A stretch of DNA of 64,000 nt from Desulfitobacterium metallireducens DSM 15288 (lineage in GTDB: Bacteria > Bacillota > Desulfitobacteriia > Desulfitobacteriales > Desulfitobacteriaceae), in the NCBI RefSeq assembly GCF_000231405.2, contig NZ_CP007032.1:1612001-1676000 (forward strand). The letters run 5' to 3'. Below the pieces are notes generated by a model. The model was given only the letters and a program-made list of their open reading frames with translations. It made no database searches and was not told where the DNA came from. Numbering within the stretch: position 1 is the stretch's first letter; each line of letters opens with the position of its first letter. Below are positions 1 to 64,000 of the stretch, piece after piece. The position numbers and the translations under genes were made by a program.

Positions 1-107
1 AGAACCTTCATCGCTTGTCTCCCAGCGATTGCAGCTCCACAGCCTTTACAGCCGACATGTCCTTGTCCAAACAATTCCTCTTGCGGGAGGTTCTTGAAGT
101 CGATCAT
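1..107 (-). CDS. porB: 2-oxoacid:ferredoxin oxidoreductase, beta subunit (N-terminal fragment)
   Basis: Only the first 35 codons lie in the window; the gene runs off the left edge. The fragment carries a G-H-x-x-C-x-G-C-G pattern (His17, Cys20, Cys23), the start of the thiamine-pyrophosphate/4Fe-4S beta subunit of pyruvate or ketoacid:ferredoxin oxidoreductases. The ATG is preceded by AAAGGAGGG at good spacing. It follows the alpha gene by 13 bp, so delta, alpha and beta form one operon reading leftward. The substrate (pyruvate, 2-oxoisovalerate, 2-oxoglutarate or indolepyruvate) cannot be decided from the fragment. Confidence 0.85.
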   Translation of the reverse strand, partial: MIDFKNLPQEELFGQGHVGCKGCGAAIAGRQAMKV

Positions 108-120
108 CTTATTCCCTCCT

Positions 121-1269
121 TTACAGTCCGATCCATTCGGATCTATTTTTTTCGGCATCACTGCTTTCTGTATGCTCAACGGCCTCTTGGATTTCATTAA
201 CACCACATTTGCCGCCTCCGAGTCCGAGGATAACGCCGTTAATCACTTTGTTACCTTGGCCATAGGCTGCAGCTTTTATATCTGTTGCCAGAGCGCCGCC
301 AACACCGAAGACAATATTTTTGTCAAGAACTGTGACATATTGGACCTTTTGTAGAAGCTCGAGAATGGCTGTGGTTGGGAACGGTCTCCACGTCTTGACT
401 TTAACTAAACCCATTTTCTTTCCAAGTTTTCGCATTTCATCGACATAAAGTCTTGCAGTACTGACAATTGACCCCATGCAAACAAGGGCATGTTCAGCAT
501 CTTCTATCCGGTAACCTTCAACGAGGCCACTCGATTTAGCTCCAAATTCTTGATTGTATTCCTGAGCGACACTGGGGATTAGAGTCAAAGCTTGGAGCAT
601 CGCATCGTTTTGTCTATATTTATAATCTGAATAGAATTCTGGGCTAGTCACGGTATTAACTCCTCGGGGATTATTGATGTCAAGAGCAGGTTGACGATTC
701 AAAGGAATATATGCGGTTACTTTTTCAGGGTTAGGTACAAATACCTCCTCTAATGTATGAGACTGGATATATCCCTCGTAATTGACCATAACTGGATTTC
801 TGAGTTGCTCAGCGATTCTGAAGGCTTGGATTGTATTATCTAAAACATCCTGATTGTTTTCACAAAACAGTTGAATCCAACCGCTCGCTGCCTGCGAAAC
901 AGCATCGCCGTGCTCAGGGAAACGGCTATGAGGTGCAGATAAAGCCCTATTAGCCACACCCATAACGATGGGTTGGCGCAGGCCTGCTGCATGATAGGCG
1001 ACCTCAGTCATAAGCAGCAATCCTTGAGAATTTGTTACTGTATAACTGCGAGCACCAGCCAAAGATGCACCCAGAACAGCAGCCAGTGCACTATGATCAG
1101 ATTCTACCCTGATAAATTTACAATGGAGTTCTTCATCTTCAATGTATTTGCTCAGCCTTTCCATGGCTGGAAAAGCAGGGGTGATCGGGTAATAACCCAA
1201 GACTTCTATTTTAGCAAGCTTGGCTCCAAGGGCTGCAGCTTCACTTCCCGTGATGAGTACTTTATTCAT
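121..1269 (-). CDS. porA: 2-oxoacid:ferredoxin oxidoreductase, alpha subunit
   Basis: A 382-residue alpha subunit of the oxygen-sensitive complex that converts a 2-oxoacid, CoA and ferredoxin to acyl-CoA, CO2 and reduced ferredoxin. The family YPITP motif is at residues 27-31, followed by the ESDHSALAA stretch and the TNSQGLLLM region of the pyrimidine-binding domain. Length matches separate (non-fused) alpha subunits. AAGGAGG precedes the ATG. It sits 17 bp after the delta gene and 13 bp before beta. No gamma subunit gene is visible; it may lie left of the window. Pyruvate or a branched-chain ketoacid are both possible substrates. Confidence 0.9.
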   Translation of the reverse strand: MNKVLITGSEAAALGAKLAKIEVLGYYPITPAFPAMERLSKYIEDEELHCKFIRVESDHSALAAVLGASLAGARSYTVTNSQGLLLMTEVAYHAAGLRQPIVMGVANRALSAPHSRFPEHGDAVSQAASGWIQLFCENNQDVLDNTIQAFRIAEQLRNPVMVNYEGYIQSHTLEEVFVPNPEKVTAYIPLNRQPALDINNPRGVNTVTSPEFYSDYKYRQNDAMLQALTLIPSVAQEYNQEFGAKSSGLVEGYRIEDAEHALVCMGSIVSTARLYVDEMRKLGKKMGLVKVKTWRPFPTTAILELLQKVQYVTVLDKNIVFGVGGALATDIKAAAYGQGNKVINGVILGLGGGKCGVNEIQEAVEHTESSDAEKNRSEWIGL

Positions 1270-1286
1270 TCCATCAACCTCCTTGC

Positions 1287-1565
1287 CTAAAAAACTCCTT
1301 TGGGCCCTATATATTCGGGAACCATTACAATGCCTTCACTTTCCTTGGCACAAATCCCGCAACCTCTACAGAATTTATAGTTAATTGCAATTCCGTTTTC
1401 GTCCAGGGAGAGAGCTCCATCCGGACAGTAAAGGACAACAATGGGATTCACCTTCGTTAGATCACTCATTTCAGGATGATTGATTCTTTGAATTTTCCCA
1501 TTTGCTGCTTCTGCTAGTGCCCCTGGATCACCCGAGGGAACAATCGGCACGTTCTTAACTGCCAT
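1287..1565 (-). CDS. porD: 2-oxoacid oxidoreductase delta subunit, reduced to a single 4Fe-4S site
   Basis: A 92-residue ferredoxin-like delta subunit at the head of the por operon, with a strong AAGGAGGTGG ribosome binding site. Normal PorD proteins have two CxxCxxCxxxCP motifs binding two 4Fe-4S clusters. Here only four cysteines remain: Cys47 (in YCPDGA) and Cys66, Cys69, Cys72 (CRGCGIC). The first three cysteines of motif 1 and the last of motif 2 are gone. In the 2[4Fe-4S] ferredoxin fold, the retained four are the ligands of one cluster, so exactly one site seems kept. It probably passes electrons between the catalytic subunits and soluble ferredoxin. Confidence 0.8.
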   Translation of the reverse strand: MAVKNVPIVPSGDPGALAEAANGKIQRINHPEMSDLTKVNPIVVLYCPDGALSLDENGIAINYKFCRGCGICAKESEGIVMVPEYIGPKGVF

Positions 1566-1651
1566 ACTTATCCACCTCCTTACCGAAACTTTCTGTTGAA
1601 CTTTACAGTATATATAAGCAAGAAGTATGCATTTAGAGATTCCAAACCGTT

Positions 1652-1671
1652 AGTAATGAGATCTCATCACT
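1652..1671. promoter_or_regulatory. Near-perfect 20-bp palindrome upstream of the por operon
   Basis: Two 10-bp arms (AGTAATGAGA / TCTCATCACT) match with one mismatch and no spacer, 87 bp upstream of the porD start. A dyad this long fits a dimeric repressor or activator site, but no regulator is known and no clear -35/-10 could be assigned. Confidence 0.3.
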
Positions 1672-1730
1672 CAATACCCAGTAATTTATATGATTTAGAA
1701 AAAGGTTTATGTCCTTCTAAACTAAAAATA

Positions 1731-1766
1731 AACGCTGAATGTTTCTCAAGCGAAACATTCAGCGTT
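1731..1766. terminator. Bidirectional rho-independent terminator
   Basis: A perfect 15-bp stem (AACGCTGAATGTTTC and its complement) with a 6-nt loop. Leftward, it is followed by TTTATTTTTAG, so it ends the sulfhydrylase gene at 1798-3063. Confidence 0.8.
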
Positions 1767-1797
1767 TTCTTCGTTGTACTCTTAATCCAATATTATC

Positions 1798-3063
1798 TTA
1801 GATGTTATCGAATGCTTGTTGTAGATCCTCGAGGATATCCTCAATATTTTCCAAGCCAACGGAGAGCCTAATTAATCCGGGGCTAATTCCAGCATCGACG
1901 AGTTGACTTTCTGTGAGTTGGCGATGGGTTGAACTGGCTGGGTGGAGTACAAGTGTACGAACATCAGCAACATGGACAACATTAGATGCGAGCGTTAAAC
2001 TATCTATAAATTGAACCGCTGTTTCTTTTGTGCCTTTAATCGTAAATGAAATCACACCACTTGTGCCTAACGGTAAATACTTTTGGCTGAGTTGATGATA
2101 ATAATCTCCTTCTAAAGCGGGATAGTTGACCCCTTCTACTTTATCCGATTGATTTAAAAACTCTGCGACACGTTTAGCGTTTTGACAATGTCTTTCCATC
2201 CGGACTGAGAGAGATTCGAGTCCTAAATTCAAGAGGAAAGCGGCATTGGCAGAGGGATATACGCCTAGGTCACGCATGAGTTGTACTCTAGCTTTGGTAA
2301 TGTAGGCTGCCTTGCCAAAGTTTTCGGTGTAAATTACGCCATGATAAGAGTCATCTGGCTCGGTGAATTCAGGGAATTTACCATTTGCCCAATTAAAATT
2401 ACCACTATCGACGATAACGCCACCGACTTGAATGGCATGTCCGTCCATATATTTGGTGGTAGAGTGGATGACAATATCCGCTCCAAACTCAATGGGACGA
2501 CAGAGAATCGGCGTGGCAAAAGTATTGTCTACGATTAGTGGTACCTGATTGTTATGGGCTATGCGGGCAAATTTTTCAATATCCAAAACCGAAAGCGCTG
2601 GATTAGCAAGCGTTTCCCCAAAGACAGCTTTGGTATTGGGTCTGAATTCTTTTTGAATTTCTTCTTCAGAAGCGTCCTGATCCACAAAGGTGCACTCAAT
2701 GCCAAAACGTTTGAAAGTTACGGAAAAAAGGTTGAACGAGCCTCCATATATTTTCGAAGCAGCGATAAAATGATCTCCGGCTTTCATGATATTCAGCATG
2801 CTGATTAAAGAAGCTGCTTGACCTGAGGTCGTACACAGTGCGCCAATCCCTCCTTCAAGGGCGGCAATTTTATCCTCAACCGCACCGACTGTAGGATTCG
2901 ATATACGTGAATACATATGGCCATCTGTGGTTAGATCAAAGAGCTTTCCGACGTGTTCTGTTGAATCGTAGTTATAAGTTGTACTTTGATAAATCGGTAA
3001 GGCAAGTGGCTCTCCATTTTTAGGATGATAGCCTTCATGTAAACATTTCGTTTCAATTTTCAT
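1798..3063 (-). CDS. O-acetylhomoserine sulfhydrylase / Cys-Met metabolism PLP enzyme
   Basis: A 421-residue member of the Cys/Met metabolism PLP family. It most resembles the MetY/Met17 type, which makes homocysteine from O-acetylhomoserine and sulfide. Visible features are the N-terminal PIYQSTTY segment, YSRISNPTVGAVEDKIAALEGG, the substrate-binding DNTFATP stretch and the PLP-lysine region HSTTKYMDGH. The start is placed at the internal ATG at 3063 because GAGGAGTGG lies just before it; an ATG 15 bases further up would overlap that site. It is monocistronic with its own terminator. Methionine gamma-lyase or cystathionine synthase activity cannot be excluded, though length and the STTKYMDGH pattern favour MetY. 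Confidence 0.85.
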   Translation of the reverse strand: MKIETKCLHEGYHPKNGEPLALPIYQSTTYNYDSTEHVGKLFDLTTDGHMYSRISNPTVGAVEDKIAALEGGIGALCTTSGQAASLISMLNIMKAGDHFIAASKIYGGSFNLFSVTFKRFGIECTFVDQDASEEEIQKEFRPNTKAVFGETLANPALSVLDIEKFARIAHNNQVPLIVDNTFATPILCRPIEFGADIVIHSTTKYMDGHAIQVGGVIVDSGNFNWANGKFPEFTEPDDSYHGVIYTENFGKAAYITKARVQLMRDLGVYPSANAAFLLNLGLESLSVRMERHCQNAKRVAEFLNQSDKVEGVNYPALEGDYYHQLSQKYLPLGTSGVISFTIKGTKETAVQFIDSLTLASNVVHVADVRTLVLHPASSTHRQLTESQLVDAGISPGLIRLSVGLENIEDILEDLQQAFDNI

Positions 3064-3158
3064 GTACCCACTCCTCATCTTAATCCTTCAGTAATATACA
3101 ACTATTATCATAATTATAACTGTTTTATATAATACTCTATATTTAGAATGATTTCAAG

Positions 3159-3803
3159 TCAGTGGACATCTACTTTACAAAATTGCGCGGATTTTATTTG
3201 AATACCCTGTTCCAAAAATTTTTCTTCATATTCTGTCATAATATTTCCTTTAAAGTCGCTTTGATGTAAATTGTAAGTTCTAAATACTTCATTAAAGCCT
3301 TGGCTTTGAAAGTACTCAAGACTATCTGCAAAAAGGATTTCATCGTCTGTTTTAAGCCATACTTCACCGTTTTCTTTGAGAAAACGGTAATACATTTTTA
3401 AAAAGTTTGGATGCGTTAATCTTCGTTTATGATGCCTTTTGTTAGGCCAAGGATTGCAAAAGTTGATGTAGATCTTTTCTATCTCATCAGGTGCAAATAT
3501 ATCCCCGATATTTTCGATATACATGGGGATTATTCTTAAATGAGTCAGTTTGTTCTCATTTGCTTTTCTTAAGACATAGACTAATAATTCAGGATGAATA
3601 TCGATTGCAATATAGTTGATTTTCGGATTTAACTTGGCCAGTTGAGCAATGAAACTACCTCGACCACATCCCAACTCAAGATGAATTGGGAAATCATTGT
3701 TGAAGCATTCGTTCCACTTTCCTTGGAACTCTGACGGGTTAAAGATGACCTTATTATCTTTTTCTAGTTCGGGCTTAGCCCACGGTTTTTTACGAAGTCT
3801 CAT
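3159..3803 (-). CDS. trmB: tRNA (guanine-N7)-methyltransferase
   Basis: A 214-residue SAM-dependent enzyme that makes m7G46 in the variable loop of tRNA. The SAM-binding motif ELGCGRGSF is near residue 43. The TrmB signature NPWPNKRHHKRRL follows, where many homologues have DPWP instead of NPWP. The C-terminal TEYEEKFLEQG matches the conserved family tail. AAGGAG precedes the ATG. Length is typical. It stands alone between the sulfhydrylase gene and a divergent membrane-protein gene. Confidence 0.93.
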   Translation of the reverse strand: MRLRKKPWAKPELEKDNKVIFNPSEFQGKWNECFNNDFPIHLELGCGRGSFIAQLAKLNPKINYIAIDIHPELLVYVLRKANENKLTHLRIIPMYIENIGDIFAPDEIEKIYINFCNPWPNKRHHKRRLTHPNFLKMYYRFLKENGEVWLKTDDEILFADSLEYFQSQGFNEVFRTYNLHQSDFKGNIMTEYEEKFLEQGIQIKSAQFCKVDVH

Positions 3804-3911
3804 TTCAGGTTCTCCTTAATGGGTCTCTAATCGAATTTCTATTGATATTATAAGATTAATTGATTTGGTGCAAAACAATAATGATTTATGTTAATAAGGT
3901 GGTTTGAAAAC

Positions 3912-4529
3912 ATGAAACGAGTGATATTGGGATTATATAGCCTTTTAAGTGTGACGATTATCGTTAACGGGTTTGGAGAGATTAGCCAAAACGTATGGGG
4001 ATCTTTTGGAATGTCGATGCTCACGCTAATCTTTATGACTTTACCCTTTCTTATCGAGAAGCGATTTAAACTCGAATTCCCCCGTGAATTCTTGAGCGTT
4101 TTGCTTCTCTTTTTCTATGCAAGTATGTTTCTGGGAACAGCCAATCATTTTTATACTCGGTTTTGGTGGTGGGACAAAATGCTTCATGGCTTTTCAGGGC
4201 TAATTTTCGCTAATCTCGGATTTTTGATTGCGATGTTTCTTCAGAACCGTGAAAAAATTGGCTCAGCTCTCAACCGCATTTTAGTAGCTCTTTTCGCCTT
4301 TTGTTTTTCTGTTGCTGCAGGGGCTGTCTGGGAAATCTATGAATACACAATGGATGAAATTTTTGGATTTCTATACCAAGGAGTGGGTATACACGACACC
4401 ATGACCGATATCATCGCCGATGCGCTAGGCGCTTTGATATTTGCACTCTTCCTTTTCTTTCAAGGACAAGGAAAAATTAAAATGATTTCTGAAGGTGAAG
4501 AGAAGACTACGCACGATTATGGACAATAA
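3912..4529 (+). CDS. Integral membrane protein, YjdF/DUF2238-like
   Basis: A 205-residue protein with about six hydrophobic segments. Conserved-looking polar motifs are WWWDKMLHGFSG in the middle, then WEIYEYTMDE and HDTMTDIIADALGA near the end. This spacing resembles the YjdF/DUF2238 membrane family, whose function is not known to me. The start is set at 3912 because AAGGTGG sits 9 bases upstream; an ATG at 3888 lacks a good site. Its 3' end overlaps the convergent yqeB gene by 23 bp. Confidence 0.7.
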   Translation: MKRVILGLYSLLSVTIIVNGFGEISQNVWGSFGMSMLTLIFMTLPFLIEKRFKLEFPREFLSVLLLFFYASMFLGTANHFYTRFWWWDKMLHGFSGLIFANLGFLIAMFLQNREKIGSALNRILVALFAFCFSVAAGAVWEIYEYTMDEIFGFLYQGVGIHDTMTDIIADALGALIFALFLFFQGQGKIKMISEGEEKTTHDYGQ

Positions 4530-5334
4530 TGGCTAAGAGAACTGCTCCCCCGATCGTTCGTGCTTTCTCGGAAATGGTCCAGCAATATTCTTTATGGGCT
4601 CGCGGATCAACATCTCCAGTCTTAACTCCTTGAGGAATAAACGTTCCATCACGGAGTAATCCGCGTAGAACACCGTCAATGGAAGAAATGACGGGCTTTA
4701 GATTCCGGTCCTCTTCAATAATTTCTCCTAAAACTTCGCCCGCTTTGACAAATTCACCAATTGAACGTTTAGCATGAAATACTCCCGCCTGAGGAGAATA
4801 AACAACTCTTTCCGTTGAATACCCTCCGATGAGACCGGGAACGCCAGTATTCGGCTGCGCTGTCCCGGCATAAATCAATCTTCCTAAATCATGCCCACGA
4901 TTCGTTTCGATCACTATATCGACATCTTCCTGAGCTGTGAATCCTGGTCCTAGTCCAATCGTCAAGGAGGCCATATTCCGTCGTGTACCTAAATTCCGTT
5001 TGGCCATGATACCATCCACCACTATTTCGGGTTGAATCAGCTCCAAATGGGTTAACTCAGGATCCACAAAAACTGGAATTTCCCCCTCATTCCAAAGAGC
5101 TATAAAGTCGTTAGGAGAATCCACTCTCCGCGAGCTTATTCCTTCTACTTCCCAAGCGTCTTCATCCATCGCTGTACCAAAACATACGGGCCAACGAACC
5201 ATTAGCGGATGAAGAACTTCAGTAATGATTACCCGAAAGCCGGATAAAGCTAGAGTCCATGCCACTCCAGACGCTAACTCGCCCCCTCCACGAACGAGAA
5301 CAACCGATCCCTCTAGCGCTCTTATATCTTTCAC
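4507..5334 (-). CDS. yqeB: Selenium-dependent molybdenum hydroxylase maturation protein, YqeB (EF2563) family
   Basis: A 275-residue protein of the YqeB/EF2563 family, associated with maturation of selenium-dependent molybdenum hydroxylases. An N-terminal glycine-rich VLVRGGGELASGVAW segment looks like a nucleotide-binding turn. A later segment (AGVFHAKRSIGEFVKAGEVLGEI) reads like a biotinyl/lipoyl-type hairpin. GTG at 5334 is chosen because AAGGAAAGG lies 9 bases upstream, whereas the TTG at 5343 abuts it. It follows xdhC by 36 bp, a pairing seen with molybdenum hydroxylase operons, yet no hydroxylase gene is present here. Confidence 0.85.
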   Translation of the reverse strand: MKDIRALEGSVVLVRGGGELASGVAWTLALSGFRVIITEVLHPLMVRWPVCFGTAMDEDAWEVEGISSRRVDSPNDFIALWNEGEIPVFVDPELTHLELIQPEIVVDGIMAKRNLGTRRNMASLTIGLGPGFTAQEDVDIVIETNRGHDLGRLIYAGTAQPNTGVPGLIGGYSTERVVYSPQAGVFHAKRSIGEFVKAGEVLGEIIEEDRNLKPVISSIDGVLRGLLRDGTFIPQGVKTGDVDPRAHKEYCWTISEKARTIGGAVLLAIIVHNRA

Positions 5335-5370
5335 TATTGCCAACCTTTCCTTAACCTATTAAATCATAAA

Positions 5371-6459
5371 TTAAATTTTTTGAAGAAATACCTTCATTGT
5401 CCCGCCGCAAACCATGCCCTCTTCACCCGCAATATCGTTTGTCAAATCGACGTTCCAGATAAAGGGAATATTTCGATTCAGTACCATACGACCGGCTCGA
5501 CATATTTCGGCTTCAGCGCATCCCCCGCCTATAGAACCTACTGTTCGACCATCTGCAAAAACTAACATTTGAGCTCCTGGTTTACGAGGTGCTGATCCTT
5601 TCACTTCGACAACAGTGGCTAAACCCGCAGGTATGTCAGAACCGTTGAGTTCAATGTTGGCTAAGGCTTCAACAACTGCATTTTGAATTTCTAATTCTCC
5701 CCTTTTCTGTAGAGCTAAGCGCGGTATTTTGCGCCGTGCCGATACCACTTCAGCGATAATACATAAGGCAATTTCCTCGGGAGTTTCAGCTCCAATATCC
5801 AGCCCAATTGGAGAATGCAATTTAGCTAGAAGCTCTTCAGAAAATCCCTGCTCCTCTAAAACTTTTCTCATTTCGCTGACTCTACGTCGACTTCCGATCA
5901 TGCCAATATAGGCAGCCTGGGAATCAAGTAACATTTCTACACACAGTTGGTCATATTTATGTCCCCTTGTAACGACGACGATATACGTATGCTCAGTCAC
6001 GGGAAGTCTCCGTATCGTAGTGGCAAAATCATCACAAATGACCTTTTTCGCCTTGGGGAAGCGAACAAGGTTAGCAAAGTCGGGTCGGTCATCGATGACA
6101 ATCATTTTGAACCCCATCATATCCCCGATCTCAACTAAGGGCAAAGCGATGTGCCCTGCACCGAGAACCCATAAAGTTGGAACTGGCGCTAAGGGCTGAA
6201 CAAAAATTTCGGCTTCACCTATTTCTGGCTGTTGAGTTTCTTGTCGAATGATCTCAGAGCGAACTGCGTTCTTGCCGAGAAGTTTGGCAACATTCTCGTG
6301 AAAAAGCGAATGGGGAAAATCCCCAATAATTTGGTCTGTCTCCACATTGTAGAACCATTTTCGACCGATGAATTCTTGGGCTATTTCTTTCCCTCCGACA
6401 ATCGTCTGAATGCAACCCCGTTTTTGCTCTTGAAGTGTCTTTTTAATATCTTGCCACAT
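5371..6459 (-). CDS. xdhC: XdhC/CoxI family molybdenum hydroxylase accessory protein
   Basis: A 362-residue XdhC-family protein; relatives bind molybdenum cofactor and help insert the sulfurated cofactor into xanthine dehydrogenase-like enzymes. The Rossmann-like XdhC_C part begins at about residue 95 (VLGAGHIALPL) and continues through IGMIGSRRR near 186-193. The canonical XdhC/CoxI segment (GSAPRKPGAQMLV, then GSIGGGCAEAE and MVCGGTMKVF) lies at the C-terminus, residues about 280-360. This is opposite to the usual order, and the first 90 residues may be a remnant N-terminal copy. It is cotranscribed with yqeB. Confidence 0.85.
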   Translation of the reverse strand: MWQDIKKTLQEQKRGCIQTIVGGKEIAQEFIGRKWFYNVETDQIIGDFPHSLFHENVAKLLGKNAVRSEIIRQETQQPEIGEAEIFVQPLAPVPTLWVLGAGHIALPLVEIGDMMGFKMIVIDDRPDFANLVRFPKAKKVICDDFATTIRRLPVTEHTYIVVVTRGHKYDQLCVEMLLDSQAAYIGMIGSRRRVSEMRKVLEEQGFSEELLAKLHSPIGLDIGAETPEEIALCIIAEVVSARRKIPRLALQKRGELEIQNAVVEALANIELNGSDIPAGLATVVEVKGSAPRKPGAQMLVFADGRTVGSIGGGCAEAEICRAGRMVLNRNIPFIWNVDLTNDIAGEEGMVCGGTMKVFLQKI

Positions 6460-6522
6460 TAAGTTTTCATTTCCCCCTGCTTTAAATCGAAACTTAGATC
6501 CTGAATTATGGACATTAAATAT

Positions 6523-6560
6523 AGAGAAGGGTAACGTGTCACAAACGTTGCCCTTCTTCT
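6523..6560 (-). terminator. Rho-independent terminator after sufCB
   Basis: A 12-bp stem with one G-U pair (AGAAGGGTAACG / CGTTGCCCTTCT on the given strand) and a 9-nt loop. Leftward it is followed by a moderately T-rich run. It separates sufB from xdhC. Confidence 0.6.
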
Positions 6561-6596
6561 CTGCTTTGTATGATTAGCGATTCATACTACTCGGTC

Positions 6597-7517
6597 TTAT
6601 TTTAGGAATCCCTTAAGAATCGTATCCTCAGCTTCTTTCTCCGAGAGTCCCATCGACATCAGCTTAATTAATTGTTCGGATTCAATCCGTCCAATAGCGG
6701 CTTCATGAATAAGCTGAGCCTCGCTATGTTGAGCCGATATACGCGGAGTCGAAAACACTTGAGCATCATGCATGATAATCGAGTCACATTGAACATGCCC
6801 GCGGCTGGCACTTCGACCGATTAAATCAAAATAGAAATCTTGTTTCGAGTGACCTTGTGCTACCGAACGGGAAATAATCTGGGCAGAAGCACCGTCTCCA
6901 TTCAATTCCACCGAAATCTTGGACTCAGCCCACTGCTCTTCGTCTGTTAGAAGGCGTTCTGTAATAATCAGTTTCGCATTTTTACCTAAGCGTATCTCAG
7001 TATCTCGTTTTGTACTATCAACACCTCTAATTTGCACCATTTCCAGCTCGACAGTTGCGTCTTCCTCAACTTCCAAAATAGTTTTTGGATTTAGGATCCG
7101 ACTTCCTGTGCCTTCTCCTTCTCCAAAGTGCTTCTCTACATAACGCATCTTAGCCCCTTTACGGACGTTGAAGGTATGAATCCCATCATGTCGTGAATTA
7201 CAACTCCCATTATTATGAATACCACAACCTGCAATAACGACAACATCGGAGTATTCGCCAATTTCAAAGGTGTTATAAACCAAGTCGTTTAGATTCTCTT
7301 CCGTAAGGATGACAGGAATATGGACACTTTCCCCCTTGGTGTACGGTTTGACGATAACATCAATCCCTGGCTTATCCAATTTCGTCAGGATGTCAATATT
7401 TTCTGTCGTTTGGCGCTGCACGCCTTGTCCATTTTTACGGATATTAAATGCGCCCAGAGGCGCTTGATGCATGTCAGCGACAGTTTCAAGCATGTGTTTA
7501 TCGAGCGAATTGAGCAT
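6597..7517 (-). CDS. sufB: SufB/SufD-type Fe-S scaffold protein (short form)
   Basis: A 306-residue SufBD-fold protein, much shorter than the SufB of full SUF operons and close to the short SmsB/archaeal form. Features include CGIHNNGSCNSRHDG in the middle, then a beta-helical core and the conserved ISAQHSEAQLIHEAAIGRIESEQLIKL-type C-terminus with a conserved Glu/His cluster. The start is the ATG at 7517, preceded by GAAAGGGATGG and overlapping the sufC end by 20 bp. The longer open frame would run far into sufC. Together with SufC it probably assembles or donates Fe-S clusters; no SufS, SufU or SufD lies nearby. Confidence 0.85.
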   Translation of the reverse strand: MLNSLDKHMLETVADMHQAPLGAFNIRKNGQGVQRQTTENIDILTKLDKPGIDVIVKPYTKGESVHIPVILTEENLNDLVYNTFEIGEYSDVVVIAGCGIHNNGSCNSRHDGIHTFNVRKGAKMRYVEKHFGEGEGTGSRILNPKTILEVEEDATVELEMVQIRGVDSTKRDTEIRLGKNAKLIITERLLTDEEQWAESKISVELNGDGASAQIISRSVAQGHSKQDFYFDLIGRSASRGHVQCDSIIMHDAQVFSTPRISAQHSEAQLIHEAAIGRIESEQLIKLMSMGLSEKEAEDTILKGFLK

Positions 7518-8250
7518 CTTTAGCCATCCCTTTCTCACAAGGATTAGTACAAAGGCAATCGTCATTCTTAAAGATAACAGAAAGAAGTTTATCTCTTTCC
7601 GCTTGTTGACTGATCGTCCCATTTTTCAAGAGAATAATTTCATCGGCCAGTTCGAAGATCCGTTCTTGATGGGAAATGATAATAATCGTGGTATCGTAAT
7701 GGTCATGAATTTGGTGGAAGGTTTCAGCGAGCTTCTGAAAACTCCAAAGATCAATTCCAGCTTCAGGTTCATCAAAGACCGCTACTTTTAAGTTTCTTGC
7801 TAAGACAGAAGCAATCTCAATCCGTTTCATTTCGCCACCTGATAGACTAGCATCTGCTTCGCGATCGAGATAATCCTGAGCACAAAGCCCCACATTGAAT
7901 AACAAATCACCGACATTCACTTTTTCTGGATTGGAAGCCGTTGACAACTCCAGTAATTCTCTAACGGTTAACCCTTTAAAGCGGGGTGGATTTTGAAAAG
8001 CATAGCCTACGCCTAACTGAGCTCTTTCGGAAATGTTCTTATGTGTAATATCCTCTCCATCGAGCAAAATTTTGCCGGAGGTTGGTGTATAAATTCCCAT
8101 CAGAATCTTGGCTAGAGACGATTTCCCCCCACCATTTGGCCCAGTAATTACGTATATCTTTTTTCTTTTAAGTTCAAGATTTATTTCTTTCAAAATCTCT
8201 GTATTTTTTTCGCCTTCAATTTCGAACGATATATCCTTAATTTCAAGCAT
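7498..8250 (-). CDS. sufC: SufC Fe-S assembly ATPase
   Basis: A 250-residue ABC-type ATPase. Walker A GPNGGGKSS is near residue 39, the signature LSGGEMKRIEIA near 139, and Walker B VAVFDEPEAGID follows. The FDEPEAGID variant and GGEMKR signature are typical of SufC rather than of transporters. Energises the SufB scaffold. An AAGGAGG site precedes the ATG, and a TTGACA/TAATAC promoter lies about 55 bp upstream. First gene of the two-gene sufCB operon. Confidence 0.92.
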   Translation of the reverse strand: MLEIKDISFEIEGEKNTEILKEINLELKRKKIYVITGPNGGGKSSLAKILMGIYTPTSGKILLDGEDITHKNISERAQLGVGYAFQNPPRFKGLTVRELLELSTASNPEKVNVGDLLFNVGLCAQDYLDREADASLSGGEMKRIEIASVLARNLKVAVFDEPEAGIDLWSFQKLAETFHQIHDHYDTTIIIISHQERIFELADEIILLKNGTISQQAERDKLLSVIFKNDDCLCTNPCEKGMAKDAQFAR

Positions 8251-8303
8251 TGTTTTCCTCCTTCGAGTTTTTAACCCTTATATTTACTCTAGTCTTAGAA
8301 TTA

Positions 8304-8331
8304 GTATTATTCACAAGGGGCCTCATGTCAA
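8304..8331 (-). promoter_or_regulatory. Sigma-A-type promoter of sufCB
   Basis: TTGACA (8326-8331) and TAATAC (8304-8309), separated by 16 bp, read leftward toward sufC. No further operator repeat was recognised. Confidence 0.65.
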
Positions 8332-8410
8332 GTCCTACCTAGCTGAATTTATGTATACTTGAACTTGAGACTTGTACTGAGCAAACTTCATTTTAGGTTA
8401 TTCGTTAATA

Positions 8411-8452
8411 AATTCAAAAAAGCTTAGACTGCTGTCTAAGCTTTTTTGAATT
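8411..8452. terminator. Bidirectional terminator after the flotillin gene
   Basis: A perfect 18-bp inverted repeat (AATTCAAAAAAGCTTAGA and complement) with a 6-nt loop. The A/T ends give a U-tract in both directions. It lies 18 bp past the flotillin stop. Confidence 0.85.
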
Positions 8453-8469
8453 TGTTTTGAAAGGCTGCT

Positions 8470-9912
8470 CTAAGGTAGCGTAGGTTTGGTAGGTTCGTCC
8501 TTAGAGGTAAAATTCTTAACAAGTTCCTTAAAATCGAGTCCTGTTACGGATTGAACCATTTCTGGAGCTGTTGCCATGAGTGAAGTTACATAGTTACTCA
8601 CGCGTGCTGCTCCTTCCCCATTGCCTGTATCGACTACAGTCAATTTATCGATCGCTTTCAACGGCTCTGCTACCTTTCCAGCCAATTCAGGTAACATCTT
8701 AACAACGACATCAAGAATGGCAGCCTCACCAAATTTCGCAAAAGCTTCTGCCAGTTTCTCCTTAGCCTCTGCTTCAGCTAGACCACGTAAGCGAATAACT
8801 TCAGCCTCAGCAGACCCTTCAGCCTTTTTCGCATCTGCAGTAGCATTCCCTTGAAGTCTTTTCTGTTCCGCATCCGCTTCAGCTACACGCAATCGCTTCG
8901 CTTTTTCAGCTTCAGCTGCTTGCTCTACAGCATAACGATCCGCGTCTGCCTTCTTTTTAACATTCGCGTCATACTCTTTTTGTCGACGTTGTGTTTCCTT
9001 CTCCTGTAAGTCGATTTCCCGATCTTTGCGAACCAGCTCAACTTTCATTTCCTCTTCAACTGTAATTTGCTGTGACTTAGCCGTTTGAATTGCATAAGCT
9101 TGGTCTGCTGATGCTTTCGCTGTATCTTGTTCTTTCTTAAAAGATGCAGTCTTAAGTTCTTTTTCTTTAAGGGCTTCTGCGACATTCGTATCACGAATGA
9201 GCTCAGCCTTTTGGGCCTCCTCATCCGCTTTCGCTTTTTGAATTCTGGAATCCCGCTTTGCATCTGCTTCAGCCACATCTGCATCGCGCAGGACTTCTGC
9301 AATCCGCGGACGTCCAAGAGCCTCTAGGTAGCCTTGTTTATCTCGGACATCTTTAATGGTAAAGGAGACGATTTGCAATCCCATCTTTTTTAAGTCTAGC
9401 GCAGCTACAGCCTGTACTTCTTGAGCAAATTTATCTCGGTTTTGATAAAGCTCTTCAACTGTCATCGTGCCGAGAATTGATCGCAGATGACCTTCGAGGA
9501 CTTCTTGTGCTTCATTTTGCAGAGCTGCTACTGGCTTACCCATAAATTGTTCAGCTGCTGTCGCCACGTCTTCAACCGATCCGCCAATTTTAATAATAGC
9601 CACCCCATCGGCCAATACAGGAACGCCTTGACTCGTATAGACTTCAGGTGTTGAGACATCAAGTTTTAAGGAAAGAAGAGAGAGAAAATTAGCTTGCTGG
9701 AACACAGGCAGAATAAAGGCACCGCCCCCACGTATGATCTTCGTCTTGTTCCCTCCAGAGTCATTGCTTAAAACATTCTTACTCCCGAGGAAGGAACCTG
9801 TTACAATCATTGCTTCATCTGGTCCAACCGTTTTGTACCTCGCCCAAAATGTGAGCGCTAATACAATGATAACCGCCACGACAATTAATGGAATTACGAT
9901 AAAACCAGGCAT
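8470..9912 (-). CDS. floT: Flotillin-like SPFH/band-7 membrane scaffold protein
   Basis: A 480-residue flotillin homologue (YuaG/FloT type). An N-terminal membrane hairpin or anchor (residues 3-24) is followed by the SPFH/PHB domain (about 25-200). Then come about 200 residues of Ala/Glu/Lys-rich coiled coil (EAEAKEKLAEA-like repeats) and a C-terminal tail with GLDFKELVKNF. Organises membrane microdomains in related Bacillus proteins. It lies 17 bp after an NfeD-like gene, the same pairing as B. subtilis yuaF-yuaG. AGGGGG precedes the ATG. Confidence 0.92.
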   Translation of the reverse strand: MPGFIVIPLIVVAVIIVLALTFWARYKTVGPDEAMIVTGSFLGSKNVLSNDSGGNKTKIIRGGGAFILPVFQQANFLSLLSLKLDVSTPEVYTSQGVPVLADGVAIIKIGGSVEDVATAAEQFMGKPVAALQNEAQEVLEGHLRSILGTMTVEELYQNRDKFAQEVQAVAALDLKKMGLQIVSFTIKDVRDKQGYLEALGRPRIAEVLRDADVAEADAKRDSRIQKAKADEEAQKAELIRDTNVAEALKEKELKTASFKKEQDTAKASADQAYAIQTAKSQQITVEEEMKVELVRKDREIDLQEKETQRRQKEYDANVKKKADADRYAVEQAAEAEKAKRLRVAEADAEQKRLQGNATADAKKAEGSAEAEVIRLRGLAEAEAKEKLAEAFAKFGEAAILDVVVKMLPELAGKVAEPLKAIDKLTVVDTGNGEGAARVSNYVTSLMATAPEMVQSVTGLDFKELVKNFTSKDEPTKPTLP

Positions 9913-9929
9913 GAAATACCCCCTAAAAT

Positions 9930-10454
9930 TTATATTTGGTTCACAACAGAAACAATACTCTTCTCAACTTTTATCACGAAGATTTTTGTCCCTATTGGTA
10001 ACTCCTGCCCTGACTGGCTTACGGCAATATGATTAGAATGTCCTGCCCCAATCTTAAGGATGACTTCACCATAACCTTCTGCAGGTATAGTAACGGATAC
10101 CTGCCCTGGGATTCCGACTAAATCCTGCATGGAGTAAGCGATCGAATTTTCACTGTTTTTCATTGGTTTCACATAAGCAAAATAGATGAGGATGGACAAT
10201 ACAACAGCGAGGATTAACGCTAAAATCGCAATTATAACGGTCAACAATTGAGTGTAGAGGGTCAGCACCGCGCCTGTGCCGCCAAACACAGTAATTCCAC
10301 TCACGAGTACCATCGGTTGAAGAATATCGAAATGGTCTAACGAGAAGGAATGAAACAAACCCTGAAAGGCATCCCCTAGTAGGTCTCCGAAGATGAGTGT
10401 TACTAAGGCGAAGATGAGCCCCCCAAAAAGACAGCCCCAGTAAATATCTAGCAT
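9930..10454 (-). CDS. NfeD-like membrane protein (YuaF type)
   Basis: A 174-residue membrane protein with an N-terminal hydrophobic segment (residues 4-22), two further segments around 50-105, and a C-terminal OB-fold-like region (IPGQVSVTIPAEGYGEVILKIG to the end). This is the layout of short NfeD/YuaF proteins, partners of flotillins. AAGGAGGAG precedes the ATG. It is first in the two-gene operon with the flotillin gene. Confidence 0.82.
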   Translation of the reverse strand: MLDIYWGCLFGGLIFALVTLIFGDLLGDAFQGLFHSFSLDHFDILQPMVLVSGITVFGGTGAVLTLYTQLLTVIIAILALILAVVLSILIYFAYVKPMKNSENSIAYSMQDLVGIPGQVSVTIPAEGYGEVILKIGAGHSNHIAVSQSGQELPIGTKIFVIKVEKSIVSVVNQI

Positions 10455-10581
10455 CCGATTTTCTCCTCCTTGTGCTTATTGGGACGAGAAGTGATAACGT
10501 CGATTTTCTATTATATTCTTGGATATACTAATATTACAACATTCTGTTGTCTATGGAAACATATACCACAAAAATAACGAA

Positions 10582-10629
10582 GGGACAGGTACATTGTTTC
10601 GCCTTGAACGAAACAACATACCTGCCCCC
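10582..10629 (-). terminator. Terminator hairpin after the three small membrane-protein genes
   Basis: An imperfect, G-U-rich stem of about 20 bp built from GGGACAGGTACATTGTTTCG and its facing arm with a 7-nt loop. Leftward it is followed by CTTCGTTATTTTTG. It lies 18 bp after the 70-aa gene. Confidence 0.65.
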
Positions 10630-10646
10630 AGTCTCATGTCCTAATT

Positions 10647-10859
10647 TTAGATCACTTTTTTAATCGCCGAGACGGCTAAACTTACAATATTTTCACGTAT
10701 TTTCACAGAATCAGCGGATAACATACCCACGACAAAACACCCAAAGGTCACCGGCCAGAAGTTTTTAACCAAAAACTTCTGGGGCTGAATCGAAGCTACG
10801 CTATCTTTAAGCTGCTGTTTAGCTTCTGCCACAGTCAGGACAGCTTTCTTTTTGCCCAC
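10647..10859 (-). CDS. Small membrane protein, YqjK-like position
   Basis: A 70-residue protein. It starts with a Lys-rich stretch, then a helix (VAEAKQQLKDSVASI), and has one hydrophobic segment (about residues 36-50) before an amphipathic C-terminus. The start is GTG with GGAGG 9 bases upstream, lying inside the last 25 bp of the preceding gene, so the two are translationally coupled. I do not recognise the family by sequence. By position and size it corresponds to the third gene of yqjD-yqjE-yqjK type operons. Confidence 0.6.
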   Translation of the reverse strand: MGKKKAVLTVAEAKQQLKDSVASIQPQKFLVKNFWPVTFGCFVVGMLSADSVKIRENIVSLAVSAIKKVI

Positions 10860-11113
10860 TGTAGCAACCCTCCTCCAATAATGAAAGCCAGTGCTGCATT
10901 AGCAAAGGCAGCCAGGAAAGGTGGCATAAATATACAGAGGGTTAAGTAAATTCCATATATGCCCATTACGAACCCAACCATTGCCATGACAACTGCGAGA
11001 AGGATTAAGCCTATGCCAACCACTGTATTGATCGCTTTTCCTTTAAGCTCGCTAAATTCTGCTTCGACCAGATCTACTATTTTTATCACGAAATCTGCGA
11101 TAGCTTCCATCAT
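10835..11113 (-). CDS. Holin-superfamily-III/YqjE-like membrane protein
   Basis: A 92-residue protein. An acidic N-terminal helix (about 1-28) is followed by two long hydrophobic segments (about 29-52 and 55-85) and a basic WAKRKLS tail. This resembles the Phage_holin_3_6/YqjE group; these are membrane proteins of unclear function that are not necessarily phage holins. There are no phage genes nearby. AAGGAAG precedes tandem ATGs. Only 3 bp separate it from the gene upstream. Confidence 0.6.
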   Translation of the reverse strand: MMEAIADFVIKIVDLVEAEFSELKGKAINTVVGIGLILLAVVMAMVGFVMGIYGIYLTLCIFMPPFLAAFANAALAFIIGGGLLQWAKRKLS

Positions 11114-11116
11114 TTA

Positions 11117-11425
11117 TTACTTCCTTTTCAGCAACTTTACGACCAAAAATCCTAGTCCGAAAGCCGCTAAAAGAGTCATTAAGGGATGTTGTTTCGCTGT
11201 TTCTACCCCTTTATCAACAGCTTCCTTCCCTTTTTCTCCAATTTTCTCTATAGCTTCTTCGCCCTTTGCCAAAGGCTTTTGAGCAACTTCTTTAGTAAAT
11301 TCATATCCTAAGTCTATAACTATGAGGGCTGCATCCTTCACTAGAAGGGCTACATCCTTCACTAGATCCAAATCGATAGCCTTACTTTTTGTTGTTGTAT
11401 CATTATCATAATAATAATCTTGCAT
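11117..11425 (-). CDS. ElaB/YqjD-like (DUF883-like) membrane-anchored helical protein
   Basis: A 102-residue protein. A polar N-terminus (DYYYDNDTTTKS) leads into an amphipathic helical region with lysine/glutamate heptads (KGEEAIEKIGEKGKEAVDKG), then a C-terminal anchor of the form HPLMTLLAAFGLGFLVVKLLKRK. The HP...GLGFLVVKLL-basic ending is typical of the ElaB/YqjD C-tail-anchored family, whose E. coli members bind ribosomes at the membrane. It is the first gene of a three-gene operon. AAGGAGGAG precedes the ATG. Confidence 0.65.
   Translation of the reverse strand: MQDYYYDNDTTTKSKAIDLDLVKDVALLVKDAALIVIDLGYEFTKEVAQKPLAKGEEAIEKIGEKGKEAVDKGVETAKQHPLMTLLAAFGLGFLVVKLLKRK
11326..11367. repeat. 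21-bp tandem duplication inside the YqjD-like gene
   Basis: Two adjacent 21-bp units differing at two positions (GGGCTGCATCCTTCACTAGA and GGGCTACATCCTTCACTAGA cores). They encode back-to-back LVKDVAL and LVKDAAL heptads, so the repeat is in frame. Confidence 0.8.
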
Positions 11426-11642
11426 AATCTGCTCCTCCTTTTGTTCTTTGAGAGTAATCTAATGTATCAATACTTTCTCGAGATTCTTTCGCCTCCCTAC
11501 ATTTAATTGTGAATTAAATAATTAAACTCTATATTTTATTGTAATTTAAATTTCAGATTTTTTAAATATAATTTTTAAATTTTGCAAAATTTAATATTTT
11601 TAAGTCGAACTAAGCGTGCCATAAATAGTGTAACTAAAGTAT

Positions 11643-11687
11643 AAGGGCGACTGCACAAGAACATACAGTTCATGTGCAATCACCCTT
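11643..11687 (-). terminator. Terminator after purL
   Basis: A long, G-U-tolerant stem (AAGGGCGACTGCACA facing TGTGCAATCACCCTT) with an inner GAAC/GTTC pairing. Leftward it is followed by ATACTTTAGTT. Its sequence resembles the hairpin at 15662-15701. The remaining 11426-11642 stretch is very AT-rich and shows no gene. Confidence 0.65.
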
Positions 11688-11698
11688 AGGGAATAGAT

Positions 11699-14600
11699 CT
11701 ACCCTCTAAAGTAATTTACGCCGCCCTCAAAAAGAGGTTGGTATTTGTTGCCCCGAATATTGATGGCTACTCCCTTTCCTGTTCTTTCAGAATGTCCCAT
11801 CTTTCCAAGGACTCGTCCATCGGGACTAGTAATACCTTCAATTGCTTCATAGGAGCCATTAGGTGTATAAAGAACATCATTACTTGGGTTACCCTCGAGA
11901 TCCACATATTGAGTTGCAACTTGTCCATTAGCAATCAGCTTTTGAATCACTTCTGGCTTAGCAACAAATCGACCCTCTCCATGTGAAACAGCAATAGAGT
12001 GAATATCGCCGAGATCTACGCCGCTATACCATGGAGATAAAGTAGAAACAATTTTGGTCTGAACCATACTGGAAACGTGTCGACCAATTTTGTTATACGT
12101 CAGGGTTGGAGAATCCTCAGTTAAATCGACAATTTCTCCGTAAGGAACGAGGCCGAGTTTAATCAAGGCTTGGAAACCATTGCAAATGCCTAGCATCAAT
12201 CCATCTCTTTGCTTCAAGAGTTTCATGACCGCTTCTTTAATCTGAGGGTTTCTAAACATTGTCGCAATAAATTTCCCTGAACCATCGGGTTCATCCCCCG
12301 CGCTAAATCCACCTGGGAGCATAACGATTTGTGCTTGCTCAATCTTCTGAACCATTGCTTGAATCGATTGCTCCACATCTGACGCTGTGAGGTTACGTAT
12401 CACAAGGGTATCGACCACTCCACCGGCTTTTTCAAAGGCCTTAGCTGAATCATATTCACAGTTTGTCCCCGGGAAAACAGGGATAAGAATTCTCGGCTTA
12501 GCAATTTTTGTGGACGGTTTTTGCGTGTTTCGGCGATCATAACGAATCGTTTGAGGTACAGATCCTTTTTCCGTTTTCGTGGGGAAGATTTTTTCAAGGG
12601 GTTTCTCCCAGGTTTCGAAAACTGTATCAACTGGAAGATCAACACCGTTTAGCGTAATGACCGAATTTTCCTGAGTCGTGCCGAGTAATTGATAACGAAC
12701 ATCGCCAAAAACACTTTCAAGGTTAACTTCTTCTCCAATTTCCAGAACGATCGAACCATAGTTTGTACGGAACAGATTCTCAATCTCAACTGAATCATTA
12801 AAAACCATACCCATTCGATTTCCAAAAGACATTTTGCTCACTGCTGCGGCTAGTCCGCCCATCCGCACAGTATACGTTGCAAGAACCTTTCCTTCATGGA
12901 TCAGTTCATGAATTTTAGTATAGTTTTGACTTAAGTTTTGAAAATCAGGAAGCTCGTTCTCATCCCGAATGGCTGGTACAAGGACTACTTGACTGCCCGC
13001 CTTTTTAAATTCTTGAGAAACAACATCCTCAATCTTCATAACATCAACAGCAAAGGCAACAAGAGTAGGAGGAACATGACGATCCATGAAGGTCCCAGAC
13101 ATGCTATCCTTTCCGCCGATTGCTGGAATTCCTAGTTTCTTCTGTGCGTAATAGGCACCGAGTAAAGCGCTGAAGGGGTTCCCCCATTTTTCCGGGTCTT
13201 GACCCAGCTTTTCGAAATATTCCTGAAGAGTTAGGCGAATCTTTTGATAATCTCCGCCTAGTGCGACAACCTTCGTCACAGCATCTACTACTGCATAGAT
13301 TGCCCCGTGGAAAGGACTCCACTTCGCTAATTGCGGATTATATCCATAAGCCATTACAGTCGCGGTATGGGTTTCACCTGATTGAACAGGAAGCTTAGCA
13401 ACCATACCTTCAGCCGGTGTTGTTTTATATTTACCGCCAAAGGGCATCAGCACCGTATTCGACCCAATCGTCGAATCAAAGCGCTCAACCAAACCTTTTT
13501 GACTGCAGACGTTCAAATCTTGTAAATTGGCAAGCCATGCCTCTTTTAATGCAGTGGCCTTATTTTCAAGCGCTAGTTTTTCCTCGATCTGTGCAGGCAG
13601 ACTTTTAAAGTAGTTCTGGCTGGCATCGGGGAGATTGACTTTAACGTGGGTATGTTGCTTAACGCCATTCGTATTTAAAAACTCCCGGCTCACATCGACA
13701 ATCGGTTCCTCACGCCAGAACATTTTTAAGCGAGGGTTAGCTGTGACATTGGCAACGAGTGAAGCTTCTAAGTTTTCTTCTTGCGCATATTTGATGAAGG
13801 ACTCCAAATCTTCAGCTGAAATAACGACTGCCATTCGCTCTTGGGATTCGGAAATCGCAAGTTCCGTACCATCAAGCCCATCATACTTTTTCGGAACAGC
13901 GTCGAGGTTGATTTCTAAGCCATCGGTTAATTCCCCAATCGCTACAGAGACACCCCCTGCCCCAAAATCATTACAGCGCTTAATCATCGTACTAACTTTT
14001 TCATTGCGGAATAAGCGTTGAATTTTTCGTTCAGTTGGAGCATTTCCTTTTTGAACTTCAGCCCCACATGACATGAGGGATTCTTCGGTGTGTTCTTTTG
14101 AAGAACCTGTTGCACCACCACATCCATCCCGGCCTGTTTTTCCGCCGACAAGCACGATGACATCCCCTGGTTCTGGGGTTTTACGAACTACGTTAGTTCG
14201 TGGTGCTGCAGCTATCACTGCTCCGATCTCCATTCGCTTCGCGACAAAATCTTCATCATACACTTCTGCAACTTGTCCAGTTGCCAGTCCGATTTGGTTT
14301 CCATAGGAGCTGTAACCTGAGGCTGCGCCTGTGGTTATTTTTCGTTGTGGTAATTTGCCTGGGAGAGTGTCTTCCATTTTGGCTCTCGGGTCTGCACTAC
14401 CCGTCACGCGCATCGCCTGATAAACATAAGTTCGACCAGACAGGGGGTCACGAATCGCTCCGCCTAAACAGGTTGCAGCACCGCCAAAAGGTTCAATTTC
14501 TGTGGGGTGATTATGGGTTTCATTTTTAAACATGACCAGCCACTCTTCATCTTGGCCGTCAATGTCAACATTGACAACGATACTGCAGGCATTGATTTCA

Positions 14601-15505
14601 TCAGATTCATCAAGGTCTTGTAAAAGACCCTTCTTCTTCAATTCTTTGGCTCCTAGAACTGCTAAATCCATCAGACAAACATCTTTGTTCGGAAGCTTTT
14701 CGCCGTAGACTTCTTCACGAGTTGTTAGATATTCTTCATAAGCGGTGTTTAGTGGATTAGAAAACTCGCCTTCATCAAACTTAATATCTTCAAGTTTTGT
14801 GAAAAACGTAGTATGGCGGCAGTGATCCGACCAGTACGTATCAATCACACGGATCTCTGTAATCGTCGGGTTTCTCTTTTCCGTATCTCTAAAATAGCGC
14901 TGACAAAACGCTAAATCCTCTAGGCTCATCGCTAAACCAGCGCCCTTAAAAAATGCTTCCAGTTCAGCCTGGGTTTTATTGATAAAGCCATCTAACGTTT
15001 CTACATTAGGCGGGATATCGGCTTCAAACTCAAGACTCTCCGGTTTTTCTAAAGATGCTTCTCGTGATTCAACAGGATTGATACAGTAATTCTTAATGCT
15101 CGTAAATTCATCTTCTGTAATTTGCCCTGTAAGCACAATCACTTTTGCTGAAGCAATATTAGGTCGCTCATGCTGGGTCAAAATTTGGACGCATTGAGCA
15201 GCCGAATCTGCACGCTGGTCGTACTGTCCAGGGAGGTATTCCATGGCAAATACTCGATCGCTAGAAGGGAGTTTTAATTGGTCATCATATACCCAGTCGA
15301 GTGGGGGTTCAGCGAAGATGATATTTCGAGATGCTCTATATTCCTCATCATTTAGGCCTGAAATATCATAACGGTTAATGATTCTTAAATGGGTTAACCC
15401 ATTAACCCCCAGATTTTCCCTTAAATCGTTAACGAGCCCTTGTGCTTCAATATCAAAGCCCGACTTTTTTTCAACAAAAATTCGTTTGACTGCTTGTGAT
15501 ACCAT
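11699..15505 (-). CDS. purL: Phosphoribosylformylglycinamidine synthase, single-chain
   Basis: A 1268-residue FGAM synthase, using ATP and glutamine to convert FGAR to FGAM in purine synthesis. The synthetase part has FKNETHNHPTEIEPFGGAATC and a second AIR-synthase-like half. The C-terminal amidotransferase domain starts at ILIPVFPGTNCEYDS, with the nucleophile in MLGICNGFQAL and the catalytic His/Glu in SHGEGRF. The fused glutaminase makes it the large PurL form rather than the three-subunit PurSQL of Bacillus. The start is the ATG at 15505, preceded by GGAGG; a GTG four codons up overlaps that site. No other pur gene is nearby. Confidence 0.93.
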   Translation of the reverse strand: MVSQAVKRIFVEKKSGFDIEAQGLVNDLRENLGVNGLTHLRIINRYDISGLNDEEYRASRNIIFAEPPLDWVYDDQLKLPSSDRVFAMEYLPGQYDQRADSAAQCVQILTQHERPNIASAKVIVLTGQITEDEFTSIKNYCINPVESREASLEKPESLEFEADIPPNVETLDGFINKTQAELEAFFKGAGLAMSLEDLAFCQRYFRDTEKRNPTITEIRVIDTYWSDHCRHTTFFTKLEDIKFDEGEFSNPLNTAYEEYLTTREEVYGEKLPNKDVCLMDLAVLGAKELKKKGLLQDLDESDEINACSIVVNVDIDGQDEEWLVMFKNETHNHPTEIEPFGGAATCLGGAIRDPLSGRTYVYQAMRVTGSADPRAKMEDTLPGKLPQRKITTGAASGYSSYGNQIGLATGQVAEVYDEDFVAKRMEIGAVIAAAPRTNVVRKTPEPGDVIVLVGGKTGRDGCGGATGSSKEHTEESLMSCGAEVQKGNAPTERKIQRLFRNEKVSTMIKRCNDFGAGGVSVAIGELTDGLEINLDAVPKKYDGLDGTELAISESQERMAVVISAEDLESFIKYAQEENLEASLVANVTANPRLKMFWREEPIVDVSREFLNTNGVKQHTHVKVNLPDASQNYFKSLPAQIEEKLALENKATALKEAWLANLQDLNVCSQKGLVERFDSTIGSNTVLMPFGGKYKTTPAEGMVAKLPVQSGETHTATVMAYGYNPQLAKWSPFHGAIYAVVDAVTKVVALGGDYQKIRLTLQEYFEKLGQDPEKWGNPFSALLGAYYAQKKLGIPAIGGKDSMSGTFMDRHVPPTLVAFAVDVMKIEDVVSQEFKKAGSQVVLVPAIRDENELPDFQNLSQNYTKIHELIHEGKVLATYTVRMGGLAAAVSKMSFGNRMGMVFNDSVEIENLFRTNYGSIVLEIGEEVNLESVFGDVRYQLLGTTQENSVITLNGVDLPVDTVFETWEKPLEKIFPTKTEKGSVPQTIRYDRRNTQKPSTKIAKPRILIPVFPGTNCEYDSAKAFEKAGGVVDTLVIRNLTASDVEQSIQAMVQKIEQAQIVMLPGGFSAGDEPDGSGKFIATMFRNPQIKEAVMKLLKQRDGLMLGICNGFQALIKLGLVPYGEIVDLTEDSPTLTYNKIGRHVSSMVQTKIVSTLSPWYSGVDLGDIHSIAVSHGEGRFVAKPEVIQKLIANGQVATQYVDLEGNPSNDVLYTPNGSYEAIEGITSPDGRVLGKMGHSERTGKGVAINIRGNKYQPLFEGGVNYFRG

Positions 15506-15661
15506 ATTCTCCTCCACTTCCTATCGTTATTTCCGAACTTTCGAACGTATTTTTTAATTATTGTTCTATTTTTATCATAATACCACGATATTTCCTCTTA
15601 GACTACCCTATAAATGCATGTTTTAAGCGCAAAATTAGAACTTACTTCACGAATATAAAGA

Positions 15662-15701
15662 GGGCTGATGCACAGTGACTAAGAGTCATGTGTATCAGCC
15701 C
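15662..15701 (-). terminator. Terminator at the end of the glycogen operon
   Basis: A 13-bp stem (GGGCTGATGCACA facing TGTGTATCAGCCC, one G-U pair) with an inner GTGACT/AGTCAT pairing, 27 bp after the GH13-GH77 stop. Leftward it continues into CTCTTTATATTC. Confidence 0.7.
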
Positions 15702-15727
15702 CCGTTTACACACTAGCTATTTTCAAC

Positions 15728-18700
15728 TTACAAACGACGCTCAGTTCTATCTGTCAGACTCTGAAGATACTCTCTCACTTCGTCTGTCAACTGCTCCTGG
15801 GATACTTGCCAATGCCAATTGTTCCCGACGGTTCCCGGAACATTCATTCGAGCTTCAGAGCCGAGTCCGAGAATATCTTGTAGAGGTAAAATCACCCAAG
15901 CGGCCTGACTCATGTATAAATCCGCAATCATTTTACGACAAGGCATCCTACATTCTGCTTCGTTCTTTGAATCAATCGCAAAGATTGATTTGTACCACCC
16001 CAGCAAAGTGTCGTTATCATGTGTACCCGAATAATAGATAAATTGGGAATCGACCCTATCTCTGACTTCAGCTAGCGGAGTGAATTGTAAAACTTTCATC
16101 CCTGGAAACCCAAAAATCAGTCGAAGCGTCTCGACCTCAGGAGTAATTACTCCTAAGTCCTCAGCAAGGAATGGCAACTCTCCGAATTCTGCGACTAAGC
16201 TTTCAAAAAAGCGTTTTCCTGGCCCTTTTAGCCAATGCCCATTGATCGCGGTCTTTTCCCTAGCATCAATCTCCCAGAAGGCTTCAACCCCCCGAAAATG
16301 ATCGATTCTCATAAAGTCAAATAGCCTTAAGGCCTGTCTGATTCTCTTCTTCCACCAGCGAAATTGTTTTGCTGCTTGTGCTTCCCAGTCGTAGATCGGA
16401 TTATCCCAGCGCTGTCCCGTCTTACTAAAATAATCGGGCGGGACACCTGCAACCCAACTCGGTTTGCCCTGCTCATCAAGCTTAAATAATTCGCGGTTGG
16501 CCCAAACCTCACAACTGTCTGCTGCAACATAAAAGGGCATATCACCAATTATTTTTATCTTCTTATCCGTTGCATAATCTTTTAATTCGTGCCACTGAGT
16601 ATAAAACGTATATTGTACGAAACGCGTATATTCAATTTCTTCGGCCAGCCTCTTTCTGTATTCGTCTAGTTTCTCTGGATTCCGCATGGCAATCTCAATT
16701 TTCCAATCAAACCAGGGCGCCCCCTTAAAATGATTTTTAAGCGCACGGAAAAGCCCATAATCCTCTAGCCAGTCAAAATTCTTCTTAATGAAAGTTTTGT
16801 AATTTTCTAAAGTCAAATAAGGGGAGCGTTTTGAAGAAAAAGAAAGGGATTTTTGTTCCTCAAGTAGCATGCTGAATTTTCCAAATGCATCACGTAGCAA
16901 TTTATCCTTGTATACATCGTGTACATCTAAATCCTGTTTTTTATCCCAAGCCAAATCCCGTGAGATGACCTTCTGGACCGCTTCCACTTGTAAGAGGCCT
17001 TCTCTAATCAAGGTATCAAGACTGATAAGCAATGGATTCCCTGCAAAGACAGAATCGCTTTGATAGGGTGAATTACCTGGTCCTATCGGATTAAGTGGCA
17101 AAATTTGCCATATAGATTGGTGAGCAGATGATAAAAAGTCAATAAAACGGAAGGCTGAATCACCTAAATCCCCCTGTCCCCAAGCTGAAGGTAGGGAACT
17201 GATATGAAGGAGCACACCACAGGCTCGAGAAAGGTGAGGAGTAATCTGAGTCTGAGGACTCTTCTTTGCAAAGATAACCCTTGCTGATAAAGGATTTATT
17301 TGTACCATGAGTTTTTTGTCAGCTCCAGGACTAAGAACTTCACTACTTATCAGATCAATCATGAAGGTAACGCATTGGGGATCAAGGTCTAATTTCAAAT
17401 CCAATTCAACATTCTGCATCATGGCCGGATTGCGGTTGACTAGAACCCAAATTGATTCGTTTTTATTTGTTCGCTGAAAGCCATAGACATCCTCTTCATA
17501 ATAAAGTGATCGAAAATCTCCAGTTTGCAGCACTTCATATTCCCTACGCCATCCGATCGTCCGCTTGAACCAGTTCCCTAGTTCTTGATCTTCTTTTCCC
17601 CAGGGAAAAGTCCCTCTATTATAAGGATCTTCAAAACCTTCCATGCCTGCTTCATCGCCGTAGTAAACACTGGGAACCCCCGGAAACGTCATTTGGAGCA
17701 GGCTGAAAAGTTTGAGTCTCTGAACAGCCAGTTGCCGCGCCTCGACTGAAAGTCGGAAGGTTCGCCGTTCTGAATCGGTTAAATCAGCTTCCAATGGGGC
17801 ATCCCCCAAAAGTGTCAAGACGCGTGCTCTGTCATGGCTTCCCAGCAAGTTCATCAGCGCGTAAAAATTCTTACGGGGATAGGTCTCATACAAACTCATG
17901 ATATGGCGATGGACTTTAGAGGAATTCCATTCCCCCCTCAAAAAATGAAGAAGGCATTCTCGAATAGGATAATTCATGGTTCCATCGAGTTCTTGCCCCC
18001 AAAAATATTGACGCAACTCACCATAACTTATCTTGTTAGAGGCATTCTCCCAGACTTCACCAATCAATACTGCTTCAGGATTCACGGCCTTTACCGCTTG
18101 CCTTAATTCCTGGATAAAGGCATCAGGCAACTCATCCGCAACATCGAGACGCCAACCGGCAACCCCTTTTTTCATCCATTTTTGAATCACACTCTCTCCG
18201 GAGCCAAAGATGAATTGCCGATACGAAAAATTCATTTCATCCACTTCCGGAAGATCTTCTGTATTCCACCAGCATTTATATTCTGGTTCTCCAGGCTGAA
18301 ATTGGTACCAATCGTAATAGGGTGAATCAGGTGATTGATATGCTCCTACACCTGGATAATGCCCATTTTTGTTGAAATAGATGCTGTCACTACCCGTATG
18401 ACTAAAGACACCATCCAATAGAATGGAAATTCCATACTGCTTCGCCGATTTCACGAGACGATCAAAGGTCTCATCATCACCATACATGGGGTCAATCTTG
18501 AGGTAATTCCCCGTATCGTATTTATGATTGCTCACAGCCTCAAAAATGGGATTCAGATAAAGAATGCTAATTCCTAGTTCTTGTAGATAGGGCAATTTCT
18601 CGATAATTCCGTCGAGATTTCCACCAAAAAAATCCCAATGCGTGACTTTACCCTGCTCATCTTTAATATAAAAGGGCGTATCTTCCCACTCTAGATGAAC

Positions 18701-19264
18701 GAGCGCCTTTTTCTTAAAATACGTTTCAGGATAGGCTGTTTTCCCTTTCGCGAAGCGATCGACGAAAATTTGATAGATGATCCCGCGTTGATACCATTCT
18801 GGAATCTTCATCGGGTTACAAACTGTAATTTGCCAGGAGGGAGGTTGTTCTTCCGACAGTTGACCTAATCCACCCAACCGTTCTTCATTGTTTCCATAAT
18901 AGAACTCCTGTTCTCCAAACTTAAAAACAAAAAAATACCAAACAAGCCCTGGCGAAGTCGGTGCCTTAAATTTTACTTCAAACCAGAAGCTAGTTTGATT
19001 TTTATTCTCTATAACAAGATCTGTTTTGGCTGGATCAACTTCATACTCTTCAGCAACTTCTTCAAAGTTATCGTTTTCAAGTAAACGCATTAGAAAAAGT
19101 TTTTCTTGTTTTAAGCCTGTATCCCATAAGCGGAGATAACACATGTCTACGTTCATTACTTCAGAAATTTGTAGTCGGATTAGTACATCTTGTCCGCATT
19201 CAACCGCTCCAAACGGTTCCCGAAAAACTCGTTCTTGAGAATGATGTCGTATCTTAACTTCCAT
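15728..19264 (-). CDS. Fusion of GH13 alpha-amylase/pullulanase-like enzyme and GH77 4-alpha-glucanotransferase
   Basis: A 1178-residue protein with two complete enzymes. After a beta-rich N-terminal domain (about 1-145), the GH13 barrel carries the nucleophile Asp374 in GWRLDVADE, acid/base Glu403 in LIGEVWE and transition-state Asp478 in LLGSHDR. The MalQ-type GH77 domain starts near residue 681 (ACGVLLHISSLPSAWGQGDLG). It has Asp988 (FMRIDHFRG), Glu1035 (FLAEDLGV) and Asp1083 (SGTHDND). All six catalytic acids are present. Probably trims and recycles maltodextrins from glycogen, as the operon's debranching arm. Start ATG follows GGAGAGTGG; the earlier TTG overlaps it. Confidence 0.9.
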   Translation of the reverse strand: MEVKIRHHSQERVFREPFGAVECGQDVLIRLQISEVMNVDMCYLRLWDTGLKQEKLFLMRLLENDNFEEVAEEYEVDPAKTDLVIENKNQTSFWFEVKFKAPTSPGLVWYFFVFKFGEQEFYYGNNEERLGGLGQLSEEQPPSWQITVCNPMKIPEWYQRGIIYQIFVDRFAKGKTAYPETYFKKKALVHLEWEDTPFYIKDEQGKVTHWDFFGGNLDGIIEKLPYLQELGISILYLNPIFEAVSNHKYDTGNYLKIDPMYGDDETFDRLVKSAKQYGISILLDGVFSHTGSDSIYFNKNGHYPGVGAYQSPDSPYYDWYQFQPGEPEYKCWWNTEDLPEVDEMNFSYRQFIFGSGESVIQKWMKKGVAGWRLDVADELPDAFIQELRQAVKAVNPEAVLIGEVWENASNKISYGELRQYFWGQELDGTMNYPIRECLLHFLRGEWNSSKVHRHIMSLYETYPRKNFYALMNLLGSHDRARVLTLLGDAPLEADLTDSERRTFRLSVEARQLAVQRLKLFSLLQMTFPGVPSVYYGDEAGMEGFEDPYNRGTFPWGKEDQELGNWFKRTIGWRREYEVLQTGDFRSLYYEEDVYGFQRTNKNESIWVLVNRNPAMMQNVELDLKLDLDPQCVTFMIDLISSEVLSPGADKKLMVQINPLSARVIFAKKSPQTQITPHLSRACGVLLHISSLPSAWGQGDLGDSAFRFIDFLSSAHQSIWQILPLNPIGPGNSPYQSDSVFAGNPLLISLDTLIREGLLQVEAVQKVISRDLAWDKKQDLDVHDVYKDKLLRDAFGKFSMLLEEQKSLSFSSKRSPYLTLENYKTFIKKNFDWLEDYGLFRALKNHFKGAPWFDWKIEIAMRNPEKLDEYRKRLAEEIEYTRFVQYTFYTQWHELKDYATDKKIKIIGDMPFYVAADSCEVWANRELFKLDEQGKPSWVAGVPPDYFSKTGQRWDNPIYDWEAQAAKQFRWWKKRIRQALRLFDFMRIDHFRGVEAFWEIDAREKTAINGHWLKGPGKRFFESLVAEFGELPFLAEDLGVITPEVETLRLIFGFPGMKVLQFTPLAEVRDRVDSQFIYYSGTHDNDTLLGWYKSIFAIDSKNEAECRMPCRKMIADLYMSQAAWVILPLQDILGLGSEARMNVPGTVGNNWHWQVSQEQLTDEVREYLQSLTDRTERRL

Positions 19265-19302
19265 ATCCACTCTCCATATCAACTTTTTGAAGCGGGTAAA
19301 TT

Positions 19303-20733
19303 TCAGATCAAATCTTCATAAAGTTTCAGATAAGCCTGAGCAGAACGATCCCAACTGAAATCGGTATGCAAGGCATTTTCTTTAAGAATAGACCAGGCTT
19401 GCTGATCTTCATGGAACAGCTTCACAGCATGCTGAATCACATACAAAAAATCATGAGCATTATAGTTTTCAAAATGGAAGCCATTCCCTCGCTCTGGATC
19501 ATCGTCAAAGGATAAGACTGTATCAGTTAAACCTCCCGTATTGCGCACGATGGGGATTGTTCCATAGCGCATGGCCATCATTTGTGACATACCACAGGGT
19601 TCAAAGCGCGAAGGCATAAGCAGGATATCTGCACCACCATAGATTTGGTGCGCTAATTCATTATCAAAGGAAAGTTTCGCAGCGACATTCTGTGGATATT
19701 TTTGAGCGAAATAACGTAGCATGTCCTCATACTGCGACTCTCCGGTACCAAGTACCACGAATTGTACATCGAGTGCGAGGATTTCTTCGAATACACGTGC
19801 TAAAAGATCTAAACCCTTTTGATCGGCTAAACGCGTCACCATGGCGAGCAAGGGGGCCTTATCATTAACCGGTAATTTCAACAGACTTTGCAAATGCTTT
19901 TTATTTTTTTGTTTAGCCTGCGATGAGGAAGAGAAGGGGTATTTTATAAAAGGATCTTTATTCGGATTGAAGACATCATAATCCAGTCCATTAACAATGC
20001 CGATCAAATGATCCGACCGTTTTTTAAATACGCCTTCTAAGTGTTCTCCAAAGTAGGGTGTTTGAATCTCCCGAGCATAAGTTGGACTAACGGTGGTCAC
20101 CCTATCCGCATATAGAAGACCTGCTTTCATAAAATTGACCGCTTGATTAAATTCAAGAGTATCTGGAGTAAAATATTCTTCGCCAAGCCCAATGATATCT
20201 TCCAAAACTTCCTTACCAAAAATCCCCTGGTACTTAAGATTATGAATTGTAAATACGGTCTTAATCTGGTAATGGCACGGATTATGCTGATAAAATTCTT
20301 CCAGCATCAAAGGGATCAGTGCCGTATGCCAGTCATGACAGTGCAAAATAGTGGTGTGACATTCGGGGAGATGTTCAAGGCTTTCCAGGACAGCTCTAGA
20401 AAAAAATGTGAATTGTTCAGCTTTGTCAAACTCATCATAGATGCTATTGCGTTTGAAATAATATTCATTATCTATGAAATAGAAAGGAATGCCTTGATAA
20501 ACCATTTCTTCTAAACCACAGTATTGATTCCGCCAAGCGACTTGAACCTGGAAATGAGTAATCTGTTTAAACTCTTGGCGAAAGTTTTCTTGGATTAAGC
20601 TATATTTGGGCATAATCACACGAACATCAGCACCTTGTCTATGTAAAGCAGCAGGTAAGGAACCTGCCACATCGCCCAAGCCACCGGTTTTAATAAAAGG
20701 GGCAGCCTCCGCAACTGCAAATACAATCGTCAT
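19303..20733 (-). CDS. glgA: Glycogen synthase (ADP-glucose)
   Basis: A 476-residue GT5 enzyme that adds glucose from ADP-glucose to the non-reducing ends of glycogen. The KTGGLGDVAGSLP motif at residues 15-27 binds the nucleotide sugar. The C-terminal GT-B half has PSRFEPCGMSQMMAMRYGTIPIVRNTGGL with the catalytic Glu. Length is typical of bacterial GlgA. AAGGAGGGAAG precedes the ATG. It sits between glgD (16 bp upstream) and the debranching fusion (38 bp downstream). Confidence 0.96.
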   Translation of the reverse strand: MTIVFAVAEAAPFIKTGGLGDVAGSLPAALHRQGADVRVIMPKYSLIQENFRQEFKQITHFQVQVAWRNQYCGLEEMVYQGIPFYFIDNEYYFKRNSIYDEFDKAEQFTFFSRAVLESLEHLPECHTTILHCHDWHTALIPLMLEEFYQHNPCHYQIKTVFTIHNLKYQGIFGKEVLEDIIGLGEEYFTPDTLEFNQAVNFMKAGLLYADRVTTVSPTYAREIQTPYFGEHLEGVFKKRSDHLIGIVNGLDYDVFNPNKDPFIKYPFSSSSQAKQKNKKHLQSLLKLPVNDKAPLLAMVTRLADQKGLDLLARVFEEILALDVQFVVLGTGESQYEDMLRYFAQKYPQNVAAKLSFDNELAHQIYGGADILLMPSRFEPCGMSQMMAMRYGTIPIVRNTGGLTDTVLSFDDDPERGNGFHFENYNAHDFLYVIQHAVKLFHEDQQAWSILKENALHTDFSWDRSAQAYLKLYEDLI

Positions 20734-20749
20734 GGTTATTCTTCCCTCC

Positions 20750-21793
20750 TTAGAGCAACAGTTTTTTAGGCATCATCAGGGGATGATTTTGTCGTCCATT
20801 TAATATATTCCCAGCCTCCACTTCTAAGGACTTATCAAGAATCACATAATCTAATTTTGCTTCAGCCCGAATTACACACTTTTGTAAAATAATACTGTTC
20901 TTAATATGGGCACCCTTTTCTACAATCACCCCCCGTGAAAGGACAGAATTTTCCACTTCTCCGTTGATGACACACCCGCTCGAAATGAGACTGTTTCTGA
21001 CCCGTGCGTGAGATTCAAAGGAAGTTGGAGGGTTATCAATAATCTTCGTGTGAATTCGATTCGGCCCCAATAATAAGTTCTTACGCGTTTCCAGATCTAA
21101 AAAATCCATGTTTCCTTTAAAATAGTCTTGAATCGAGCTAATGCGCTTCATATAACCTGTATAAGAATATTGATAAACCTTAAGCAAACTTATATTTTCA
21201 GCAATAACATTTAATAGTTCCGCATTTTCTAATGTATAATAGCCGCTAATCATTTCCATCAGAAGTTGACGTCGAATGATCAGAATATCTACATCCTTCG
21301 GCAGATCTAAAAGTTGCTCGGGTTTCCTTTCCTCTCCTACCAGAATAAGAGTCACATCAGCATTCATCTGCTCATGAAATTCTAAAACCTCCCCGTAATG
21401 AAGGTTGAAGACCTGATTGCATCCACTGATAATGACATTTTCAGCGAAATCTTTATACAGAAATTCAAAGTTTAGCTTCAGATCTTTAATATTAAATTTC
21501 TGATTATTACTTCGCAGCCCATGGATTGCTCCTGGTAAAATAAACAGTCCACCCGCCTTTCGGTCAAGAAACCAGGACTTTCCCGCTCCTAAGTGATCCA
21601 ACAAAGGTCGGTAGAGAAAAGGCGTAATCAATCCTATCGTCCTTAAACCTGAATTCACCATACTGGATAAGGCAAAATCGAGTAAACGATAACGTCCTCC
21701 ATAGGGAACTGCAGCAACCGGTCTATATTCTGCTAAGCCCTGCAACGTGTCATTCTCACTATTGGCATATAATATTCCAATCGCCTCATGCAT
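20750..21793 (-). CDS. glgD: Glucose-1-phosphate adenylyltransferase, GlgD-type subunit
   Basis: A 347-residue GlgC paralogue. The pyrophosphorylase signature GGxGxRL is replaced by a degenerate segment (residues about 9-18, ANSENDTLQG). A pattern of left-handed beta-helix repeats is kept at the C-terminus. In Firmicutes such GlgD subunits are non-catalytic and activate GlgC in a heterotetramer. Start is ATG at 21793 with AGGGGG 7 bases upstream; a GTG just before is too close. It follows glgC by 11 bp. Confidence 0.92.
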   Translation of the reverse strand: MHEAIGILYANSENDTLQGLAEYRPVAAVPYGGRYRLLDFALSSMVNSGLRTIGLITPFLYRPLLDHLGAGKSWFLDRKAGGLFILPGAIHGLRSNNQKFNIKDLKLNFEFLYKDFAENVIISGCNQVFNLHYGEVLEFHEQMNADVTLILVGEERKPEQLLDLPKDVDILIIRRQLLMEMISGYYTLENAELLNVIAENISLLKVYQYSYTGYMKRISSIQDYFKGNMDFLDLETRKNLLLGPNRIHTKIIDNPPTSFESHARVRNSLISSGCVINGEVENSVLSRGVIVEKGAHIKNSIILQKCVIRAEAKLDYVILDKSLEVEAGNILNGRQNHPLMMPKKLLL

Positions 21794-21804
21794 CACGATT
21801 CCCC

Positions 21805-22995
21805 CTACTTCATCCGATAAATATTACTACCTGCGATGAACTCAGTTTCTGCATCAATGACTTGATTTCCCTCAATCACCGTGATTCCTTCTTGCTTTGG
21901 AGAAAGGGGTGACATTACTCCGATTTTGCAACCGGGCATGAGAACAGCATCCTCGCCGATAATAGCTTTCCGAATTTCCGAGCCCTTGTGGATCTTGGCA
22001 TTGGGTAAAACAATTGAGTCTTGAATAATTGCATCCGCTCCAACAAACGCACCCGGTGCTAATATTGAATGATTCACCTTGCCAAGGACGGTACACCCAT
22101 TTCCGATGAAGCTATCCGTGACCATGGCCTCAGGTCCGATATACTGAGCGGGTAAAATATCTTCATTCGAGAAGATCTTGAATTTTGGATCAAAAAGATC
22201 AACCGAGTCTTCTCTTTCTAAACATTCCATATTCGCATGATAATAGCTTTCTATGGTTCCGACATCGCGCCAATATCCCTGAAACGGATAAGCATAAATT
22301 CGGGTTCCTTCCCCTAAGGCCTTTGGAATAATGTTTTTCCCAAAATCATTTTCAGATTGGGGATCCTCAACGTCTTTTAATAGGGATTGTTTGAGCACCG
22401 ACCAGTTAAAAACATAGACTCCCATTGAAGCAAGATTGCTTTCCGAATGTGTAGGTTTTTCTTCAAACTGCGTCACTCTACTCTCTTCATCCGTTGTTAA
22501 AATTCCAAAACGTGAGACTTCCTCTGAAGGAACCGTAATCGTCGCAATGGTAATTTCCGAACCTGTATTTTTATGAAACCGAATCATCTGAGTATAATCC
22601 ATTTTATAGATGTGATCGCCAGAAAGGATAAGGACGTATTCCGGGTTATATAAATCAATAAAGGTCATGTTATGATATACCGCATTGGCAGTACCCTTAT
22701 ACCAGCCTCCTTCACCGCCTTGATAAGGCTGGAGAATATGAACTCCTCCTCGTGGATCATCTAAATCCCAGGCTGAACCAGAGCCAATATAAGAATTGAG
22801 GAGAAATGGGATGTATTGAGTAAGAACCCCGATCGTCGTAATCCGGGATTTTGCACAATTACTCAAACAAAAGTCGATAATTCGATACTTGCCACAGAAG
22901 GAAACGGCTGGCTTCGCAATATTTCGGGTTAACGGTCCCAAGCGGCTTCCTTGTCCACCCGCCAACAACATCACAATATATTCCTGCTTAGCCAT
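21805..22995 (-). CDS. glgC: Glucose-1-phosphate adenylyltransferase (ADP-glucose pyrophosphorylase)
   Basis: A 396-residue catalytic subunit making ADP-glucose from glucose-1-phosphate and ATP, the committed step of glycogen synthesis. The nucleotide-binding [14 protein letters not shown] is at about residues 9-22. Also visible are [29 protein letters not shown], the FEEKP substrate lysine and a C-terminal beta-helix. ATG at 22995 has AAAGGAG upstream; the longer frame extends into non-conserved sequence. Activity likely depends on the adjacent GlgD. Confidence 0.95.
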
Positions 22996-23035
22996 ATTCA
23001 AACACTCCTTTCTCCGAGTACCCATTTCCTGCTTT

Positions 23036-25441
23036 CTATACCTTCCAGATTGCCTCACCATATTCTCGAATAGCCCGGTCGCTCGAAAATTTCCCAGAAT
23101 TGGCGATATTGATCAGGGACATCTGATTCCATTTTTCTTGATGCATATGGGCTTCCCGGAGTTTCTTAAACGCATCAATATATGCTGCAAAATCGTGAAG
23201 AACAAAAAACTCATCATTGTAAAGTAAGAGTGAATCATAAATCATCCGGAATTCTTCACTTTGTTCCTCATTGAAAAATCCATTGATCAGTTGATCCACA
23301 ACGCGGTGTACCTCAGGATTTGCCTGATAAATATCCCAGGATCGATAATTTTGTCGTTCATAATACCTGAGAACCTCTTGAGCATTAAGTCCGAAGACAA
23401 ACATGTTTTCCTGTCCTACCGAATCCAGAATTTCAACATTAGCTCCATCTAACGTGCCGAGTGTGACGGCGCCATTCATCATAAACTTCATGTTACCTGT
23501 CCCTGATGCTTCTTTACTCGCTGTGGAAATCTGCTCACTCACATCAGCAGCAGGGTATACAATCTCACCGACCGACACATTAAAATTTTCCAAAAATACA
23601 ACCGTTAAATACTGCTCTGCAAGAGGATCCTGTCTTAATTTTCGAGCCAAGGCGTGGATAAGTTTAATCACGGTTTTTGCGTAATAATATCCCGGAGCTG
23701 CTTTCCCACCCAAAATAAATGTATAAGATTGGTTAAGCGAACTCGGATTATCTTGAAGTAGATTATAAAGATGCATGATTTTTAATACATTCAGTAATTG
23801 GCGTTTATAAGCATGAATGCGCTTGACCTGAACATCAAAGAGTGAGAAAGGATCAAGGATGATGTCCTGTTTTTCCTTAATCAGATGAATCAATTGAAGC
23901 TTATTCCGGTGTTTCACGGCTGATAATTGCTTAAGAAAACTTCTATCCTGTTGAAAGGCTTGCAGGTTCTTTAATTGACTCCAATCTTCAATCCAGCTCG
24001 GGCCAATACTTTCGGTAATTAAACGGGATAAACTAGGATTTGCTGCGAGCAAGAACCGCCGGTGATTTACTCCGTTAGTTTTATTATTAAATTTATAGCC
24101 AAAGATTCGATGAAATTCTTTAAACGTTTGTTGGACCAATATATTCGTATGAAGAGCGGCAACTCCATTGATCGATGAACATCCAATCACGGCTAGGTTA
24201 GCCATATTAACCTGTCCGTCACAAAAAATCCGTGTCTTCAGAATCAACTTTTCTTCCCCCGGAAAGCGCTGATGTAGAGTTTCCAGGAAACGGCGTTCAA
24301 TCTCCTCCACAATCATGAAGATCCGGGGCAGGAAATTTCGAAACATCGCTATGGGCCAACTCTCCAATGCCTCGGGCAGGATCGTATGATTGGTAAAGGA
24401 AATCGTGTTGACCGTAATTTTCCAGGCCTCTTCCCAAGCAAGTCCTTCCTCATCGATAAAAATTCGCATGAGTTCGGGGATGCATAAGGTTGGATGAGTG
24501 TCATTAATATGTATAGCTACCCAGCGTGTAAAATCACTCCAGGGAACCTTTTTTTCCTTAAACGTTCGCACGATCGATCCCAATCCTGCAGCCACAAAGA
24601 AGTATTCTTGTTTTAAGCGCAATTCCTTCCCAGTCTGACTACTGTCATCGGGATAAAGAACATACGAAATTGACTCGACGGTTGATCTTGATACCGACTG
24701 GAATTCCCCACGATTAAAAGATTCTAGATCTAATTCGAGAGGAACGGGTTCAGCACTCCAAAGACGCAGGGTATTGATTGTTGCCGTATTCTGATAACTC
24801 ATGATGGGCACATCGTAAGGCATTGCTATAACCGGTTCATAATTTTCATGCTTGAACTGGAGTTTTCCCTCTAGTACCTCCACTTGAACATTACCCTTAA
24901 ACTTCACAACGACAGCTTGATCCGGTTTCCGCGTTTCCCACGGGAATCCCTTGCTCAACCAATCATCTGCTACTTCATGTTGATACCCATTAATAATGCG
25001 TTGATCAAACATTCCATACTTATACCGAATACCATTTCCATGACCGTTAATCCCCAAAAAGGCCATGGAATCCATAAAACAGGCAGCCAAACGGCCTAAG
25101 CCCCCATTTCCTAAGCCCGGATCCTTCTCTTGCTCTAATAAATCATAAAGATCTATTCCAAGATCGTTTAGCCCTACTCGAACAAGGTCCTCGATCCCCA
25201 GATTGATCAAATAATATTTGAGAAGTCTCCCCATTAAGAATTCCATCGAAAAATAGTAGACTTGTTTTGCCGCCACCTCGTGTTTCTTCGCTATGGCCTG
25301 ATACGAAATCACTGTTTCACGTAGGAGTCCAACTAAGGCTACATATTTATTCCACTGTGTAGCTTCTTCGAGCAGGACGCCTTCCGATTTGATCAATTTA
25401 TCGACGTACTCGTGTTTGAAACTTTCCCTATCCTTAAACAT
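23036..25441 (-). CDS. glgP: Glycogen/starch phosphorylase
   Basis: An 801-residue GT35 phosphorylase that releases glucose-1-phosphate from glycogen chain ends. The PLP-lysine motif [15 protein letters not shown] is near the C-terminal third. The N-terminal half has [20 protein letters not shown] and the active-site region NDTHPTL. The start is taken as ATG at 25441, with TAGGAG suitably upstream, rather than an ATG two codons earlier. Its start overlaps the glgB stop by 8 bp, implying translational coupling. The phosphorylase lies within the synthesis operon, so making and breaking enzymes are co-expressed. Confidence 0.96.
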
Positions 25442-27347
25442 TGTCATCTCCTACACTTTCTTCGACTACACTCATTGGCTTTAAGATAATACAAGAAAGG
25501 GCTGGCAACGTAATATTTAAGGAAAACTGCTGACCGTGCCAAGTCTCCGCTTCAGCCTGCCGCTCCTCATGAAGCTTCAAGGTATTGCCTCCGTATACCC
25601 GTAGATCGGAATTGATTACTTCCTGATATAGACCGTCCATGGGAACTCCAATCCGAAACTCAGAATAAGCTTGAGGCTGAAAATTAAGAACTACGACTAA
25701 GAAATCCTGCGGGTCCTTCGCTCTCCTACAAAAAACGAGGATGCTTTGTCTATTATTATTAACGTCAATCCAGTCAAAACCTTCCCAATTAGAGTCGATT
25801 TCCCACAAGGCTTTTTCTTTTAGATAAAACTGATTTAGACTTCGGACATATTCCCGTAGCTTACGGTGAGCTTCATAATCAAGAAGAAACCAGTCAAGTT
25901 CTCCTGCATCACGCCACTCAATAAATTGAGCGAATTCCCCTCCCATAAAAAGGAGTTTTTTCCCAGGATGACAGAAAAAATAACCATACAAGGTTCTTAA
26001 ACCCGCAAATTTTTGAGCATAATCTCCCGGCATTTTGGACAACAAAGACTGCTTTCCATGAACAACCTCGTCATGGGAAAGCGGCAGAACATAATTTTCA
26101 GCAAAAGCATAGGTTAAGGAGAAAGTCAACAACTGATGCTGATATTGGCGTTGCGAAAAATCAAGCTTCATGTAGCGTAACGTATCGTTCATCCATCCCA
26201 TGTTCCATTTGTAATTGTAGCCTAGCCCCTGAACTTCGATAGGATAGGTCACAAGGGGCCAATCCGTAGCTTCTTCCGCAATCATCAAGACGCCTGGAAC
26301 TTCTTGGAAGACAACTTGATTCAATTTCTGCATAAAGACAATCGCCTCAAGATTTTCCCGTCCGCCCTTGATATTAGGCGTCCAAGACCCAGCTTTTTTA
26401 GCATAATCTAAATATAGCATACTGCTAACCCCATCCACTCGGAGGCCATCAACATGATAGACAGTTATCCAAAACAAAGCATTGGATATTAAAAAGCTCA
26501 ATATTTCTGTTTTTCCAAAATTAAAATTATAGGTTCCCCATTCCAAATGCTCATCTTTTTCATAGACACCTTCCCCATTAAAACGTCCTAGACCATGAGC
26601 ATCTTTACAAAAATGTCCAGGAACCCAATCCATTAGAACTCCAATTCCTGCTTGATGACATTGATCCACAAAATACATAAAATCCTGCGGATTACCATAG
26701 CGACTAGTGCATGCATAATAACCAGTCGCCTGGTATCCCCAGGAACCATCAAACGGGTGCTCCATTATAGGTAAGAGTTCTAAATGAGTATAGCCTAACT
26801 CTTTAACATAAGGAATGAGCTCCGCAGCAAACTCTCTCCAGGAATAAAATTCACCTGAAGCATGTTGACGCCAGGAGCTTAGGTGCACTTCGTAAATCGC
26901 CAAAGGACGATCAATCGGAGAGCTTTTAGAACGCTGTTTAATCCAAGCTTCATCTTGCCAATTATACGTATCCAGTGAATAAACAATCGAGGCTGTGTGG
27001 GGTCGCCGTTCCGCATAGAAAGCGTAGGGATCGGCTTTATGAAGCACTACACCGTTATTTGTTCGAATCTCATATTTATATCGCTGACCCACTAGGTTTT
27101 CGGGCACAAAGAGTGTCCACACTCCCGTAGTCCCTACTTCCTGCATGTGAATTGGGTCTGCACCCCAATTGTTGAAATCGCCAATCAGATTGACTTGAAG
27201 AACAGCTGGAACCCATACTGCAAAATGGGTTCCCACAATTCCCTTGTCTTCATAGAGGTGAGCCCCAAGTTTTAAGTAACTATGATATAACTCGCCTGAA
27301 TTGAATAGATAGATTTCATTCTGGGTTAAAAAATCCATATCATTCAT
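25434..27347 (-). CDS. glgB: 1,4-alpha-glucan branching enzyme
   Basis: A 637-residue GH13 branching enzyme. An N-terminal CBM48 (about 15-105, FAVWVPAVLQVNLIGDFNNW) precedes the barrel. Catalytic residues are the Asp in DGLRVDGVSSM, the Glu in MIAEEATDWP and the Asp in LPLSHDEVVHG. The C-terminal all-beta domain follows. Introduces alpha-1,6 branches. AGAGGAAA precedes the ATG. It is the first gene of the glycogen operon glgBPCDA. Confidence 0.96.
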   Translation of the reverse strand: MNDMDFLTQNEIYLFNSGELYHSYLKLGAHLYEDKGIVGTHFAVWVPAVLQVNLIGDFNNWGADPIHMQEVGTTGVWTLFVPENLVGQRYKYEIRTNNGVVLHKADPYAFYAERRPHTASIVYSLDTYNWQDEAWIKQRSKSSPIDRPLAIYEVHLSSWRQHASGEFYSWREFAAELIPYVKELGYTHLELLPIMEHPFDGSWGYQATGYYACTSRYGNPQDFMYFVDQCHQAGIGVLMDWVPGHFCKDAHGLGRFNGEGVYEKDEHLEWGTYNFNFGKTEILSFLISNALFWITVYHVDGLRVDGVSSMLYLDYAKKAGSWTPNIKGGRENLEAIVFMQKLNQVVFQEVPGVLMIAEEATDWPLVTYPIEVQGLGYNYKWNMGWMNDTLRYMKLDFSQRQYQHQLLTFSLTYAFAENYVLPLSHDEVVHGKQSLLSKMPGDYAQKFAGLRTLYGYFFCHPGKKLLFMGGEFAQFIEWRDAGELDWFLLDYEAHRKLREYVRSLNQFYLKEKALWEIDSNWEGFDWIDVNNNRQSILVFCRRAKDPQDFLVVVLNFQPQAYSEFRIGVPMDGLYQEVINSDLRVYGGNTLKLHEERQAEAETWHGQQFSLNITLPALSCIILKPMSVVEESVGDDNV

Positions 27348-27373
27348 TATTGACGATTTCCTCTCATTTAACC

Positions 27374-27402
27374 GTTATAAATTTAAAATTCTTCAAAAAC
27401 AA
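27374..27402 (-). promoter_or_regulatory. Candidate promoter of the glycogen operon
   Basis: TTGTTT (27397-27402) and TATAAC (27374-27379), 17 bp apart, lie 27 bp before the glgB start. The match is moderate. No operator was recognised. Confidence 0.35.
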
Positions 27403-27459
27403 GGTTTCTCCTGCCCCATCATCAGGAACTTACATTATATTCCATTATATTACATATAT

Positions 27460-27723
27460 TTAATCTTCAAGAGCTTTTTCCAACACGTTGCGAACGATAT
27501 CCTTCGTCGGAACTCCTTCGTGTACTTTAATTCCATCCACAAAATAGGTGGGCACATAGTAATAGTCGTACTGTTTTGCTACCTCCGGTTGAAGGTTTTC
27601 ATCAATAACTGTTACCTCGACCTCACTATATTTTTTTTTCTCTTCGCAAAGCTCATCCATCCATTTAAACGCTTGCTTACAATAAGGGCAAGTTTCCATT
27701 GTAAACATTAAAACAGGTTTCAT
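27460..27723 (-). CDS. Thioredoxin/glutaredoxin-like protein
   Basis: An 87-residue protein of thioredoxin fold. The redox motif is CPYC at residues 12-15 (METCPYCKQAF), and the cis-proline is in YYVPTYFVDG. CPYC is the glutaredoxin dithiol. Because GSH is uncommon in such anaerobes, a thioredoxin-reductase-linked or mycoredoxin-like role is as likely. ATG at 27723 has AAAGGAG 8 bases upstream; that site lies within the last codons of the upstream cyclic-di-GMP gene, which ends 1 bp before. The two are probably cotranscribed. Confidence 0.8.
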   Translation of the reverse strand: MKPVLMFTMETCPYCKQAFKWMDELCEEKKKYSEVEVTVIDENLQPEVAKQYDYYYVPTYFVDGIKVHEGVPTKDIVRNVLEKALED

Positions 27724-27724
27724 T

Positions 27725-30460
27725 TCAACAACTCCTTTCACGTTCTTTAGTAATTCTTCCCTCCAAATTATTGGACCAATTTTCAAGCCATATTTGTATC
27801 TCTTCAGCAGGCTTAGGTTTACTGAAATAATATCCTTGAACTTCCCCACATCCTCTTTCCCGGAGAAAATCGAGATGCTCTTTGGTTTCTACTCCTTCAG
27901 CGATTGTTTCAAGGTTTAGACTCTTCGTCATGCCAATAATTGTATCAATAATCGCTTCAGCATCAGAGTTATTCCCAATTTTGCGTACGAAGGATTGATC
28001 GATTTTTAGTTTATTGATCTTAAATCGTGTCAAATACGCCATGGAGGAATAGCCTGTGCCAAAATCATCTATTGCAATCGAGATTCCGAGTGCATGAAGT
28101 GCATCTAACATGGCAATCGCTTTATGGGGCTGACTCATAGCCACACTTTCCGTCAATTCTAGTTCTAGATACTTAGCCGGCAAGTTTGCTTCTTTTAGGC
28201 ATTGCTGCACAATCTGCGGAAAATAAGTTTGTCGTAACTGAACTGCGGATAAATTTACGGCAACAATCATCGGAGGTTGACCTTGTTCCTGCCAGCTCTT
28301 CAATTGGTGAATAGCTGTTTGAAGCACCCATACACCAATGGGTAAGATCAACCCACTTTCTTCAGCTAACGGTATAAATTCCAAAGGAGATACCAATCCG
28401 AATTCAGGATGTTGCCAACGGATCAGCGCTTCCATTCCGACAACCTTGCCCGTTGCTAAGGATATCTGAGGCTGATAGAATACGCGTAATTCATTACGTT
28501 CTAAAGCCTTACGTAACGCGTTTTCCATATGAAGTTGGCGTACAGAATGTAACTGCATTTCTGGACTGAAAAAACGATAAGAGTTACGGCCTTCCTGCTT
28601 AGTAAAAAACATCGCGATATCCGCACACTTGTAAAGGGTTTCAAAGTCTAAACCATCAAGAGGATAAAAAGCAATACCAATTGATGAAGTGATCGTTAAC
28701 TCATGACCCTCGATATGAAAGGGTTGGGAATGTTCAGATAGCAATTTTTCCGCAAGACATACAACCCGATCAGTATCAATACCCGGTAACAGTATAATGA
28801 ACTCATCGCCACTAAGTCGAAAAACCACCTCCTGATTTCCAAATTGAGCTTTTAGTCTATCAGCAAGATGGGTCAGCAATAGATCCCCAATGCGATGGCC
28901 TAATGTATCATTTATATTTTTAAAATGATCAAGATCGAGGAACATAAGCACAAGAGTCTCTTTCTTGCTCTCGGCTTCACTAATTGCATTGTTGACGCGC
29001 TCTGTAAGCAACACCCGGTTAGGTAAATTCGTCAAAGCGTCATAATAAGCCAAATGCTGGATTTTTTCTTCCGCTTCTTTTTGTTGAGTGACATCACGAA
29101 TCGTTTCAATAGCTGCAATGGCCTTGCCTTGAGAATCACGTAAAACAGAAGCATTTGCCCAAAGAGCGGTTTTTCCTGAAAGTATATGATGCGTTGTCGA
29201 TTCACCAATCAGAACATCTCCTTGAGTAAAACGGATGGACTGATAATGGTTGGCTTGCTCTTGCTTAAAATCGAGGGCAAGATCGATCAAAATAGGATGC
29301 CTTCGATGATAAAGGGGTATTGAATATTCATAATTTCCTTTGCCTATCATATCCTGAGCCTTGATGCCAGTCAGGGATTCAATTGCTTTATTCCATGCAA
29401 TAATCTTCCTCTCTTTATCAATGACGAAGGTCGCATCAGGAAGAAAATCGATAATATTGATTAAACGCTGCTGTGCATCCAGAAGAGCCTTCGCAGTTTC
29501 CATACGTAAAGTAATATCTCGAAAGATCCCGATGTAATTTGTAATCATTCCCTCAGCGTCAACGATTTGACTGATAGAAAGTCCTTCAGCATATTCACTG
29601 CCATCTTTACGCCGATTCCATAATTCCCCCTGCCAATGTCCGGTGGCTTGGATTGTATCCCACATGAACTGGTAATATTCCTGATCCTGGCGACCTGAAG
29701 AAAGAATATTGGGGTTCTTTCCGATAACCTCGCTTTCAGTATATCCGGTTAATTTGGTAACAGCCTCATTAACCGTTAAGATGTTCGCTCGTAAATCGGT
29801 TATGATAATTCCTTCGTTACTTTGCTCGAAAACTTTCGCAAAAAGCCGAAGTCTGTCCTCAGCCTTAATTCGGAGTTTGTTCGTATCGAATTGATCTAGG
29901 GCAAAACTTATAGTAGTCGCAATCTCTTCTAATAATTCAATCATCTTCTGATCAAAAATATTAGGTTCAAAATGATAAACGGTCAAAGCGGCATAGGGTT
30001 GCCCCGCACGCCTTAGCGGGATCGCTGCACTTGCTCTCCATCCATAGTGATGAGCAAGGTTTTGCCAAAGGTGTGTATGGTCATCCTCGAGAAAATCTTG
30101 ACAGATTACCAAACGATTTTCACGAAAAGCGACTCCAGTAGGACCACGCCCTTCGGAAACCTCAGCGCTAGAGGAAACATAAAGACCATCTAGATACTCT
30201 GTTCCAGTACCAAAACAAGAGAGAATCGAGAACCGGTCATCTTCTACAGGGCGCCCAATCCAGCTCATTTTCATGCCACCCATTTCAACCGAAACACGAC
30301 AAAGCCTGTCCCACAAGCTTCCTTCATCCGAGCATTCAACAATAGCTTGACTCGTCTGTGCTAAGACCGCATAAAGTTGATTAAGATATTGAATATGTTT
30401 TTCATATTCATCCGTTTTTTTATTCGTCTTCATTATGGACTCATATACTCGCTTATCCAT
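27725..30460 (-). CDS. GAF-PAS-PAS-GGDEF-EAL cyclic-di-GMP signalling protein
   Basis: A 911-residue cytoplasmic sensor. Order: GAF (about 35-190), PAS (about 205-325), PAS (about 330-458), GGDEF (about 465-630) and EAL (about 640-890). The cyclase motif reads SGDEF (550-554) and no RxxD inhibitory site precedes it. The EAL domain has EAL at 677-679, an ELTESV motif and DDFGTGYSS. So phosphodiesterase activity looks intact, and cyclase activity is possible but unproven; SGDEF variants can be active. No membrane segment. AAGGAG precedes the ATG. Divergent from the acyltransferase gene. Confidence 0.92.
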   Translation of the reverse strand: MDKRVYESIMKTNKKTDEYEKHIQYLNQLYAVLAQTSQAIVECSDEGSLWDRLCRVSVEMGGMKMSWIGRPVEDDRFSILSCFGTGTEYLDGLYVSSSAEVSEGRGPTGVAFRENRLVICQDFLEDDHTHLWQNLAHHYGWRASAAIPLRRAGQPYAALTVYHFEPNIFDQKMIELLEEIATTISFALDQFDTNKLRIKAEDRLRLFAKVFEQSNEGIIITDLRANILTVNEAVTKLTGYTESEVIGKNPNILSSGRQDQEYYQFMWDTIQATGHWQGELWNRRKDGSEYAEGLSISQIVDAEGMITNYIGIFRDITLRMETAKALLDAQQRLINIIDFLPDATFVIDKERKIIAWNKAIESLTGIKAQDMIGKGNYEYSIPLYHRRHPILIDLALDFKQEQANHYQSIRFTQGDVLIGESTTHHILSGKTALWANASVLRDSQGKAIAAIETIRDVTQQKEAEEKIQHLAYYDALTNLPNRVLLTERVNNAISEAESKKETLVLMFLDLDHFKNINDTLGHRIGDLLLTHLADRLKAQFGNQEVVFRLSGDEFIILLPGIDTDRVVCLAEKLLSEHSQPFHIEGHELTITSSIGIAFYPLDGLDFETLYKCADIAMFFTKQEGRNSYRFFSPEMQLHSVRQLHMENALRKALERNELRVFYQPQISLATGKVVGMEALIRWQHPEFGLVSPLEFIPLAEESGLILPIGVWVLQTAIHQLKSWQEQGQPPMIVAVNLSAVQLRQTYFPQIVQQCLKEANLPAKYLELELTESVAMSQPHKAIAMLDALHALGISIAIDDFGTGYSSMAYLTRFKINKLKIDQSFVRKIGNNSDAEAIIDTIIGMTKSLNLETIAEGVETKEHLDFLRERGCGEVQGYYFSKPKPAEEIQIWLENWSNNLEGRITKERERSC

Positions 30461-30612
30461 ATATGAATCTCCTTCGTCTCCACAATTTGTTAATGTTTAG
30501 CATTCATTAAATTTCGATTCAATATGACAATCTTCCGCAATAATGTATTCTAGTTAAGAATAACTTTTTCCTTTTTTAGATTTTAGAAATACAAAAAACT
30601 ATCCATACGCAC

Positions 30613-30641
30613 TTTTCACAAGTATAGCACTAGGCTATACT
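30613..30641 (+). promoter_or_regulatory. Promoter with embedded inverted repeat upstream of the acyltransferase gene
   Basis: TTTTCA (30613-30618) and TATACT (30636-30641) are 17 bp apart. A perfect inverted repeat AGTATAGC-N5-GCTATACT (30621-30641) covers the spacer and the -10, as a repressor site would. Confidence 0.5.
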
Positions 30642-30675
30642 AGTCTTAACCCCTAATAAAATAACAAGGAGAATC

Positions 30676-31392
30676 ATGATGTTTCGCACAATTCTTTGGT
30701 TTATCTATTTTGGTGCCTATCTTCTCGCCATTTATCCCAAAATGTTAAAAGTACAACGATTGGCAGAAATAGGGAATACAGTTGAACATGATGAACTCAC
30801 TCACCAAGTCGCCCAAAAATGGGCTCGTTCTCTTGTCAAATTTGCAGGAGTCACAGTAACCGTCACGGGACAGGTAAAAGTCCCCACGGAGGGCGCTGTA
30901 CTCTTTGTCAGTAATCATCAAGGTAATTTTGATATTCCCCTTCTCTTGGGTTATATCGAGAAACCCAAAGGATTCATTGCTAAAATAGAGCTTAAAAAAG
31001 TTCCTTTAATTCGCACTTGGATGACTCATCTTAACTGTGTTTTTATGGATCGTTCAGATATCCGCCAATCCTTAAAGGTCATGAAACAAGCTGCGGATTA
31101 TCTTAAAGCAGGCTATTCAATGGTTATTTTCCCTGAAGGCACGCGAAGTAAAAGTGACACGATTGGAGAATTTAAAGCGGGGAGTTTAAAATTAGCACTG
31201 AAGGCTGGTATACCGATTATTCCGATCACGATCAGCGGATCCTATAAAATTATGGAACAAAACGGTACTATCATTAAACCAGCTGATGTTAAGATTACAC
31301 TTCACGACCTTATTCCTACGGCCGGATTAAGTAAAGAAGAAGCTATAGAACTCCCGGAAAAAATCAGAAGCATAATTGAACAGAGTGTGTAA
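30676..31392 (+). CDS. plsC: 1-acyl-sn-glycerol-3-phosphate acyltransferase (PlsC-like)
   Basis: A 238-residue acyltransferase of the PlsC family, making phosphatidic acid from lysophosphatidic acid at the membrane. Catalytic NHQGNFD (the NHx4D motif, near residue 81) and FPEGTRSKS (near 150) are both present, with PIIPITISGS as motif IV. An N-terminal hydrophobic segment anchors it. AAGGAG lies before two adjacent ATGs, at 30676 and 30679; the second has the better spacing, so the first residue may be extra. It is transcribed alone. Confidence 0.9.
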   Translation: MMFRTILWFIYFGAYLLAIYPKMLKVQRLAEIGNTVEHDELTHQVAQKWARSLVKFAGVTVTVTGQVKVPTEGAVLFVSNHQGNFDIPLLLGYIEKPKGFIAKIELKKVPLIRTWMTHLNCVFMDRSDIRQSLKVMKQAADYLKAGYSMVIFPEGTRSKSDTIGEFKAGSLKLALKAGIPIIPITISGSYKIMEQNGTIIKPADVKITLHDLIPTAGLSKEEAIELPEKIRSIIEQSV

Positions 31393-31394
31393 AA

Positions 31395-31431
31395 CAAATG
31401 ACCTCTTCACCTATCGTGAAGAGGTCATTTG
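31395..31431 (+). terminator. Hairpin after the acyltransferase gene
   Basis: A perfect 16-bp stem (CAAATGACCTCTTCAC and complement) with a 5-nt loop, directly after the stop. The U-tract is weak. Confidence 0.65.
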
Positions 31432-31445
31432 ATAAAGTATATAAT

Positions 31446-31768
31446 CCCGCAAAATTCCTTCTGAATAAACCACTGATCCTTCCGGAGACACCACTGAGTA
31501 AAAACCAAGAATCACCTACTTCATTCGTTTAGGGCATACATGTTCTAGCTAAACACCTTTCTGAAGATTTTGGATCATTTGAAAGGAATACCTCTGAGGC
31601 ATTGAAGAACTCGAACGAAACCCTTTGAGATGCATGGACTGAGTTAGCAAAGAAACTGCTGAGATCGACGAATCAATTGAAATAAGGGGAATTGAAAACT
31701 TCTTGACAGACACCAACCGAAAGTTTGCGAAAACCACGAAACTACGAAAACTGAAGGAATTCTGCGGG
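31446..31768. repeat. 323-bp segment bounded by inverted repeats, possible element or gene relic
   Basis: CCCGCAAAATTCCTTC (31446-31461) recurs inverted, with one mismatch, at 31753-31768. Between them the + strand reads as charged, helix-like protein pieces broken by stops and frame changes. Examples are LAKHLSEDFGSFERN near 31535-31580 and IENFLTDTNRKFAKTTK near 31690-31740. No transposase motif is recognisable. It could be a decayed small element or a decayed gene. The 82-aa frame on the other strand looks like a shadow of this. Confidence 0.35.
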
Positions 31769-31782
31769 AAATTAAGCATAAA

Positions 31783-31928
31783 TACAATAAAAGCCATCCC
31801 TTAGGGTGGCTTAATCCAATCAGCAGTTAATCATGATATCCTCTAACTCTGCCGTGGATTATTACCAACCCTAATCGGTGAAAGTTAAAAACAAGATACA
31901 TGAACTAAAATTAATATATGTTCTTTAT
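31783..31928 (-). ncRNA. Candidate small RNA (orphan promoter to terminator, about 145 nt)
   Basis: A near-consensus promoter at 31935-31963 fires leftward into a stretch with no convincing gene. The transcript would end at a hairpin, AAGCCATCCCT / AGGGTGGCTT (31791-31812, one G-U pair), followed leftward by TTATTGTATT. The only frame of note, 24 codons, lacks a ribosome binding site. No Rfam family is recognised. Confidence 0.4.
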
Positions 31929-31934
31929 GTTTTT

Positions 31935-31963
31935 ATTGTAAATCCATTAGCACAGGTTGTCAA
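31935..31963 (-). promoter_or_regulatory. Strong sigma-A-type promoter without a downstream gene
   Basis: TTGACA (31958-31963) and TACAAT (31935-31940), 17 bp apart, read leftward. It lies 45 bp past the end of the DUF3006 gene, so it does not serve that gene. Confidence 0.6.
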
Positions 31964-32007
31964 TACTTTTGACCACATCATCCCAAATTATTCATTCTAA
32001 ACTCACG

Positions 32008-32220
32008 TTATTCCCATAAGTTGTCCATCAGCTTATTGATGTCTTCTTTGTTTTTCTTTGTCTCTTCCTGATCAATATAAAAAACACCGTTTTCCTCGTA
32101 AACAACGTCACCTTCGCAAGCCTCAAGAGGCAAGAGTTGTCGTGAAATATCAATCTTTTCCCTATTCTCTAACTCAACCACCGCAATATTTTCTTCAAAG
32201 CGATCAATGATCCCTTTCAT
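32008..32220 (-). CDS. DUF3006 family protein
   Basis: A 70-residue acidic protein matching the DUF3006 pattern: KGIIDRFEENIAVVELE at the start, then ISRQLLPLEACEGDVVY. The fold is likely a small beta-barrel and its role is unknown. Its ATG overlaps the stop of the MBL-fold lipoprotein gene by 4 bp (ATGA), with GGGAGG upstream. DUF3006 proteins commonly accompany ComEC-like MBL hydrolases, as here. Confidence 0.82.
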   Translation of the reverse strand: MKGIIDRFEENIAVVELENREKIDISRQLLPLEACEGDVVYEENGVFYIDQEETKKNKEDINKLMDNLWE

Positions 32221-33158
32221 TGACTTGTCCTCCCTACAGTAAACGTAATATTTTTCCCATCCGATTCGGCAACTACAGTTCCAGATTCATCCGTCCGATA
32301 TAGAGACACACCCGCCTTCTGAAGCCTTGTTAAGGTATTTACTGTAGGATGACCGTAATCATTATCATTACCTACGGAAATAACTGCATACTCAGGCTGT
32401 ACTCTTGCTAGAAATGCAGCTGAAGTGGATGTTCGAGATCCATGGTGACCTACTTTTAAAACATCAGCTCTAAGATCATAACCCGCATTCATCATTTCTT
32501 GTTCTGACTCAGATTGCGCATCCCCAGTGAATAAAAATGCAGTTTGCCCGTAAGTAAGCCTCAACACAGCACTATAATCATTAACTTCCTCATATTGGGT
32601 TGAATTTGGGGCAAGCATCTCAGCCTTAACTTCGGATCCTAAATCCAGCTTTAAGCCTGCTTTTGCTTCCGTAATTTTTAGGCCCTTTTGACTGATTGCA
32701 GTTAGCAGACTGCGAAACGATTGAGTCGATGAGGTTTGTTTCGGCATGACAATCTGACCTATGTCAAATGCCTTTGTGACAGCATCTGCTCCTCCAATGT
32801 GATCAGAATGAGGATGTGTCCAGATCGTGAGATCAAGTCGTTTTACGCCCTGACTTCTAATATAGGAAACCACTTTATCTCCCTGATCATTTTCCCCTGC
32901 ATCGATTAGAACGTTTTTGCCATTAGGAATCTGGATCAGTATTGAATCGCCTTGTCCCACATCGATGTATGATACACGCAGCTTTTCCTCTCCATTTTGC
33001 ATCGGTTGTGATGAAATTAAAGCGTTCCCTTGAGACGGGGTCGATACCCCAGTTGTTACCCCACATCCCGTTATAAAAGCTATACAACTAGAGACCAATA
33101 AAACCACAATAAAGACACGTGAAAGCTTTTCTGTGAGTTTAGTACAACGTGTTGCCAT
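32217..33158 (-). CDS. ComEC/Rec2-like MBL-fold hydrolase, predicted lipoprotein
   Basis: A 313-residue secreted metallo-beta-lactamase-fold protein. A basic N-terminus and hydrophobic core end in FITGC (Cys32), a plausible lipobox. The MBL domain has THPHSDHIGG (metal ligands), LFTGDAQSESE, LKVGHHGSRTSTS and GNDNDYGHPT. These are the motifs of the ComEC C-terminal domain, but the competence channel part is absent. Extracellular nuclease or phosphodiesterase activity is possible. ATG at 33158 is preceded by CGGAGGT; the longer frame is rejected. Followed by DUF3006 in an overlapping pair. Confidence 0.85.
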   Translation of the reverse strand: MATRCTKLTEKLSRVFIVVLLVSSCIAFITGCGVTTGVSTPSQGNALISSQPMQNGEEKLRVSYIDVGQGDSILIQIPNGKNVLIDAGENDQGDKVVSYIRSQGVKRLDLTIWTHPHSDHIGGADAVTKAFDIGQIVMPKQTSSTQSFRSLLTAISQKGLKITEAKAGLKLDLGSEVKAEMLAPNSTQYEEVNDYSAVLRLTYGQTAFLFTGDAQSESEQEMMNAGYDLRADVLKVGHHGSRTSTSAAFLARVQPEYAVISVGNDNDYGHPTVNTLTRLQKAGVSLYRTDESGTVVAESDGKNITFTVGRTSQ

Positions 33159-33235
33159 TTTTACCTCCGAATGCAGATTGATCATGTATATATAATATAT
33201 GAGCAGTCTATATTCGTTATATTTTTTTAAATTTC

Positions 33236-35962
33236 CTACTTGACAGGGGAAAGATCGATTACGACGTTATCGATAAAAATCTTGACGAGTTCTGGGTCAA
33301 ATTGGGTTCCTGCATTATTAGTCAGTTCTTCGAGAGCCTTCTCTTGCGTAAAAGGCTTACGATAGCTACGGTCATTGATCATCGCATCATACGCATCCGC
33401 AATGGCAATAATTCGTGCGTGAAGCGGTATTTTATTACCCTTCAAGCCTTTGGGATAGCCGTTGCCATCCCAACGTTCATGATGTGCCAAAACATCTATA
33501 GCCATATCTGCCATATCATTAACCGTACTCAAAATACGATAGCCAATTTCTGGATGACGTTTGATTTCAATCCACTCTTCCTTAGTCAACTTTCCAGAAT
33601 TACTGAGGACTTTTTCGTCAATGCCAATTTTTCCGATATCATGCAGTAGACCAACATTTTTAAGTTCCAAAACGTCTCTTTCAGGTAAATTTAGAGCTAT
33701 CCCTATGCGCTGACAGAGCTCTGAAACGCTATGCGAGTGATGTTCTTCTTGTTTGTTCTTTTCATAAAGAGTATTTACAATAGTTTGGATGGCTTTTCCG
33801 CGCATACTTGGACTCTCAAAGAGCTTCATTTTATACATGTTATCTTCCGCTTTTTTTAAAATCTCATCAATCGATTGAGTTGAATAGCGTTTGGTCTCAA
33901 AGCCAAAAGAAATTGAGAGCTGAATCGAACCCACCTCTTCCTGGGTAGCCAACTTTTGGATTCGTTTCAAAATCCGTTCTGCTTCTAAACGATCGGTATT
34001 GGGTAATAAGAGAACAAATTCATCCCCACCGAGTCGCGCCAAAATATCATCCTTACGGCAGGCTTTTTTCATGACTTGCCCCACTTTACTCAGCAGTTGA
34101 TCACCGAATTCATGTCCAAAAGAATCATTCACAAGTTTCAAGCCATTGACATCTGCCATCATGACCGATAACGGATAATTCCGCACCACATCAAGGCGTT
34201 TTAACTCCTCTTCATAAAACCGCCGATTATAAAGCCCGGTCAGTTGATCATGATAGCTAAGATAAAGAATTCTTTCTTCGTTCTTTTTGTGATCTGTCAC
34301 ATCCTGTATCGTTCCAATCATGCGAAGAGGTTCCCCTTCAGAATTCACTTCAAGTTCACCCAGTCCATGGACCCACCGAACCTCCCCATTTTCATGACGC
34401 ACGATTTGATATTCAAAGTCGTAACATTCCTTATCCAATTGAAAATGTTCGGTTACGAGATCAAGCCAATCGGGATGAATGAGCGTCATGTATCCTTCAA
34501 GGGTATGGGGGAAACTCTCTTCTATACCAAGAATTTCATTTAATGTTTGAGAGCAGTGCCATTGCCCTGTTTTATAATCCATGATATAACTGCCAGTATG
34601 GGCAACCCGCTGAGACTCAAGTAGTAAATATTCACTATCGCGAAGTAACTTCTCCGTCTGTTTGAGCTCTGAAATATTGATTACAAAACTAGATATTCCT
34701 ACCACTTCACCGTTCTTTAAGACAATGGGCGACCAATACATTTGCCAATAGAGAGGGGTACCGTTTTCTTCTTGTCTGACGTCTTGGAGCTCAGCTACAC
34801 AATCGCCTGCCAGAACCTGTTTAAAATTGGCTTGAGCCAGCTGCGCATAAGGATGGTTACCGAATGCCTCTAGCATATTCATGCCAACTTCAATCTTTGA
34901 ACCGAAAATTTTTAACATCATATCCTTATGTTCAAGGTTAAAATTCAGATAACAATATCCCTTATCCAGGGAGCAAACGAGGACATCAGGTGAACTTTCA
35001 AAAATCGCCTGCAACAAATTATTCTTGTATTCCAACTGACAATTGATTTCATTGATCTCCTGAGTCCGCTGGATTACCTTGCGATTGAGGGTCCGGTTCC
35101 AGTAAAAAAGTCCAAAGAGTAAGAGGATTCCGACGAAACCCAAAAATAAAATGAAGCGAAAGTTCTCTGCCCAAAAGCTCGGTAAACTAGAGATACCCAG
35201 CCACCTTGCATTAATGGATTCCATTTCCTGATCTGATATTTTATCAAACCCAGACTCAAGCGTATTCAAAAGCTCAGTGTTACCTACCTTGACGGCTCTG
35301 TAGAATTGACTCGTATAGAGAGAGGTATCTGTATAGTGAAAATTATCTTGAATCCCCATTTTATATAGATAATAAAGTGCCGGAGGTTTTCCCATCGTAA
35401 AGATGGATATTTTATTATCCTTAGCCGCTTGTATAAGATCTTCTGCAGAATCGAACTCCGTGATATTGGTAATACCTTGTTCGTTTAAGACCTCGATACA
35501 GTGGTCCCCTTTTTTTGCAGCGATTTCAAAACCCCGGATCGAGTCGGCATTATGAATCCCTGAAATATTATTCTGAAAAAAAATTGGAACTTCTATAGTT
35601 GCATAAGGTTTTGTAAAATCAAACAATGTTGTGCGTTGCTCACTATATGAGATCGTATCAATTACATCAAATTGCCCAGCTAGCATACTCTCATATGCTT
35701 CATTCCAGGGCTTTCCGGTTATGTAGACCTTTATTCCTGTCTTCTGCTCAAAAAGTTTCCATTGGTCAATGCTGATTCCTTGTAATTCACCTTGGCTATT
35801 TCGAAACGAGTATGGCGGGTAATTTTCATCAATAACGACCTGAATGGATTGAGAGGACTGTTGCGCTGCAAGTAGAGATGACGCAGTGCTCAATATAAAT
35901 AATAGGGATAGAGATAACCCAAGTACCCACAAAAAAAGTCTTTGAGGCTCACTCTTTCTCAT
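33236..35962 (-). CDS. Periplasmic-sensor PAS-PAS-GGDEF-HD-GYP cyclic-di-GMP protein
   Basis: A membrane receptor of about 908 residues. Signal-like segment (about 8-32), SBP_bac_3 solute-binding domain (about 38-262, IQVVIDENYPPYSF), transmembrane helix (about 268-290), two PAS domains (about 315-570), GGDEF (about 575-735), HD-GYP (about 745-905). RKDD plus intact GGDEF suggests a cyclase with product inhibition. LLHDIGKIGI, HHERWDGNGYP and IADAYDAM suggest an active phosphodiesterase. The outside domain may sense an amino acid. ATG at 35962 is preferred; the ATG four codons earlier abuts its ribosome binding site. Confidence 0.9.
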   Translation of the reverse strand: MRKSEPQRLFLWVLGLSLSLLFILSTASSLLAAQQSSQSIQVVIDENYPPYSFRNSQGELQGISIDQWKLFEQKTGIKVYITGKPWNEAYESMLAGQFDVIDTISYSEQRTTLFDFTKPYATIEVPIFFQNNISGIHNADSIRGFEIAAKKGDHCIEVLNEQGITNITEFDSAEDLIQAAKDNKISIFTMGKPPALYYLYKMGIQDNFHYTDTSLYTSQFYRAVKVGNTELLNTLESGFDKISDQEMESINARWLGISSLPSFWAENFRFILFLGFVGILLLFGLFYWNRTLNRKVIQRTQEINEINCQLEYKNNLLQAIFESSPDVLVCSLDKGYCYLNFNLEHKDMMLKIFGSKIEVGMNMLEAFGNHPYAQLAQANFKQVLAGDCVAELQDVRQEENGTPLYWQMYWSPIVLKNGEVVGISSFVINISELKQTEKLLRDSEYLLLESQRVAHTGSYIMDYKTGQWHCSQTLNEILGIEESFPHTLEGYMTLIHPDWLDLVTEHFQLDKECYDFEYQIVRHENGEVRWVHGLGELEVNSEGEPLRMIGTIQDVTDHKKNEERILYLSYHDQLTGLYNRRFYEEELKRLDVVRNYPLSVMMADVNGLKLVNDSFGHEFGDQLLSKVGQVMKKACRKDDILARLGGDEFVLLLPNTDRLEAERILKRIQKLATQEEVGSIQLSISFGFETKRYSTQSIDEILKKAEDNMYKMKLFESPSMRGKAIQTIVNTLYEKNKQEEHHSHSVSELCQRIGIALNLPERDVLELKNVGLLHDIGKIGIDEKVLSNSGKLTKEEWIEIKRHPEIGYRILSTVNDMADMAIDVLAHHERWDGNGYPKGLKGNKIPLHARIIAIADAYDAMINDRSYRKPFTQEKALEELTNNAGTQFDPELVKIFIDNVVIDLSPVK

Positions 35963-36084
35963 CTGTTTCCCCATCCTTTTCGTATCATTTATCTGAATAA
36001 TATTCTACTAATTTCGAGAATATTTTTCATTTTCCTGCAGAATGAACATTTTTTCACATTTTTTTATTCACAGCAACGCAAAAA

Positions 36085-36116
36085 ATACACGCTCCTCTTT
36101 TCTAAAGAGCGTGTAT
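36085..36116 (-). terminator. Terminator after the polyferredoxin fusion gene
   Basis: ATACACGCTC and GAGCGTGTAT form a 10-bp stem with an extra CTCTTT/AAAGAG pairing inside. Leftward it is followed by TTTTTTGCG. Confidence 0.8.
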
Positions 36117-36119
36117 ATC

Positions 36120-38480
36120 TTAGTTTTTTAGCCTCTTATGTTGTTTTACCAGAACAATGATTACAGTGAGTGCCGTTAGAGCTATCCCTGTAATAGCAAC
36201 TACTCCCTGAAGCGCTAAAGTTGCAGGAATGTAAGTCGTTGAAAATCCACCTAATGTTTGATGACTTAACCCAAGCGTAAGTGCTTTGATTCCTGGAATG
36301 AATTTAATTTGATAGATAATATGTCCGGCAAGAGCCAACGGAGTAAAAGCAAATACAAGTTTAATTCGCGTGGAAGCTGCTTTCGTTTTGAAGGTTTTCC
36401 CCAACCACCACCCGATCATTCCTCCAAGTATAGCTGAGAGGAAATAAGCCAAAGTGAATGAAACTTTCCACTGGGTCGCAGGCCATATCTTCTGAAGGGG
36501 TTCATAATAGCTGATTGGTAGTATTATTGAAAACAATATGCCAATAAATACAGTATAACCTTGGTTTACACGTTTAAGGTGCCAAACCTCTCGTGCTGGG
36601 AACCTTAAATTGACATGTACCGAATCATGAGGGCAATTTCGAACACAGTTAAAACACAATTTACAATCGAGGTTATTATCAAGGTAAGGAAGATGTTGTG
36701 ACATGGGACACCCCTTAACATTTCCTTTGCCGACATAACAGTCGAAAGTTGTACATTTATTGAGGCAAACTGCAGGATCAGACCTAACTTCAATGAGAGA
36801 ACCAATCGATGCGGTACCTACAAACCCTCCGAGAGGACAGAAATGACGGCACCAGGCATGGCGAGGATAGAGAACACTAATTAAGATCGCGGCTAATTGA
36901 ATGACAATCAGCAATAAGGCCGTATAAAGGGGATTCGAACGCATATCTGTAATAATCTCAACCCAAAAGACCAGAAGAAATAATGTGCTAATGATGAGAT
37001 AATCATATTTGATGAACACTTCTGGAACAGAACGATGGGGATTAAATTTATTTTGAACATAATTCATGACCGTAGAAAACGGGCAAATCGTACACCATAC
37101 CCTTCCTAAAAAGGGGGATAAGATCGCCAGTGCAGGCCACCAAATCCCCCAAACCAAAGTAAATATTTTCATAATAATTGATAAATGGGGAGAAAAGAGC
37201 ATTCCTGCAATGACAAGGAAGAATAATACTGCGGAAATACGCCGTAACCAGGGAAGAAAAGTTCCTTTCTTTAATAAGTTTTCAAAGAAAGGCCACCGTA
37301 ATAGATTGATTTTATGACCTACTTGCTCTGAAGTCGGTCCAAAGAAGATCTGTTCAAGGCCAATCGTATTCTCAGACGCAAGAAAAAATGAACGTTCAAG
37401 AACTTGAATCAGCTCAGTTACGTTTCCTTGTCGGTAGTGATGAGAAAGTAAGAGCTGGGTCGCTTCCGAAGTGAGGATGGGTGTTTTACGATGATTCTTC
37501 TGGGCGAGTTTTTCGAGGATCCCCTGTGCAAGCACAGGGATATCTCGCTTACGATCTCGGAGTGGAGTGATCGTGTAATGATGATAGAAACACGCTTTAA
37601 GCTCAGGTTGAAGCTTTTGCTCTGTTACTCGCTGTTGGATTTGCAGACTGCCAATAACTAAGCATTTCAACGGACGTGCTTTTATTATTTGAGCTAAAGC
37701 GAGCTGGGTTTGAGGAGAAATATCATCAATTTCTTGAATAAACAATGTTCCCCCAGCTGCAACATCAAAAAGTTTATCATACATTTTCTCCCATTGCTGG
37801 TCAAACCGACGACCATCGACAACAACAAAAGGAGCAGCTTCTCCGAAGAGATTTTGATGAACATACCAGGCCATCATTTGTCGTCCAGTTCCCCGCTCCC
37901 CGAGGACAAGTAAATTTCCGGATTGCTCTCTTATTTCACTGAGTTTCCGCTCAACTTCTTTTGTCGTTCTGACACTTCCCCAGATTCCATAAAACTTATC
38001 TTGATATTGGGTCTGTTTAATTGCTGAACGTAATACTTCCTTATATTTATTTTCAGAAAGCATTTGATTGGCTTCAATCAGGTCCTCGGCCAGTTCTTCA
38101 ATAATGGATTGATAGATTTGTGGTTTTCGGAGCAAAATTTGGGCGAAATCATCCGCTGATATACTGAGAACATGTGAATTCTCTAAACAACGAACTGAGT
38201 AAGCATAAGGTTTCCCTGTGACTAAGGAAAGTTCACCAAACACAGCTTCTGGACCTGCGACTAAAACTTTTGGCGAGCCAAAATGCTCATCTTTGAGAAC
38301 TTCGACGCTTCCTTCACAAAGCAGATAAAATGATGAGGGGCGTTGCCCCTGTTTAATGAGTAAAACTCCTTCTGGATACGCTTCCCACCTAAACTCTCTA
38401 GCCAGTTCTGTTATTTCTTGGGCGCTTAGTTCAGAGAAGAAGGCGATATTTGCAAGGTAATGTTCTTTTTCCATATTCAT
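36120..38480 (-). CDS. cNMP-binding / degenerate sigma-54-type AAA+ / membrane 4Fe-4S polyferredoxin fusion
   Basis: A 786-residue three-part protein. Residues about 15-135: CRP-type cNMP-binding domain, but with KPYAYS where cAMP binders have PRxA. Residues about 165-385: sigma-54-activator-like AAA+ module (PLRDRKRDIPVLAQ, GNVTELIQVLERS). Its Walker A ends in Arg200 instead of Lys (GERGTGR), Walker B reads GGTLFIQE, and the GAFTGA loop is absent. Residues about 410-780: several membrane helices and NapH/NosR-like cysteines 463/466, 544/548, 572/576/581/591 and 606/609/612/616. There is no DNA-binding domain. Probably a membrane electron-transfer protein with sensory modules; the true role is unknown. 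Confidence 0.85.
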   Translation of the reverse strand: MNMEKEHYLANIAFFSELSAQEITELAREFRWEAYPEGVLLIKQGQRPSSFYLLCEGSVEVLKDEHFGSPKVLVAGPEAVFGELSLVTGKPYAYSVRCLENSHVLSISADDFAQILLRKPQIYQSIIEELAEDLIEANQMLSENKYKEVLRSAIKQTQYQDKFYGIWGSVRTTKEVERKLSEIREQSGNLLVLGERGTGRQMMAWYVHQNLFGEAAPFVVVDGRRFDQQWEKMYDKLFDVAAGGTLFIQEIDDISPQTQLALAQIIKARPLKCLVIGSLQIQQRVTEQKLQPELKACFYHHYTITPLRDRKRDIPVLAQGILEKLAQKNHRKTPILTSEATQLLLSHHYRQGNVTELIQVLERSFFLASENTIGLEQIFFGPTSEQVGHKINLLRWPFFENLLKKGTFLPWLRRISAVLFFLVIAGMLFSPHLSIIMKIFTLVWGIWWPALAILSPFLGRVWCTICPFSTVMNYVQNKFNPHRSVPEVFIKYDYLIISTLFLLVFWVEIITDMRSNPLYTALLLIVIQLAAILISVLYPRHAWCRHFCPLGGFVGTASIGSLIEVRSDPAVCLNKCTTFDCYVGKGNVKGCPMSQHLPYLDNNLDCKLCFNCVRNCPHDSVHVNLRFPAREVWHLKRVNQGYTVFIGILFSIILPISYYEPLQKIWPATQWKVSFTLAYFLSAILGGMIGWWLGKTFKTKAASTRIKLVFAFTPLALAGHIIYQIKFIPGIKALTLGLSHQTLGGFSTTYIPATLALQGVVAITGIALTALTVIIVLVKQHKRLKN

Positions 38481-38673
38481 TAAATCACCTTCATGAATGA
38501 AACATAATTTTCTGAATTTTCATTTCTTTGGATTATACTAACACAGATACCGGTCTATATAAATCGTTTCTCATAATGAATACAATATTTCTGTTTGTTT
38601 AGTGCCTTTTTTAATCTCTTTCCATTATGTATAATTAAATAAGACTATTATAAAATGAGGAGTGTGCCGTAAG

Positions 38674-39255
38674 GTGAATAAAGTTATACTTTTGTCAGGA
38701 AGCCCACGACCTGATGGAAATACCTTTCAGGTTTTGCATGAAAGCCTAAAGATTATCGAAAGCCAAGGTGTCGAAGCTGAATTGATTAGTTTGGCAGGAA
38801 AAAAAATTCAATCCTGTATTGCCTGTGGAAAATGTGCAGAACTCAAGAAATGCGTTCTAAATGATGGAGTAAATGAAATTATTGAAAAAATCAGAAATGC
38901 TCAAGGATTTATCGTTGGATCACCTGTCTATTACGGCACAGCGCGCGGGGATTTAATGTCTCTTCTCCAGAGAGTAGGTAAGGTTTCAGGTGCTACCGAT
39001 CATTTTCTTTCTTGGAAAGTAGGCGGCCCAATCGCTGTTGCCAGAAGGGGTGGCCAAACGTCCTCAATTCAAGAAATGCTCATGTTTTACCTTATGAACG
39101 ACATGATTATCCCAGGTTCCACATACTGGAATATCGCCTTCGGCCGGACCCCTGGAGAAGTACTGGAGGATGAGGAAGGAATTCAAACCATTCGCCGATT
39201 CGCTGAAAATGTTGCACAGTTAATTAAGAAAATCTATCCAGAGCCGGTTTCGTAA
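38674..39255 (+). CDS. Iron-sulfur flavoprotein (NADPH-dependent FMN reductase fold)
   Basis: A 193-residue flavodoxin-like protein. The FMN-binding loop GSPRPDGNT is at residues 9-17, and a CX2CX2CX5C cluster (Cys48, 51, 54, 60) is typical of the iron-sulfur flavoprotein (Isf) family. GSPVYYGTARGDLMSLLQR is the second flavin-contact segment. Likely a soluble electron carrier or quinone/oxygen-detoxifying reductase. The start is GTG at 38674 with GAGGAG 11 bases upstream; an earlier GTG overlaps that site. It is divergent from the polyferredoxin fusion, with about 190 bp between. A TATAAT at 38630-38635 may be its -10. Confidence 0.87.
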   Translation: MNKVILLSGSPRPDGNTFQVLHESLKIIESQGVEAELISLAGKKIQSCIACGKCAELKKCVLNDGVNEIIEKIRNAQGFIVGSPVYYGTARGDLMSLLQRVGKVSGATDHFLSWKVGGPIAVARRGGQTSSIQEMLMFYLMNDMIIPGSTYWNIAFGRTPGEVLEDEEGIQTIRRFAENVAQLIKKIYPEPVS

Positions 39256-39271
39256 TCCAAAGCTATGCCAA

Positions 39272-39312
39272 AAGAGGAAGCTCCCCCACAGAAGTGGGAG
39301 TGGCTTCCTCTT
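39272..39312. terminator. Bidirectional terminator between convergent genes
   Basis: AAGAGGAAGC...CCCAC pairs with GTGGG...GCTTCCTCTT around a 4-nt loop, with T/A-rich flanks on both sides. Confidence 0.75.
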
Positions 39313-39320
39313 CTTTATAA

Positions 39321-40208
39321 TTAGAGTGGCGCATTCAATGGATCTTGGTAAATTGAGCCAATCCTTGTCGAGCGAATAAGCTCCTTTTGGTGTTTTACAC
39401 AATAGATATGCCACGCAAATTTATCAGGATGAGATATACAGTAACGTGCCGTTCGCTCCGACACCGCTTTTTGGCAAATGCGACAGCGAATATCTCCATA
39501 TTTAGGTCTGTTTAAGAGTCTTTGTTTGCGTAAACGAGCAGAATATTCGTTTCGTACATTAGGATCAAGAATATTGACCTGCTCGATTTGTGAATAGATC
39601 TTTAGTACTTCTTCATCACTAAGCACTTCCGGCTGTGATCGTTTGAGAATAACGGTGAGAATATCTGTATCATAGAATACGGATCCCGAAATTACTTTCA
39701 GTTCACAACGACGGCTAAATGTCGCAAAAGAATAGATCGGGATCGTTACATCAAGATCAACCTGCTTTCGAAGAGCTTCCAGATGGGCATGATTCTCAAA
39801 AAGCAGGTTGGGAAACGTTTTCACTCGCCAAGTAATCGCCTGGTGCCAATTCGGATCATTTTCTTCACCCAGGATAATCCCAGAAAGATTATTGACTTCA
39901 ATAAGAAAAAGCCCATAGGGCGAAACGACGAGATGGTCAATGTGTTCAAACCCCTGCTCAGATTTAAATAATAAATTGCTCATCAGACGATAACTTTTAG
40001 GGAGCTGTCCTAATTCAACTTCGATTTTATATTCTCCAATTTCATCCTTCCTCTGAGATCTACATCGAGGTGATCCTCGAAATCGCGAATTTCTTGAGGA
40101 ATAATGATCCGTTTTATATTTCATATTTATAAGAAACTGCTGCGATTCCTTGGGCTCAAGAACCGGACTTAAGACTTTGCTTTTTCTTTTCCAAAAAACC
40201 AATGACAA
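39321..40208 (-). CDS. NERD-domain protein with C-terminal zinc-finger-like region
   Basis: A 295-residue protein. The NERD (nuclease-related) domain spans about 58-175, with GEYKIEVELGQLP and HIDHLVVSPYGLFLIEVNN. The family pattern is Q-I-D-H and E-V-K; here the Gln is His and the catalytic Lys is Asn, so nuclease activity is doubtful. The C-terminus has CRIC...C...C spacing (from about residue 243), suggesting a zinc site. The start is TTG, at 40208 or 40202, behind AAAGGTGG; no ATG fits better. It lies 41 bp after topB and reads the same way, so it may share its transcript. Confidence 0.72.
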   Translation of the reverse strand: MSLVFWKRKSKVLSPVLEPKESQQFLINMKYKTDHYSSRNSRFRGSPRCRSQRKDEIGEYKIEVELGQLPKSYRLMSNLLFKSEQGFEHIDHLVVSPYGLFLIEVNNLSGIILGEENDPNWHQAITWRVKTFPNLLFENHAHLEALRKQVDLDVTIPIYSFATFSRRCELKVISGSVFYDTDILTVILKRSQPEVLSDEEVLKIYSQIEQVNILDPNVRNEYSARLRKQRLLNRPKYGDIRCRICQKAVSERTARYCISHPDKFAWHIYCVKHQKELIRSTRIGSIYQDPLNAPL

Positions 40209-40249
40209 GCGCCACCTTTCGTAAAAAAAATCGCGAGCAGAATCTCTCT

Positions 40250-42427
40250 CTATTTTCCTAGTTTAAGTTTGGCGAGAGCATCGGCTAGGGCTGTATTCAC
40301 TGTAACATCCGATTTCTGCTTCTGCATGTATTTCTGGACTTCTTTTTTGTTCACAGAACCTTTTCCGTCATGCTCCCTCCGTTGGGTAAACGCGGACAAT
40401 TTTTCCCTATAGCCACAGGTACAGGTAAAGATTTTATGTTCTCCATCCCCTCGAAGTTCCATCTTCTTATGACATTGAGGACATCGGGCATTTGAATGGA
40501 CGGAAAGGCCTTCTCGGTATCCGCATTCACGATCCTGACAGACGAGCATCTCTCCTCGCTTACCCTTGACCTTTAAAAGAAACTTTCCGCAATTGGGGCA
40601 TTTCATGCGTGTTAAATTATCATGATGGAAGGTTTGGTTACTCGCTATAACTTCTGAGACTAAATGTCTTGCATATCCTTTTATACCTTGTACAAATGGC
40701 TGGCGCTTTTCTCCGCCTTTGCTGATTTCATTCAGCTGTTGTTCCCATTTAGCCGTCAGTTCAGGAGACTTAAGGTCAGACGGAACAAGTCCGATTAGCT
40801 GAATTCCTTTTGAGGTTGGAATAATCTCCTTCCCCTGTCTCTCCATATAAAACGAATTAAAGAGTTTTTCAATAATATCGGCTCGAGTCGCTGGCGTACC
40901 CAGGCCACTTGTTTTTTCAAGCATCTCGCGCAAGGATTCATCCTCAACTTTTTGTCCAGGATGTTCCATAGCTGAGAGAAGTGTGGCTTCAGTATAACGT
41001 TTAGGCGGTTTAGTTTTTCCGGGTACTGATTTAATTGAAAGCAGATTAAGACGCTCCTTCACCTTTAAATCGGGGAGTGTCTGCTCGGTTTCTTCGCGTT
41101 CTTCTTCACTCGAATCCAAGTCCTCATAAGCGTTTCGCCAGCCTTTTTGCTTCATATTCTTGCCCTTGGCAGTAAATATTTCCCCCTTGATTTCTAGGAT
41201 GACAGTGGTCTGTTCATATTCAAAGGCTGGTGAAAGGACGGCAAAAAAGCGTCGCACGATTAAGTCATAAATTCTCGCTTCTTCCTGACTGAGCTTATTT
41301 AAAAATACAGGTTCCTCAGTCGGAATAATCGCATGGTGATCACTAACCTTCGTATTATCGACCAAGCGTTTTGTAGGGGATATTTTAGTCCGGAGAATCG
41401 GGCGGGCCAAGTTCGCGTATGGTCCAACGGCAATCGTCCTTAAACGCTCAGGAAGCGTAGGAACAATATCCTCAGTCAGGTGACGCGAATCAGTACGTGG
41501 ATAGGTAACAATTTTATAGTGTTCATAAAGCTGTTGCATTATCGAAGACGTCTTTTTAGCGGAGTAGCCATATTTCCGATTGGCGTCCCTTTGAAGTTCA
41601 GTTAAGTCATAAGCAAGAGGCGGAAGCTCTTTCTTCCCTTCTTTTTTTACATCAATTATAACAGCTTCTTGTCCACTTACTTTGGCAAGAAGCTGTTCTG
41701 CTTGATGATTATCAAAGATACGTGTTTGGCACTTCTTATCCTGCCAGCGCAGCGAAAATCCCTTAGCGTAGGCATTGATGGTCCAATAGTCTTTTGGGAC
41801 AAATTTTTTGATCTCTTTTTCCCGTTCTACGATTAAGGCCAGCGTGGGCGTCTGCACTCGGCCTGCCGAAAGTTGAGCATTGTATTTACAGGTAAGGGCA
41901 CGAGTCACGTTAAGTCCTACATACCAATCTGCTTCGGCACGGCTTTCGGCAGCATCATAGAGAGATTCATAATTCTGACCGGGTTTTAGGTTTCTAAAAC
42001 CCTCCTTAATGGCTTTATCAGTTTGGGAGGAAATCCATAACCGTTTAATCGGCTTGTGCCAGCCTCCTTTTGCAAGAATCCAGCGTGCTACGAGCTCCCC
42101 TTCTCGTCCTGCATCGGTAGCAATAATGAGCTCATCAATATCGGGTTGCCTGAGCAGATGCTTAACTGCAGCATATTGTTTAGACGTTTCTTTGATAACG
42201 ACTAACTCCATCTTCTGAGGAAGCATGGGAAGGTCATCCAGTCGCCACGTTTTATATCGGTCATCATAAGCCTCCGGATCAGCCAATGTCACTAAATGAC
42301 CAAGAGCCCAAGTCACAATATATTGAGGACCTATGAGACACCCATTCCCTTTTTGATGACAGCCTAAAACCCGGGCGATCTCTCGACCGACCGAGGGCTT
42401 TTCGGCTAGAATTAAACTTTTTTTCAT
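40250..42427 (-). CDS. topB: DNA topoisomerase III
   Basis: A 725-residue type IA topoisomerase. The Toprim domain starts the protein (LILAEKPSVGREIARVLG, then IATDAGREGELVARWI). The catalytic tyrosine is in VTYPRTDSRHL. QLSAGRVQTPTLALI is the conserved DNA-contact region. The C-terminus has two zinc-ribbon modules (CPNCGKF...CQDRECGY and CPQCHKK...CTCGY). Relaxes and decatenates DNA, often with a RecQ partner, which is not seen here. AGGAG precedes the ATG. Confidence 0.95.
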   Translation of the reverse strand: MKKSLILAEKPSVGREIARVLGCHQKGNGCLIGPQYIVTWALGHLVTLADPEAYDDRYKTWRLDDLPMLPQKMELVVIKETSKQYAAVKHLLRQPDIDELIIATDAGREGELVARWILAKGGWHKPIKRLWISSQTDKAIKEGFRNLKPGQNYESLYDAAESRAEADWYVGLNVTRALTCKYNAQLSAGRVQTPTLALIVEREKEIKKFVPKDYWTINAYAKGFSLRWQDKKCQTRIFDNHQAEQLLAKVSGQEAVIIDVKKEGKKELPPLAYDLTELQRDANRKYGYSAKKTSSIMQQLYEHYKIVTYPRTDSRHLTEDIVPTLPERLRTIAVGPYANLARPILRTKISPTKRLVDNTKVSDHHAIIPTEEPVFLNKLSQEEARIYDLIVRRFFAVLSPAFEYEQTTVILEIKGEIFTAKGKNMKQKGWRNAYEDLDSSEEEREETEQTLPDLKVKERLNLLSIKSVPGKTKPPKRYTEATLLSAMEHPGQKVEDESLREMLEKTSGLGTPATRADIIEKLFNSFYMERQGKEIIPTSKGIQLIGLVPSDLKSPELTAKWEQQLNEISKGGEKRQPFVQGIKGYARHLVSEVIASNQTFHHDNLTRMKCPNCGKFLLKVKGKRGEMLVCQDRECGYREGLSVHSNARCPQCHKKMELRGDGEHKIFTCTCGYREKLSAFTQRREHDGKGSVNKKEVQKYMQKQKSDVTVNTALADALAKLKLGK

Positions 42428-42456
42428 TAAGAATCTCCTATCTATGCTTTACTTAA

Positions 42457-43461
42457 TTAATATTTTGTAGAAATCTCTTTTTCGACCTGTGTGCTTTGAA
42501 TCAGATTTTGTTCCTTTGGGGCATTGCGTAGTGCAAACCAGGTAAAGATTGAAGCCAGCGGTTGATTAAATACGGAGGCTAAGGTGACAGGAATCGCGAC
42601 GGCTACCGGGAAATAGGTCATAGCTAGAACAAAGCCAAAATTGATATTCCGCATGCCTACATTAAAAATCATTGTGAGCACAGTGGGACGCGTTCGGTTG
42701 CGCAAAGCAAATGAGGCCAGATAGCCCACTAAATAACCACACAGCATAAGTAATAGAATGACCCCTAAAAGTATAAGTATAGAAATCCCCCACACGATTT
42801 TGGGAGAGATTAGAGCAGCATTAACAAGGATGATAAAAAACACTCCAATTTTTGCGGTTAGCCCCCCTAGCGATTGAGAAAATTTATCCACCTTACCCTT
42901 TGATAGATCATTAAGTGCCATCCCTGCTAAACTCGGTAGAGCAACCATCATGATCAATTCCAAGATCATCTGGGAGTAGTTCACGTCAATACTCTGCCCT
43001 AAGACGACTGAAAAGAAAGCCGGAAGGATAAGAGGGGAAAGCAGGGTGTCAAGCATTACTACAACTAAGGCAAGAACAACATCGCCTCCCGCTATTCCTG
43101 TCCAAACAATCGAGGTAAGCCCGATGGGAATGACCGAGCTGATTAAAAAGCCAAGGCGTGTATAGAAATCCTGGGGATAAAACAAAAAGCCGATACCTCC
43201 AGCGATAATCGGCATAACTGCATGAATTAAGATAAGCATACCAATCGGTAGAATAGGGCGTTTTATAATTCTCAGTAAATCCTTAAAATGAATATCAAGA
43301 GAAGTGACAAAGGTCAAGTAAATGAAACAGAATAAGGTTACATTTTGTGACAATAGAAAATGCGGTAAGTTAAAGTTAAACCCGGTAAGAAGGGCTATTA
43401 GCGTGACAAAAAACATTCGCTTTCCGAGCCAGCGATTCAAGACAGCAAAAGAATTGAGCAT
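42457..43461 (-). CDS. Bile acid:sodium symporter (BASS) family transporter
   Basis: A 334-residue membrane protein with about nine to ten hydrophobic segments. Typical motifs are GLTSIVWTGIAGGDV in the first half and MIFNVGMRNINFGFVLA in the second, the crossover regions of BASS proteins. The family moves organic anions such as bile acids, pyruvate or pantoate with sodium; the substrate here is unknown. ATG at 43461 has AAGGAGGAG upstream. It is followed by topB, 29 bp downstream in the same direction, so it may head a transporter-topB-NERD operon. Confidence 0.85.
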   Translation of the reverse strand: MLNSFAVLNRWLGKRMFFVTLIALLTGFNFNLPHFLLSQNVTLFCFIYLTFVTSLDIHFKDLLRIIKRPILPIGMLILIHAVMPIIAGGIGFLFYPQDFYTRLGFLISSVIPIGLTSIVWTGIAGGDVVLALVVVMLDTLLSPLILPAFFSVVLGQSIDVNYSQMILELIMMVALPSLAGMALNDLSKGKVDKFSQSLGGLTAKIGVFFIILVNAALISPKIVWGISILILLGVILLLMLCGYLVGYLASFALRNRTRPTVLTMIFNVGMRNINFGFVLAMTYFPVAVAIPVTLASVFNQPLASIFTWFALRNAPKEQNLIQSTQVEKEISTKY

Positions 43462-43641
43462 TGTCTCCTCCTTGATGTATAGGGTAAGCACTTTTGAACA
43501 CCTTATTTAGTGTACTTGAAGAGGCAAAAGGTTTCAACCCTGTAATATTTCTTGTTATGATTAATGCTGCAATTCGTATAATTTCGAATCCTTTGTAAGA
43601 AAATACAGTGAAACTAAGATGACAAGGAGGTCCTGTTTATT

Positions 43642-44064
43642 ATGAAGGTTCGCGATTTAATGTCTCAAAACGTTAAATGGGTTGACCCCAATCAATCTCT
43701 GGAAGAGGTTGCTCAAATTTTGGCATCATCAAATATTGGCTCTGTTCCCGTCTGCCAAGACAAACAATTGATGGGAATGATTACCGATCGCGATATTCTG
43801 GTTCGTGCGATCGCCCAAGGAAAGGATCCCAAAACGACAAAAGCGACTGAAATTATGACTAAAGAAGTGCAGAGTGTTTCCCCAGAGACAGATATTCACC
43901 AAGCTTCTGATTTAATGGCCGAAAGTCAAATTCGCAGATTACCTGTCGTTGACAATAATCAACTCGTGGGTTTTCTTGCGATCGGTGATATCGCAGTCCA
44001 ATCCATTCACGTAAATGAAGCGGGTGAAGCACTCAGCAGCATTTCCGAAGGAATTCAGCACTAA
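43642..44064 (+). CDS. CBS-domain pair protein
   Basis: A 140-residue protein made of two CBS domains: residues about 1-60 (MKVRDLMSQNVKWVDPNQSLEEVAQIL, GMITDRDILVRAI) and about 70-125 (EIMTKEVQSVSPETDI, GFLAIGDIAV). This stand-alone architecture usually senses adenine nucleotides or SAM, or acts as a stress protein; the partner is unknown. AAGGAGG precedes the ATG. Monocistronic. Confidence 0.88.
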   Translation: MKVRDLMSQNVKWVDPNQSLEEVAQILASSNIGSVPVCQDKQLMGMITDRDILVRAIAQGKDPKTTKATEIMTKEVQSVSPETDIHQASDLMAESQIRRLPVVDNNQLVGFLAIGDIAVQSIHVNEAGEALSSISEGIQH

Positions 44065-44078
44065 AGTTAAATAGTGTA

Positions 44079-44140
44079 GAACGAAAAGGAGTAAGCAACA
44101 TTCTCTTCGAGAGGTTGAGCTTACTCCTTTGTTCGTTTTT
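44079..44140 (+). terminator. Terminator after the CBS-domain gene
   Basis: A long stem, GAACGAAAAGGAGTAAGC facing GCTTACTCCTTTGTTCG, with an inner CTCTTCGAGAG hairpin, followed by TTTTT. Confidence 0.85.
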
Positions 44141-44244
44141 GGGTTCTATCTATTGAGACTCCTGTGTAGGCTTATTTTGGTGTATAATATTTTTCGTCTA
44201 CTTCCTTACATCTAGTTTCAATTAAAATAACTAAAGGGGTCATT

Positions 44245-45168
44245 ATGTTAAAATCCTATTTCGCAATACTTCTTTCTTCACTCCTTTATGGAGGGAACGT
44301 CATTGCAGGACGTTTAATCGCTGGGTCAATCCCTCCTATTAGCTTATCGGCCATTCGAGCCCTCTTAGGGTTAAGCATTCTCCTGCCTCTCGCTTGGCCA
44401 GCCCTGAAAAGCGCCCCTAAGCCTACTACAAAAGAGCTGTTCCAACTTATTCTTATCAGTTTGTTAGGGGTTTCACTCCCCTATGTTTCACTAATTTATG
44501 GGTTGGCAGATACTACAGCCACGAATGCCTCAGTAATTTTTGCAACACTTCCAGCCATGACGAACCTAATGTTTTTTATAATTTTTAAATCGAAACCTTC
44601 TAAGTTTCAGGTTTTAGGGATACTTACCTCTTTCCTCGGTCTAGTCATCGTCTTCACGCAAGGGGATATATTTCACCTCTTGTCTTTTAGAATAGGGGGA
44701 GGTGAGATTTTTCTCTTTCTCAATGTTTTATGTATCAGCCTCTTTAATGTTGTTGGTCAAAGCTTCATGAAGAAATTTTCATCACTGGTCACAAGCGTAT
44801 ATTCTCTAGTTTTCGCTATTCTAACGTTAACTCCGCTCGCTCTCTGGCAGTTGAACTCCTTTGTCTGGTATCTCTCATGGTCGCAGTGGCTTTTAGTCAT
44901 CTACATGGGGTGTTTCGCTGCAGGCTTCGCATATTTCCTCAACCTTTATGGAATTGAAAAAATTGGTGGCGGTCAAACATCCATCTTAAATAATCTGCAG
45001 CATGTCTTCAGCATTAGCCTTGGCGTCCTCGTTCTCAAAGAATCCTTATATGTTTATCACGGGCTCGGTTTTGTCCTTGTGATTTCAGGAGTTGTTCTTT
45101 CTCTGATGAGAACCTCGACTTCTTCCCCTAAACTCGCGAGGAGCAAGAGCTCCAACCCGGCGATCTAA
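44245..45168 (+). CDS. EamA/DMT-family transporter
   Basis: A 307-residue protein with ten predicted helices in two EamA repeats (about 3-140 and 150-290), the drug/metabolite transporter layout. First-repeat features are NVIAGRLIAGSIPPISLSAIRALLG and TTATNASVIFATLPAM. The C-terminal tail is short and basic. Substrate unknown; amino-acid or metabolite export is common in the family. AAGGGG precedes the ATG, and a TATAAT at 44183-44188 may be the -10. Confidence 0.88.
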   Translation: MLKSYFAILLSSLLYGGNVIAGRLIAGSIPPISLSAIRALLGLSILLPLAWPALKSAPKPTTKELFQLILISLLGVSLPYVSLIYGLADTTATNASVIFATLPAMTNLMFFIIFKSKPSKFQVLGILTSFLGLVIVFTQGDIFHLLSFRIGGGEIFLFLNVLCISLFNVVGQSFMKKFSSLVTSVYSLVFAILTLTPLALWQLNSFVWYLSWSQWLLVIYMGCFAAGFAYFLNLYGIEKIGGGQTSILNNLQHVFSISLGVLVLKESLYVYHGLGFVLVISGVVLSLMRTSTSSPKLARSKSSNPAI

Positions 45169-45191
45169 ATTCGCTGTCCTACAGAAGAAAG

Positions 45192-45224
45192 AGAAACTAG
45201 GCCAATTTTTACGGCCTAGTTTCT
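45192..45224. terminator. Bidirectional terminator between convergent genes
   Basis: A 12-bp perfect stem (AGAAACTAGGCC and complement) with a 9-nt loop, then TTTATT. It ends the EamA gene; the helicase stop lies 5 bp beyond on the other strand. Confidence 0.85.
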
Positions 45225-45228
45225 TTTA

Positions 45229-46473
45229 TTATATGTGCTTTTTGACGGTGCTTTTCTTTAATCCTTTTTTAAAACTTGGTTTTATGGTAGACCCTTGGGG
45301 TCTATTTCCTTGCTCTTTTCGATGCGGGTGCGCGTCGAACACTTTTCCGTGAGAAAGTGTCTTCAGAGGAATTGAAATTTTAAAGGCATTCTCAACTTTA
45401 TGTAGAAAATGTACTTCTTTTTCAGAAGCTAAAGAGATGGCAATACCACTCTGCCCTGCTCGCCCGGTCCTTCCTACCCGATGCAGATAAAGTTGGGGGT
45501 CTTCAGGAATATCAAGATTAAAGATATGTGTTATATTCTTAATATCAAGACCTCTTGCCGCTAAATCAGAAGCCACGAGCAAATGAACTTTACCCGTTCG
45601 AAAATCCTCCATGGCTTTGCGACGATCCCCCTTCTGGGAAGAGCCAGAAAGCGCCTGTGCGTCTAACCCGTGAAACTTGAGCTTCTCTACCGTCTTCTCA
45701 ATTTCTTCACTCTTATTAATAAAGATTAGAGCACGTGGAGGCTCGAGATGACGAACTAATTTGCGCAGCACTTCAAATTTATCACGTTGCTCACAGGCAA
45801 AATACTGATGTGAAATGGTTGACGCGACAGCTGCTTGTTCAGTCACACGAAGAACAGCTGGCTCCTTGAGAAGGCTTGATGTACGTTCTAACGTTTCCGA
45901 TGATAAGGTCGCAGAAAATAAAAGGAGCTGTCTATCTTTGAGTGTAGTCTTAATCACTGCGTTTACCGTTTGCCAATTTTTCTCATCAAGCAAGCGATCT
46001 GCTTCATCCAACACAATCGTTCTTAGATTCTGGGAAGAAATCTTTTTCTTCTGGATAAGTTCCAAAATTCGTCCAGCTGAACCAACGAGAATATGAGGTT
46101 TCTCTTTGAGCTTTTCAATTTGACGCGTAATATTAACATTTCCGATAAGCGCCGCCGAGCTGATTGTCCCCCCCAAGTTTTGGGATAAGCTTTGAATTTG
46201 ACGATGAACTTGTAAAGCGAGTTCATGGGTAGGTGTAAGAATTAGCGCTTGATTTTCCTTCTTAAGCAGATCAATCTTTTGAAAAATCGGCAAGAGATAA
46301 GCTAAAGTTTTACCGGATCCTGTTTCCGATTGGCCGACGACGTCTTGGTTAGCTAAAATAAGTGGAATAGCTTTTTCTTGAATATGAGTTGGCTTTGCCA
46401 CGCCCTCTTTTTGAAGTGCTTCGAGGAGTAGCGGATGAATTCCGATTTGTTCAAATGATGCTGTTGACTCCAT
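45229..46473 (-). CDS. DEAD-box ATP-dependent RNA helicase
   Basis: A 414-residue helicase. Motifs in order: Q motif (FEQIGIHPLLLEAL...PTHIQ), Walker A SETGSGKT, PTHELALQ, VLDEADRLLD, FSATLS, then ARGLDIKNITHIFN and HRVGRTGRAG in the second RecA lobe. The basic C-terminal tail (KPSFKKGLKKSTVKKHI) probably binds RNA. In most helicases motif Ia is PTRELA; here Arg is His. Likely acts in ribosome assembly or cold adaptation, like the CshA/YfmL group. Confidence 0.93.
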   Translation of the reverse strand: MESTASFEQIGIHPLLLEALQKEGVAKPTHIQEKAIPLILANQDVVGQSETGSGKTLAYLLPIFQKIDLLKKENQALILTPTHELALQVHRQIQSLSQNLGGTISSAALIGNVNITRQIEKLKEKPHILVGSAGRILELIQKKKISSQNLRTIVLDEADRLLDEKNWQTVNAVIKTTLKDRQLLLFSATLSSETLERTSSLLKEPAVLRVTEQAAVASTISHQYFACEQRDKFEVLRKLVRHLEPPRALIFINKSEEIEKTVEKLKFHGLDAQALSGSSQKGDRRKAMEDFRTGKVHLLVASDLAARGLDIKNITHIFNLDIPEDPQLYLHRVGRTGRAGQSGIAISLASEKEVHFLHKVENAFKISIPLKTLSHGKVFDAHPHRKEQGNRPQGSTIKPSFKKGLKKSTVKKHI

Positions 46474-46573
46474 ACTCTATCATCCTCTTCTTTATTAAAT
46501 TATAATCTTTAGTTCACTTATTGTATTGATTCATTATAGCCTGTTTTGGAGAGCCTGCCAAATGAAAAACAAT

Positions 46574-46612
46574 AACGGCTATAGATCGCTTTCAATGCAA
46601 TCTATAGCCGTT
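46574..46612. terminator. Bidirectional terminator between helicase and symporter genes
   Basis: A 16-bp stem with one mismatch, AACGGCTATAGATCGC facing GCAATCTATAGCCGTT. Leftward it runs into ATTGTTTTTC, so it mainly ends the symporter transcript. Confidence 0.8.
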
Positions 46613-46642
46613 CGAACTAATACTAAAAACATGTTTTTTTAT

Positions 46643-48079
46643 CTAAGCGACGACTTCAGAAGAGAGATTTGACGTGTTAACCTCCGGTATAGTAGCGCTC
46701 CGTTTATCTAAAACGGTTGTCATTAAGAAAGTGACAATGGCAATCGGTATTGCTAAAAAAATCGGTTGAGAAACAATACGAATTGCCGGAACAACCAGCC
46801 AGGCTGCCAAGAAGATAATTCCAGTTAACAGAGTCCAAAATGCACTCGATTTACGGCATAACTTAGGTGCAAACAAGGTAAACATCATAATGACTGAATA
46901 AGCACTTGTTAACGTTAAACCAATCGTAATTGTCTTTAATATACCCGCTACAGTTGTCGCCAAGACGTACGTAACAATGCTTATGACTAATACTGCAATT
47001 CGAGAATAAAGCAGGCCCTGCTTTTCCGTCATATGAGGCATAAAATTACGTTTAATGATGTCTTGGACAACAATTGAAGAACTACCGAGTAATAAGACCG
47101 ATGCTGTCGAAACATCCGCTGCCCATAAGCCAGCAAGTGTTAGTCCAGCGATAACCGGATTAAGAGTTAAAACAACACTGGGTAAGGCATTAGTGGGAAC
47201 TATTCCTGGAAATTGTGCTGCCGCAACAATTCCAAATAGCGCTGATACGAATCCAATCGGGAAAATCAATAGTCCTCCTAAAATAAAACCATTCCGAGCT
47301 GCCTTTGTGCTTTTTGCAGCAAAAGAAATTTGCACCGTAGCTTGAAGAGAAAAGCATTGCGAGATCATGACCCCAAACCATGCGCCGATGACTGCAAAAC
47401 CAACACCAGAGATGGGATCAAACCATGTTCCGCCTGCAGGAAGAGCGAGTTTTAAGGCTTGAATCCCCCCTATATTTCTTACGCTCATGATCGCTCCTGC
47501 GATAACACCGACATAAATCATGATTACATTGATGATATTAGTTAAACCCGCAGCCCACATCCCGCCGATTAAGGTAATTCCAACGAATACCAGAGCAGTT
47601 ACAGCCATTCCACTCACTTGTGTAAAAACTTGGGGTAGTAAAGCCGTAAGGACGGCTCCGCCTGCAATATATTGCAGTGAAGTTATAACCATACCGATGA
47701 CAAGTTGCCCCAATGCCCCTACAAAGCGACCGGATTTACTATAATATTTTTCAAACAATTCAGGAATAGTTGATATGGTCAGCGCTCGATAGCGACTCGC
47801 TACGACAATGCCTGCGAGAATGCCCCCACATGCCCAGGCTCCATTATACCATCCAGCTGAAATACCGGCTTTGTAAGCATTTTCAGCTACACCAACAGTA
47901 GAGGCTCCACCGACTGCTAACCCGGTAAGCATCACCGCAACAATCGAAGCAGGCAACCCCCGTCCAGCCAACAAATAACCTTTCTCACCTCCACCTTTGG
48001 TCAATTTTGTGGAGTACCATGAAATAGCATATAAGATCACAATATAGAGACAAACGATTGCAAATGGAATAACATGCAT
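46643..48079 (-). CDS. Sodium:solute symporter (SSS family), T-box controlled
   Basis: A 478-residue protein with about 13 hydrophobic segments. Features include KGYLLAGRGLP near the start, LTGLAVGGASTVGVAENAYKAGISAGWYNGAWACG (the SSS sodium-site region) and GLWAADVSTASVLLLGSSSIVVQDI. ATG at 48079 is chosen because AGGGGGGT lies 7 bases upstream; an ATG two codons earlier abuts it. The roughly 515-nt leader holds T-box elements, so transcription should rise when a tRNA is uncharged. The substrate is therefore probably an amino acid or a precursor, not lactate, despite the neighbouring lut-like genes. Confidence 0.88.
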   Translation of the reverse strand: MHVIPFAIVCLYIVILYAISWYSTKLTKGGGEKGYLLAGRGLPASIVAVMLTGLAVGGASTVGVAENAYKAGISAGWYNGAWACGGILAGIVVASRYRALTISTIPELFEKYYSKSGRFVGALGQLVIGMVITSLQYIAGGAVLTALLPQVFTQVSGMAVTALVFVGITLIGGMWAAGLTNIINVIMIYVGVIAGAIMSVRNIGGIQALKLALPAGGTWFDPISGVGFAVIGAWFGVMISQCFSLQATVQISFAAKSTKAARNGFILGGLLIFPIGFVSALFGIVAAAQFPGIVPTNALPSVVLTLNPVIAGLTLAGLWAADVSTASVLLLGSSSIVVQDIIKRNFMPHMTEKQGLLYSRIAVLVISIVTYVLATTVAGILKTITIGLTLTSAYSVIMMFTLFAPKLCRKSSAFWTLLTGIIFLAAWLVVPAIRIVSQPIFLAIPIAIVTFLMTTVLDKRSATIPEVNTSNLSSEVVA

Positions 48080-48177
48080 GTACATACCCCCCTAAATAAT
48101 AAATAATTACGTTCATTTTCATTTTTTCTTGTTTAAAGCTTTGGAAATTCAGCTCCTTTATTATTAAATTAGATATA

Positions 48178-48300
48178 AAAAATCCACGGTTTTCATCCTC
48201 TATGGGACGAAAGCCGTGGACTTCCGCGTTACCACCCAAGTTGGCCATTTGGCCCTCCTCAATAGAGTATCGAAAAATCAACTGACCGATCAAGCTGGCG
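48178..48300 (-). promoter_or_regulatory. Second T-box module: antiterminator and terminator without Stem I
   Basis: The T-box sequence GGGTGGTAACGCGG (48224-48238) is followed leftward by a terminator: TCCACGGTTTTCATCC facing GGACGAAAGCCGTGGA (48183-48220), then TTTTTTA. Only about 62 nt separate it from the first terminator. That leaves room for a short GGCCAAATGGCC stem but not for a Stem I with a specifier loop. It appears to be a duplicated decision module served by the upstream Stem I. Confidence 0.8.
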
Positions 48301-48304
48301 TAAA

Positions 48305-48570
48305 ATAAAAAAACTTCTCATCCCTACAGGGACGAGAAGTTATTCCCGTGTTACCACCCAATTTAGCCTCAACTATAAGGCCCACTCGATCGGGTACAGG
48401 ATAAATCCAATACCCTCTTCCTTTTAACGGGGGAAGAACCGTCCAAGCCTACTCCAATTTTCAGCCGGCTGCTCCGGAGTGAACTTCAGCAACTTACACT
48501 ATAGAAGAACTTCCAGTCAACGGTTCTTCCTCCCTGTAATGTGACTATAGCTTACTTTTCTCCATCATTG
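48305..48570 (-). promoter_or_regulatory. T-box riboswitch (complete) upstream of the symporter
   Basis: Reading leftward from 48570: GGAGAAAAGTAAGC (Stem I base and AGTA motif), a long Stem I, the 3' specifier side GCTGAAGTTCACTCCGGAG (48492-48474), an AGTAGGC...GACGG...CCGTTA Stem II region, the T-box GGGTGGTAACACGGG (48345-48360), and a terminator (48312-48341) with a U-rich tail. The specifier is GTT (Val) or, one base on, TTC (Phe); I cannot settle it by eye. Confidence 0.88.
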
Positions 48571-48600
48571 CGTTTGATAATGAAATTTGAAATTAGCTTT

Positions 48601-48629
48601 ATTATATAATACATTTAAAAATATGGCAA
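48601..48629 (-). promoter_or_regulatory. Promoter of the T-box leader
   Basis: TTGCCA (48624-48629) and TATAAT (48601-48606), 17 bp apart, just past the lutB-like stop. Transcription would start near 48594, about 25 nt before the T-box. Confidence 0.7.
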
Positions 48630-48638
48630 CTGTAATAT

Positions 48639-49883
48639 TTAATCCATAACCTGACCACTCGTTAATCGATTTCTTAGCTCGCCAATCATGGCCGGGACAT
48701 CAATTTGCATGCCACAGCGTTCAACACAACGACCACAACGTAAACAGGAATATATTTGCGGTGCTTCTTTATCAATTCCGCCAGCAACGAATACATCCCA
48801 GATGGTCCCAATACCTCCAAGATAGGTCTCTCCAAAATGTCCCGCTGTCACCTGAAATACAGGACATTCATACATGCAACCACCGCAACGTAAACAATGT
48901 GACGCTTGCTTAAAGTCCTCTTCTGCCGACATCGCGCTACGGCCATTATCAACAAAGACCACATAAAACTCCTTAGGACCATGTGCGCCATAAGTGGTTA
49001 CTTTCTCGATATCCCCGGTTTTACTTGGTCCAGTAATGATGCTTACATAAGCTGGAATTGGATATTGGGCATAACGCCAGGTTACTTCAGCAACTTTCAT
49101 AGCGTCCTGGAAGGTTGGCACGATCTTTTCAATCCCCACAAAAAGCAGATGAATGGCGGGCGCTGAGGTCGATAAACGGACATTGCCTTCATTTTCAATA
49201 ATAACAAAAGCCCCTGTGTCTGCAGCGACTACGTTAGAGCCACTTATACCGACATCTGCAGTGAAGTATTTCTCACGCATGAACTCACGCACAATCCCGA
49301 CTTCCTCAGCAATATCAGGCTTAACCTCTTTCTGGAAAAACTCAGAGAAGACTTCAGCAACCTTCTCCCGTGGGACATGGATCGCTGGTGAAAGAATATG
49401 CATTGGCCGGTCTTTTTTGAGCTGAAGAATAAATTCTCCTAAATCTGTTTCCCAGACCTCATTGCCTTCATTCTCTAAATATTCGCGAAGGTGTAGCTCT
49501 TCTCCAAGCATACTTTTACCCTTCACTACAGTTTTTCCTGTACCGATGATTTCGCTCGCAATCATAAGCGCTTCTTTTTTATCTTTCGCAAAGAACGCTT
49601 TACCATGGTTTCTTTCAACCGATTCCATTGCTTGCTTTAGAAGTTCTTGTTGATGAGCTACTGCATGAGCCTTAATCTCACGAACCTCTGCTGCTAATTC
49701 CGGAGTTTGGGGATAACGTGCCATCGTACTATCCGTCGTTTCACGATAGGCTTTGACAGCTCGGGAGATAGCCGTTCGAATATTTTGATCGGTACGTGCG
49801 TTTTCCAGCTCTTTGGCATAATCAGTAAAGCCTTTTTGTAAATTGATTTTGTCTTGCTTTGCTGATTTTTGAAAATCACTCAT
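48639..49883 (-). CDS. LutB-like iron-sulfur protein
   Basis: A 414-residue protein of the LutB/YkgF family, part of the iron-sulfur lactate-oxidising system. An N-terminal LUD-type domain (about 60-300, with KGKSMLGEELHLREYLENEG and NEGNVRLSTSAPAIHLLF) is followed by a dicluster ferredoxin part: CLRCGGCMYECPVF and CLRCGRCVERCGMQ. In the second motif the usual Cys-Pro is Cys-Gly. GGGGGATC precedes the ATG, which overlaps the previous gene's stop (ATGA). No LutC or lactate permease gene of the usual kind follows. Confidence 0.87.
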   Translation of the reverse strand: MSDFQKSAKQDKINLQKGFTDYAKELENARTDQNIRTAISRAVKAYRETTDSTMARYPQTPELAAEVREIKAHAVAHQQELLKQAMESVERNHGKAFFAKDKKEALMIASEIIGTGKTVVKGKSMLGEELHLREYLENEGNEVWETDLGEFILQLKKDRPMHILSPAIHVPREKVAEVFSEFFQKEVKPDIAEEVGIVREFMREKYFTADVGISGSNVVAADTGAFVIIENEGNVRLSTSAPAIHLLFVGIEKIVPTFQDAMKVAEVTWRYAQYPIPAYVSIITGPSKTGDIEKVTTYGAHGPKEFYVVFVDNGRSAMSAEEDFKQASHCLRCGGCMYECPVFQVTAGHFGETYLGGIGTIWDVFVAGGIDKEAPQIYSCLRCGRCVERCGMQIDVPAMIGELRNRLTSGQVMD

Positions 49884-50887
49884 CTTGCGATCCCCCTATA
49901 TAAAAATTCAATCAGATCAACCACTTGCTTTTTATCATTTTTATCAAGGGCTCCCTCAAGCGCTGATAAGCAATAGGGGCAAGAGGTAAGCATCAGTTCC
50001 GCCCCGGTATCTTGAAGTTCCTTGACCCGTCGCTCGGACATAGTATGGGATAGTTTCGGGGCAGTGAATTTACTCGGGCCACCACAACATGTCGTCCACT
50101 CTTTGTTCCGTTTAGCTTCACAGAACTCAACGCCCACGGCCGTTAAAATATCACGTAACTCTTCAGTGATGTGGAGATCTCGCGCTAATCGGCATGAATC
50201 ATGAATCACCACGGTCGGACCGGATGAAGCCTTTTCTAGTTTGTGTCTTTGTTCCCAAACAAGCTCGACAAACGTTTTTATTTCAATATTTAAAGATATA
50301 CCTAACTTGGGATAAACAAGTTTAAGCACTTCAGCTGCATGAGGAGAGAGACAAACAAGTGTTTTTGCCCCACTCTTTTGTAAAACATGCTGGACGCGTT
50401 GTGCATACACTTTTAAATCTTCCCAATAACCAAGTTCATACAATAGAGCACCACTGTAAAGCTCCTCATCCCCTGAATAGCAGAGATTATACCCTAGAGA
50501 CTGAAGAATACGTGCGGCTTTTTTATTAACTGCTTGATAGCGTTCTTTATCCTGAGAGAGTACTGAACCGTAAACTTTTTCAGCGTTAATTCCTGCTTTT
50601 TCCAGAAGGTTACGTACGCCAATGCCCATTGTGAAAAGTGGACTCCCCTGATCAAAAACAGTTATTAACTTGACCAGCGAATCGATAAATGGAAGTAATT
50701 GATATTCACCCCCTGTATAAAAAAGCAAATCGCCAGTCTTGGGCAAATTCATATCCTTTGCCCAAGACGATACTTCCGTTCCATTTAATGCAAGTGGGTT
50801 ACCGTGCTTCATAATATTTTCTCGAATAATTTCTAAAACCGCTGGGAATTTTCGTTCAACATGTTCCTCAATCGGTTGTGTTGCCAT
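49880..50887 (-). CDS. LutA/HdrB-like CCG-domain protein
   Basis: A 335-residue protein. Its C-terminal half carries a CCG domain: DSCRLARDL, then TTCCGGPSKFTAPKL and TSCPYC, the pattern that binds a 4Fe-4S or non-cubane cluster in HdrB, GlcF and LutA. The N-terminal CCG copy has lost its cysteines (LLFYTGGEYQLL). Probably passes electrons with the overlapping LutB-like protein during oxidation of lactate or another hydroxyacid. Start uncertain: ATG at 50887 (GGTGGAG close upstream) is used, but an ATG at 50935 is possible. Confidence 0.78.
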   Translation of the reverse strand: MATQPIEEHVERKFPAVLEIIRENIMKHGNPLALNGTEVSSWAKDMNLPKTGDLLFYTGGEYQLLPFIDSLVKLITVFDQGSPLFTMGIGVRNLLEKAGINAEKVYGSVLSQDKERYQAVNKKAARILQSLGYNLCYSGDEELYSGALLYELGYWEDLKVYAQRVQHVLQKSGAKTLVCLSPHAAEVLKLVYPKLGISLNIEIKTFVELVWEQRHKLEKASSGPTVVIHDSCRLARDLHITEELRDILTAVGVEFCEAKRNKEWTTCCGGPSKFTAPKLSHTMSERRVKELQDTGAELMLTSCPYCLSALEGALDKNDKKQVVDLIEFLYRGIAR

Positions 50888-50992
50888 AGACTCCACCGCC
50901 TTTTCCAATGATTCAAAAGTGAAAAATACATACATTTATACTCTACCTAATAAAGACAAGTTCGTAAACGGTATTAAGAAATGTATAATGTA

Positions 50993-51979
50993 TTATTTTA
51001 GAAATCCCTTAGGGTGATTCCGGTGCCAATTCCAGGCTGTCTCCAGAATCTGTTTGAGCCCGTCCCATTTTGGAACCCAGCCTAGCTCGTCTTGAGCTAA
51101 ATTCGAGGAAGCAATCAAAACAGCTGGATCTCCTGGTCGTCGATTGCCTATTTGTGTGGGAATGGGATGCCCCGTAACACGGCGTGCGGCTTCGATAACC
51201 TCTAAAACAGAGAAGCCCTGCCCATTACCTAGGTTGTAAATCCCACTTTTTTGTGATGAACGAAGCTTATTGAGCGCTAAGTAATGCGCTTGTGCCAAAT
51301 CCAAGACATGAATATAATCCCGGACACACGTTCCATCTGAGGTCGGATAATCATCCCCAAAAATCGTAATTGATTCACGCTGTCCCAAGGCTACTTGAAG
51401 AATAAGTGGAATAAGATGTGATTCAGGATGATGATCTTCGCCGATCCTCCCCTGTGGATCAGCACCTGCAGCATTAAAATAGCGCAAGGCAACAAAATGA
51501 ATTCCATAGGCTTGCTCACACCAATAAAGCATCTTTTCGATGGCCAATTTTGTTTCGCCATAGGGATTTGTCGGTAGTGTCAAATCTGATTCTAGAATAG
51601 GAATGTGCTGAGGCTCACCATACGTTGCAGCCGTTGAAGAAAATACGATTTGTTGAGCTCCGTATTCCTTCATTTTTATGAGTAAATTAAGCGTTGAAGC
51701 CACATTATTTTGATAATACTTAAGAGGATCAGAAACACTTTCGCCGACTAGGGAATCTGCGGCAAAATGAATCACCGCTTCAATCACATGTTCTGTAAAA
51801 ATTTGATCCAAAAGATCGGAATCTCGTAAATCGCCAACATAAAACGTCGTAGCTGAAACAGCCTCTGAATGTCCTTTTTGTAAGTTATCGAGAACAATAA
51901 CCTCTTCCCCATGCGACAATAATTCGGCTACTGTATGACTACCAATGTACCCAGCTCCACCAGTTACTAAGATCGCCAT
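50993..51979 (-). CDS. galE: UDP-glucose 4-epimerase
   Basis: A 328-residue short-chain dehydrogenase-fold epimerase interconverting UDP-glucose and UDP-galactose. NAD-binding VTGGAGYIGSHTV is at residues 5-17, the catalytic Ser/Thr in FSSTAATYGEP, and the YxxxK motif in NPYGETKLAIE. RDYIHVLDLAQAH is also typical. ATG at 51979 has GGAGGG 6 bases upstream. It is transcribed alone, divergent from citrate synthase. Confidence 0.95.
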   Translation of the reverse strand: MAILVTGGAGYIGSHTVAELLSHGEEVIVLDNLQKGHSEAVSATTFYVGDLRDSDLLDQIFTEHVIEAVIHFAADSLVGESVSDPLKYYQNNVASTLNLLIKMKEYGAQQIVFSSTAATYGEPQHIPILESDLTLPTNPYGETKLAIEKMLYWCEQAYGIHFVALRYFNAAGADPQGRIGEDHHPESHLIPLILQVALGQRESITIFGDDYPTSDGTCVRDYIHVLDLAQAHYLALNKLRSSQKSGIYNLGNGQGFSVLEVIEAARRVTGHPIPTQIGNRRPGDPAVLIASSNLAQDELGWVPKWDGLKQILETAWNWHRNHPKGFLK

Positions 51980-52149
51980 AAGAAACCCTCCATAAATTAG
52001 CAATATGCTCAAACATTCACGACCAATCTTTTCTATACTACCATTTTTGATGTATTCAGTCCATTGGAATTTTTACACCTTTACCGTGACAAGAGTAGGA
52101 TAAATTGTTAAAATAAGTGTTAAGACCCTTTTCGTTTTTAATGTATAAA

Positions 52150-52178
52150 TTGACAAAGTCTAGGTGGCAACCTATACT
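52150..52178 (+). promoter_or_regulatory. Promoter of the citrate synthase gene with an inverted repeat
   Basis: TTGACA (52150-52155) and TATACT (52173-52178) are exactly 17 bp apart. TAGGT-GGCA-ACCTA (52161-52174) forms a small inverted repeat across the spacer and the start of the -10. The leader is about 78 nt. Confidence 0.75.
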
Positions 52179-52262
52179 GTAAATACAAGTTGTATGGTAG
52201 GTATATATGGTGAAATTTTATTTTAAGATGGCCGTAAAGCAACATCTGAAGGAGCTAATTGT

Positions 52263-53636
52263 ATGATGGAAGATTACGAAACAGAACATTTTGAAGAAAA
52301 GATTTTAAACGATCTTAGTAGCATCACCTTGAAGAAAGGTGCTATTAATCCTTCGCTTTTTACAAAATATGAAGTTAAACGTGGACTTCGCGACACCGAC
52401 GGTAGAGGCGTGCTCGTCGGATTAACAGAAATCGGTGATGTTCACTCTTATATTCTTGATGAAGGTGAAATGATTCCGGTCCCTGGCCGCTTAATTTATC
52501 GCGGCTACGACATCACTGATCTAGCCAAGGGCTTCATGGAAGATGGCCGATTTGGTTTTGAAGAAACCGTTTATTTATTGCTCTTTGGGAATCTCCCCAA
52601 TAAGAAAGCTCTTGCAGACTTTAAGCAACTCATCTGCACTTATCAGAGACTGCCTGAGAACTTTGCCCGCGATATCATTTTAAATGCTCCGAGTAAAGAT
52701 ATTATGAATGGATTAGCTCGAAGTGTATTAGCCCTATATTCCTTTGATGCCAACCCAGATGATGTCTCTGTTAAAAATGTTCTAAAGCAATGTATCAAAT
52801 TAATTGCCTCCTTCCCTTCCTTAGCCGCGTATAGTTTTCAAGCTTACTCCCATTACTATGGAAATCAAAGTCTCGTTCTTCACAGTCCTCAGGCTGACTT
52901 AGGGTTAGCTGAGAATATTCTTTATATGTTACGATCAAATCACAAATATACGGATCTAGAGGCAAAACTTCTGGATCTTGCGCTTGTCCTTCATGCTGAA
53001 CATGGCGGTGGTAACAATTCCACCTTTGTGACCCATGTTGTAACCTCAACTGGTACGGATACATATGCTGCTATCGCAGCTGCTTTGGGCTCGCTCAAGG
53101 GGCCTAGACATGGAGGAGCGAATCATAAGGTTATTCAAATGGTTGAGAATATCAAGGAAAATGTGAAGGATTGGGAGGATGATACAGAAGTCACTACCTA
53201 TCTTACCCGTCTCCTTACTAAAGATGCTTTTGATCATTCAGGTCTTATTTATGGAATTGGGCACGCCGTCTACTCAATCTCAGATCCCCGGGCAGTTGTT
53301 CTTAAAAAATACGCGGCCAAGCTTGCTCATGAAAAAGGTCTGGAAAACGAATTTAACCTCTACGCAAAAATTGAAGAACTCGCTCCCAAGATTATTACTC
53401 AGTACACAAACTCTAACAAAGCGGTAAGTGCTAATGTTGATTTTTACTCAGGATTTGTCTATCGGATGCTCAATCTCCCGCTAGAGATGTTTACCCCGAT
53501 TTTTGCACTTGCCAGAATTTCAGGTTGGAGTGCTCATCGAATCGAAGAAATCGTTAATGCTGGGAAAATCATTCGACCTGCCTATAAAAATGTTGAACCT
53601 AGAAAAAAATACATTTCCCTCGATGAGAGAGGTTAA
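52263..53636 (+). CDS. gltA: Citrate (Si)-synthase
   Basis: A 457-residue citrate synthase family protein condensing oxaloacetate and acetyl-CoA. Active-site regions are HAEHGGGNNSTF and LKGPRHGGANHK, the catalytic His in GIGHAVYSISDPRA, and the catalytic Asp in NVDFYSGFVYRML. It is of the extended type, with an N-terminal domain of about 80 residues (IPGRLIYRGYDI at about 78). 2-Methylcitrate synthase cannot be excluded. AAGGAG lies 8 bases before the ATG. Strong own promoter and own terminator. Confidence 0.92.
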   Translation: MMEDYETEHFEEKILNDLSSITLKKGAINPSLFTKYEVKRGLRDTDGRGVLVGLTEIGDVHSYILDEGEMIPVPGRLIYRGYDITDLAKGFMEDGRFGFEETVYLLLFGNLPNKKALADFKQLICTYQRLPENFARDIILNAPSKDIMNGLARSVLALYSFDANPDDVSVKNVLKQCIKLIASFPSLAAYSFQAYSHYYGNQSLVLHSPQADLGLAENILYMLRSNHKYTDLEAKLLDLALVLHAEHGGGNNSTFVTHVVTSTGTDTYAAIAAALGSLKGPRHGGANHKVIQMVENIKENVKDWEDDTEVTTYLTRLLTKDAFDHSGLIYGIGHAVYSISDPRAVVLKKYAAKLAHEKGLENEFNLYAKIEELAPKIITQYTNSNKAVSANVDFYSGFVYRMLNLPLEMFTPIFALARISGWSAHRIEEIVNAGKIIRPAYKNVEPRKKYISLDERG

Positions 53637-53668
53637 GGAATTCATTTCATTATTGTCTCAGAACTTGA

Positions 53669-53711
53669 AAAGAACGAGATCAAGGTTATAAATACCTTAT
53701 TCTCGTTCTTT
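53669..53711 (+). terminator. Terminator after citrate synthase
   Basis: AAAGAACGAGA pairs with TCTCGTTCTTT, with an inner AAGGT/ACCTT stem, followed by TTCGTTATT. Confidence 0.85.
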
Positions 53712-53772
53712 TTCGTTATTAAGGCGAACTTATTGGCTAGCCAACAGAATCGTCATATCCTGTACTGCCCGG

Positions 53773-54333
53773 TTAAAGATTTAGGTTGAGATAGACATCA
53801 TCGAGTTCGTCTTGGGTAATTCCAATATAACGCAGGGTTTCTCGTGGCGAGGAATGATTTAATAAGGCTTGAATCCGGGTAACATCGACTCCGCTGATAT
53901 ATGCATGATAAGCAAAGGTTTTTCTGAGCGTGTGGGTACCAATTTTGTCTTTTACACCGATAACTTTAGCCGCATCATTCAAAATACGATACGCTTGCTG
54001 GCGAGTAATAGGAGTCCTACCTTTGCGTGAAGGGAATAAAGCCGAACCAGTAGAGAGGTTTGGCACGTATTCACGTAAAGCTTTGATCACTGTATCGCTA
54101 AAGGGAAATGTCTTTGTTTTTCCAGTTTTCTTTTCGCGAATGGTTATACGATCCCTAATTCTCCCCTTCTCATCAATAACATCGGCAACTTTGAGTTGCA
54201 ATAAGTCGCTCACGCGAAGTCCTGAGTTTATCCCTAGGGTAAAAAGCACATAGTCTCTAATGTTGCTCCCTTTTAAAAGCTTTTTCATAGCATCAATTTT
54301 TTTACGTTCTCGGATAGGCTGTACAAATTCCAA
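53773..54333 (-). CDS. Short tyrosine recombinase (catalytic domain only)
   Basis: A 186-residue phage-integrase-family protein with all expected catalytic residues: Arg40 (NSGLR), Lys in REKKTGK (68-72), His134 and Arg137 (HTLR), His160 (LLNHSS) and Tyr169 (TLRYIGI). The N-terminal core-binding (SAM-like) domain of full recombinases is missing. Start is TTG behind AAGGGGAG at good spacing. It faces away from the repeat-rich intergenic region. No phage or transposon cargo is seen nearby, so it is either a domesticated recombinase or a stand-alone inversion/excision enzyme. Confidence 0.85.
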   Translation of the reverse strand: MEFVQPIRERKKIDAMKKLLKGSNIRDYVLFTLGINSGLRVSDLLQLKVADVIDEKGRIRDRITIREKKTGKTKTFPFSDTVIKALREYVPNLSTGSALFPSRKGRTPITRQQAYRILNDAAKVIGVKDKIGTHTLRKTFAYHAYISGVDVTRIQALLNHSSPRETLRYIGITQDELDDVYLNLNL

Positions 54334-54426
54334 TGTCTCTCCCCTTTTCTATCTCTTCTCCGTCTTTTAATCACAAGTTATAAAATCAGTTTCTATAAAA
54401 AACTAACTTATACATTTTAATCGTCT

Positions 54427-54573
54427 ATGTAACACAAATATTATATCATGATTTTATGTTACATTGGAACTTTGTTAGTTCATTTCAATATGCCATAAAA
54501 TCGCTCAAAGCTCTTTATTCACAGCGGTTCCAGCGATTACTGCGAATGTTACACTATCTCCTTGTGTTACATT
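54427..54573. repeat. Four TGTWACA-type repeats upstream of the recombinase
   Basis: ATGTAACAC (54427-54435), ATGTTACAT (54456-54464), AATGTTACAC (54545-54554) and GTGTTACATT (54564-54573). The first two form an inverted pair 20 bp apart; the last two lie in a hairpin. They may be binding sites for the adjacent recombinase or for the coiled-coil protein. The rest of 54334-54640 is AT-rich with no gene. Confidence 0.55.
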
Positions 54574-54582
54574 CGCTTTTTC
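54542..54582 (+). terminator. Terminator-like hairpin inside the repeat region
   Basis: GCGAATGTTACAC pairs with GTGTTACATTCGC (one mismatch, 9-nt loop) and is followed by TTTTTCTT on the + strand. There is no + strand gene upstream after citrate synthase's own terminator, so it may end a short unannotated transcript or be a protein-binding dyad. Confidence 0.5.
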
Positions 54583-54648
54583 TTATAAAAATGAATCATT
54601 CAAAAATTTCTGATTCAAATAATCGCTGTCCATGAACAATCTTTTTAG

Positions 54649-54716
54649 GTATACTTTTGTTATACAAGTATACTTCCGCATTATACTTAAAATCATTAGT
54701 TCTCTGTGGTATACTT
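54649..54716. repeat. Four-copy TATACTT iterons upstream of the coiled-coil gene
   Basis: TATACTT occurs at 54650-54656, 54669-54675, 54682-54688 and 54710-54716, three times as GTATACTT. The second copy is the perfect palindrome AAGTATACTT (54666-54675). AGGTAT half-sites continue at 54717-54730. Such iterated short sites are typical operators or partition sites of ribbon-helix-helix proteins; the gene 125 bp downstream encodes one. Confidence 0.6.
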
Positions 54717-54840
54717 AGGTATGTAGGTATATATTATAAAATTATAAACCAATTCTCTAGGCTCTTAAGGTTCCTAAATAATCAAGAAACTAAAGGTCTA
54801 CGCTGAAATAAGTACACAAAATGTCAAAGGAGAGATAAGC

Positions 54841-55800
54841 ATGAATGAAGAAATGGTGATGACCATAAAACCAGATTCTTACTCCGTAAAAACGACAACC
54901 GATATTACGGAAAGAATACAGGAACTGTTGAAAAAAACGGGGTTAAATCATAAAGATTTATTCACAGCAATGGTAACCCGCTATTATTCAGAACTAGAAG
55001 CAGGTAGTGAGCTAGATCAAAGCGATGATATGCAACAAATTCGTTATCACCTAAATAGGGTCGAAAATATCTTCTTAGGATCTCTCCAAAAAGTACAAGA
55101 CCTCAAAAAGGGCTATTCAGATCGATTAGAGGATATAAAGGCAAAAAATAAAGGAGTTCAAGAAGAACTCCAACAATTGAAAAATATGCATTCTAAAGAA
55201 GTAGATGAGTTAAAAGGCGCCAAAGCGGATGCTGAACAGCAACAAAAAATAACACTTGATCGTAACTTGGAACTTGAAGAAGCGAGCCGAACAAGTCGTA
55301 TGAGTATAGATTTATTGAGTCAGAAAGTTAGAGAATTAGAGTCTAAGCTTGAGGCTTCAGAACGTTTGCAGGAGGAAATGGTTGTATTAAAAGAACAACT
55401 ATCATTAGTACAGCAAGAACGCGACAATCTTCAAGTCGAACTCAGTACCGAACAACAAGTCATTTCCAAACTTGAAGATCAACTGATTGAGGCTGAAGCG
55501 TTAGCTCAAAGACAATTACAAAAGTATCAAGAATCAGCTCAGAAGGAACTTGCTCAACTCCAAAAAGCGGCTGAAAAAGACATTCTACAACTCAAAGAGC
55601 TCCACGCTCTTGAGAAAGATAAACTCCTGATCGAAGCGGATCGAAAAGTATTAGAAGAGCTAAAATCTGTTCAAGCAATCTATGAACAAAAGACGGAGAA
55701 ACTATTAAGTCGAAATGAAGCCTTAACAACAAAAAATCAGGAATTAACTGAGAAACTCTATACTTTGGAACTTGAACTCCGAAAAATACATGAAGTTTAG
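54841..55800 (+). CDS. Ribbon-helix-helix-like DNA-binding protein with long coiled coil
   Basis: A 319-residue protein I cannot assign to a named family. Residues about 12-52 (YSVKTTT strand, then helices DITERIQELLKKTG and NHKDLFTAMVTRYYSEL) read like a ribbon-helix-helix domain. From about residue 60 to the end it is an almost continuous coiled coil rich in Glu, Lys, Gln and Leu. This layout recalls KfrA-type plasmid proteins, although KfrA uses a helix-turn-helix. AAAGGAG precedes the ATG. It probably binds the iterons upstream and is autoregulated; a role in DNA bridging or segregation is a guess. Confidence 0.7.
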   Translation: MNEEMVMTIKPDSYSVKTTTDITERIQELLKKTGLNHKDLFTAMVTRYYSELEAGSELDQSDDMQQIRYHLNRVENIFLGSLQKVQDLKKGYSDRLEDIKAKNKGVQEELQQLKNMHSKEVDELKGAKADAEQQQKITLDRNLELEEASRTSRMSIDLLSQKVRELESKLEASERLQEEMVVLKEQLSLVQQERDNLQVELSTEQQVISKLEDQLIEAEALAQRQLQKYQESAQKELAQLQKAAEKDILQLKELHALEKDKLLIEADRKVLEELKSVQAIYEQKTEKLLSRNEALTTKNQELTEKLYTLELELRKIHEV

Positions 55801-55802
55801 CA

Positions 55803-55848
55803 ACATAAAGCAGGGTACTCCAAAATTATGGAGTACCCTGCTTTATGT
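55803..55848. terminator. Bidirectional terminator, perfect 20-bp stem
   Basis: ACATAAAGCAGGGTACTCCA and its exact complement with a 6-nt loop, directly after the coiled-coil gene and before the convergent HD gene, with A/T ends on both sides. Confidence 0.9.
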
Positions 55849-55884
55849 AAAAACCAACATCTTCATAACACAGTTCAGGATTCC

Positions 55885-56487
55885 TTAGCGTTTTAGCATT
55901 CCCTTTTCGACCGAAGTCTCGATCAGATCCGTTGCATATTCCCAGATTTGCGGTGCCTGTATACGTGCCGGCTCGATTCTCTTAAAGACTTTTTGACTAG
56001 AAACACCAGGTTTCTTCCATGTATGTCCATCCGTATTGTAATTTAATAGGAGAGGTTGAAAGCGGTCCAAGCTTGCAGCAAAACCTGCCTCTGGTGTTTC
56101 CATGGCTTCAAACTCTCGCCAGAGTTCCATCATTTCTTCTGCTTGATCCGTAGGAAGAATATTAAAGAGACGATGGGCCGCTTTTTGCTCACGTTCCTCT
56201 TTATCCTGATAGCCCTCTTCATCGTAGGCAAAAGTATCTCCAGCATCAATTTCGACCAGATCGTGAATTAAGACCATCTTGACAACATGTAAAACATTGA
56301 TCTCCTGCTCAGCAGCGTATTCAGAAAGAAGGATAGCCATCATAGCCAAGTGCCAAGAATGCTCCGCGTCATTTTCATTTCGTTTTGTACCAGTGACAAG
56401 ATTTTGACGATAAATTTGTTTTAGTTTATCTATTTCAAGGATAAAATCAAGTTGTTTCTTAAAGCGCTCGTTAAACAATGGGACCAT
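55885..56487 (-). CDS. HD-domain phosphohydrolase, YfbR/HDDC2-like
   Basis: A 200-residue HD protein. Metal ligands are visible in NDAEHSWHLAMMA (His of HxxxH type) and VLIHDLVEIDAGDTF (HD pair). This matches the 5'-deoxynucleotidase-like YfbR/HDDC2 group, which dephosphorylates nucleoside monophosphates. The ATG at 56487 abuts AAAGG, so translation may start at TTG three codons in. A gene of the DUF188 family follows upstream on the same strand, 25 bp away. Confidence 0.85.
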   Translation of the reverse strand: MVPLFNERFKKQLDFILEIDKLKQIYRQNLVTGTKRNENDAEHSWHLAMMAILLSEYAAEQEINVLHVVKMVLIHDLVEIDAGDTFAYDEEGYQDKEEREQKAAHRLFNILPTDQAEEMMELWREFEAMETPEAGFAASLDRFQPLLLNYNTDGHTWKKPGVSSQKVFKRIEPARIQAPQIWEYATDLIETSVEKGMLKR

Positions 56488-56512
56488 CCTTTCGCAAAGA
56501 ACAAAAGCTATT

Positions 56513-56962
56513 TCACGGTGAACTCTTCAAAGCCATCTCAATGAGGCGAGTTAAACCTTGTTTGAAAGCGTGATCGTCTTCTTCTGTTCGCTTTTTCGGA
56601 CCTTTGGTCCTTCCCCCGGCACGTCTATATTTCGCCTTTATTTCGCGTTCTTCCAGCAAGAAATCAATCGTTTCAGGACGATACTCTACTCCTTTTGGCC
56701 CCATTGCATATGCTCCTTTTCCTAGAACCATGGCCGCAAGTCCAAAATCCTGGGTAATGATGATATCCCATGCTTTCGCGACGTTAAGAATTTTCAAATC
56801 TGCTTCCTGCGAATTGTCTCCAACGGTGATGTGGTGCTCAGAAAGGATTCGATGATCAAAACTGGCAACTGTCCATACTTCGATTTGATGCAACTTTCCA
56901 AGTTTAAAACAGATCTGCAGTGCAGATTGGGGACAAGCGTCAGCATCAACTATGATTTTCAT
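56513..56962 (-). CDS. YaiI/YqxD (DUF188) family protein
   Basis: A 149-residue member of the YaiI/YqxD/UPF0178 family. [12 protein letters not shown] at the start, then [23 protein letters not shown] and [20 protein letters not shown] are its signature blocks. The acidic N-terminal VDADA and the ITQD resemble PIN-like nuclease sites, but the function is unproven. GAAAGGAA precedes the ATG. Likely cotranscribed with the HD gene. Confidence 0.92.
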
Positions 56963-57002
56963 TGTTAATGGTTCCTTTCTCCAACTTGCTTGTCAGTCTA
57001 TC

Positions 57003-58259
57003 CTATACATGGACAGACTCTTTTTTAGATAGAACTGATGATTGCTCTGTTAAAACATAGTTAGCTAAACCGGATAGAAGTAATAAACCCGATAAGACAA
57101 TAAATAAGGTGAGTCCACCCCAATGAGCAAATAGTGTAGCGCCAAGAATGGGACCTAAGCTTTTAGCTATTCCCCAATTCAAACTAAAAATCGAGAAGTA
57201 CCGGGCACGCATTTCCGGTGGTGCCATGAGTGAAAGTAACTTATTTTGATTGGGGAAGGTTAACCCCTCTCCTATCGTGAAAATGATTTCTGCGATAAAC
57301 AATAACGGGATAACTTTGGCCCAAGGCCCAAAGCCATAGCCCAACGCAACAATCGCAAAAAGAAGATACCCTACTGATAAAACATAAGGCGTGTGAAGTT
57401 TTTCCGTTTTCTTCGCAAGCCAGACTGCAGATAAAACAACAATAATGCCATTCAACGACATTAAAGAGGTGAAAATCGTAAGATAATTTTCAAAGTTGTC
57501 TCTTAAATATATGGGGAAATTAGATTCTACTTGAGAATATAACAAGTTAATCGGCAGGGAATACAGTGTAAACAAAAGCAAGAAACGATGCTCTTTCAAG
57601 AGAAACGGGGTTGGCTTTGGCTCAGGATTAGAATCTTTTTGTCCTTTAACCTCATTATTTACGATGATTCGTTTTTGTAGAAGTGAATTAAGTGTCTCGG
57701 GAACAAAGGCAAAGACGAGTGCTGTATAAATAAGTAAACTTAGAGCCGAGGTGAAAAAAGCCAGGCTTTGATTAATTTTTACCAAGAGTAAACCGAGCAT
57801 CGGACCAACTGCCGCCCCAACATTAAGGGCTGTATGCATCAAGGCAAAAACCTCGGATCGCTGATGTTCTGGTACAATATCGGCGATTTGAGCATTGGCT
57901 GCTGGATAGTATAACGAAGCGGCAATCCCATTGACGATAGAAACTAGGGCGAATTGCAACGGAGTCACCGCGAAAATATAGCCTGCCATGGACAGGGCTT
58001 GAAAAAATAAGCTATAAACCATCAACGGTTTACGACCATATTTATCGGCTAAACTTCCCCCGAGAAGATTAGTAATCACCCCCATCAAGGGGGCTAACCC
58101 TAAAATTATGCCAATGGTATAGATGCTTCCCGTTTTATCATAGAGATAGATGGCTAAAAATGGTCGGATCGCAAAACTCGTGACTGTCGTCAGAATCGTT
58201 CCAACCACTCGTATCCAAATTGCTGAATCATAACGCTTCCAAAGCGATGATAAACCCAT
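57003..58259 (-). CDS. Major facilitator superfamily transporter
   Basis: A 418-residue MFS protein with 12 predicted helices. Motif A is GGSLADKYGRKPLM (about residues 66-79). A second-half loop (WLAKKTEKLH) is followed by GEGLTFPNQNKLLSLMAPPEMRARYFS. Resembles multidrug/sugar efflux members of the YitG/MdtG type; the substrate is unknown. AAAGGAGGG precedes the ATG. The central loop (about 195-220) is charged and cytoplasmic. Confidence 0.88.
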   Translation of the reverse strand: MGLSSLWKRYDSAIWIRVVGTILTTVTSFAIRPFLAIYLYDKTGSIYTIGIILGLAPLMGVITNLLGGSLADKYGRKPLMVYSLFFQALSMAGYIFAVTPLQFALVSIVNGIAASLYYPAANAQIADIVPEHQRSEVFALMHTALNVGAAVGPMLGLLLVKINQSLAFFTSALSLLIYTALVFAFVPETLNSLLQKRIIVNNEVKGQKDSNPEPKPTPFLLKEHRFLLLFTLYSLPINLLYSQVESNFPIYLRDNFENYLTIFTSLMSLNGIIVVLSAVWLAKKTEKLHTPYVLSVGYLLFAIVALGYGFGPWAKVIPLLFIAEIIFTIGEGLTFPNQNKLLSLMAPPEMRARYFSIFSLNWGIAKSLGPILGATLFAHWGGLTLFIVLSGLLLLSGLANYVLTEQSSVLSKKESVHV

Positions 58260-58348
58260 TTTATCCCTCCTTTACACCAGATAATGTACATTGTATATCA
58301 GTAGGGAAAATTTGGGTAGCATTTTCTGGTAAATCCACCTATTAATTT

Positions 58349-58507
58349 TTATTTGTCAAACATGCCACCCTGTTTGAATCTTTTGATTCCCTTGCGTTTC
58401 TCGCCAATTTTTTTCACATGGTTTTGCGGCATACCTTGTTCAGCACTTTTCTTCTTTTTTTCCTCAATGATCTTTTTCATTTGCTCTACCATATTACGAT
58501 TATCCAT
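58349..58507 (-). CDS. Small lysine-rich protein, 52 aa
   Basis: A 52-codon gene between the ABC-F and MFS genes. It begins MDNRNMVEQMKKIIEEKKKK and ends in GGMFDK, with about 14 lysines. GGAG lies 8 bases before the ATG. It begins 21 bp after the ABC-F stop in the same direction, so it is probably cotranscribed with it. The length fits the gap and no competing frame exists. The basic, helical character suggests RNA or ribosome binding, but I recognise no family. Confidence 0.6.
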   Translation of the reverse strand: MDNRNMVEQMKKIIEEKKKKSAEQGMPQNHVKKIGEKRKGIKRFKQGGMFDK

Positions 58508-58528
58508 TATTGTACTCCATTCATTTTT

Positions 58529-60454
58529 TTATTTGTTTTGTGCAATTTGCTCTGCAAGCTCATTTAAAAACGTCCATCGTTCCATCAATTCTTCGAGTTC
58601 TTGTTCCAAGGTTTGCTGTTGACTCACAAGCTCATTGAGTTTGCTGTAATCGCTGCCTGCACCATTCATTGCCTGATTAATTTTAGCCAGTTCATCTTCT
58701 TTTTGGGCAATTAAATCATCGATTTGTTCAAATTCCCGCTGTTCATTAAATGTCATTTTCAGAGGACGTTCCTTTTGGGTTCGATGTTTTGATTCCTCCG
58801 CAGGATGATTATCATGTTGCCCCGTTTTAATCTCAGGTGACTCTGTACGTTCTTCCTGAGCTGACTTTTCCTGATAATCTGAGTAGTTTCCCACATAGGT
58901 CCGAATCTTACCCTGCCCTTCAAAGGCAAAGATTTTCTCCGCTACCCGGTCAAGGAAGTATCGATCATGAGATACGCTCATGACAGCTCCTGGGAATTCT
59001 TCGAGATATTCTTCGAGAACACGTAGCGTCTGAATATCAAGATCGTTGGTCGGTTCATCAAGAAAAAGAACATTGGGTGCGCCCATGAGAATGTTCAGGA
59101 GATAAAGTCGACGTTTTTCCCCGCCCGAAAGTTCCCCGATCGGGGTCCACTGAAGCGCAGGAGGAAAAAGGAATCGTTCCAACATCTGTGAGGCCGTAAT
59201 CACTCCACCGTCACCTGTCGGAAGCACTTCTGCAATTTCCTTAATATAGTCGATTACGCGTTGTTTCGGATTCATCTCCGTATTTTCCTGAGCAAAAAAT
59301 CCAATTTTAACTGTCGGACCCCATTCGATCTCCCCCTGACTCGGCTGTAAGCGACCGGCCAAGAGGTTTAATAATGTTGATTTTCCTCTTCCATTTGGAC
59401 CGATGATTCCCACGCGGTCATTTCGGGCAAGAATATAGCTAAAATCTTCAATAACGGTTCCTCGGCTAGGGAATTCGTGGTGAAGATGACGACATTCTAA
59501 AACTTTTTTCCCTAAGCGACTCGCCCCAGCAGTGATATCAACCGTTCCCACCGCCTCTGATGGTTTATCCGCCACCAACGCATTAAAACGCTCAATTCGC
59601 GCTTTCTGTTTGGTGGACCTGGCCTGAGCCCCTCGACGAATCCAGGCTAACTCGCTGCGATAACGGTTCTGTCGCTTGCGTTCTGAGGCTTCCTCCTGCT
59701 CCTCGCGTTCAGTTCTGAGCTCTAAATAACGCGTATAGTTCCCCGGATAGGGATAAAGTTTACTTCGGTCGAGTTCAAAGATCTGATTCGCCACCCGATC
59801 CAAAAAATAGCGATCATGTGTGATCATGATCAGAGCACCTTTACGATTATTCAAGTATTGTTCCAACCAATCCACCGTTTCGTTATCAATATGGTTAGTT
59901 GGCTCATCCAAAATCAGAAGGTCAGAAGGGTTGATTAAAGCGCTTGCTAGCGCAACCCGTTTTCGTTGTCCCCCGGACAAATTTCCCATCAGGGTTTCAA
60001 ACTCTGTAATTCCCAACTTTGTCAAAATAGTTTTGGCTTCGCTCTCTAATTGCCAGGCATTCTGGGCATCCATCTTCTGGCCTAAGTCCATGAGCTTCTT
60101 CTGATACGCTGGATTTTGTGGATCCCTGTTTAGTTTTTCAAGTGTTCCTTCATAATCCCTTAATAACTGCATGAGGGAGGAGTTACCTCGGAAAACCTGC
60201 TCTAAAACGCTTGCCTCCGCCTCAAAATTCGGGTCCTGAGGCAGATACTCAAGGGAAACATCATTTCCCTTTACCACTTTTCCCTCTTCCGAACTTTCAA
60301 GGCCCGCTAATATTTTCATCAGGGTTGTTTTTCCAGACCCATTGACGCCGATAATGCCGATTTTTTCTTTATCTTGAATCCCAAAGGATATATTGCTAAA
60401 AAGAACTTTCGTTCCATAACTTTTCGACAAGTTCTCGGCAGTTAATAGATTCAT
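58529..60454 (-). CDS. ABC-F family ATPase (Uup-like)
   Basis: A 641-residue protein with two ABC domains and no membrane part. The first has GVNGSGKTTL, LSGGQRKRVALA and LLILDEPTNHID; the second has GPNGRGKSTL, LSGGEKRRLYLL and VLFLDEPTNDLD. A charged linker between them (EEQEEASERKRQNRYRSELAW) and a C-terminal coiled coil (about 565-635, KMTFNEQREFEQIDDLIAQKE) are typical of Uup. Such proteins act on ribosomes. Whether it gives antibiotic protection cannot be told. AAGGAG precedes the ATG. Confidence 0.9.
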   Translation of the reverse strand: MNLLTAENLSKSYGTKVLFSNISFGIQDKEKIGIIGVNGSGKTTLMKILAGLESSEEGKVVKGNDVSLEYLPQDPNFEAEASVLEQVFRGNSSLMQLLRDYEGTLEKLNRDPQNPAYQKKLMDLGQKMDAQNAWQLESEAKTILTKLGITEFETLMGNLSGGQRKRVALASALINPSDLLILDEPTNHIDNETVDWLEQYLNNRKGALIMITHDRYFLDRVANQIFELDRSKLYPYPGNYTRYLELRTEREEQEEASERKRQNRYRSELAWIRRGAQARSTKQKARIERFNALVADKPSEAVGTVDITAGASRLGKKVLECRHLHHEFPSRGTVIEDFSYILARNDRVGIIGPNGRGKSTLLNLLAGRLQPSQGEIEWGPTVKIGFFAQENTEMNPKQRVIDYIKEIAEVLPTGDGGVITASQMLERFLFPPALQWTPIGELSGGEKRRLYLLNILMGAPNVLFLDEPTNDLDIQTLRVLEEYLEEFPGAVMSVSHDRYFLDRVAEKIFAFEGQGKIRTYVGNYSDYQEKSAQEERTESPEIKTGQHDNHPAEESKHRTQKERPLKMTFNEQREFEQIDDLIAQKEDELAKINQAMNGAGSDYSKLNELVSQQQTLEQELEELMERWTFLNELAEQIAQNK

Positions 60455-60597
60455 AAATTGACTTCTCCTTGTTCCTTTCCTTCACTAAGTTTTTATTATA
60501 TCATATCTCGACCTAACTTAACCTAATATTTCCTTTGGTCGTTCTGTCGAAAAATGATAAAATTACTTTATTCCATAACGAATTGAGGATAAAAATT

Positions 60598-61635
60598 GTG
60601 AAAAAAATCGCTGTTCTTTTGCTCCTCTATTTTATAATCTATACGTATTCTCCCCAGGTTCAAACTGGGATGCAGCGCGTTTATAAAAGTGATCCTGTTC
60701 AGCAGACGATAACATCGGTGGTAGACTATGTTTCCGAACAGGGCTGGGACCAGAATTGGGAACAAGCCTGGCAAAATACGCTGGGTACAACACTCCAAGT
60801 TGTCTCTGGTTTAAGAAGCGATAATCCTGCCTTAGAAAAATCAATGCGATTACTTGAACAACATCTGCAACTTCAGCTCAACGCCTTACCCGCCGTAAAT
60901 CCCTCGTCTTTAAAAATACAAGTCTCTCCCAAGCTGAACCTTTACGCCGGAGATACAGGGGTTACTGAAGAAACACTAAAATCAGCAAGTTCTCTAATCA
61001 CCAACTATTCTCTGCCCATCATCCAAAGCAATGTGAAGCTCAACCCGAAACGGATGACTGAAATCGTTTTCTATTCCAGTCCGGAAATGTATGCCAATGC
61101 TCTTCTCGGAGCAGGTATCTCTGCTCAAGAAGCTGCCGCTATAGTGGATCAAACTGGTGGCATCACAGTTAACTCATCCATCTGGATTCCCTTATTCAAC
61201 CTCCAAGGAAAATCAGATCTCGCCAATGTCCTCACTCATGAGCTCAGCCATGTCACCTTCAACCAAGCCGGAATCGGGACTAAACTTCCTCTCTGGCTCA
61301 ATGAAGGAATAAGCTGGCATGATGGCCTTGCTGCTCAAGAAAAAATCAGCCCTGCGCAAACCAGGCTAGTGATTAAAGCCCTTACTTCAAGGCTTAAAAA
61401 GACAGCTCAAAATGGGGACCTCCTCCCCTTAAGTGAAATTGATCAAGGACTTCTCAGTGCATCATATAACGTTGAATTCCAAGGGTATTTAGCCACGGAA
61501 CAATTAATCGAAAAATATGGACTTGAACGTTTCCAAGTCTTCTTAGAGCAAGTACAATCACTTGGAGTTCAGAGGAGTTTTGCGCAGAATTTTGGTCAAT
61601 CCCTCAGCGAATTTGAAAACGAATTTAAGATTTAA
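60598..61635 (+). CDS. Membrane-anchored gluzincin peptidase (peptidase MA-like)
   Basis: A 345-residue protein with an N-terminal signal anchor (residues 2-16) and an extracytoplasmic zinc-peptidase domain. Zinc ligands are in HELSH (214-218); the downstream NEG motif is at 235-237 (WLNEGISWHDG), the arrangement of MA-clan gluzincins. GTG at 60598 is the start, with TGAGGA 8 bases upstream; the longer TTG-started frame has no such site. It is divergent from the ABC-F gene. Substrate unknown; cell-wall or secreted protein processing is plausible. Confidence 0.8.
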   Translation: MKKIAVLLLLYFIIYTYSPQVQTGMQRVYKSDPVQQTITSVVDYVSEQGWDQNWEQAWQNTLGTTLQVVSGLRSDNPALEKSMRLLEQHLQLQLNALPAVNPSSLKIQVSPKLNLYAGDTGVTEETLKSASSLITNYSLPIIQSNVKLNPKRMTEIVFYSSPEMYANALLGAGISAQEAAAIVDQTGGITVNSSIWIPLFNLQGKSDLANVLTHELSHVTFNQAGIGTKLPLWLNEGISWHDGLAAQEKISPAQTRLVIKALTSRLKKTAQNGDLLPLSEIDQGLLSASYNVEFQGYLATEQLIEKYGLERFQVFLEQVQSLGVQRSFAQNFGQSLSEFENEFKI

Positions 61636-61639
61636 CCCA

Positions 61640-61674
61640 AGAATCCTCACACCACAGTATGATGTGAGGATTCT
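61640..61674. terminator. Bidirectional terminator between convergent genes
   Basis: AGAATCCTCACACC facing GATGTGAGGATTCT, with one mismatch and a 7-nt loop, 5 bp after the peptidase stop and 14 bp after the convergent cyclic-di-GMP gene. Confidence 0.75.
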
Positions 61675-61687
61675 CTATATAATTTTA

Positions 61688-63829
61688 TTAGGCTTTAGGT
61701 TGATTGGTGTTATTTAATTCGCTTGAAACTGAAAGCTTTCCCTGATTCTCGTGAGCCATATCAAGGAGTGTTGTCATATCTCGTGCAGGAAGCGGCCGTG
61801 ATATTAGGAATCCTTGAATCCCAGCGCACGCTTTCGTTTTAAGAAATTCAAGTTGGGCTTCTGTTTCGACCCCTTCAGCGATTGCTGAATAGTTTAAATC
61901 GCGAGCTAATTCTAAGATTGAAGAGACAATTACACCATTCTCGGAATCCTGACTTAAACCATCACGGATAAAGCTCTGATCAACCTTTAAAGTGTCGATT
62001 GGGAATCGTTTCAGATAGCTAAGAGAGGAATACCCAACTCCGAAGTCATCAATTGCAATATGTATTCCTAATTCTTTTAACTGTTTTAAAACACGTGACG
62101 TAAGCTCGATATCCTGCATGGCCACACTTTCTGTGATCTCAAGTTCCAGCCAACGGCCCTCCATCCCTTCTTCGTCTAAAATTTTGCTAATTTGCTCAAC
62201 TAGATTTTCCTGCTCAAACTGACGTGCAGAAAGATTGACCGCAATGCGCAATGCCGGAAAGCCTTCTTTTTGCCATGTTATATTTTGGGCAATAGCTGTT
62301 CGTAAAACCCATTCCCCAATCGGCAAAATCAACCCCGTTTCCTCAGCAATTGGAATAAATTTCATCGGCGGTATCAATCCCTCTTCCGGATGCTTCCAGC
62401 GGATCAACGCTTCCATACCCAAAATTTTACCTTTGGTCACATCGACCTGAGGCTGATAATAGAGGACGAATTCATCTCGTTCAAGGGCTTTTCTTAAGCG
62501 TTGTTCTAGTGTTAATCGATTCTGAGCTTGAATGCTCATATTCATTTCATAAATCCAGTATCGGTTTTTCCCATTTTCTTTAGCCTTATACATTGCCAAA
62601 TCGGCATGCCGTAAGATCGTTTGAGCATCCAGCACTTTATCTGAAGCTATCGCAATTCCAATGCTCGAAGAAATGTAAAGTTCTTGTTCTTCCAGAACAA
62701 AAGGCTTTCTGAAAACATTTAGTATTCGGCGGGCGACATCTTTAGCATCTTCAATCTGAATATCCGGAAGAAGAACAGTAAACTCGTCCCCTCCCATCCT
62801 TGCAACAGTATCCTCTTCGCGAATACACGTAGTGATTCGTTTTCCGACCTCTTGCAAGAGCTGATCACCCGCCGCATGTCCTAAGGTATCATTAACATCC
62901 TTGAAGCGATCCAGATCTAAAAAAAGAACAGCCAATGTATTTTCATGCCGAGCGGCATGAGCTAAGGCAGTTTTTAACCGATCAAGAAAAAGATAACGAT
63001 TAGGAAGGTCTGTCAAAGCATCATGGTAAGCCAGATGTTTGACCCGTTCTTCATTCTGTTTGCGTGAAGTTAAATCGCTGAGAATAGCTGCATATTGTAC
63101 CGTTTTCCCACGCTCATCCTGGATAGCCGTTAAGGTCAACCACTCAGGATATATTTCCCCAGTTTTGCGTCGGTTCCAGATTTCTCCCTGCCACTCTCCT
63201 TTTTCCACAAGAGATTTCCACAATTTGCGATAAAATTCAGGATCATGTCGACCCGAACTTAAGATACTCGGGTTTTTCCCTAAAACTTCTTCCGTTTTAT
63301 AACCAGTAATTTCTTCAAAGGATTGATTTGTAAAGACAATATTTCCTCTGAAATCGGTCACCAAAACGCCTTCTAGAGTGTTTTCGAAGATTTTGGCCGC
63401 CATACGCATTTCTTCTATATCTTTACGTTTTTGGGTCACATCCTGCTTGACGGCAATAAAATATAATTTCTGTTCTGGCTCAAAATAAACTGGCGTAATT
63501 GTCATTTCTTCAATATATAGGGTTTCATCCTTTTTCTTATTGACAATTTCTCCATGCCAGACTTTATTGGCCATAATGGTATCCCACAGTTCTTTATAAA
63601 ACTCAGAAGGATGAGCCTCTGATTTCAAAAATCGTGGATTTTTGCCAAAGACCTCAGTCAGATTATAACCAGTTAAGGTCGTAAAAGCAGAATTAGCCCA
63701 TATAATATGACCATCAGCATCTGTAATCACAATCGAATTTGCTGCCGCTTCTAAAGCTGCAATTTGTAATCGACTAAATCGTTCCTCATTGAATTTCGAA
63801 CACGACTTGAATTTATAATTTGCTACCAT
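61688..63829 (-). CDS. PAS-PAS-GGDEF-EAL cyclic-di-GMP signalling protein
   Basis: A 713-residue cytoplasmic protein: PAS (about 20-140), PAS (about 145-265), GGDEF (about 270-435), EAL (about 445-695). The cyclase motif is intact (ARMGGDEF), with the RxxD inhibitory site as REED five residues before it. The EAL domain has MEALIRWKHPEEG, ELEITESV and DDFGVGYSSL, consistent with an active phosphodiesterase. Both activities could be present. ATG at 63829 has GAGGCG upstream; an ATG two codons earlier abuts it. The 165 bp to the window edge hold no gene. Confidence 0.93.
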   Translation of the reverse strand: MVANYKFKSCSKFNEERFSRLQIAALEAAANSIVITDADGHIIWANSAFTTLTGYNLTEVFGKNPRFLKSEAHPSEFYKELWDTIMANKVWHGEIVNKKKDETLYIEEMTITPVYFEPEQKLYFIAVKQDVTQKRKDIEEMRMAAKIFENTLEGVLVTDFRGNIVFTNQSFEEITGYKTEEVLGKNPSILSSGRHDPEFYRKLWKSLVEKGEWQGEIWNRRKTGEIYPEWLTLTAIQDERGKTVQYAAILSDLTSRKQNEERVKHLAYHDALTDLPNRYLFLDRLKTALAHAARHENTLAVLFLDLDRFKDVNDTLGHAAGDQLLQEVGKRITTCIREEDTVARMGGDEFTVLLPDIQIEDAKDVARRILNVFRKPFVLEEQELYISSSIGIAIASDKVLDAQTILRHADLAMYKAKENGKNRYWIYEMNMSIQAQNRLTLEQRLRKALERDEFVLYYQPQVDVTKGKILGMEALIRWKHPEEGLIPPMKFIPIAEETGLILPIGEWVLRTAIAQNITWQKEGFPALRIAVNLSARQFEQENLVEQISKILDEEGMEGRWLELEITESVAMQDIELTSRVLKQLKELGIHIAIDDFGVGYSSLSYLKRFPIDTLKVDQSFIRDGLSQDSENGVIVSSILELARDLNYSAIAEGVETEAQLEFLKTKACAGIQGFLISRPLPARDMTTLLDMAHENQGKLSVSSELNNTNQPKA

Positions 63830-64000
63830 CTTCATCGCCTCTCTGACAAGCCCATTTTTGTTTGATCCTTATCTCATATAAGCGAATTATTTAGAATCAC
63901 TTTAAACTTATTATATTATACAATATCGAGTTCTATTTATCACTTATTTATTACATTATCTTAAATTTATCATATTAAAAAATAACAATCCCCGAAAATC

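Follow-up and report, generated by a model that had tools for sequence, protein, structure and literature searches.

A membrane polyferredoxin fused to a degenerate sigma-54-activator AAA+ module, an apparently undescribed kind of protein in several bacterial phyla

Sigma-54 activators of the NtrC/NifA type (bEBPs) and membrane polyferredoxins of the NapH/MauN, NosR and YccM type (Fer4_5) are among the closest described relatives of the protein family analysed here, and two polyferredoxins, NosR and NirI, have links to gene expression. The family resembles the activators in the fold of its AAA+ core and lid, in its sequence, which is similar to those of NifA and NtrC1, and in having an N-terminal regulatory domain ahead of the AAA, but it lacks their Walker B acid pair, GAFTGA loop, arginine-finger motif and DNA-binding domain and it also occurs in organisms without detectable sigma-54. 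With the polyferredoxins it has in common two CxxCP-type motifs by membrane helices and two ferredoxin-type cysteine groups; unlike them it carries about 390 N-terminal residues of cyclic nucleotide-binding (CNB) and AAA domains, and it falls far below the NapH cut-off and has no FMN-binding domain of the NosR kind. The CNB fold is also that of CRP/FNR-family regulators, whereas their helix-turn-helix is missing from the family and the phosphate-binding arginine is absent in nearly all members. Because the defining features of activators fail, we placed the family with the membrane polyferredoxins and not with the activators. No description of the CNB-AAA-polyferredoxin architecture was found in the openly accessible literature searched; the protein is real, and it is apparently of a so far undescribed kind that is present in several bacterial phyla.

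The gene lies on the minus strand at positions 36120..38480 of the window, the 64,000-nucleotide stretch of Desulfitobacterium metallireducens DSM 15288 that was analysed (the source genome is one contig of 3,176,073 bases); all parts described below are on the same strand. The open reading frame starts with an ATG, 5' of which lies a probable ribosome-binding site, AAGGTGA (38485..38491; TCACCTT on the forward strand), and it encodes 786 amino acids that, according to the reading frame, Pfam and the homologues, comprise a CNB domain, a degenerate sigma-54-type AAA+ module with its lid and a membrane polyferredoxin. The Pfam families above cut-off are cNMP_binding (residues 34-117), Sigma54_activ_2 (169-294), AAA_lid_14 (308-378) and Fer4_5, the last in two stretches of which the best is 441-485 (45.3 bits against a cut-off of 22). 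Pfam found no DNA-binding domain and no helix-turn-helix is present, in agreement with the first-pass annotation of the sequence. The AlphaFold2 model of the whole protein has a mean pLDDT of 78.9. A sigma-A-like promoter (TTGTCA-N17-TATAGT) recurs upstream of part of the Desulfosporosinus homologues; this promoter aside, no regulator site was recognised 5' of the gene and its homologues.

The CNB-like domain covers residues 5-118 (38127..38468) and is defined by Pfam (PF00027, E 7.7e-18), by alignments and by its fold, the corresponding part of the model matching CNB structures with a Z of about 18. Its phosphate-binding cassette reads GKPYAYSV, with PYAY where PRxA is expected, so that the missing PRxA pattern, already remarked on from the sequence, is real. 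The cAMP-type phosphate-binding arginine is absent in nearly all of 68 members, being counted in 4, all of them non-cyanobacterial. In six short cyanobacterial members Pfam found no CNB domain, and the AAA and polyferredoxin parts are still there. A long helix (residues 120-163, 37992..38123), with a pLDDT near 50 over part of its length in the AlphaFold2 model, connects the CNB domain to the AAA module.

The AAA+ core (residues 164-305, 37566..37991) is recognised as sigma-54-activator type by Pfam, and the AAA part of the model superposes on NtrC1 with a Z of 21 and an rmsd of 2.3-2.6 over 213-214 residues. Alignments place Arg200 instead of Lys in the P-loop GERGTGRQ (37878..37901), and Gln249 instead of Asp in the Walker B motif GGTLFIQE (37731..37754), which thus reads QE and not DE. 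Within the lid (residues 306-383, 37332..37565; Pfam PF25601) the sensor-II arm is GNVTEL (37410..37427) as against the canonical GNVREL. These residue changes and the absence of GAFTGA had been read from the sequence beforehand, and the alignments confirm them all. By inspection of the alignment, the arginine-finger motif FRxDLYYRL is also missing, the window protein having LKACFYHHY there instead. The 13 aligned Bacillota members all have Arg200, carry Q, R, K or H in place of the Walker B Asp, and lack GAFTGA, the arginine-finger motif and the sensor-II arginine.

The exchange of the Walker A Lys for Arg holds for the window protein and the main Bacillota clade (17/18) but not family-wide, since an alignment of 68 members from all clades has Lys in 39/39 cyanobacterial proteins. 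The first-pass annotation had held that its reading would fall if homologues kept Lys, Asp and GAFTGA: distant clades do keep the Lys, whereas the Walker B Asp-Glu pair is intact in none of the 68 aligned members (0/68) and GAFTGA is absent from all of them, and the same is true of six further Armatimonadota-type proteins. Judged from these alignments, all members have in common that the Walker B acid pair and GAFTGA are lost, and Arg200 characterises the main Bacillota clade. As the cyanobacterial members keep the Walker A Lys, nucleotide binding and conceivably slow hydrolysis are possible in them. The least degenerate member, L184 7420-10530 from a Nitrospirae-type MAG, consists of CNB, GAF and AAA domains followed by the polyferredoxin; its GAFADA is the nearest approach to GAFTGA among the members and its sigma-54-domain score is strong (143.7 bits, Pfam). 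Decay from an ordinary activator is therefore visible in the family, and L184 is a good entry point for studying how an activator became a polyferredoxin head. In short cyanobacterial members the AAA is heavily eroded. If our interpretation is true, the family holds a graded record of ATPase disarming, from the nearly intact-looking Nitrospirae-type AAA to the eroded short cyanobacterial one.

The membrane polyferredoxin half (residues 395-786, 36123..37298) is supported by Pfam Fer4_5, hydropathy and the model, and has about eight predicted transmembrane helices. It contains a CxxCP motif (C463 and C466, 37083..37094), a CxxxCP motif (C544 and C548, 36837..36851) and two cysteine groups, C572, C576, C581 and C591 (36708..36767) and C606, C609, C612 and C616 (36633..36665), each of which probably binds a [4Fe-4S] cluster. 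All 12 cysteines are identical in 68/68 fused proteins and in 11/11 stand-alone relatives. If the N-terminal soluble domains are set in the cytosol, both CxxCP-type motifs and both ferredoxin groups are predicted from hydropathy and the positive-inside rule to be cytosolic too. The NapH/NosR-like character first ascribed to these cysteine groups holds in part: the similarity to NapH is real, but the NapH model (TIGR02163) scores 39.6 bits against a cut-off of 213.05, and Pfam found no FMN-binding domain, a NosR feature, in the 786-residue protein. A fold search with the membrane-half model gave no match, which says little because the pLDDT of that model is 69.6. No relative of the membrane half has a solved structure, so the prediction of electron transfer is drawn from the cysteine motifs.

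Stand-alone polyferredoxins of the same type, 440-500 residues long, exist in Bacillota (for example G000:C1:373488), so the polyferredoxin module can work alone. They are about 30% identical to the fused family over the membrane half and have the same 12 cysteines, but they lack the regulatory head and differ at three positions, with Asp, Phe and mostly Phe where the fused proteins have Glu508, Pro549 and mostly His596. One of them is encoded in the window's own genome (L134 8151-9832, G000:C1 at about 373 kb), with a small membrane protein before it and, by inspection, a DUF1858-like protein and a hemerythrin/PAS-type protein after it.

Of 61 related genomes, the window's own counted, 28 encode the protein at full length with an unchanged domain order, and, the window protein aside, these homologues are 47-64% identical to it. 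Among the named records returned by an alignment-based contig scan are many Desulfosporosinus, Thermincola, Gracilibacter and Heliorestis genomes; more distant homologues came from Xenococcus sp. PCC 7305 and from an Armatimonadota, a Riflebacteria and a Nitrospirae MAG. The distant homologues have the domain order of the window protein by Pfam, and two Nitrospirae-type ones have an extra GAF domain. Sampling of whole phyla gave full-length members in 71/292 cyanobacterial genomes, in 7/246 genomes of the Nitrospirae-type phylum and in 7/201 of the Armatimonadota-type phylum; for the phylum of a deltaproteobacterial MAG (G453) there was no full-length match in 195 genomes, a sample that had no positive control. 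In a tree of the AAA half, a branch with an SH-aLRT of 99 separates the family from 12 true activators, and a tree of the polyferredoxin half is compatible with one origin. Taken together, the two trees fit one old fusion.

The sigma-54 core-binding family was not found in any of the 18 tested cyanobacterial genomes that carry the gene, nor in the one-contig, Heliobacteria-like genome G332 or the Armatimonadota MAG. It was found in the other tested Bacillota hosts and in most Nitrospirae-type hosts, and the window's host genome has sigma-54 and several true activators. Because the gene is present in hosts without detectable sigma-54, it cannot encode a sigma-54 activator there, and the protein needs no sigma-54. 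The members scanned by Pfam contain no DNA-binding domain.

None of the window neighbours has a conserved place beside the homologues. A divergent gene (38662-39255, plus strand, GTG start) encodes an FMN_red-type, iron-sulfur-flavoprotein-like protein with a CxxCxxCx5C motif; it had been put forward as a redox partner, a suggestion we dropped when no homologue of it turned up in any other neighbourhood examined. Downstream on the same strand as the gene (33236-35974, minus strand) lies a 912-residue protein with SBP_bac_3, PAS, GGDEF and HD domains, the last with a GYP-like motif, which probably makes and degrades c-di-GMP. A conserved operon was looked for in Bacillota as well, and there is none.

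Cyanobacterial copies are mostly orphan genes without conserved neighbours. A cyanobacterial subfamily of about 900 residues (57-95% identity within it, mostly 36-39% to other members) stands apart in that 6/9 members are followed on the same strand by a cysteine synthase, either immediately or after one intervening gene. Two of the members linked to cysteine synthase are plasmid-borne, in Aulosira laxa and Pseudanabaena galeata, and both plasmid islands carry psbA and petC, with SQR-like, DsrE and rhodanese genes on one or both. Judged by sequence inspection, HdrA/B/C-like genes precede two further members of the subfamily, and one member has a nifH-like gene nearby. In two related Nitrospirae-type members a cysteine synthase is three genes away. 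These neighbourhoods suggest that at least one branch is tied to sulfide and anaerobic low-potential redox metabolism, and the links of the one cyanobacterial subfamily, which do not cover the Bacillota members, suggest a function in redox balance under sulfidic or anaerobic conditions. As most members are orphans without conserved neighbours, the sulfur link may be confined to one subfamily. Among the 61 relatives, dissimilatory sulfite reductase occurs in 25/28 gene-bearing and 11/33 other genomes, a difference (Fisher p 8e-6) that is confounded by kinship; a tie to this enzyme was rejected on that ground and because the genome that holds the window gives no dsrA hit above cut-off.

Purifying selection on the degenerate AAA and its lid is strong. 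By part, dN/dS is 0.133 for the CNB domain, 0.088 for the AAA core, 0.068 for the polyferredoxin and 0.055 for the lid, the lowest of all, and mean identity among Bacillota members is 59% for the AAA and 78% for the lid. The low values of AAA and lid indicate that an ATPase fold without its catalytic residues is maintained. We consider it likely, though well short of certain, that the protein is a polyferredoxin that transfers electrons at the membrane under the control of a non-catalytic AAA module and, in most members, a CNB-like sensor. The cytosolic regulatory head would derive from a one-component sigma-54 activator. Its AAA module, which no longer has the residues for ATP hydrolysis and for sigma-54 contact, would be a structural and possibly nucleotide-binding adaptor between the CNB-fold sensor and the membrane half. 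The head would thereby control electron transfer by the membrane-bound [4Fe-4S] polyferredoxin, and since the predicted topology places all cysteine groups on the cytosolic side, the quinone pool would probably exchange electrons with a low-potential carrier in the cytosol. We infer the electron transfer, its partners, the ligand and the head-membrane coupling, and likewise the direction of control. The idea of the first-pass annotation that transcription-factor parts have been reused is borne out by the loss of catalytic residues throughout, by retention without sigma-54 and by the 12 intact cysteines, whereas gating of electron flow by a ligand or by redox state is a step that we still infer.

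The main rival to control of the polyferredoxin by its head lets the signal flow the other way: the polyferredoxin would sense membrane redox state, and the CNB and pseudo-AAA head would be the output that binds or releases a protein partner. A lid with the lowest dN/dS of any part is what is expected of a partner-binding surface, and the link of NosR and NirI to gene expression speaks for it, but the CNB domain is missing in some members when the 12 cysteines are never lost, and no conserved partner gene lies beside most members; we regard this reversal as unlikely, while giving it real weight. We attach little credence to the view that the head still acts in transcription, for instance by pairing with true sigma-54 activators in a dominant-negative way while the membrane half sequesters it. 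The activator AAA fold and the sigma-54 and true activators of the window's host would suit it, yet the family persists in cyanobacteria and further genomes with no detectable sigma-54, no checked member has GAFTGA and no scanned member has a DNA-binding domain.

Catalytic residues decay differently in each clade, the CNB domain can be missing and stand-alone polyferredoxins exist, as might be expected if the AAA head were a merely tolerated evolutionary relic and the polyferredoxin alone mattered. The dN/dS and identity values of the AAA and lid argue against this, as do N353, E356, L357 and D313, which are invariant in 68/68 aligned members, and a relic therefore seems quite improbable to us. 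Fusion of two neighbouring genes by a sequencing error, which the first-pass annotation had named as a possible pitfall, has no finding in its favour and virtually no chance of being the explanation, because the same full-length frame is present in 28/61 relatives and many named genomes, that is, in dozens of independent genomes. Beyond control of the polyferredoxin by its head, it is possible, and we put it forward tentatively, that these proteins make up an ancient class of redox regulators, spread over several phyla, whose activator AAA+ module was converted into an allosteric gate that does not hydrolyse ATP and acts on a membrane iron-sulfur protein; the class would serve sulfide or low-potential redox control in both anaerobes and cyanobacteria.

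If control by the head is true, the family would show clearly how transcription machinery can be turned into a device for membrane redox control, in an architecture that is widespread and mis-annotated. Plasmid-borne cyanobacterial copies are labelled in databases as 'nitrogen assimilation regulatory protein' or 'cyclic nucleotide-binding domain-containing protein'; in cyanobacteria without detectable sigma-54 such annotation misleads, and the family goes unrecognised there. Synechocystis slr2059 (Fed9) was considered as a known cyanobacterial member and rejected, its cluster cysteines at residues 84-125 making it a small ferredoxin (PMC4284462). Synechococcus elongatus has a Fer4_5 match that may be a member. 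The copy in a close relative, L009 (G016:C1:2249985-2252309), has a single in-frame TAG in the AAA region and is either a pseudogene or an assembly error. Thermincola-type genomes (L062, L109 and other loci) have two paralogues, one with the Walker A Lys (GERGTGKT) and the other with Arg. The second plasmid of Pseudanabaena galeata (NZ_CP112876.1, 26970-27555) carries a broken partial family copy in three pieces, and an intact copy sits on another plasmid of that strain.
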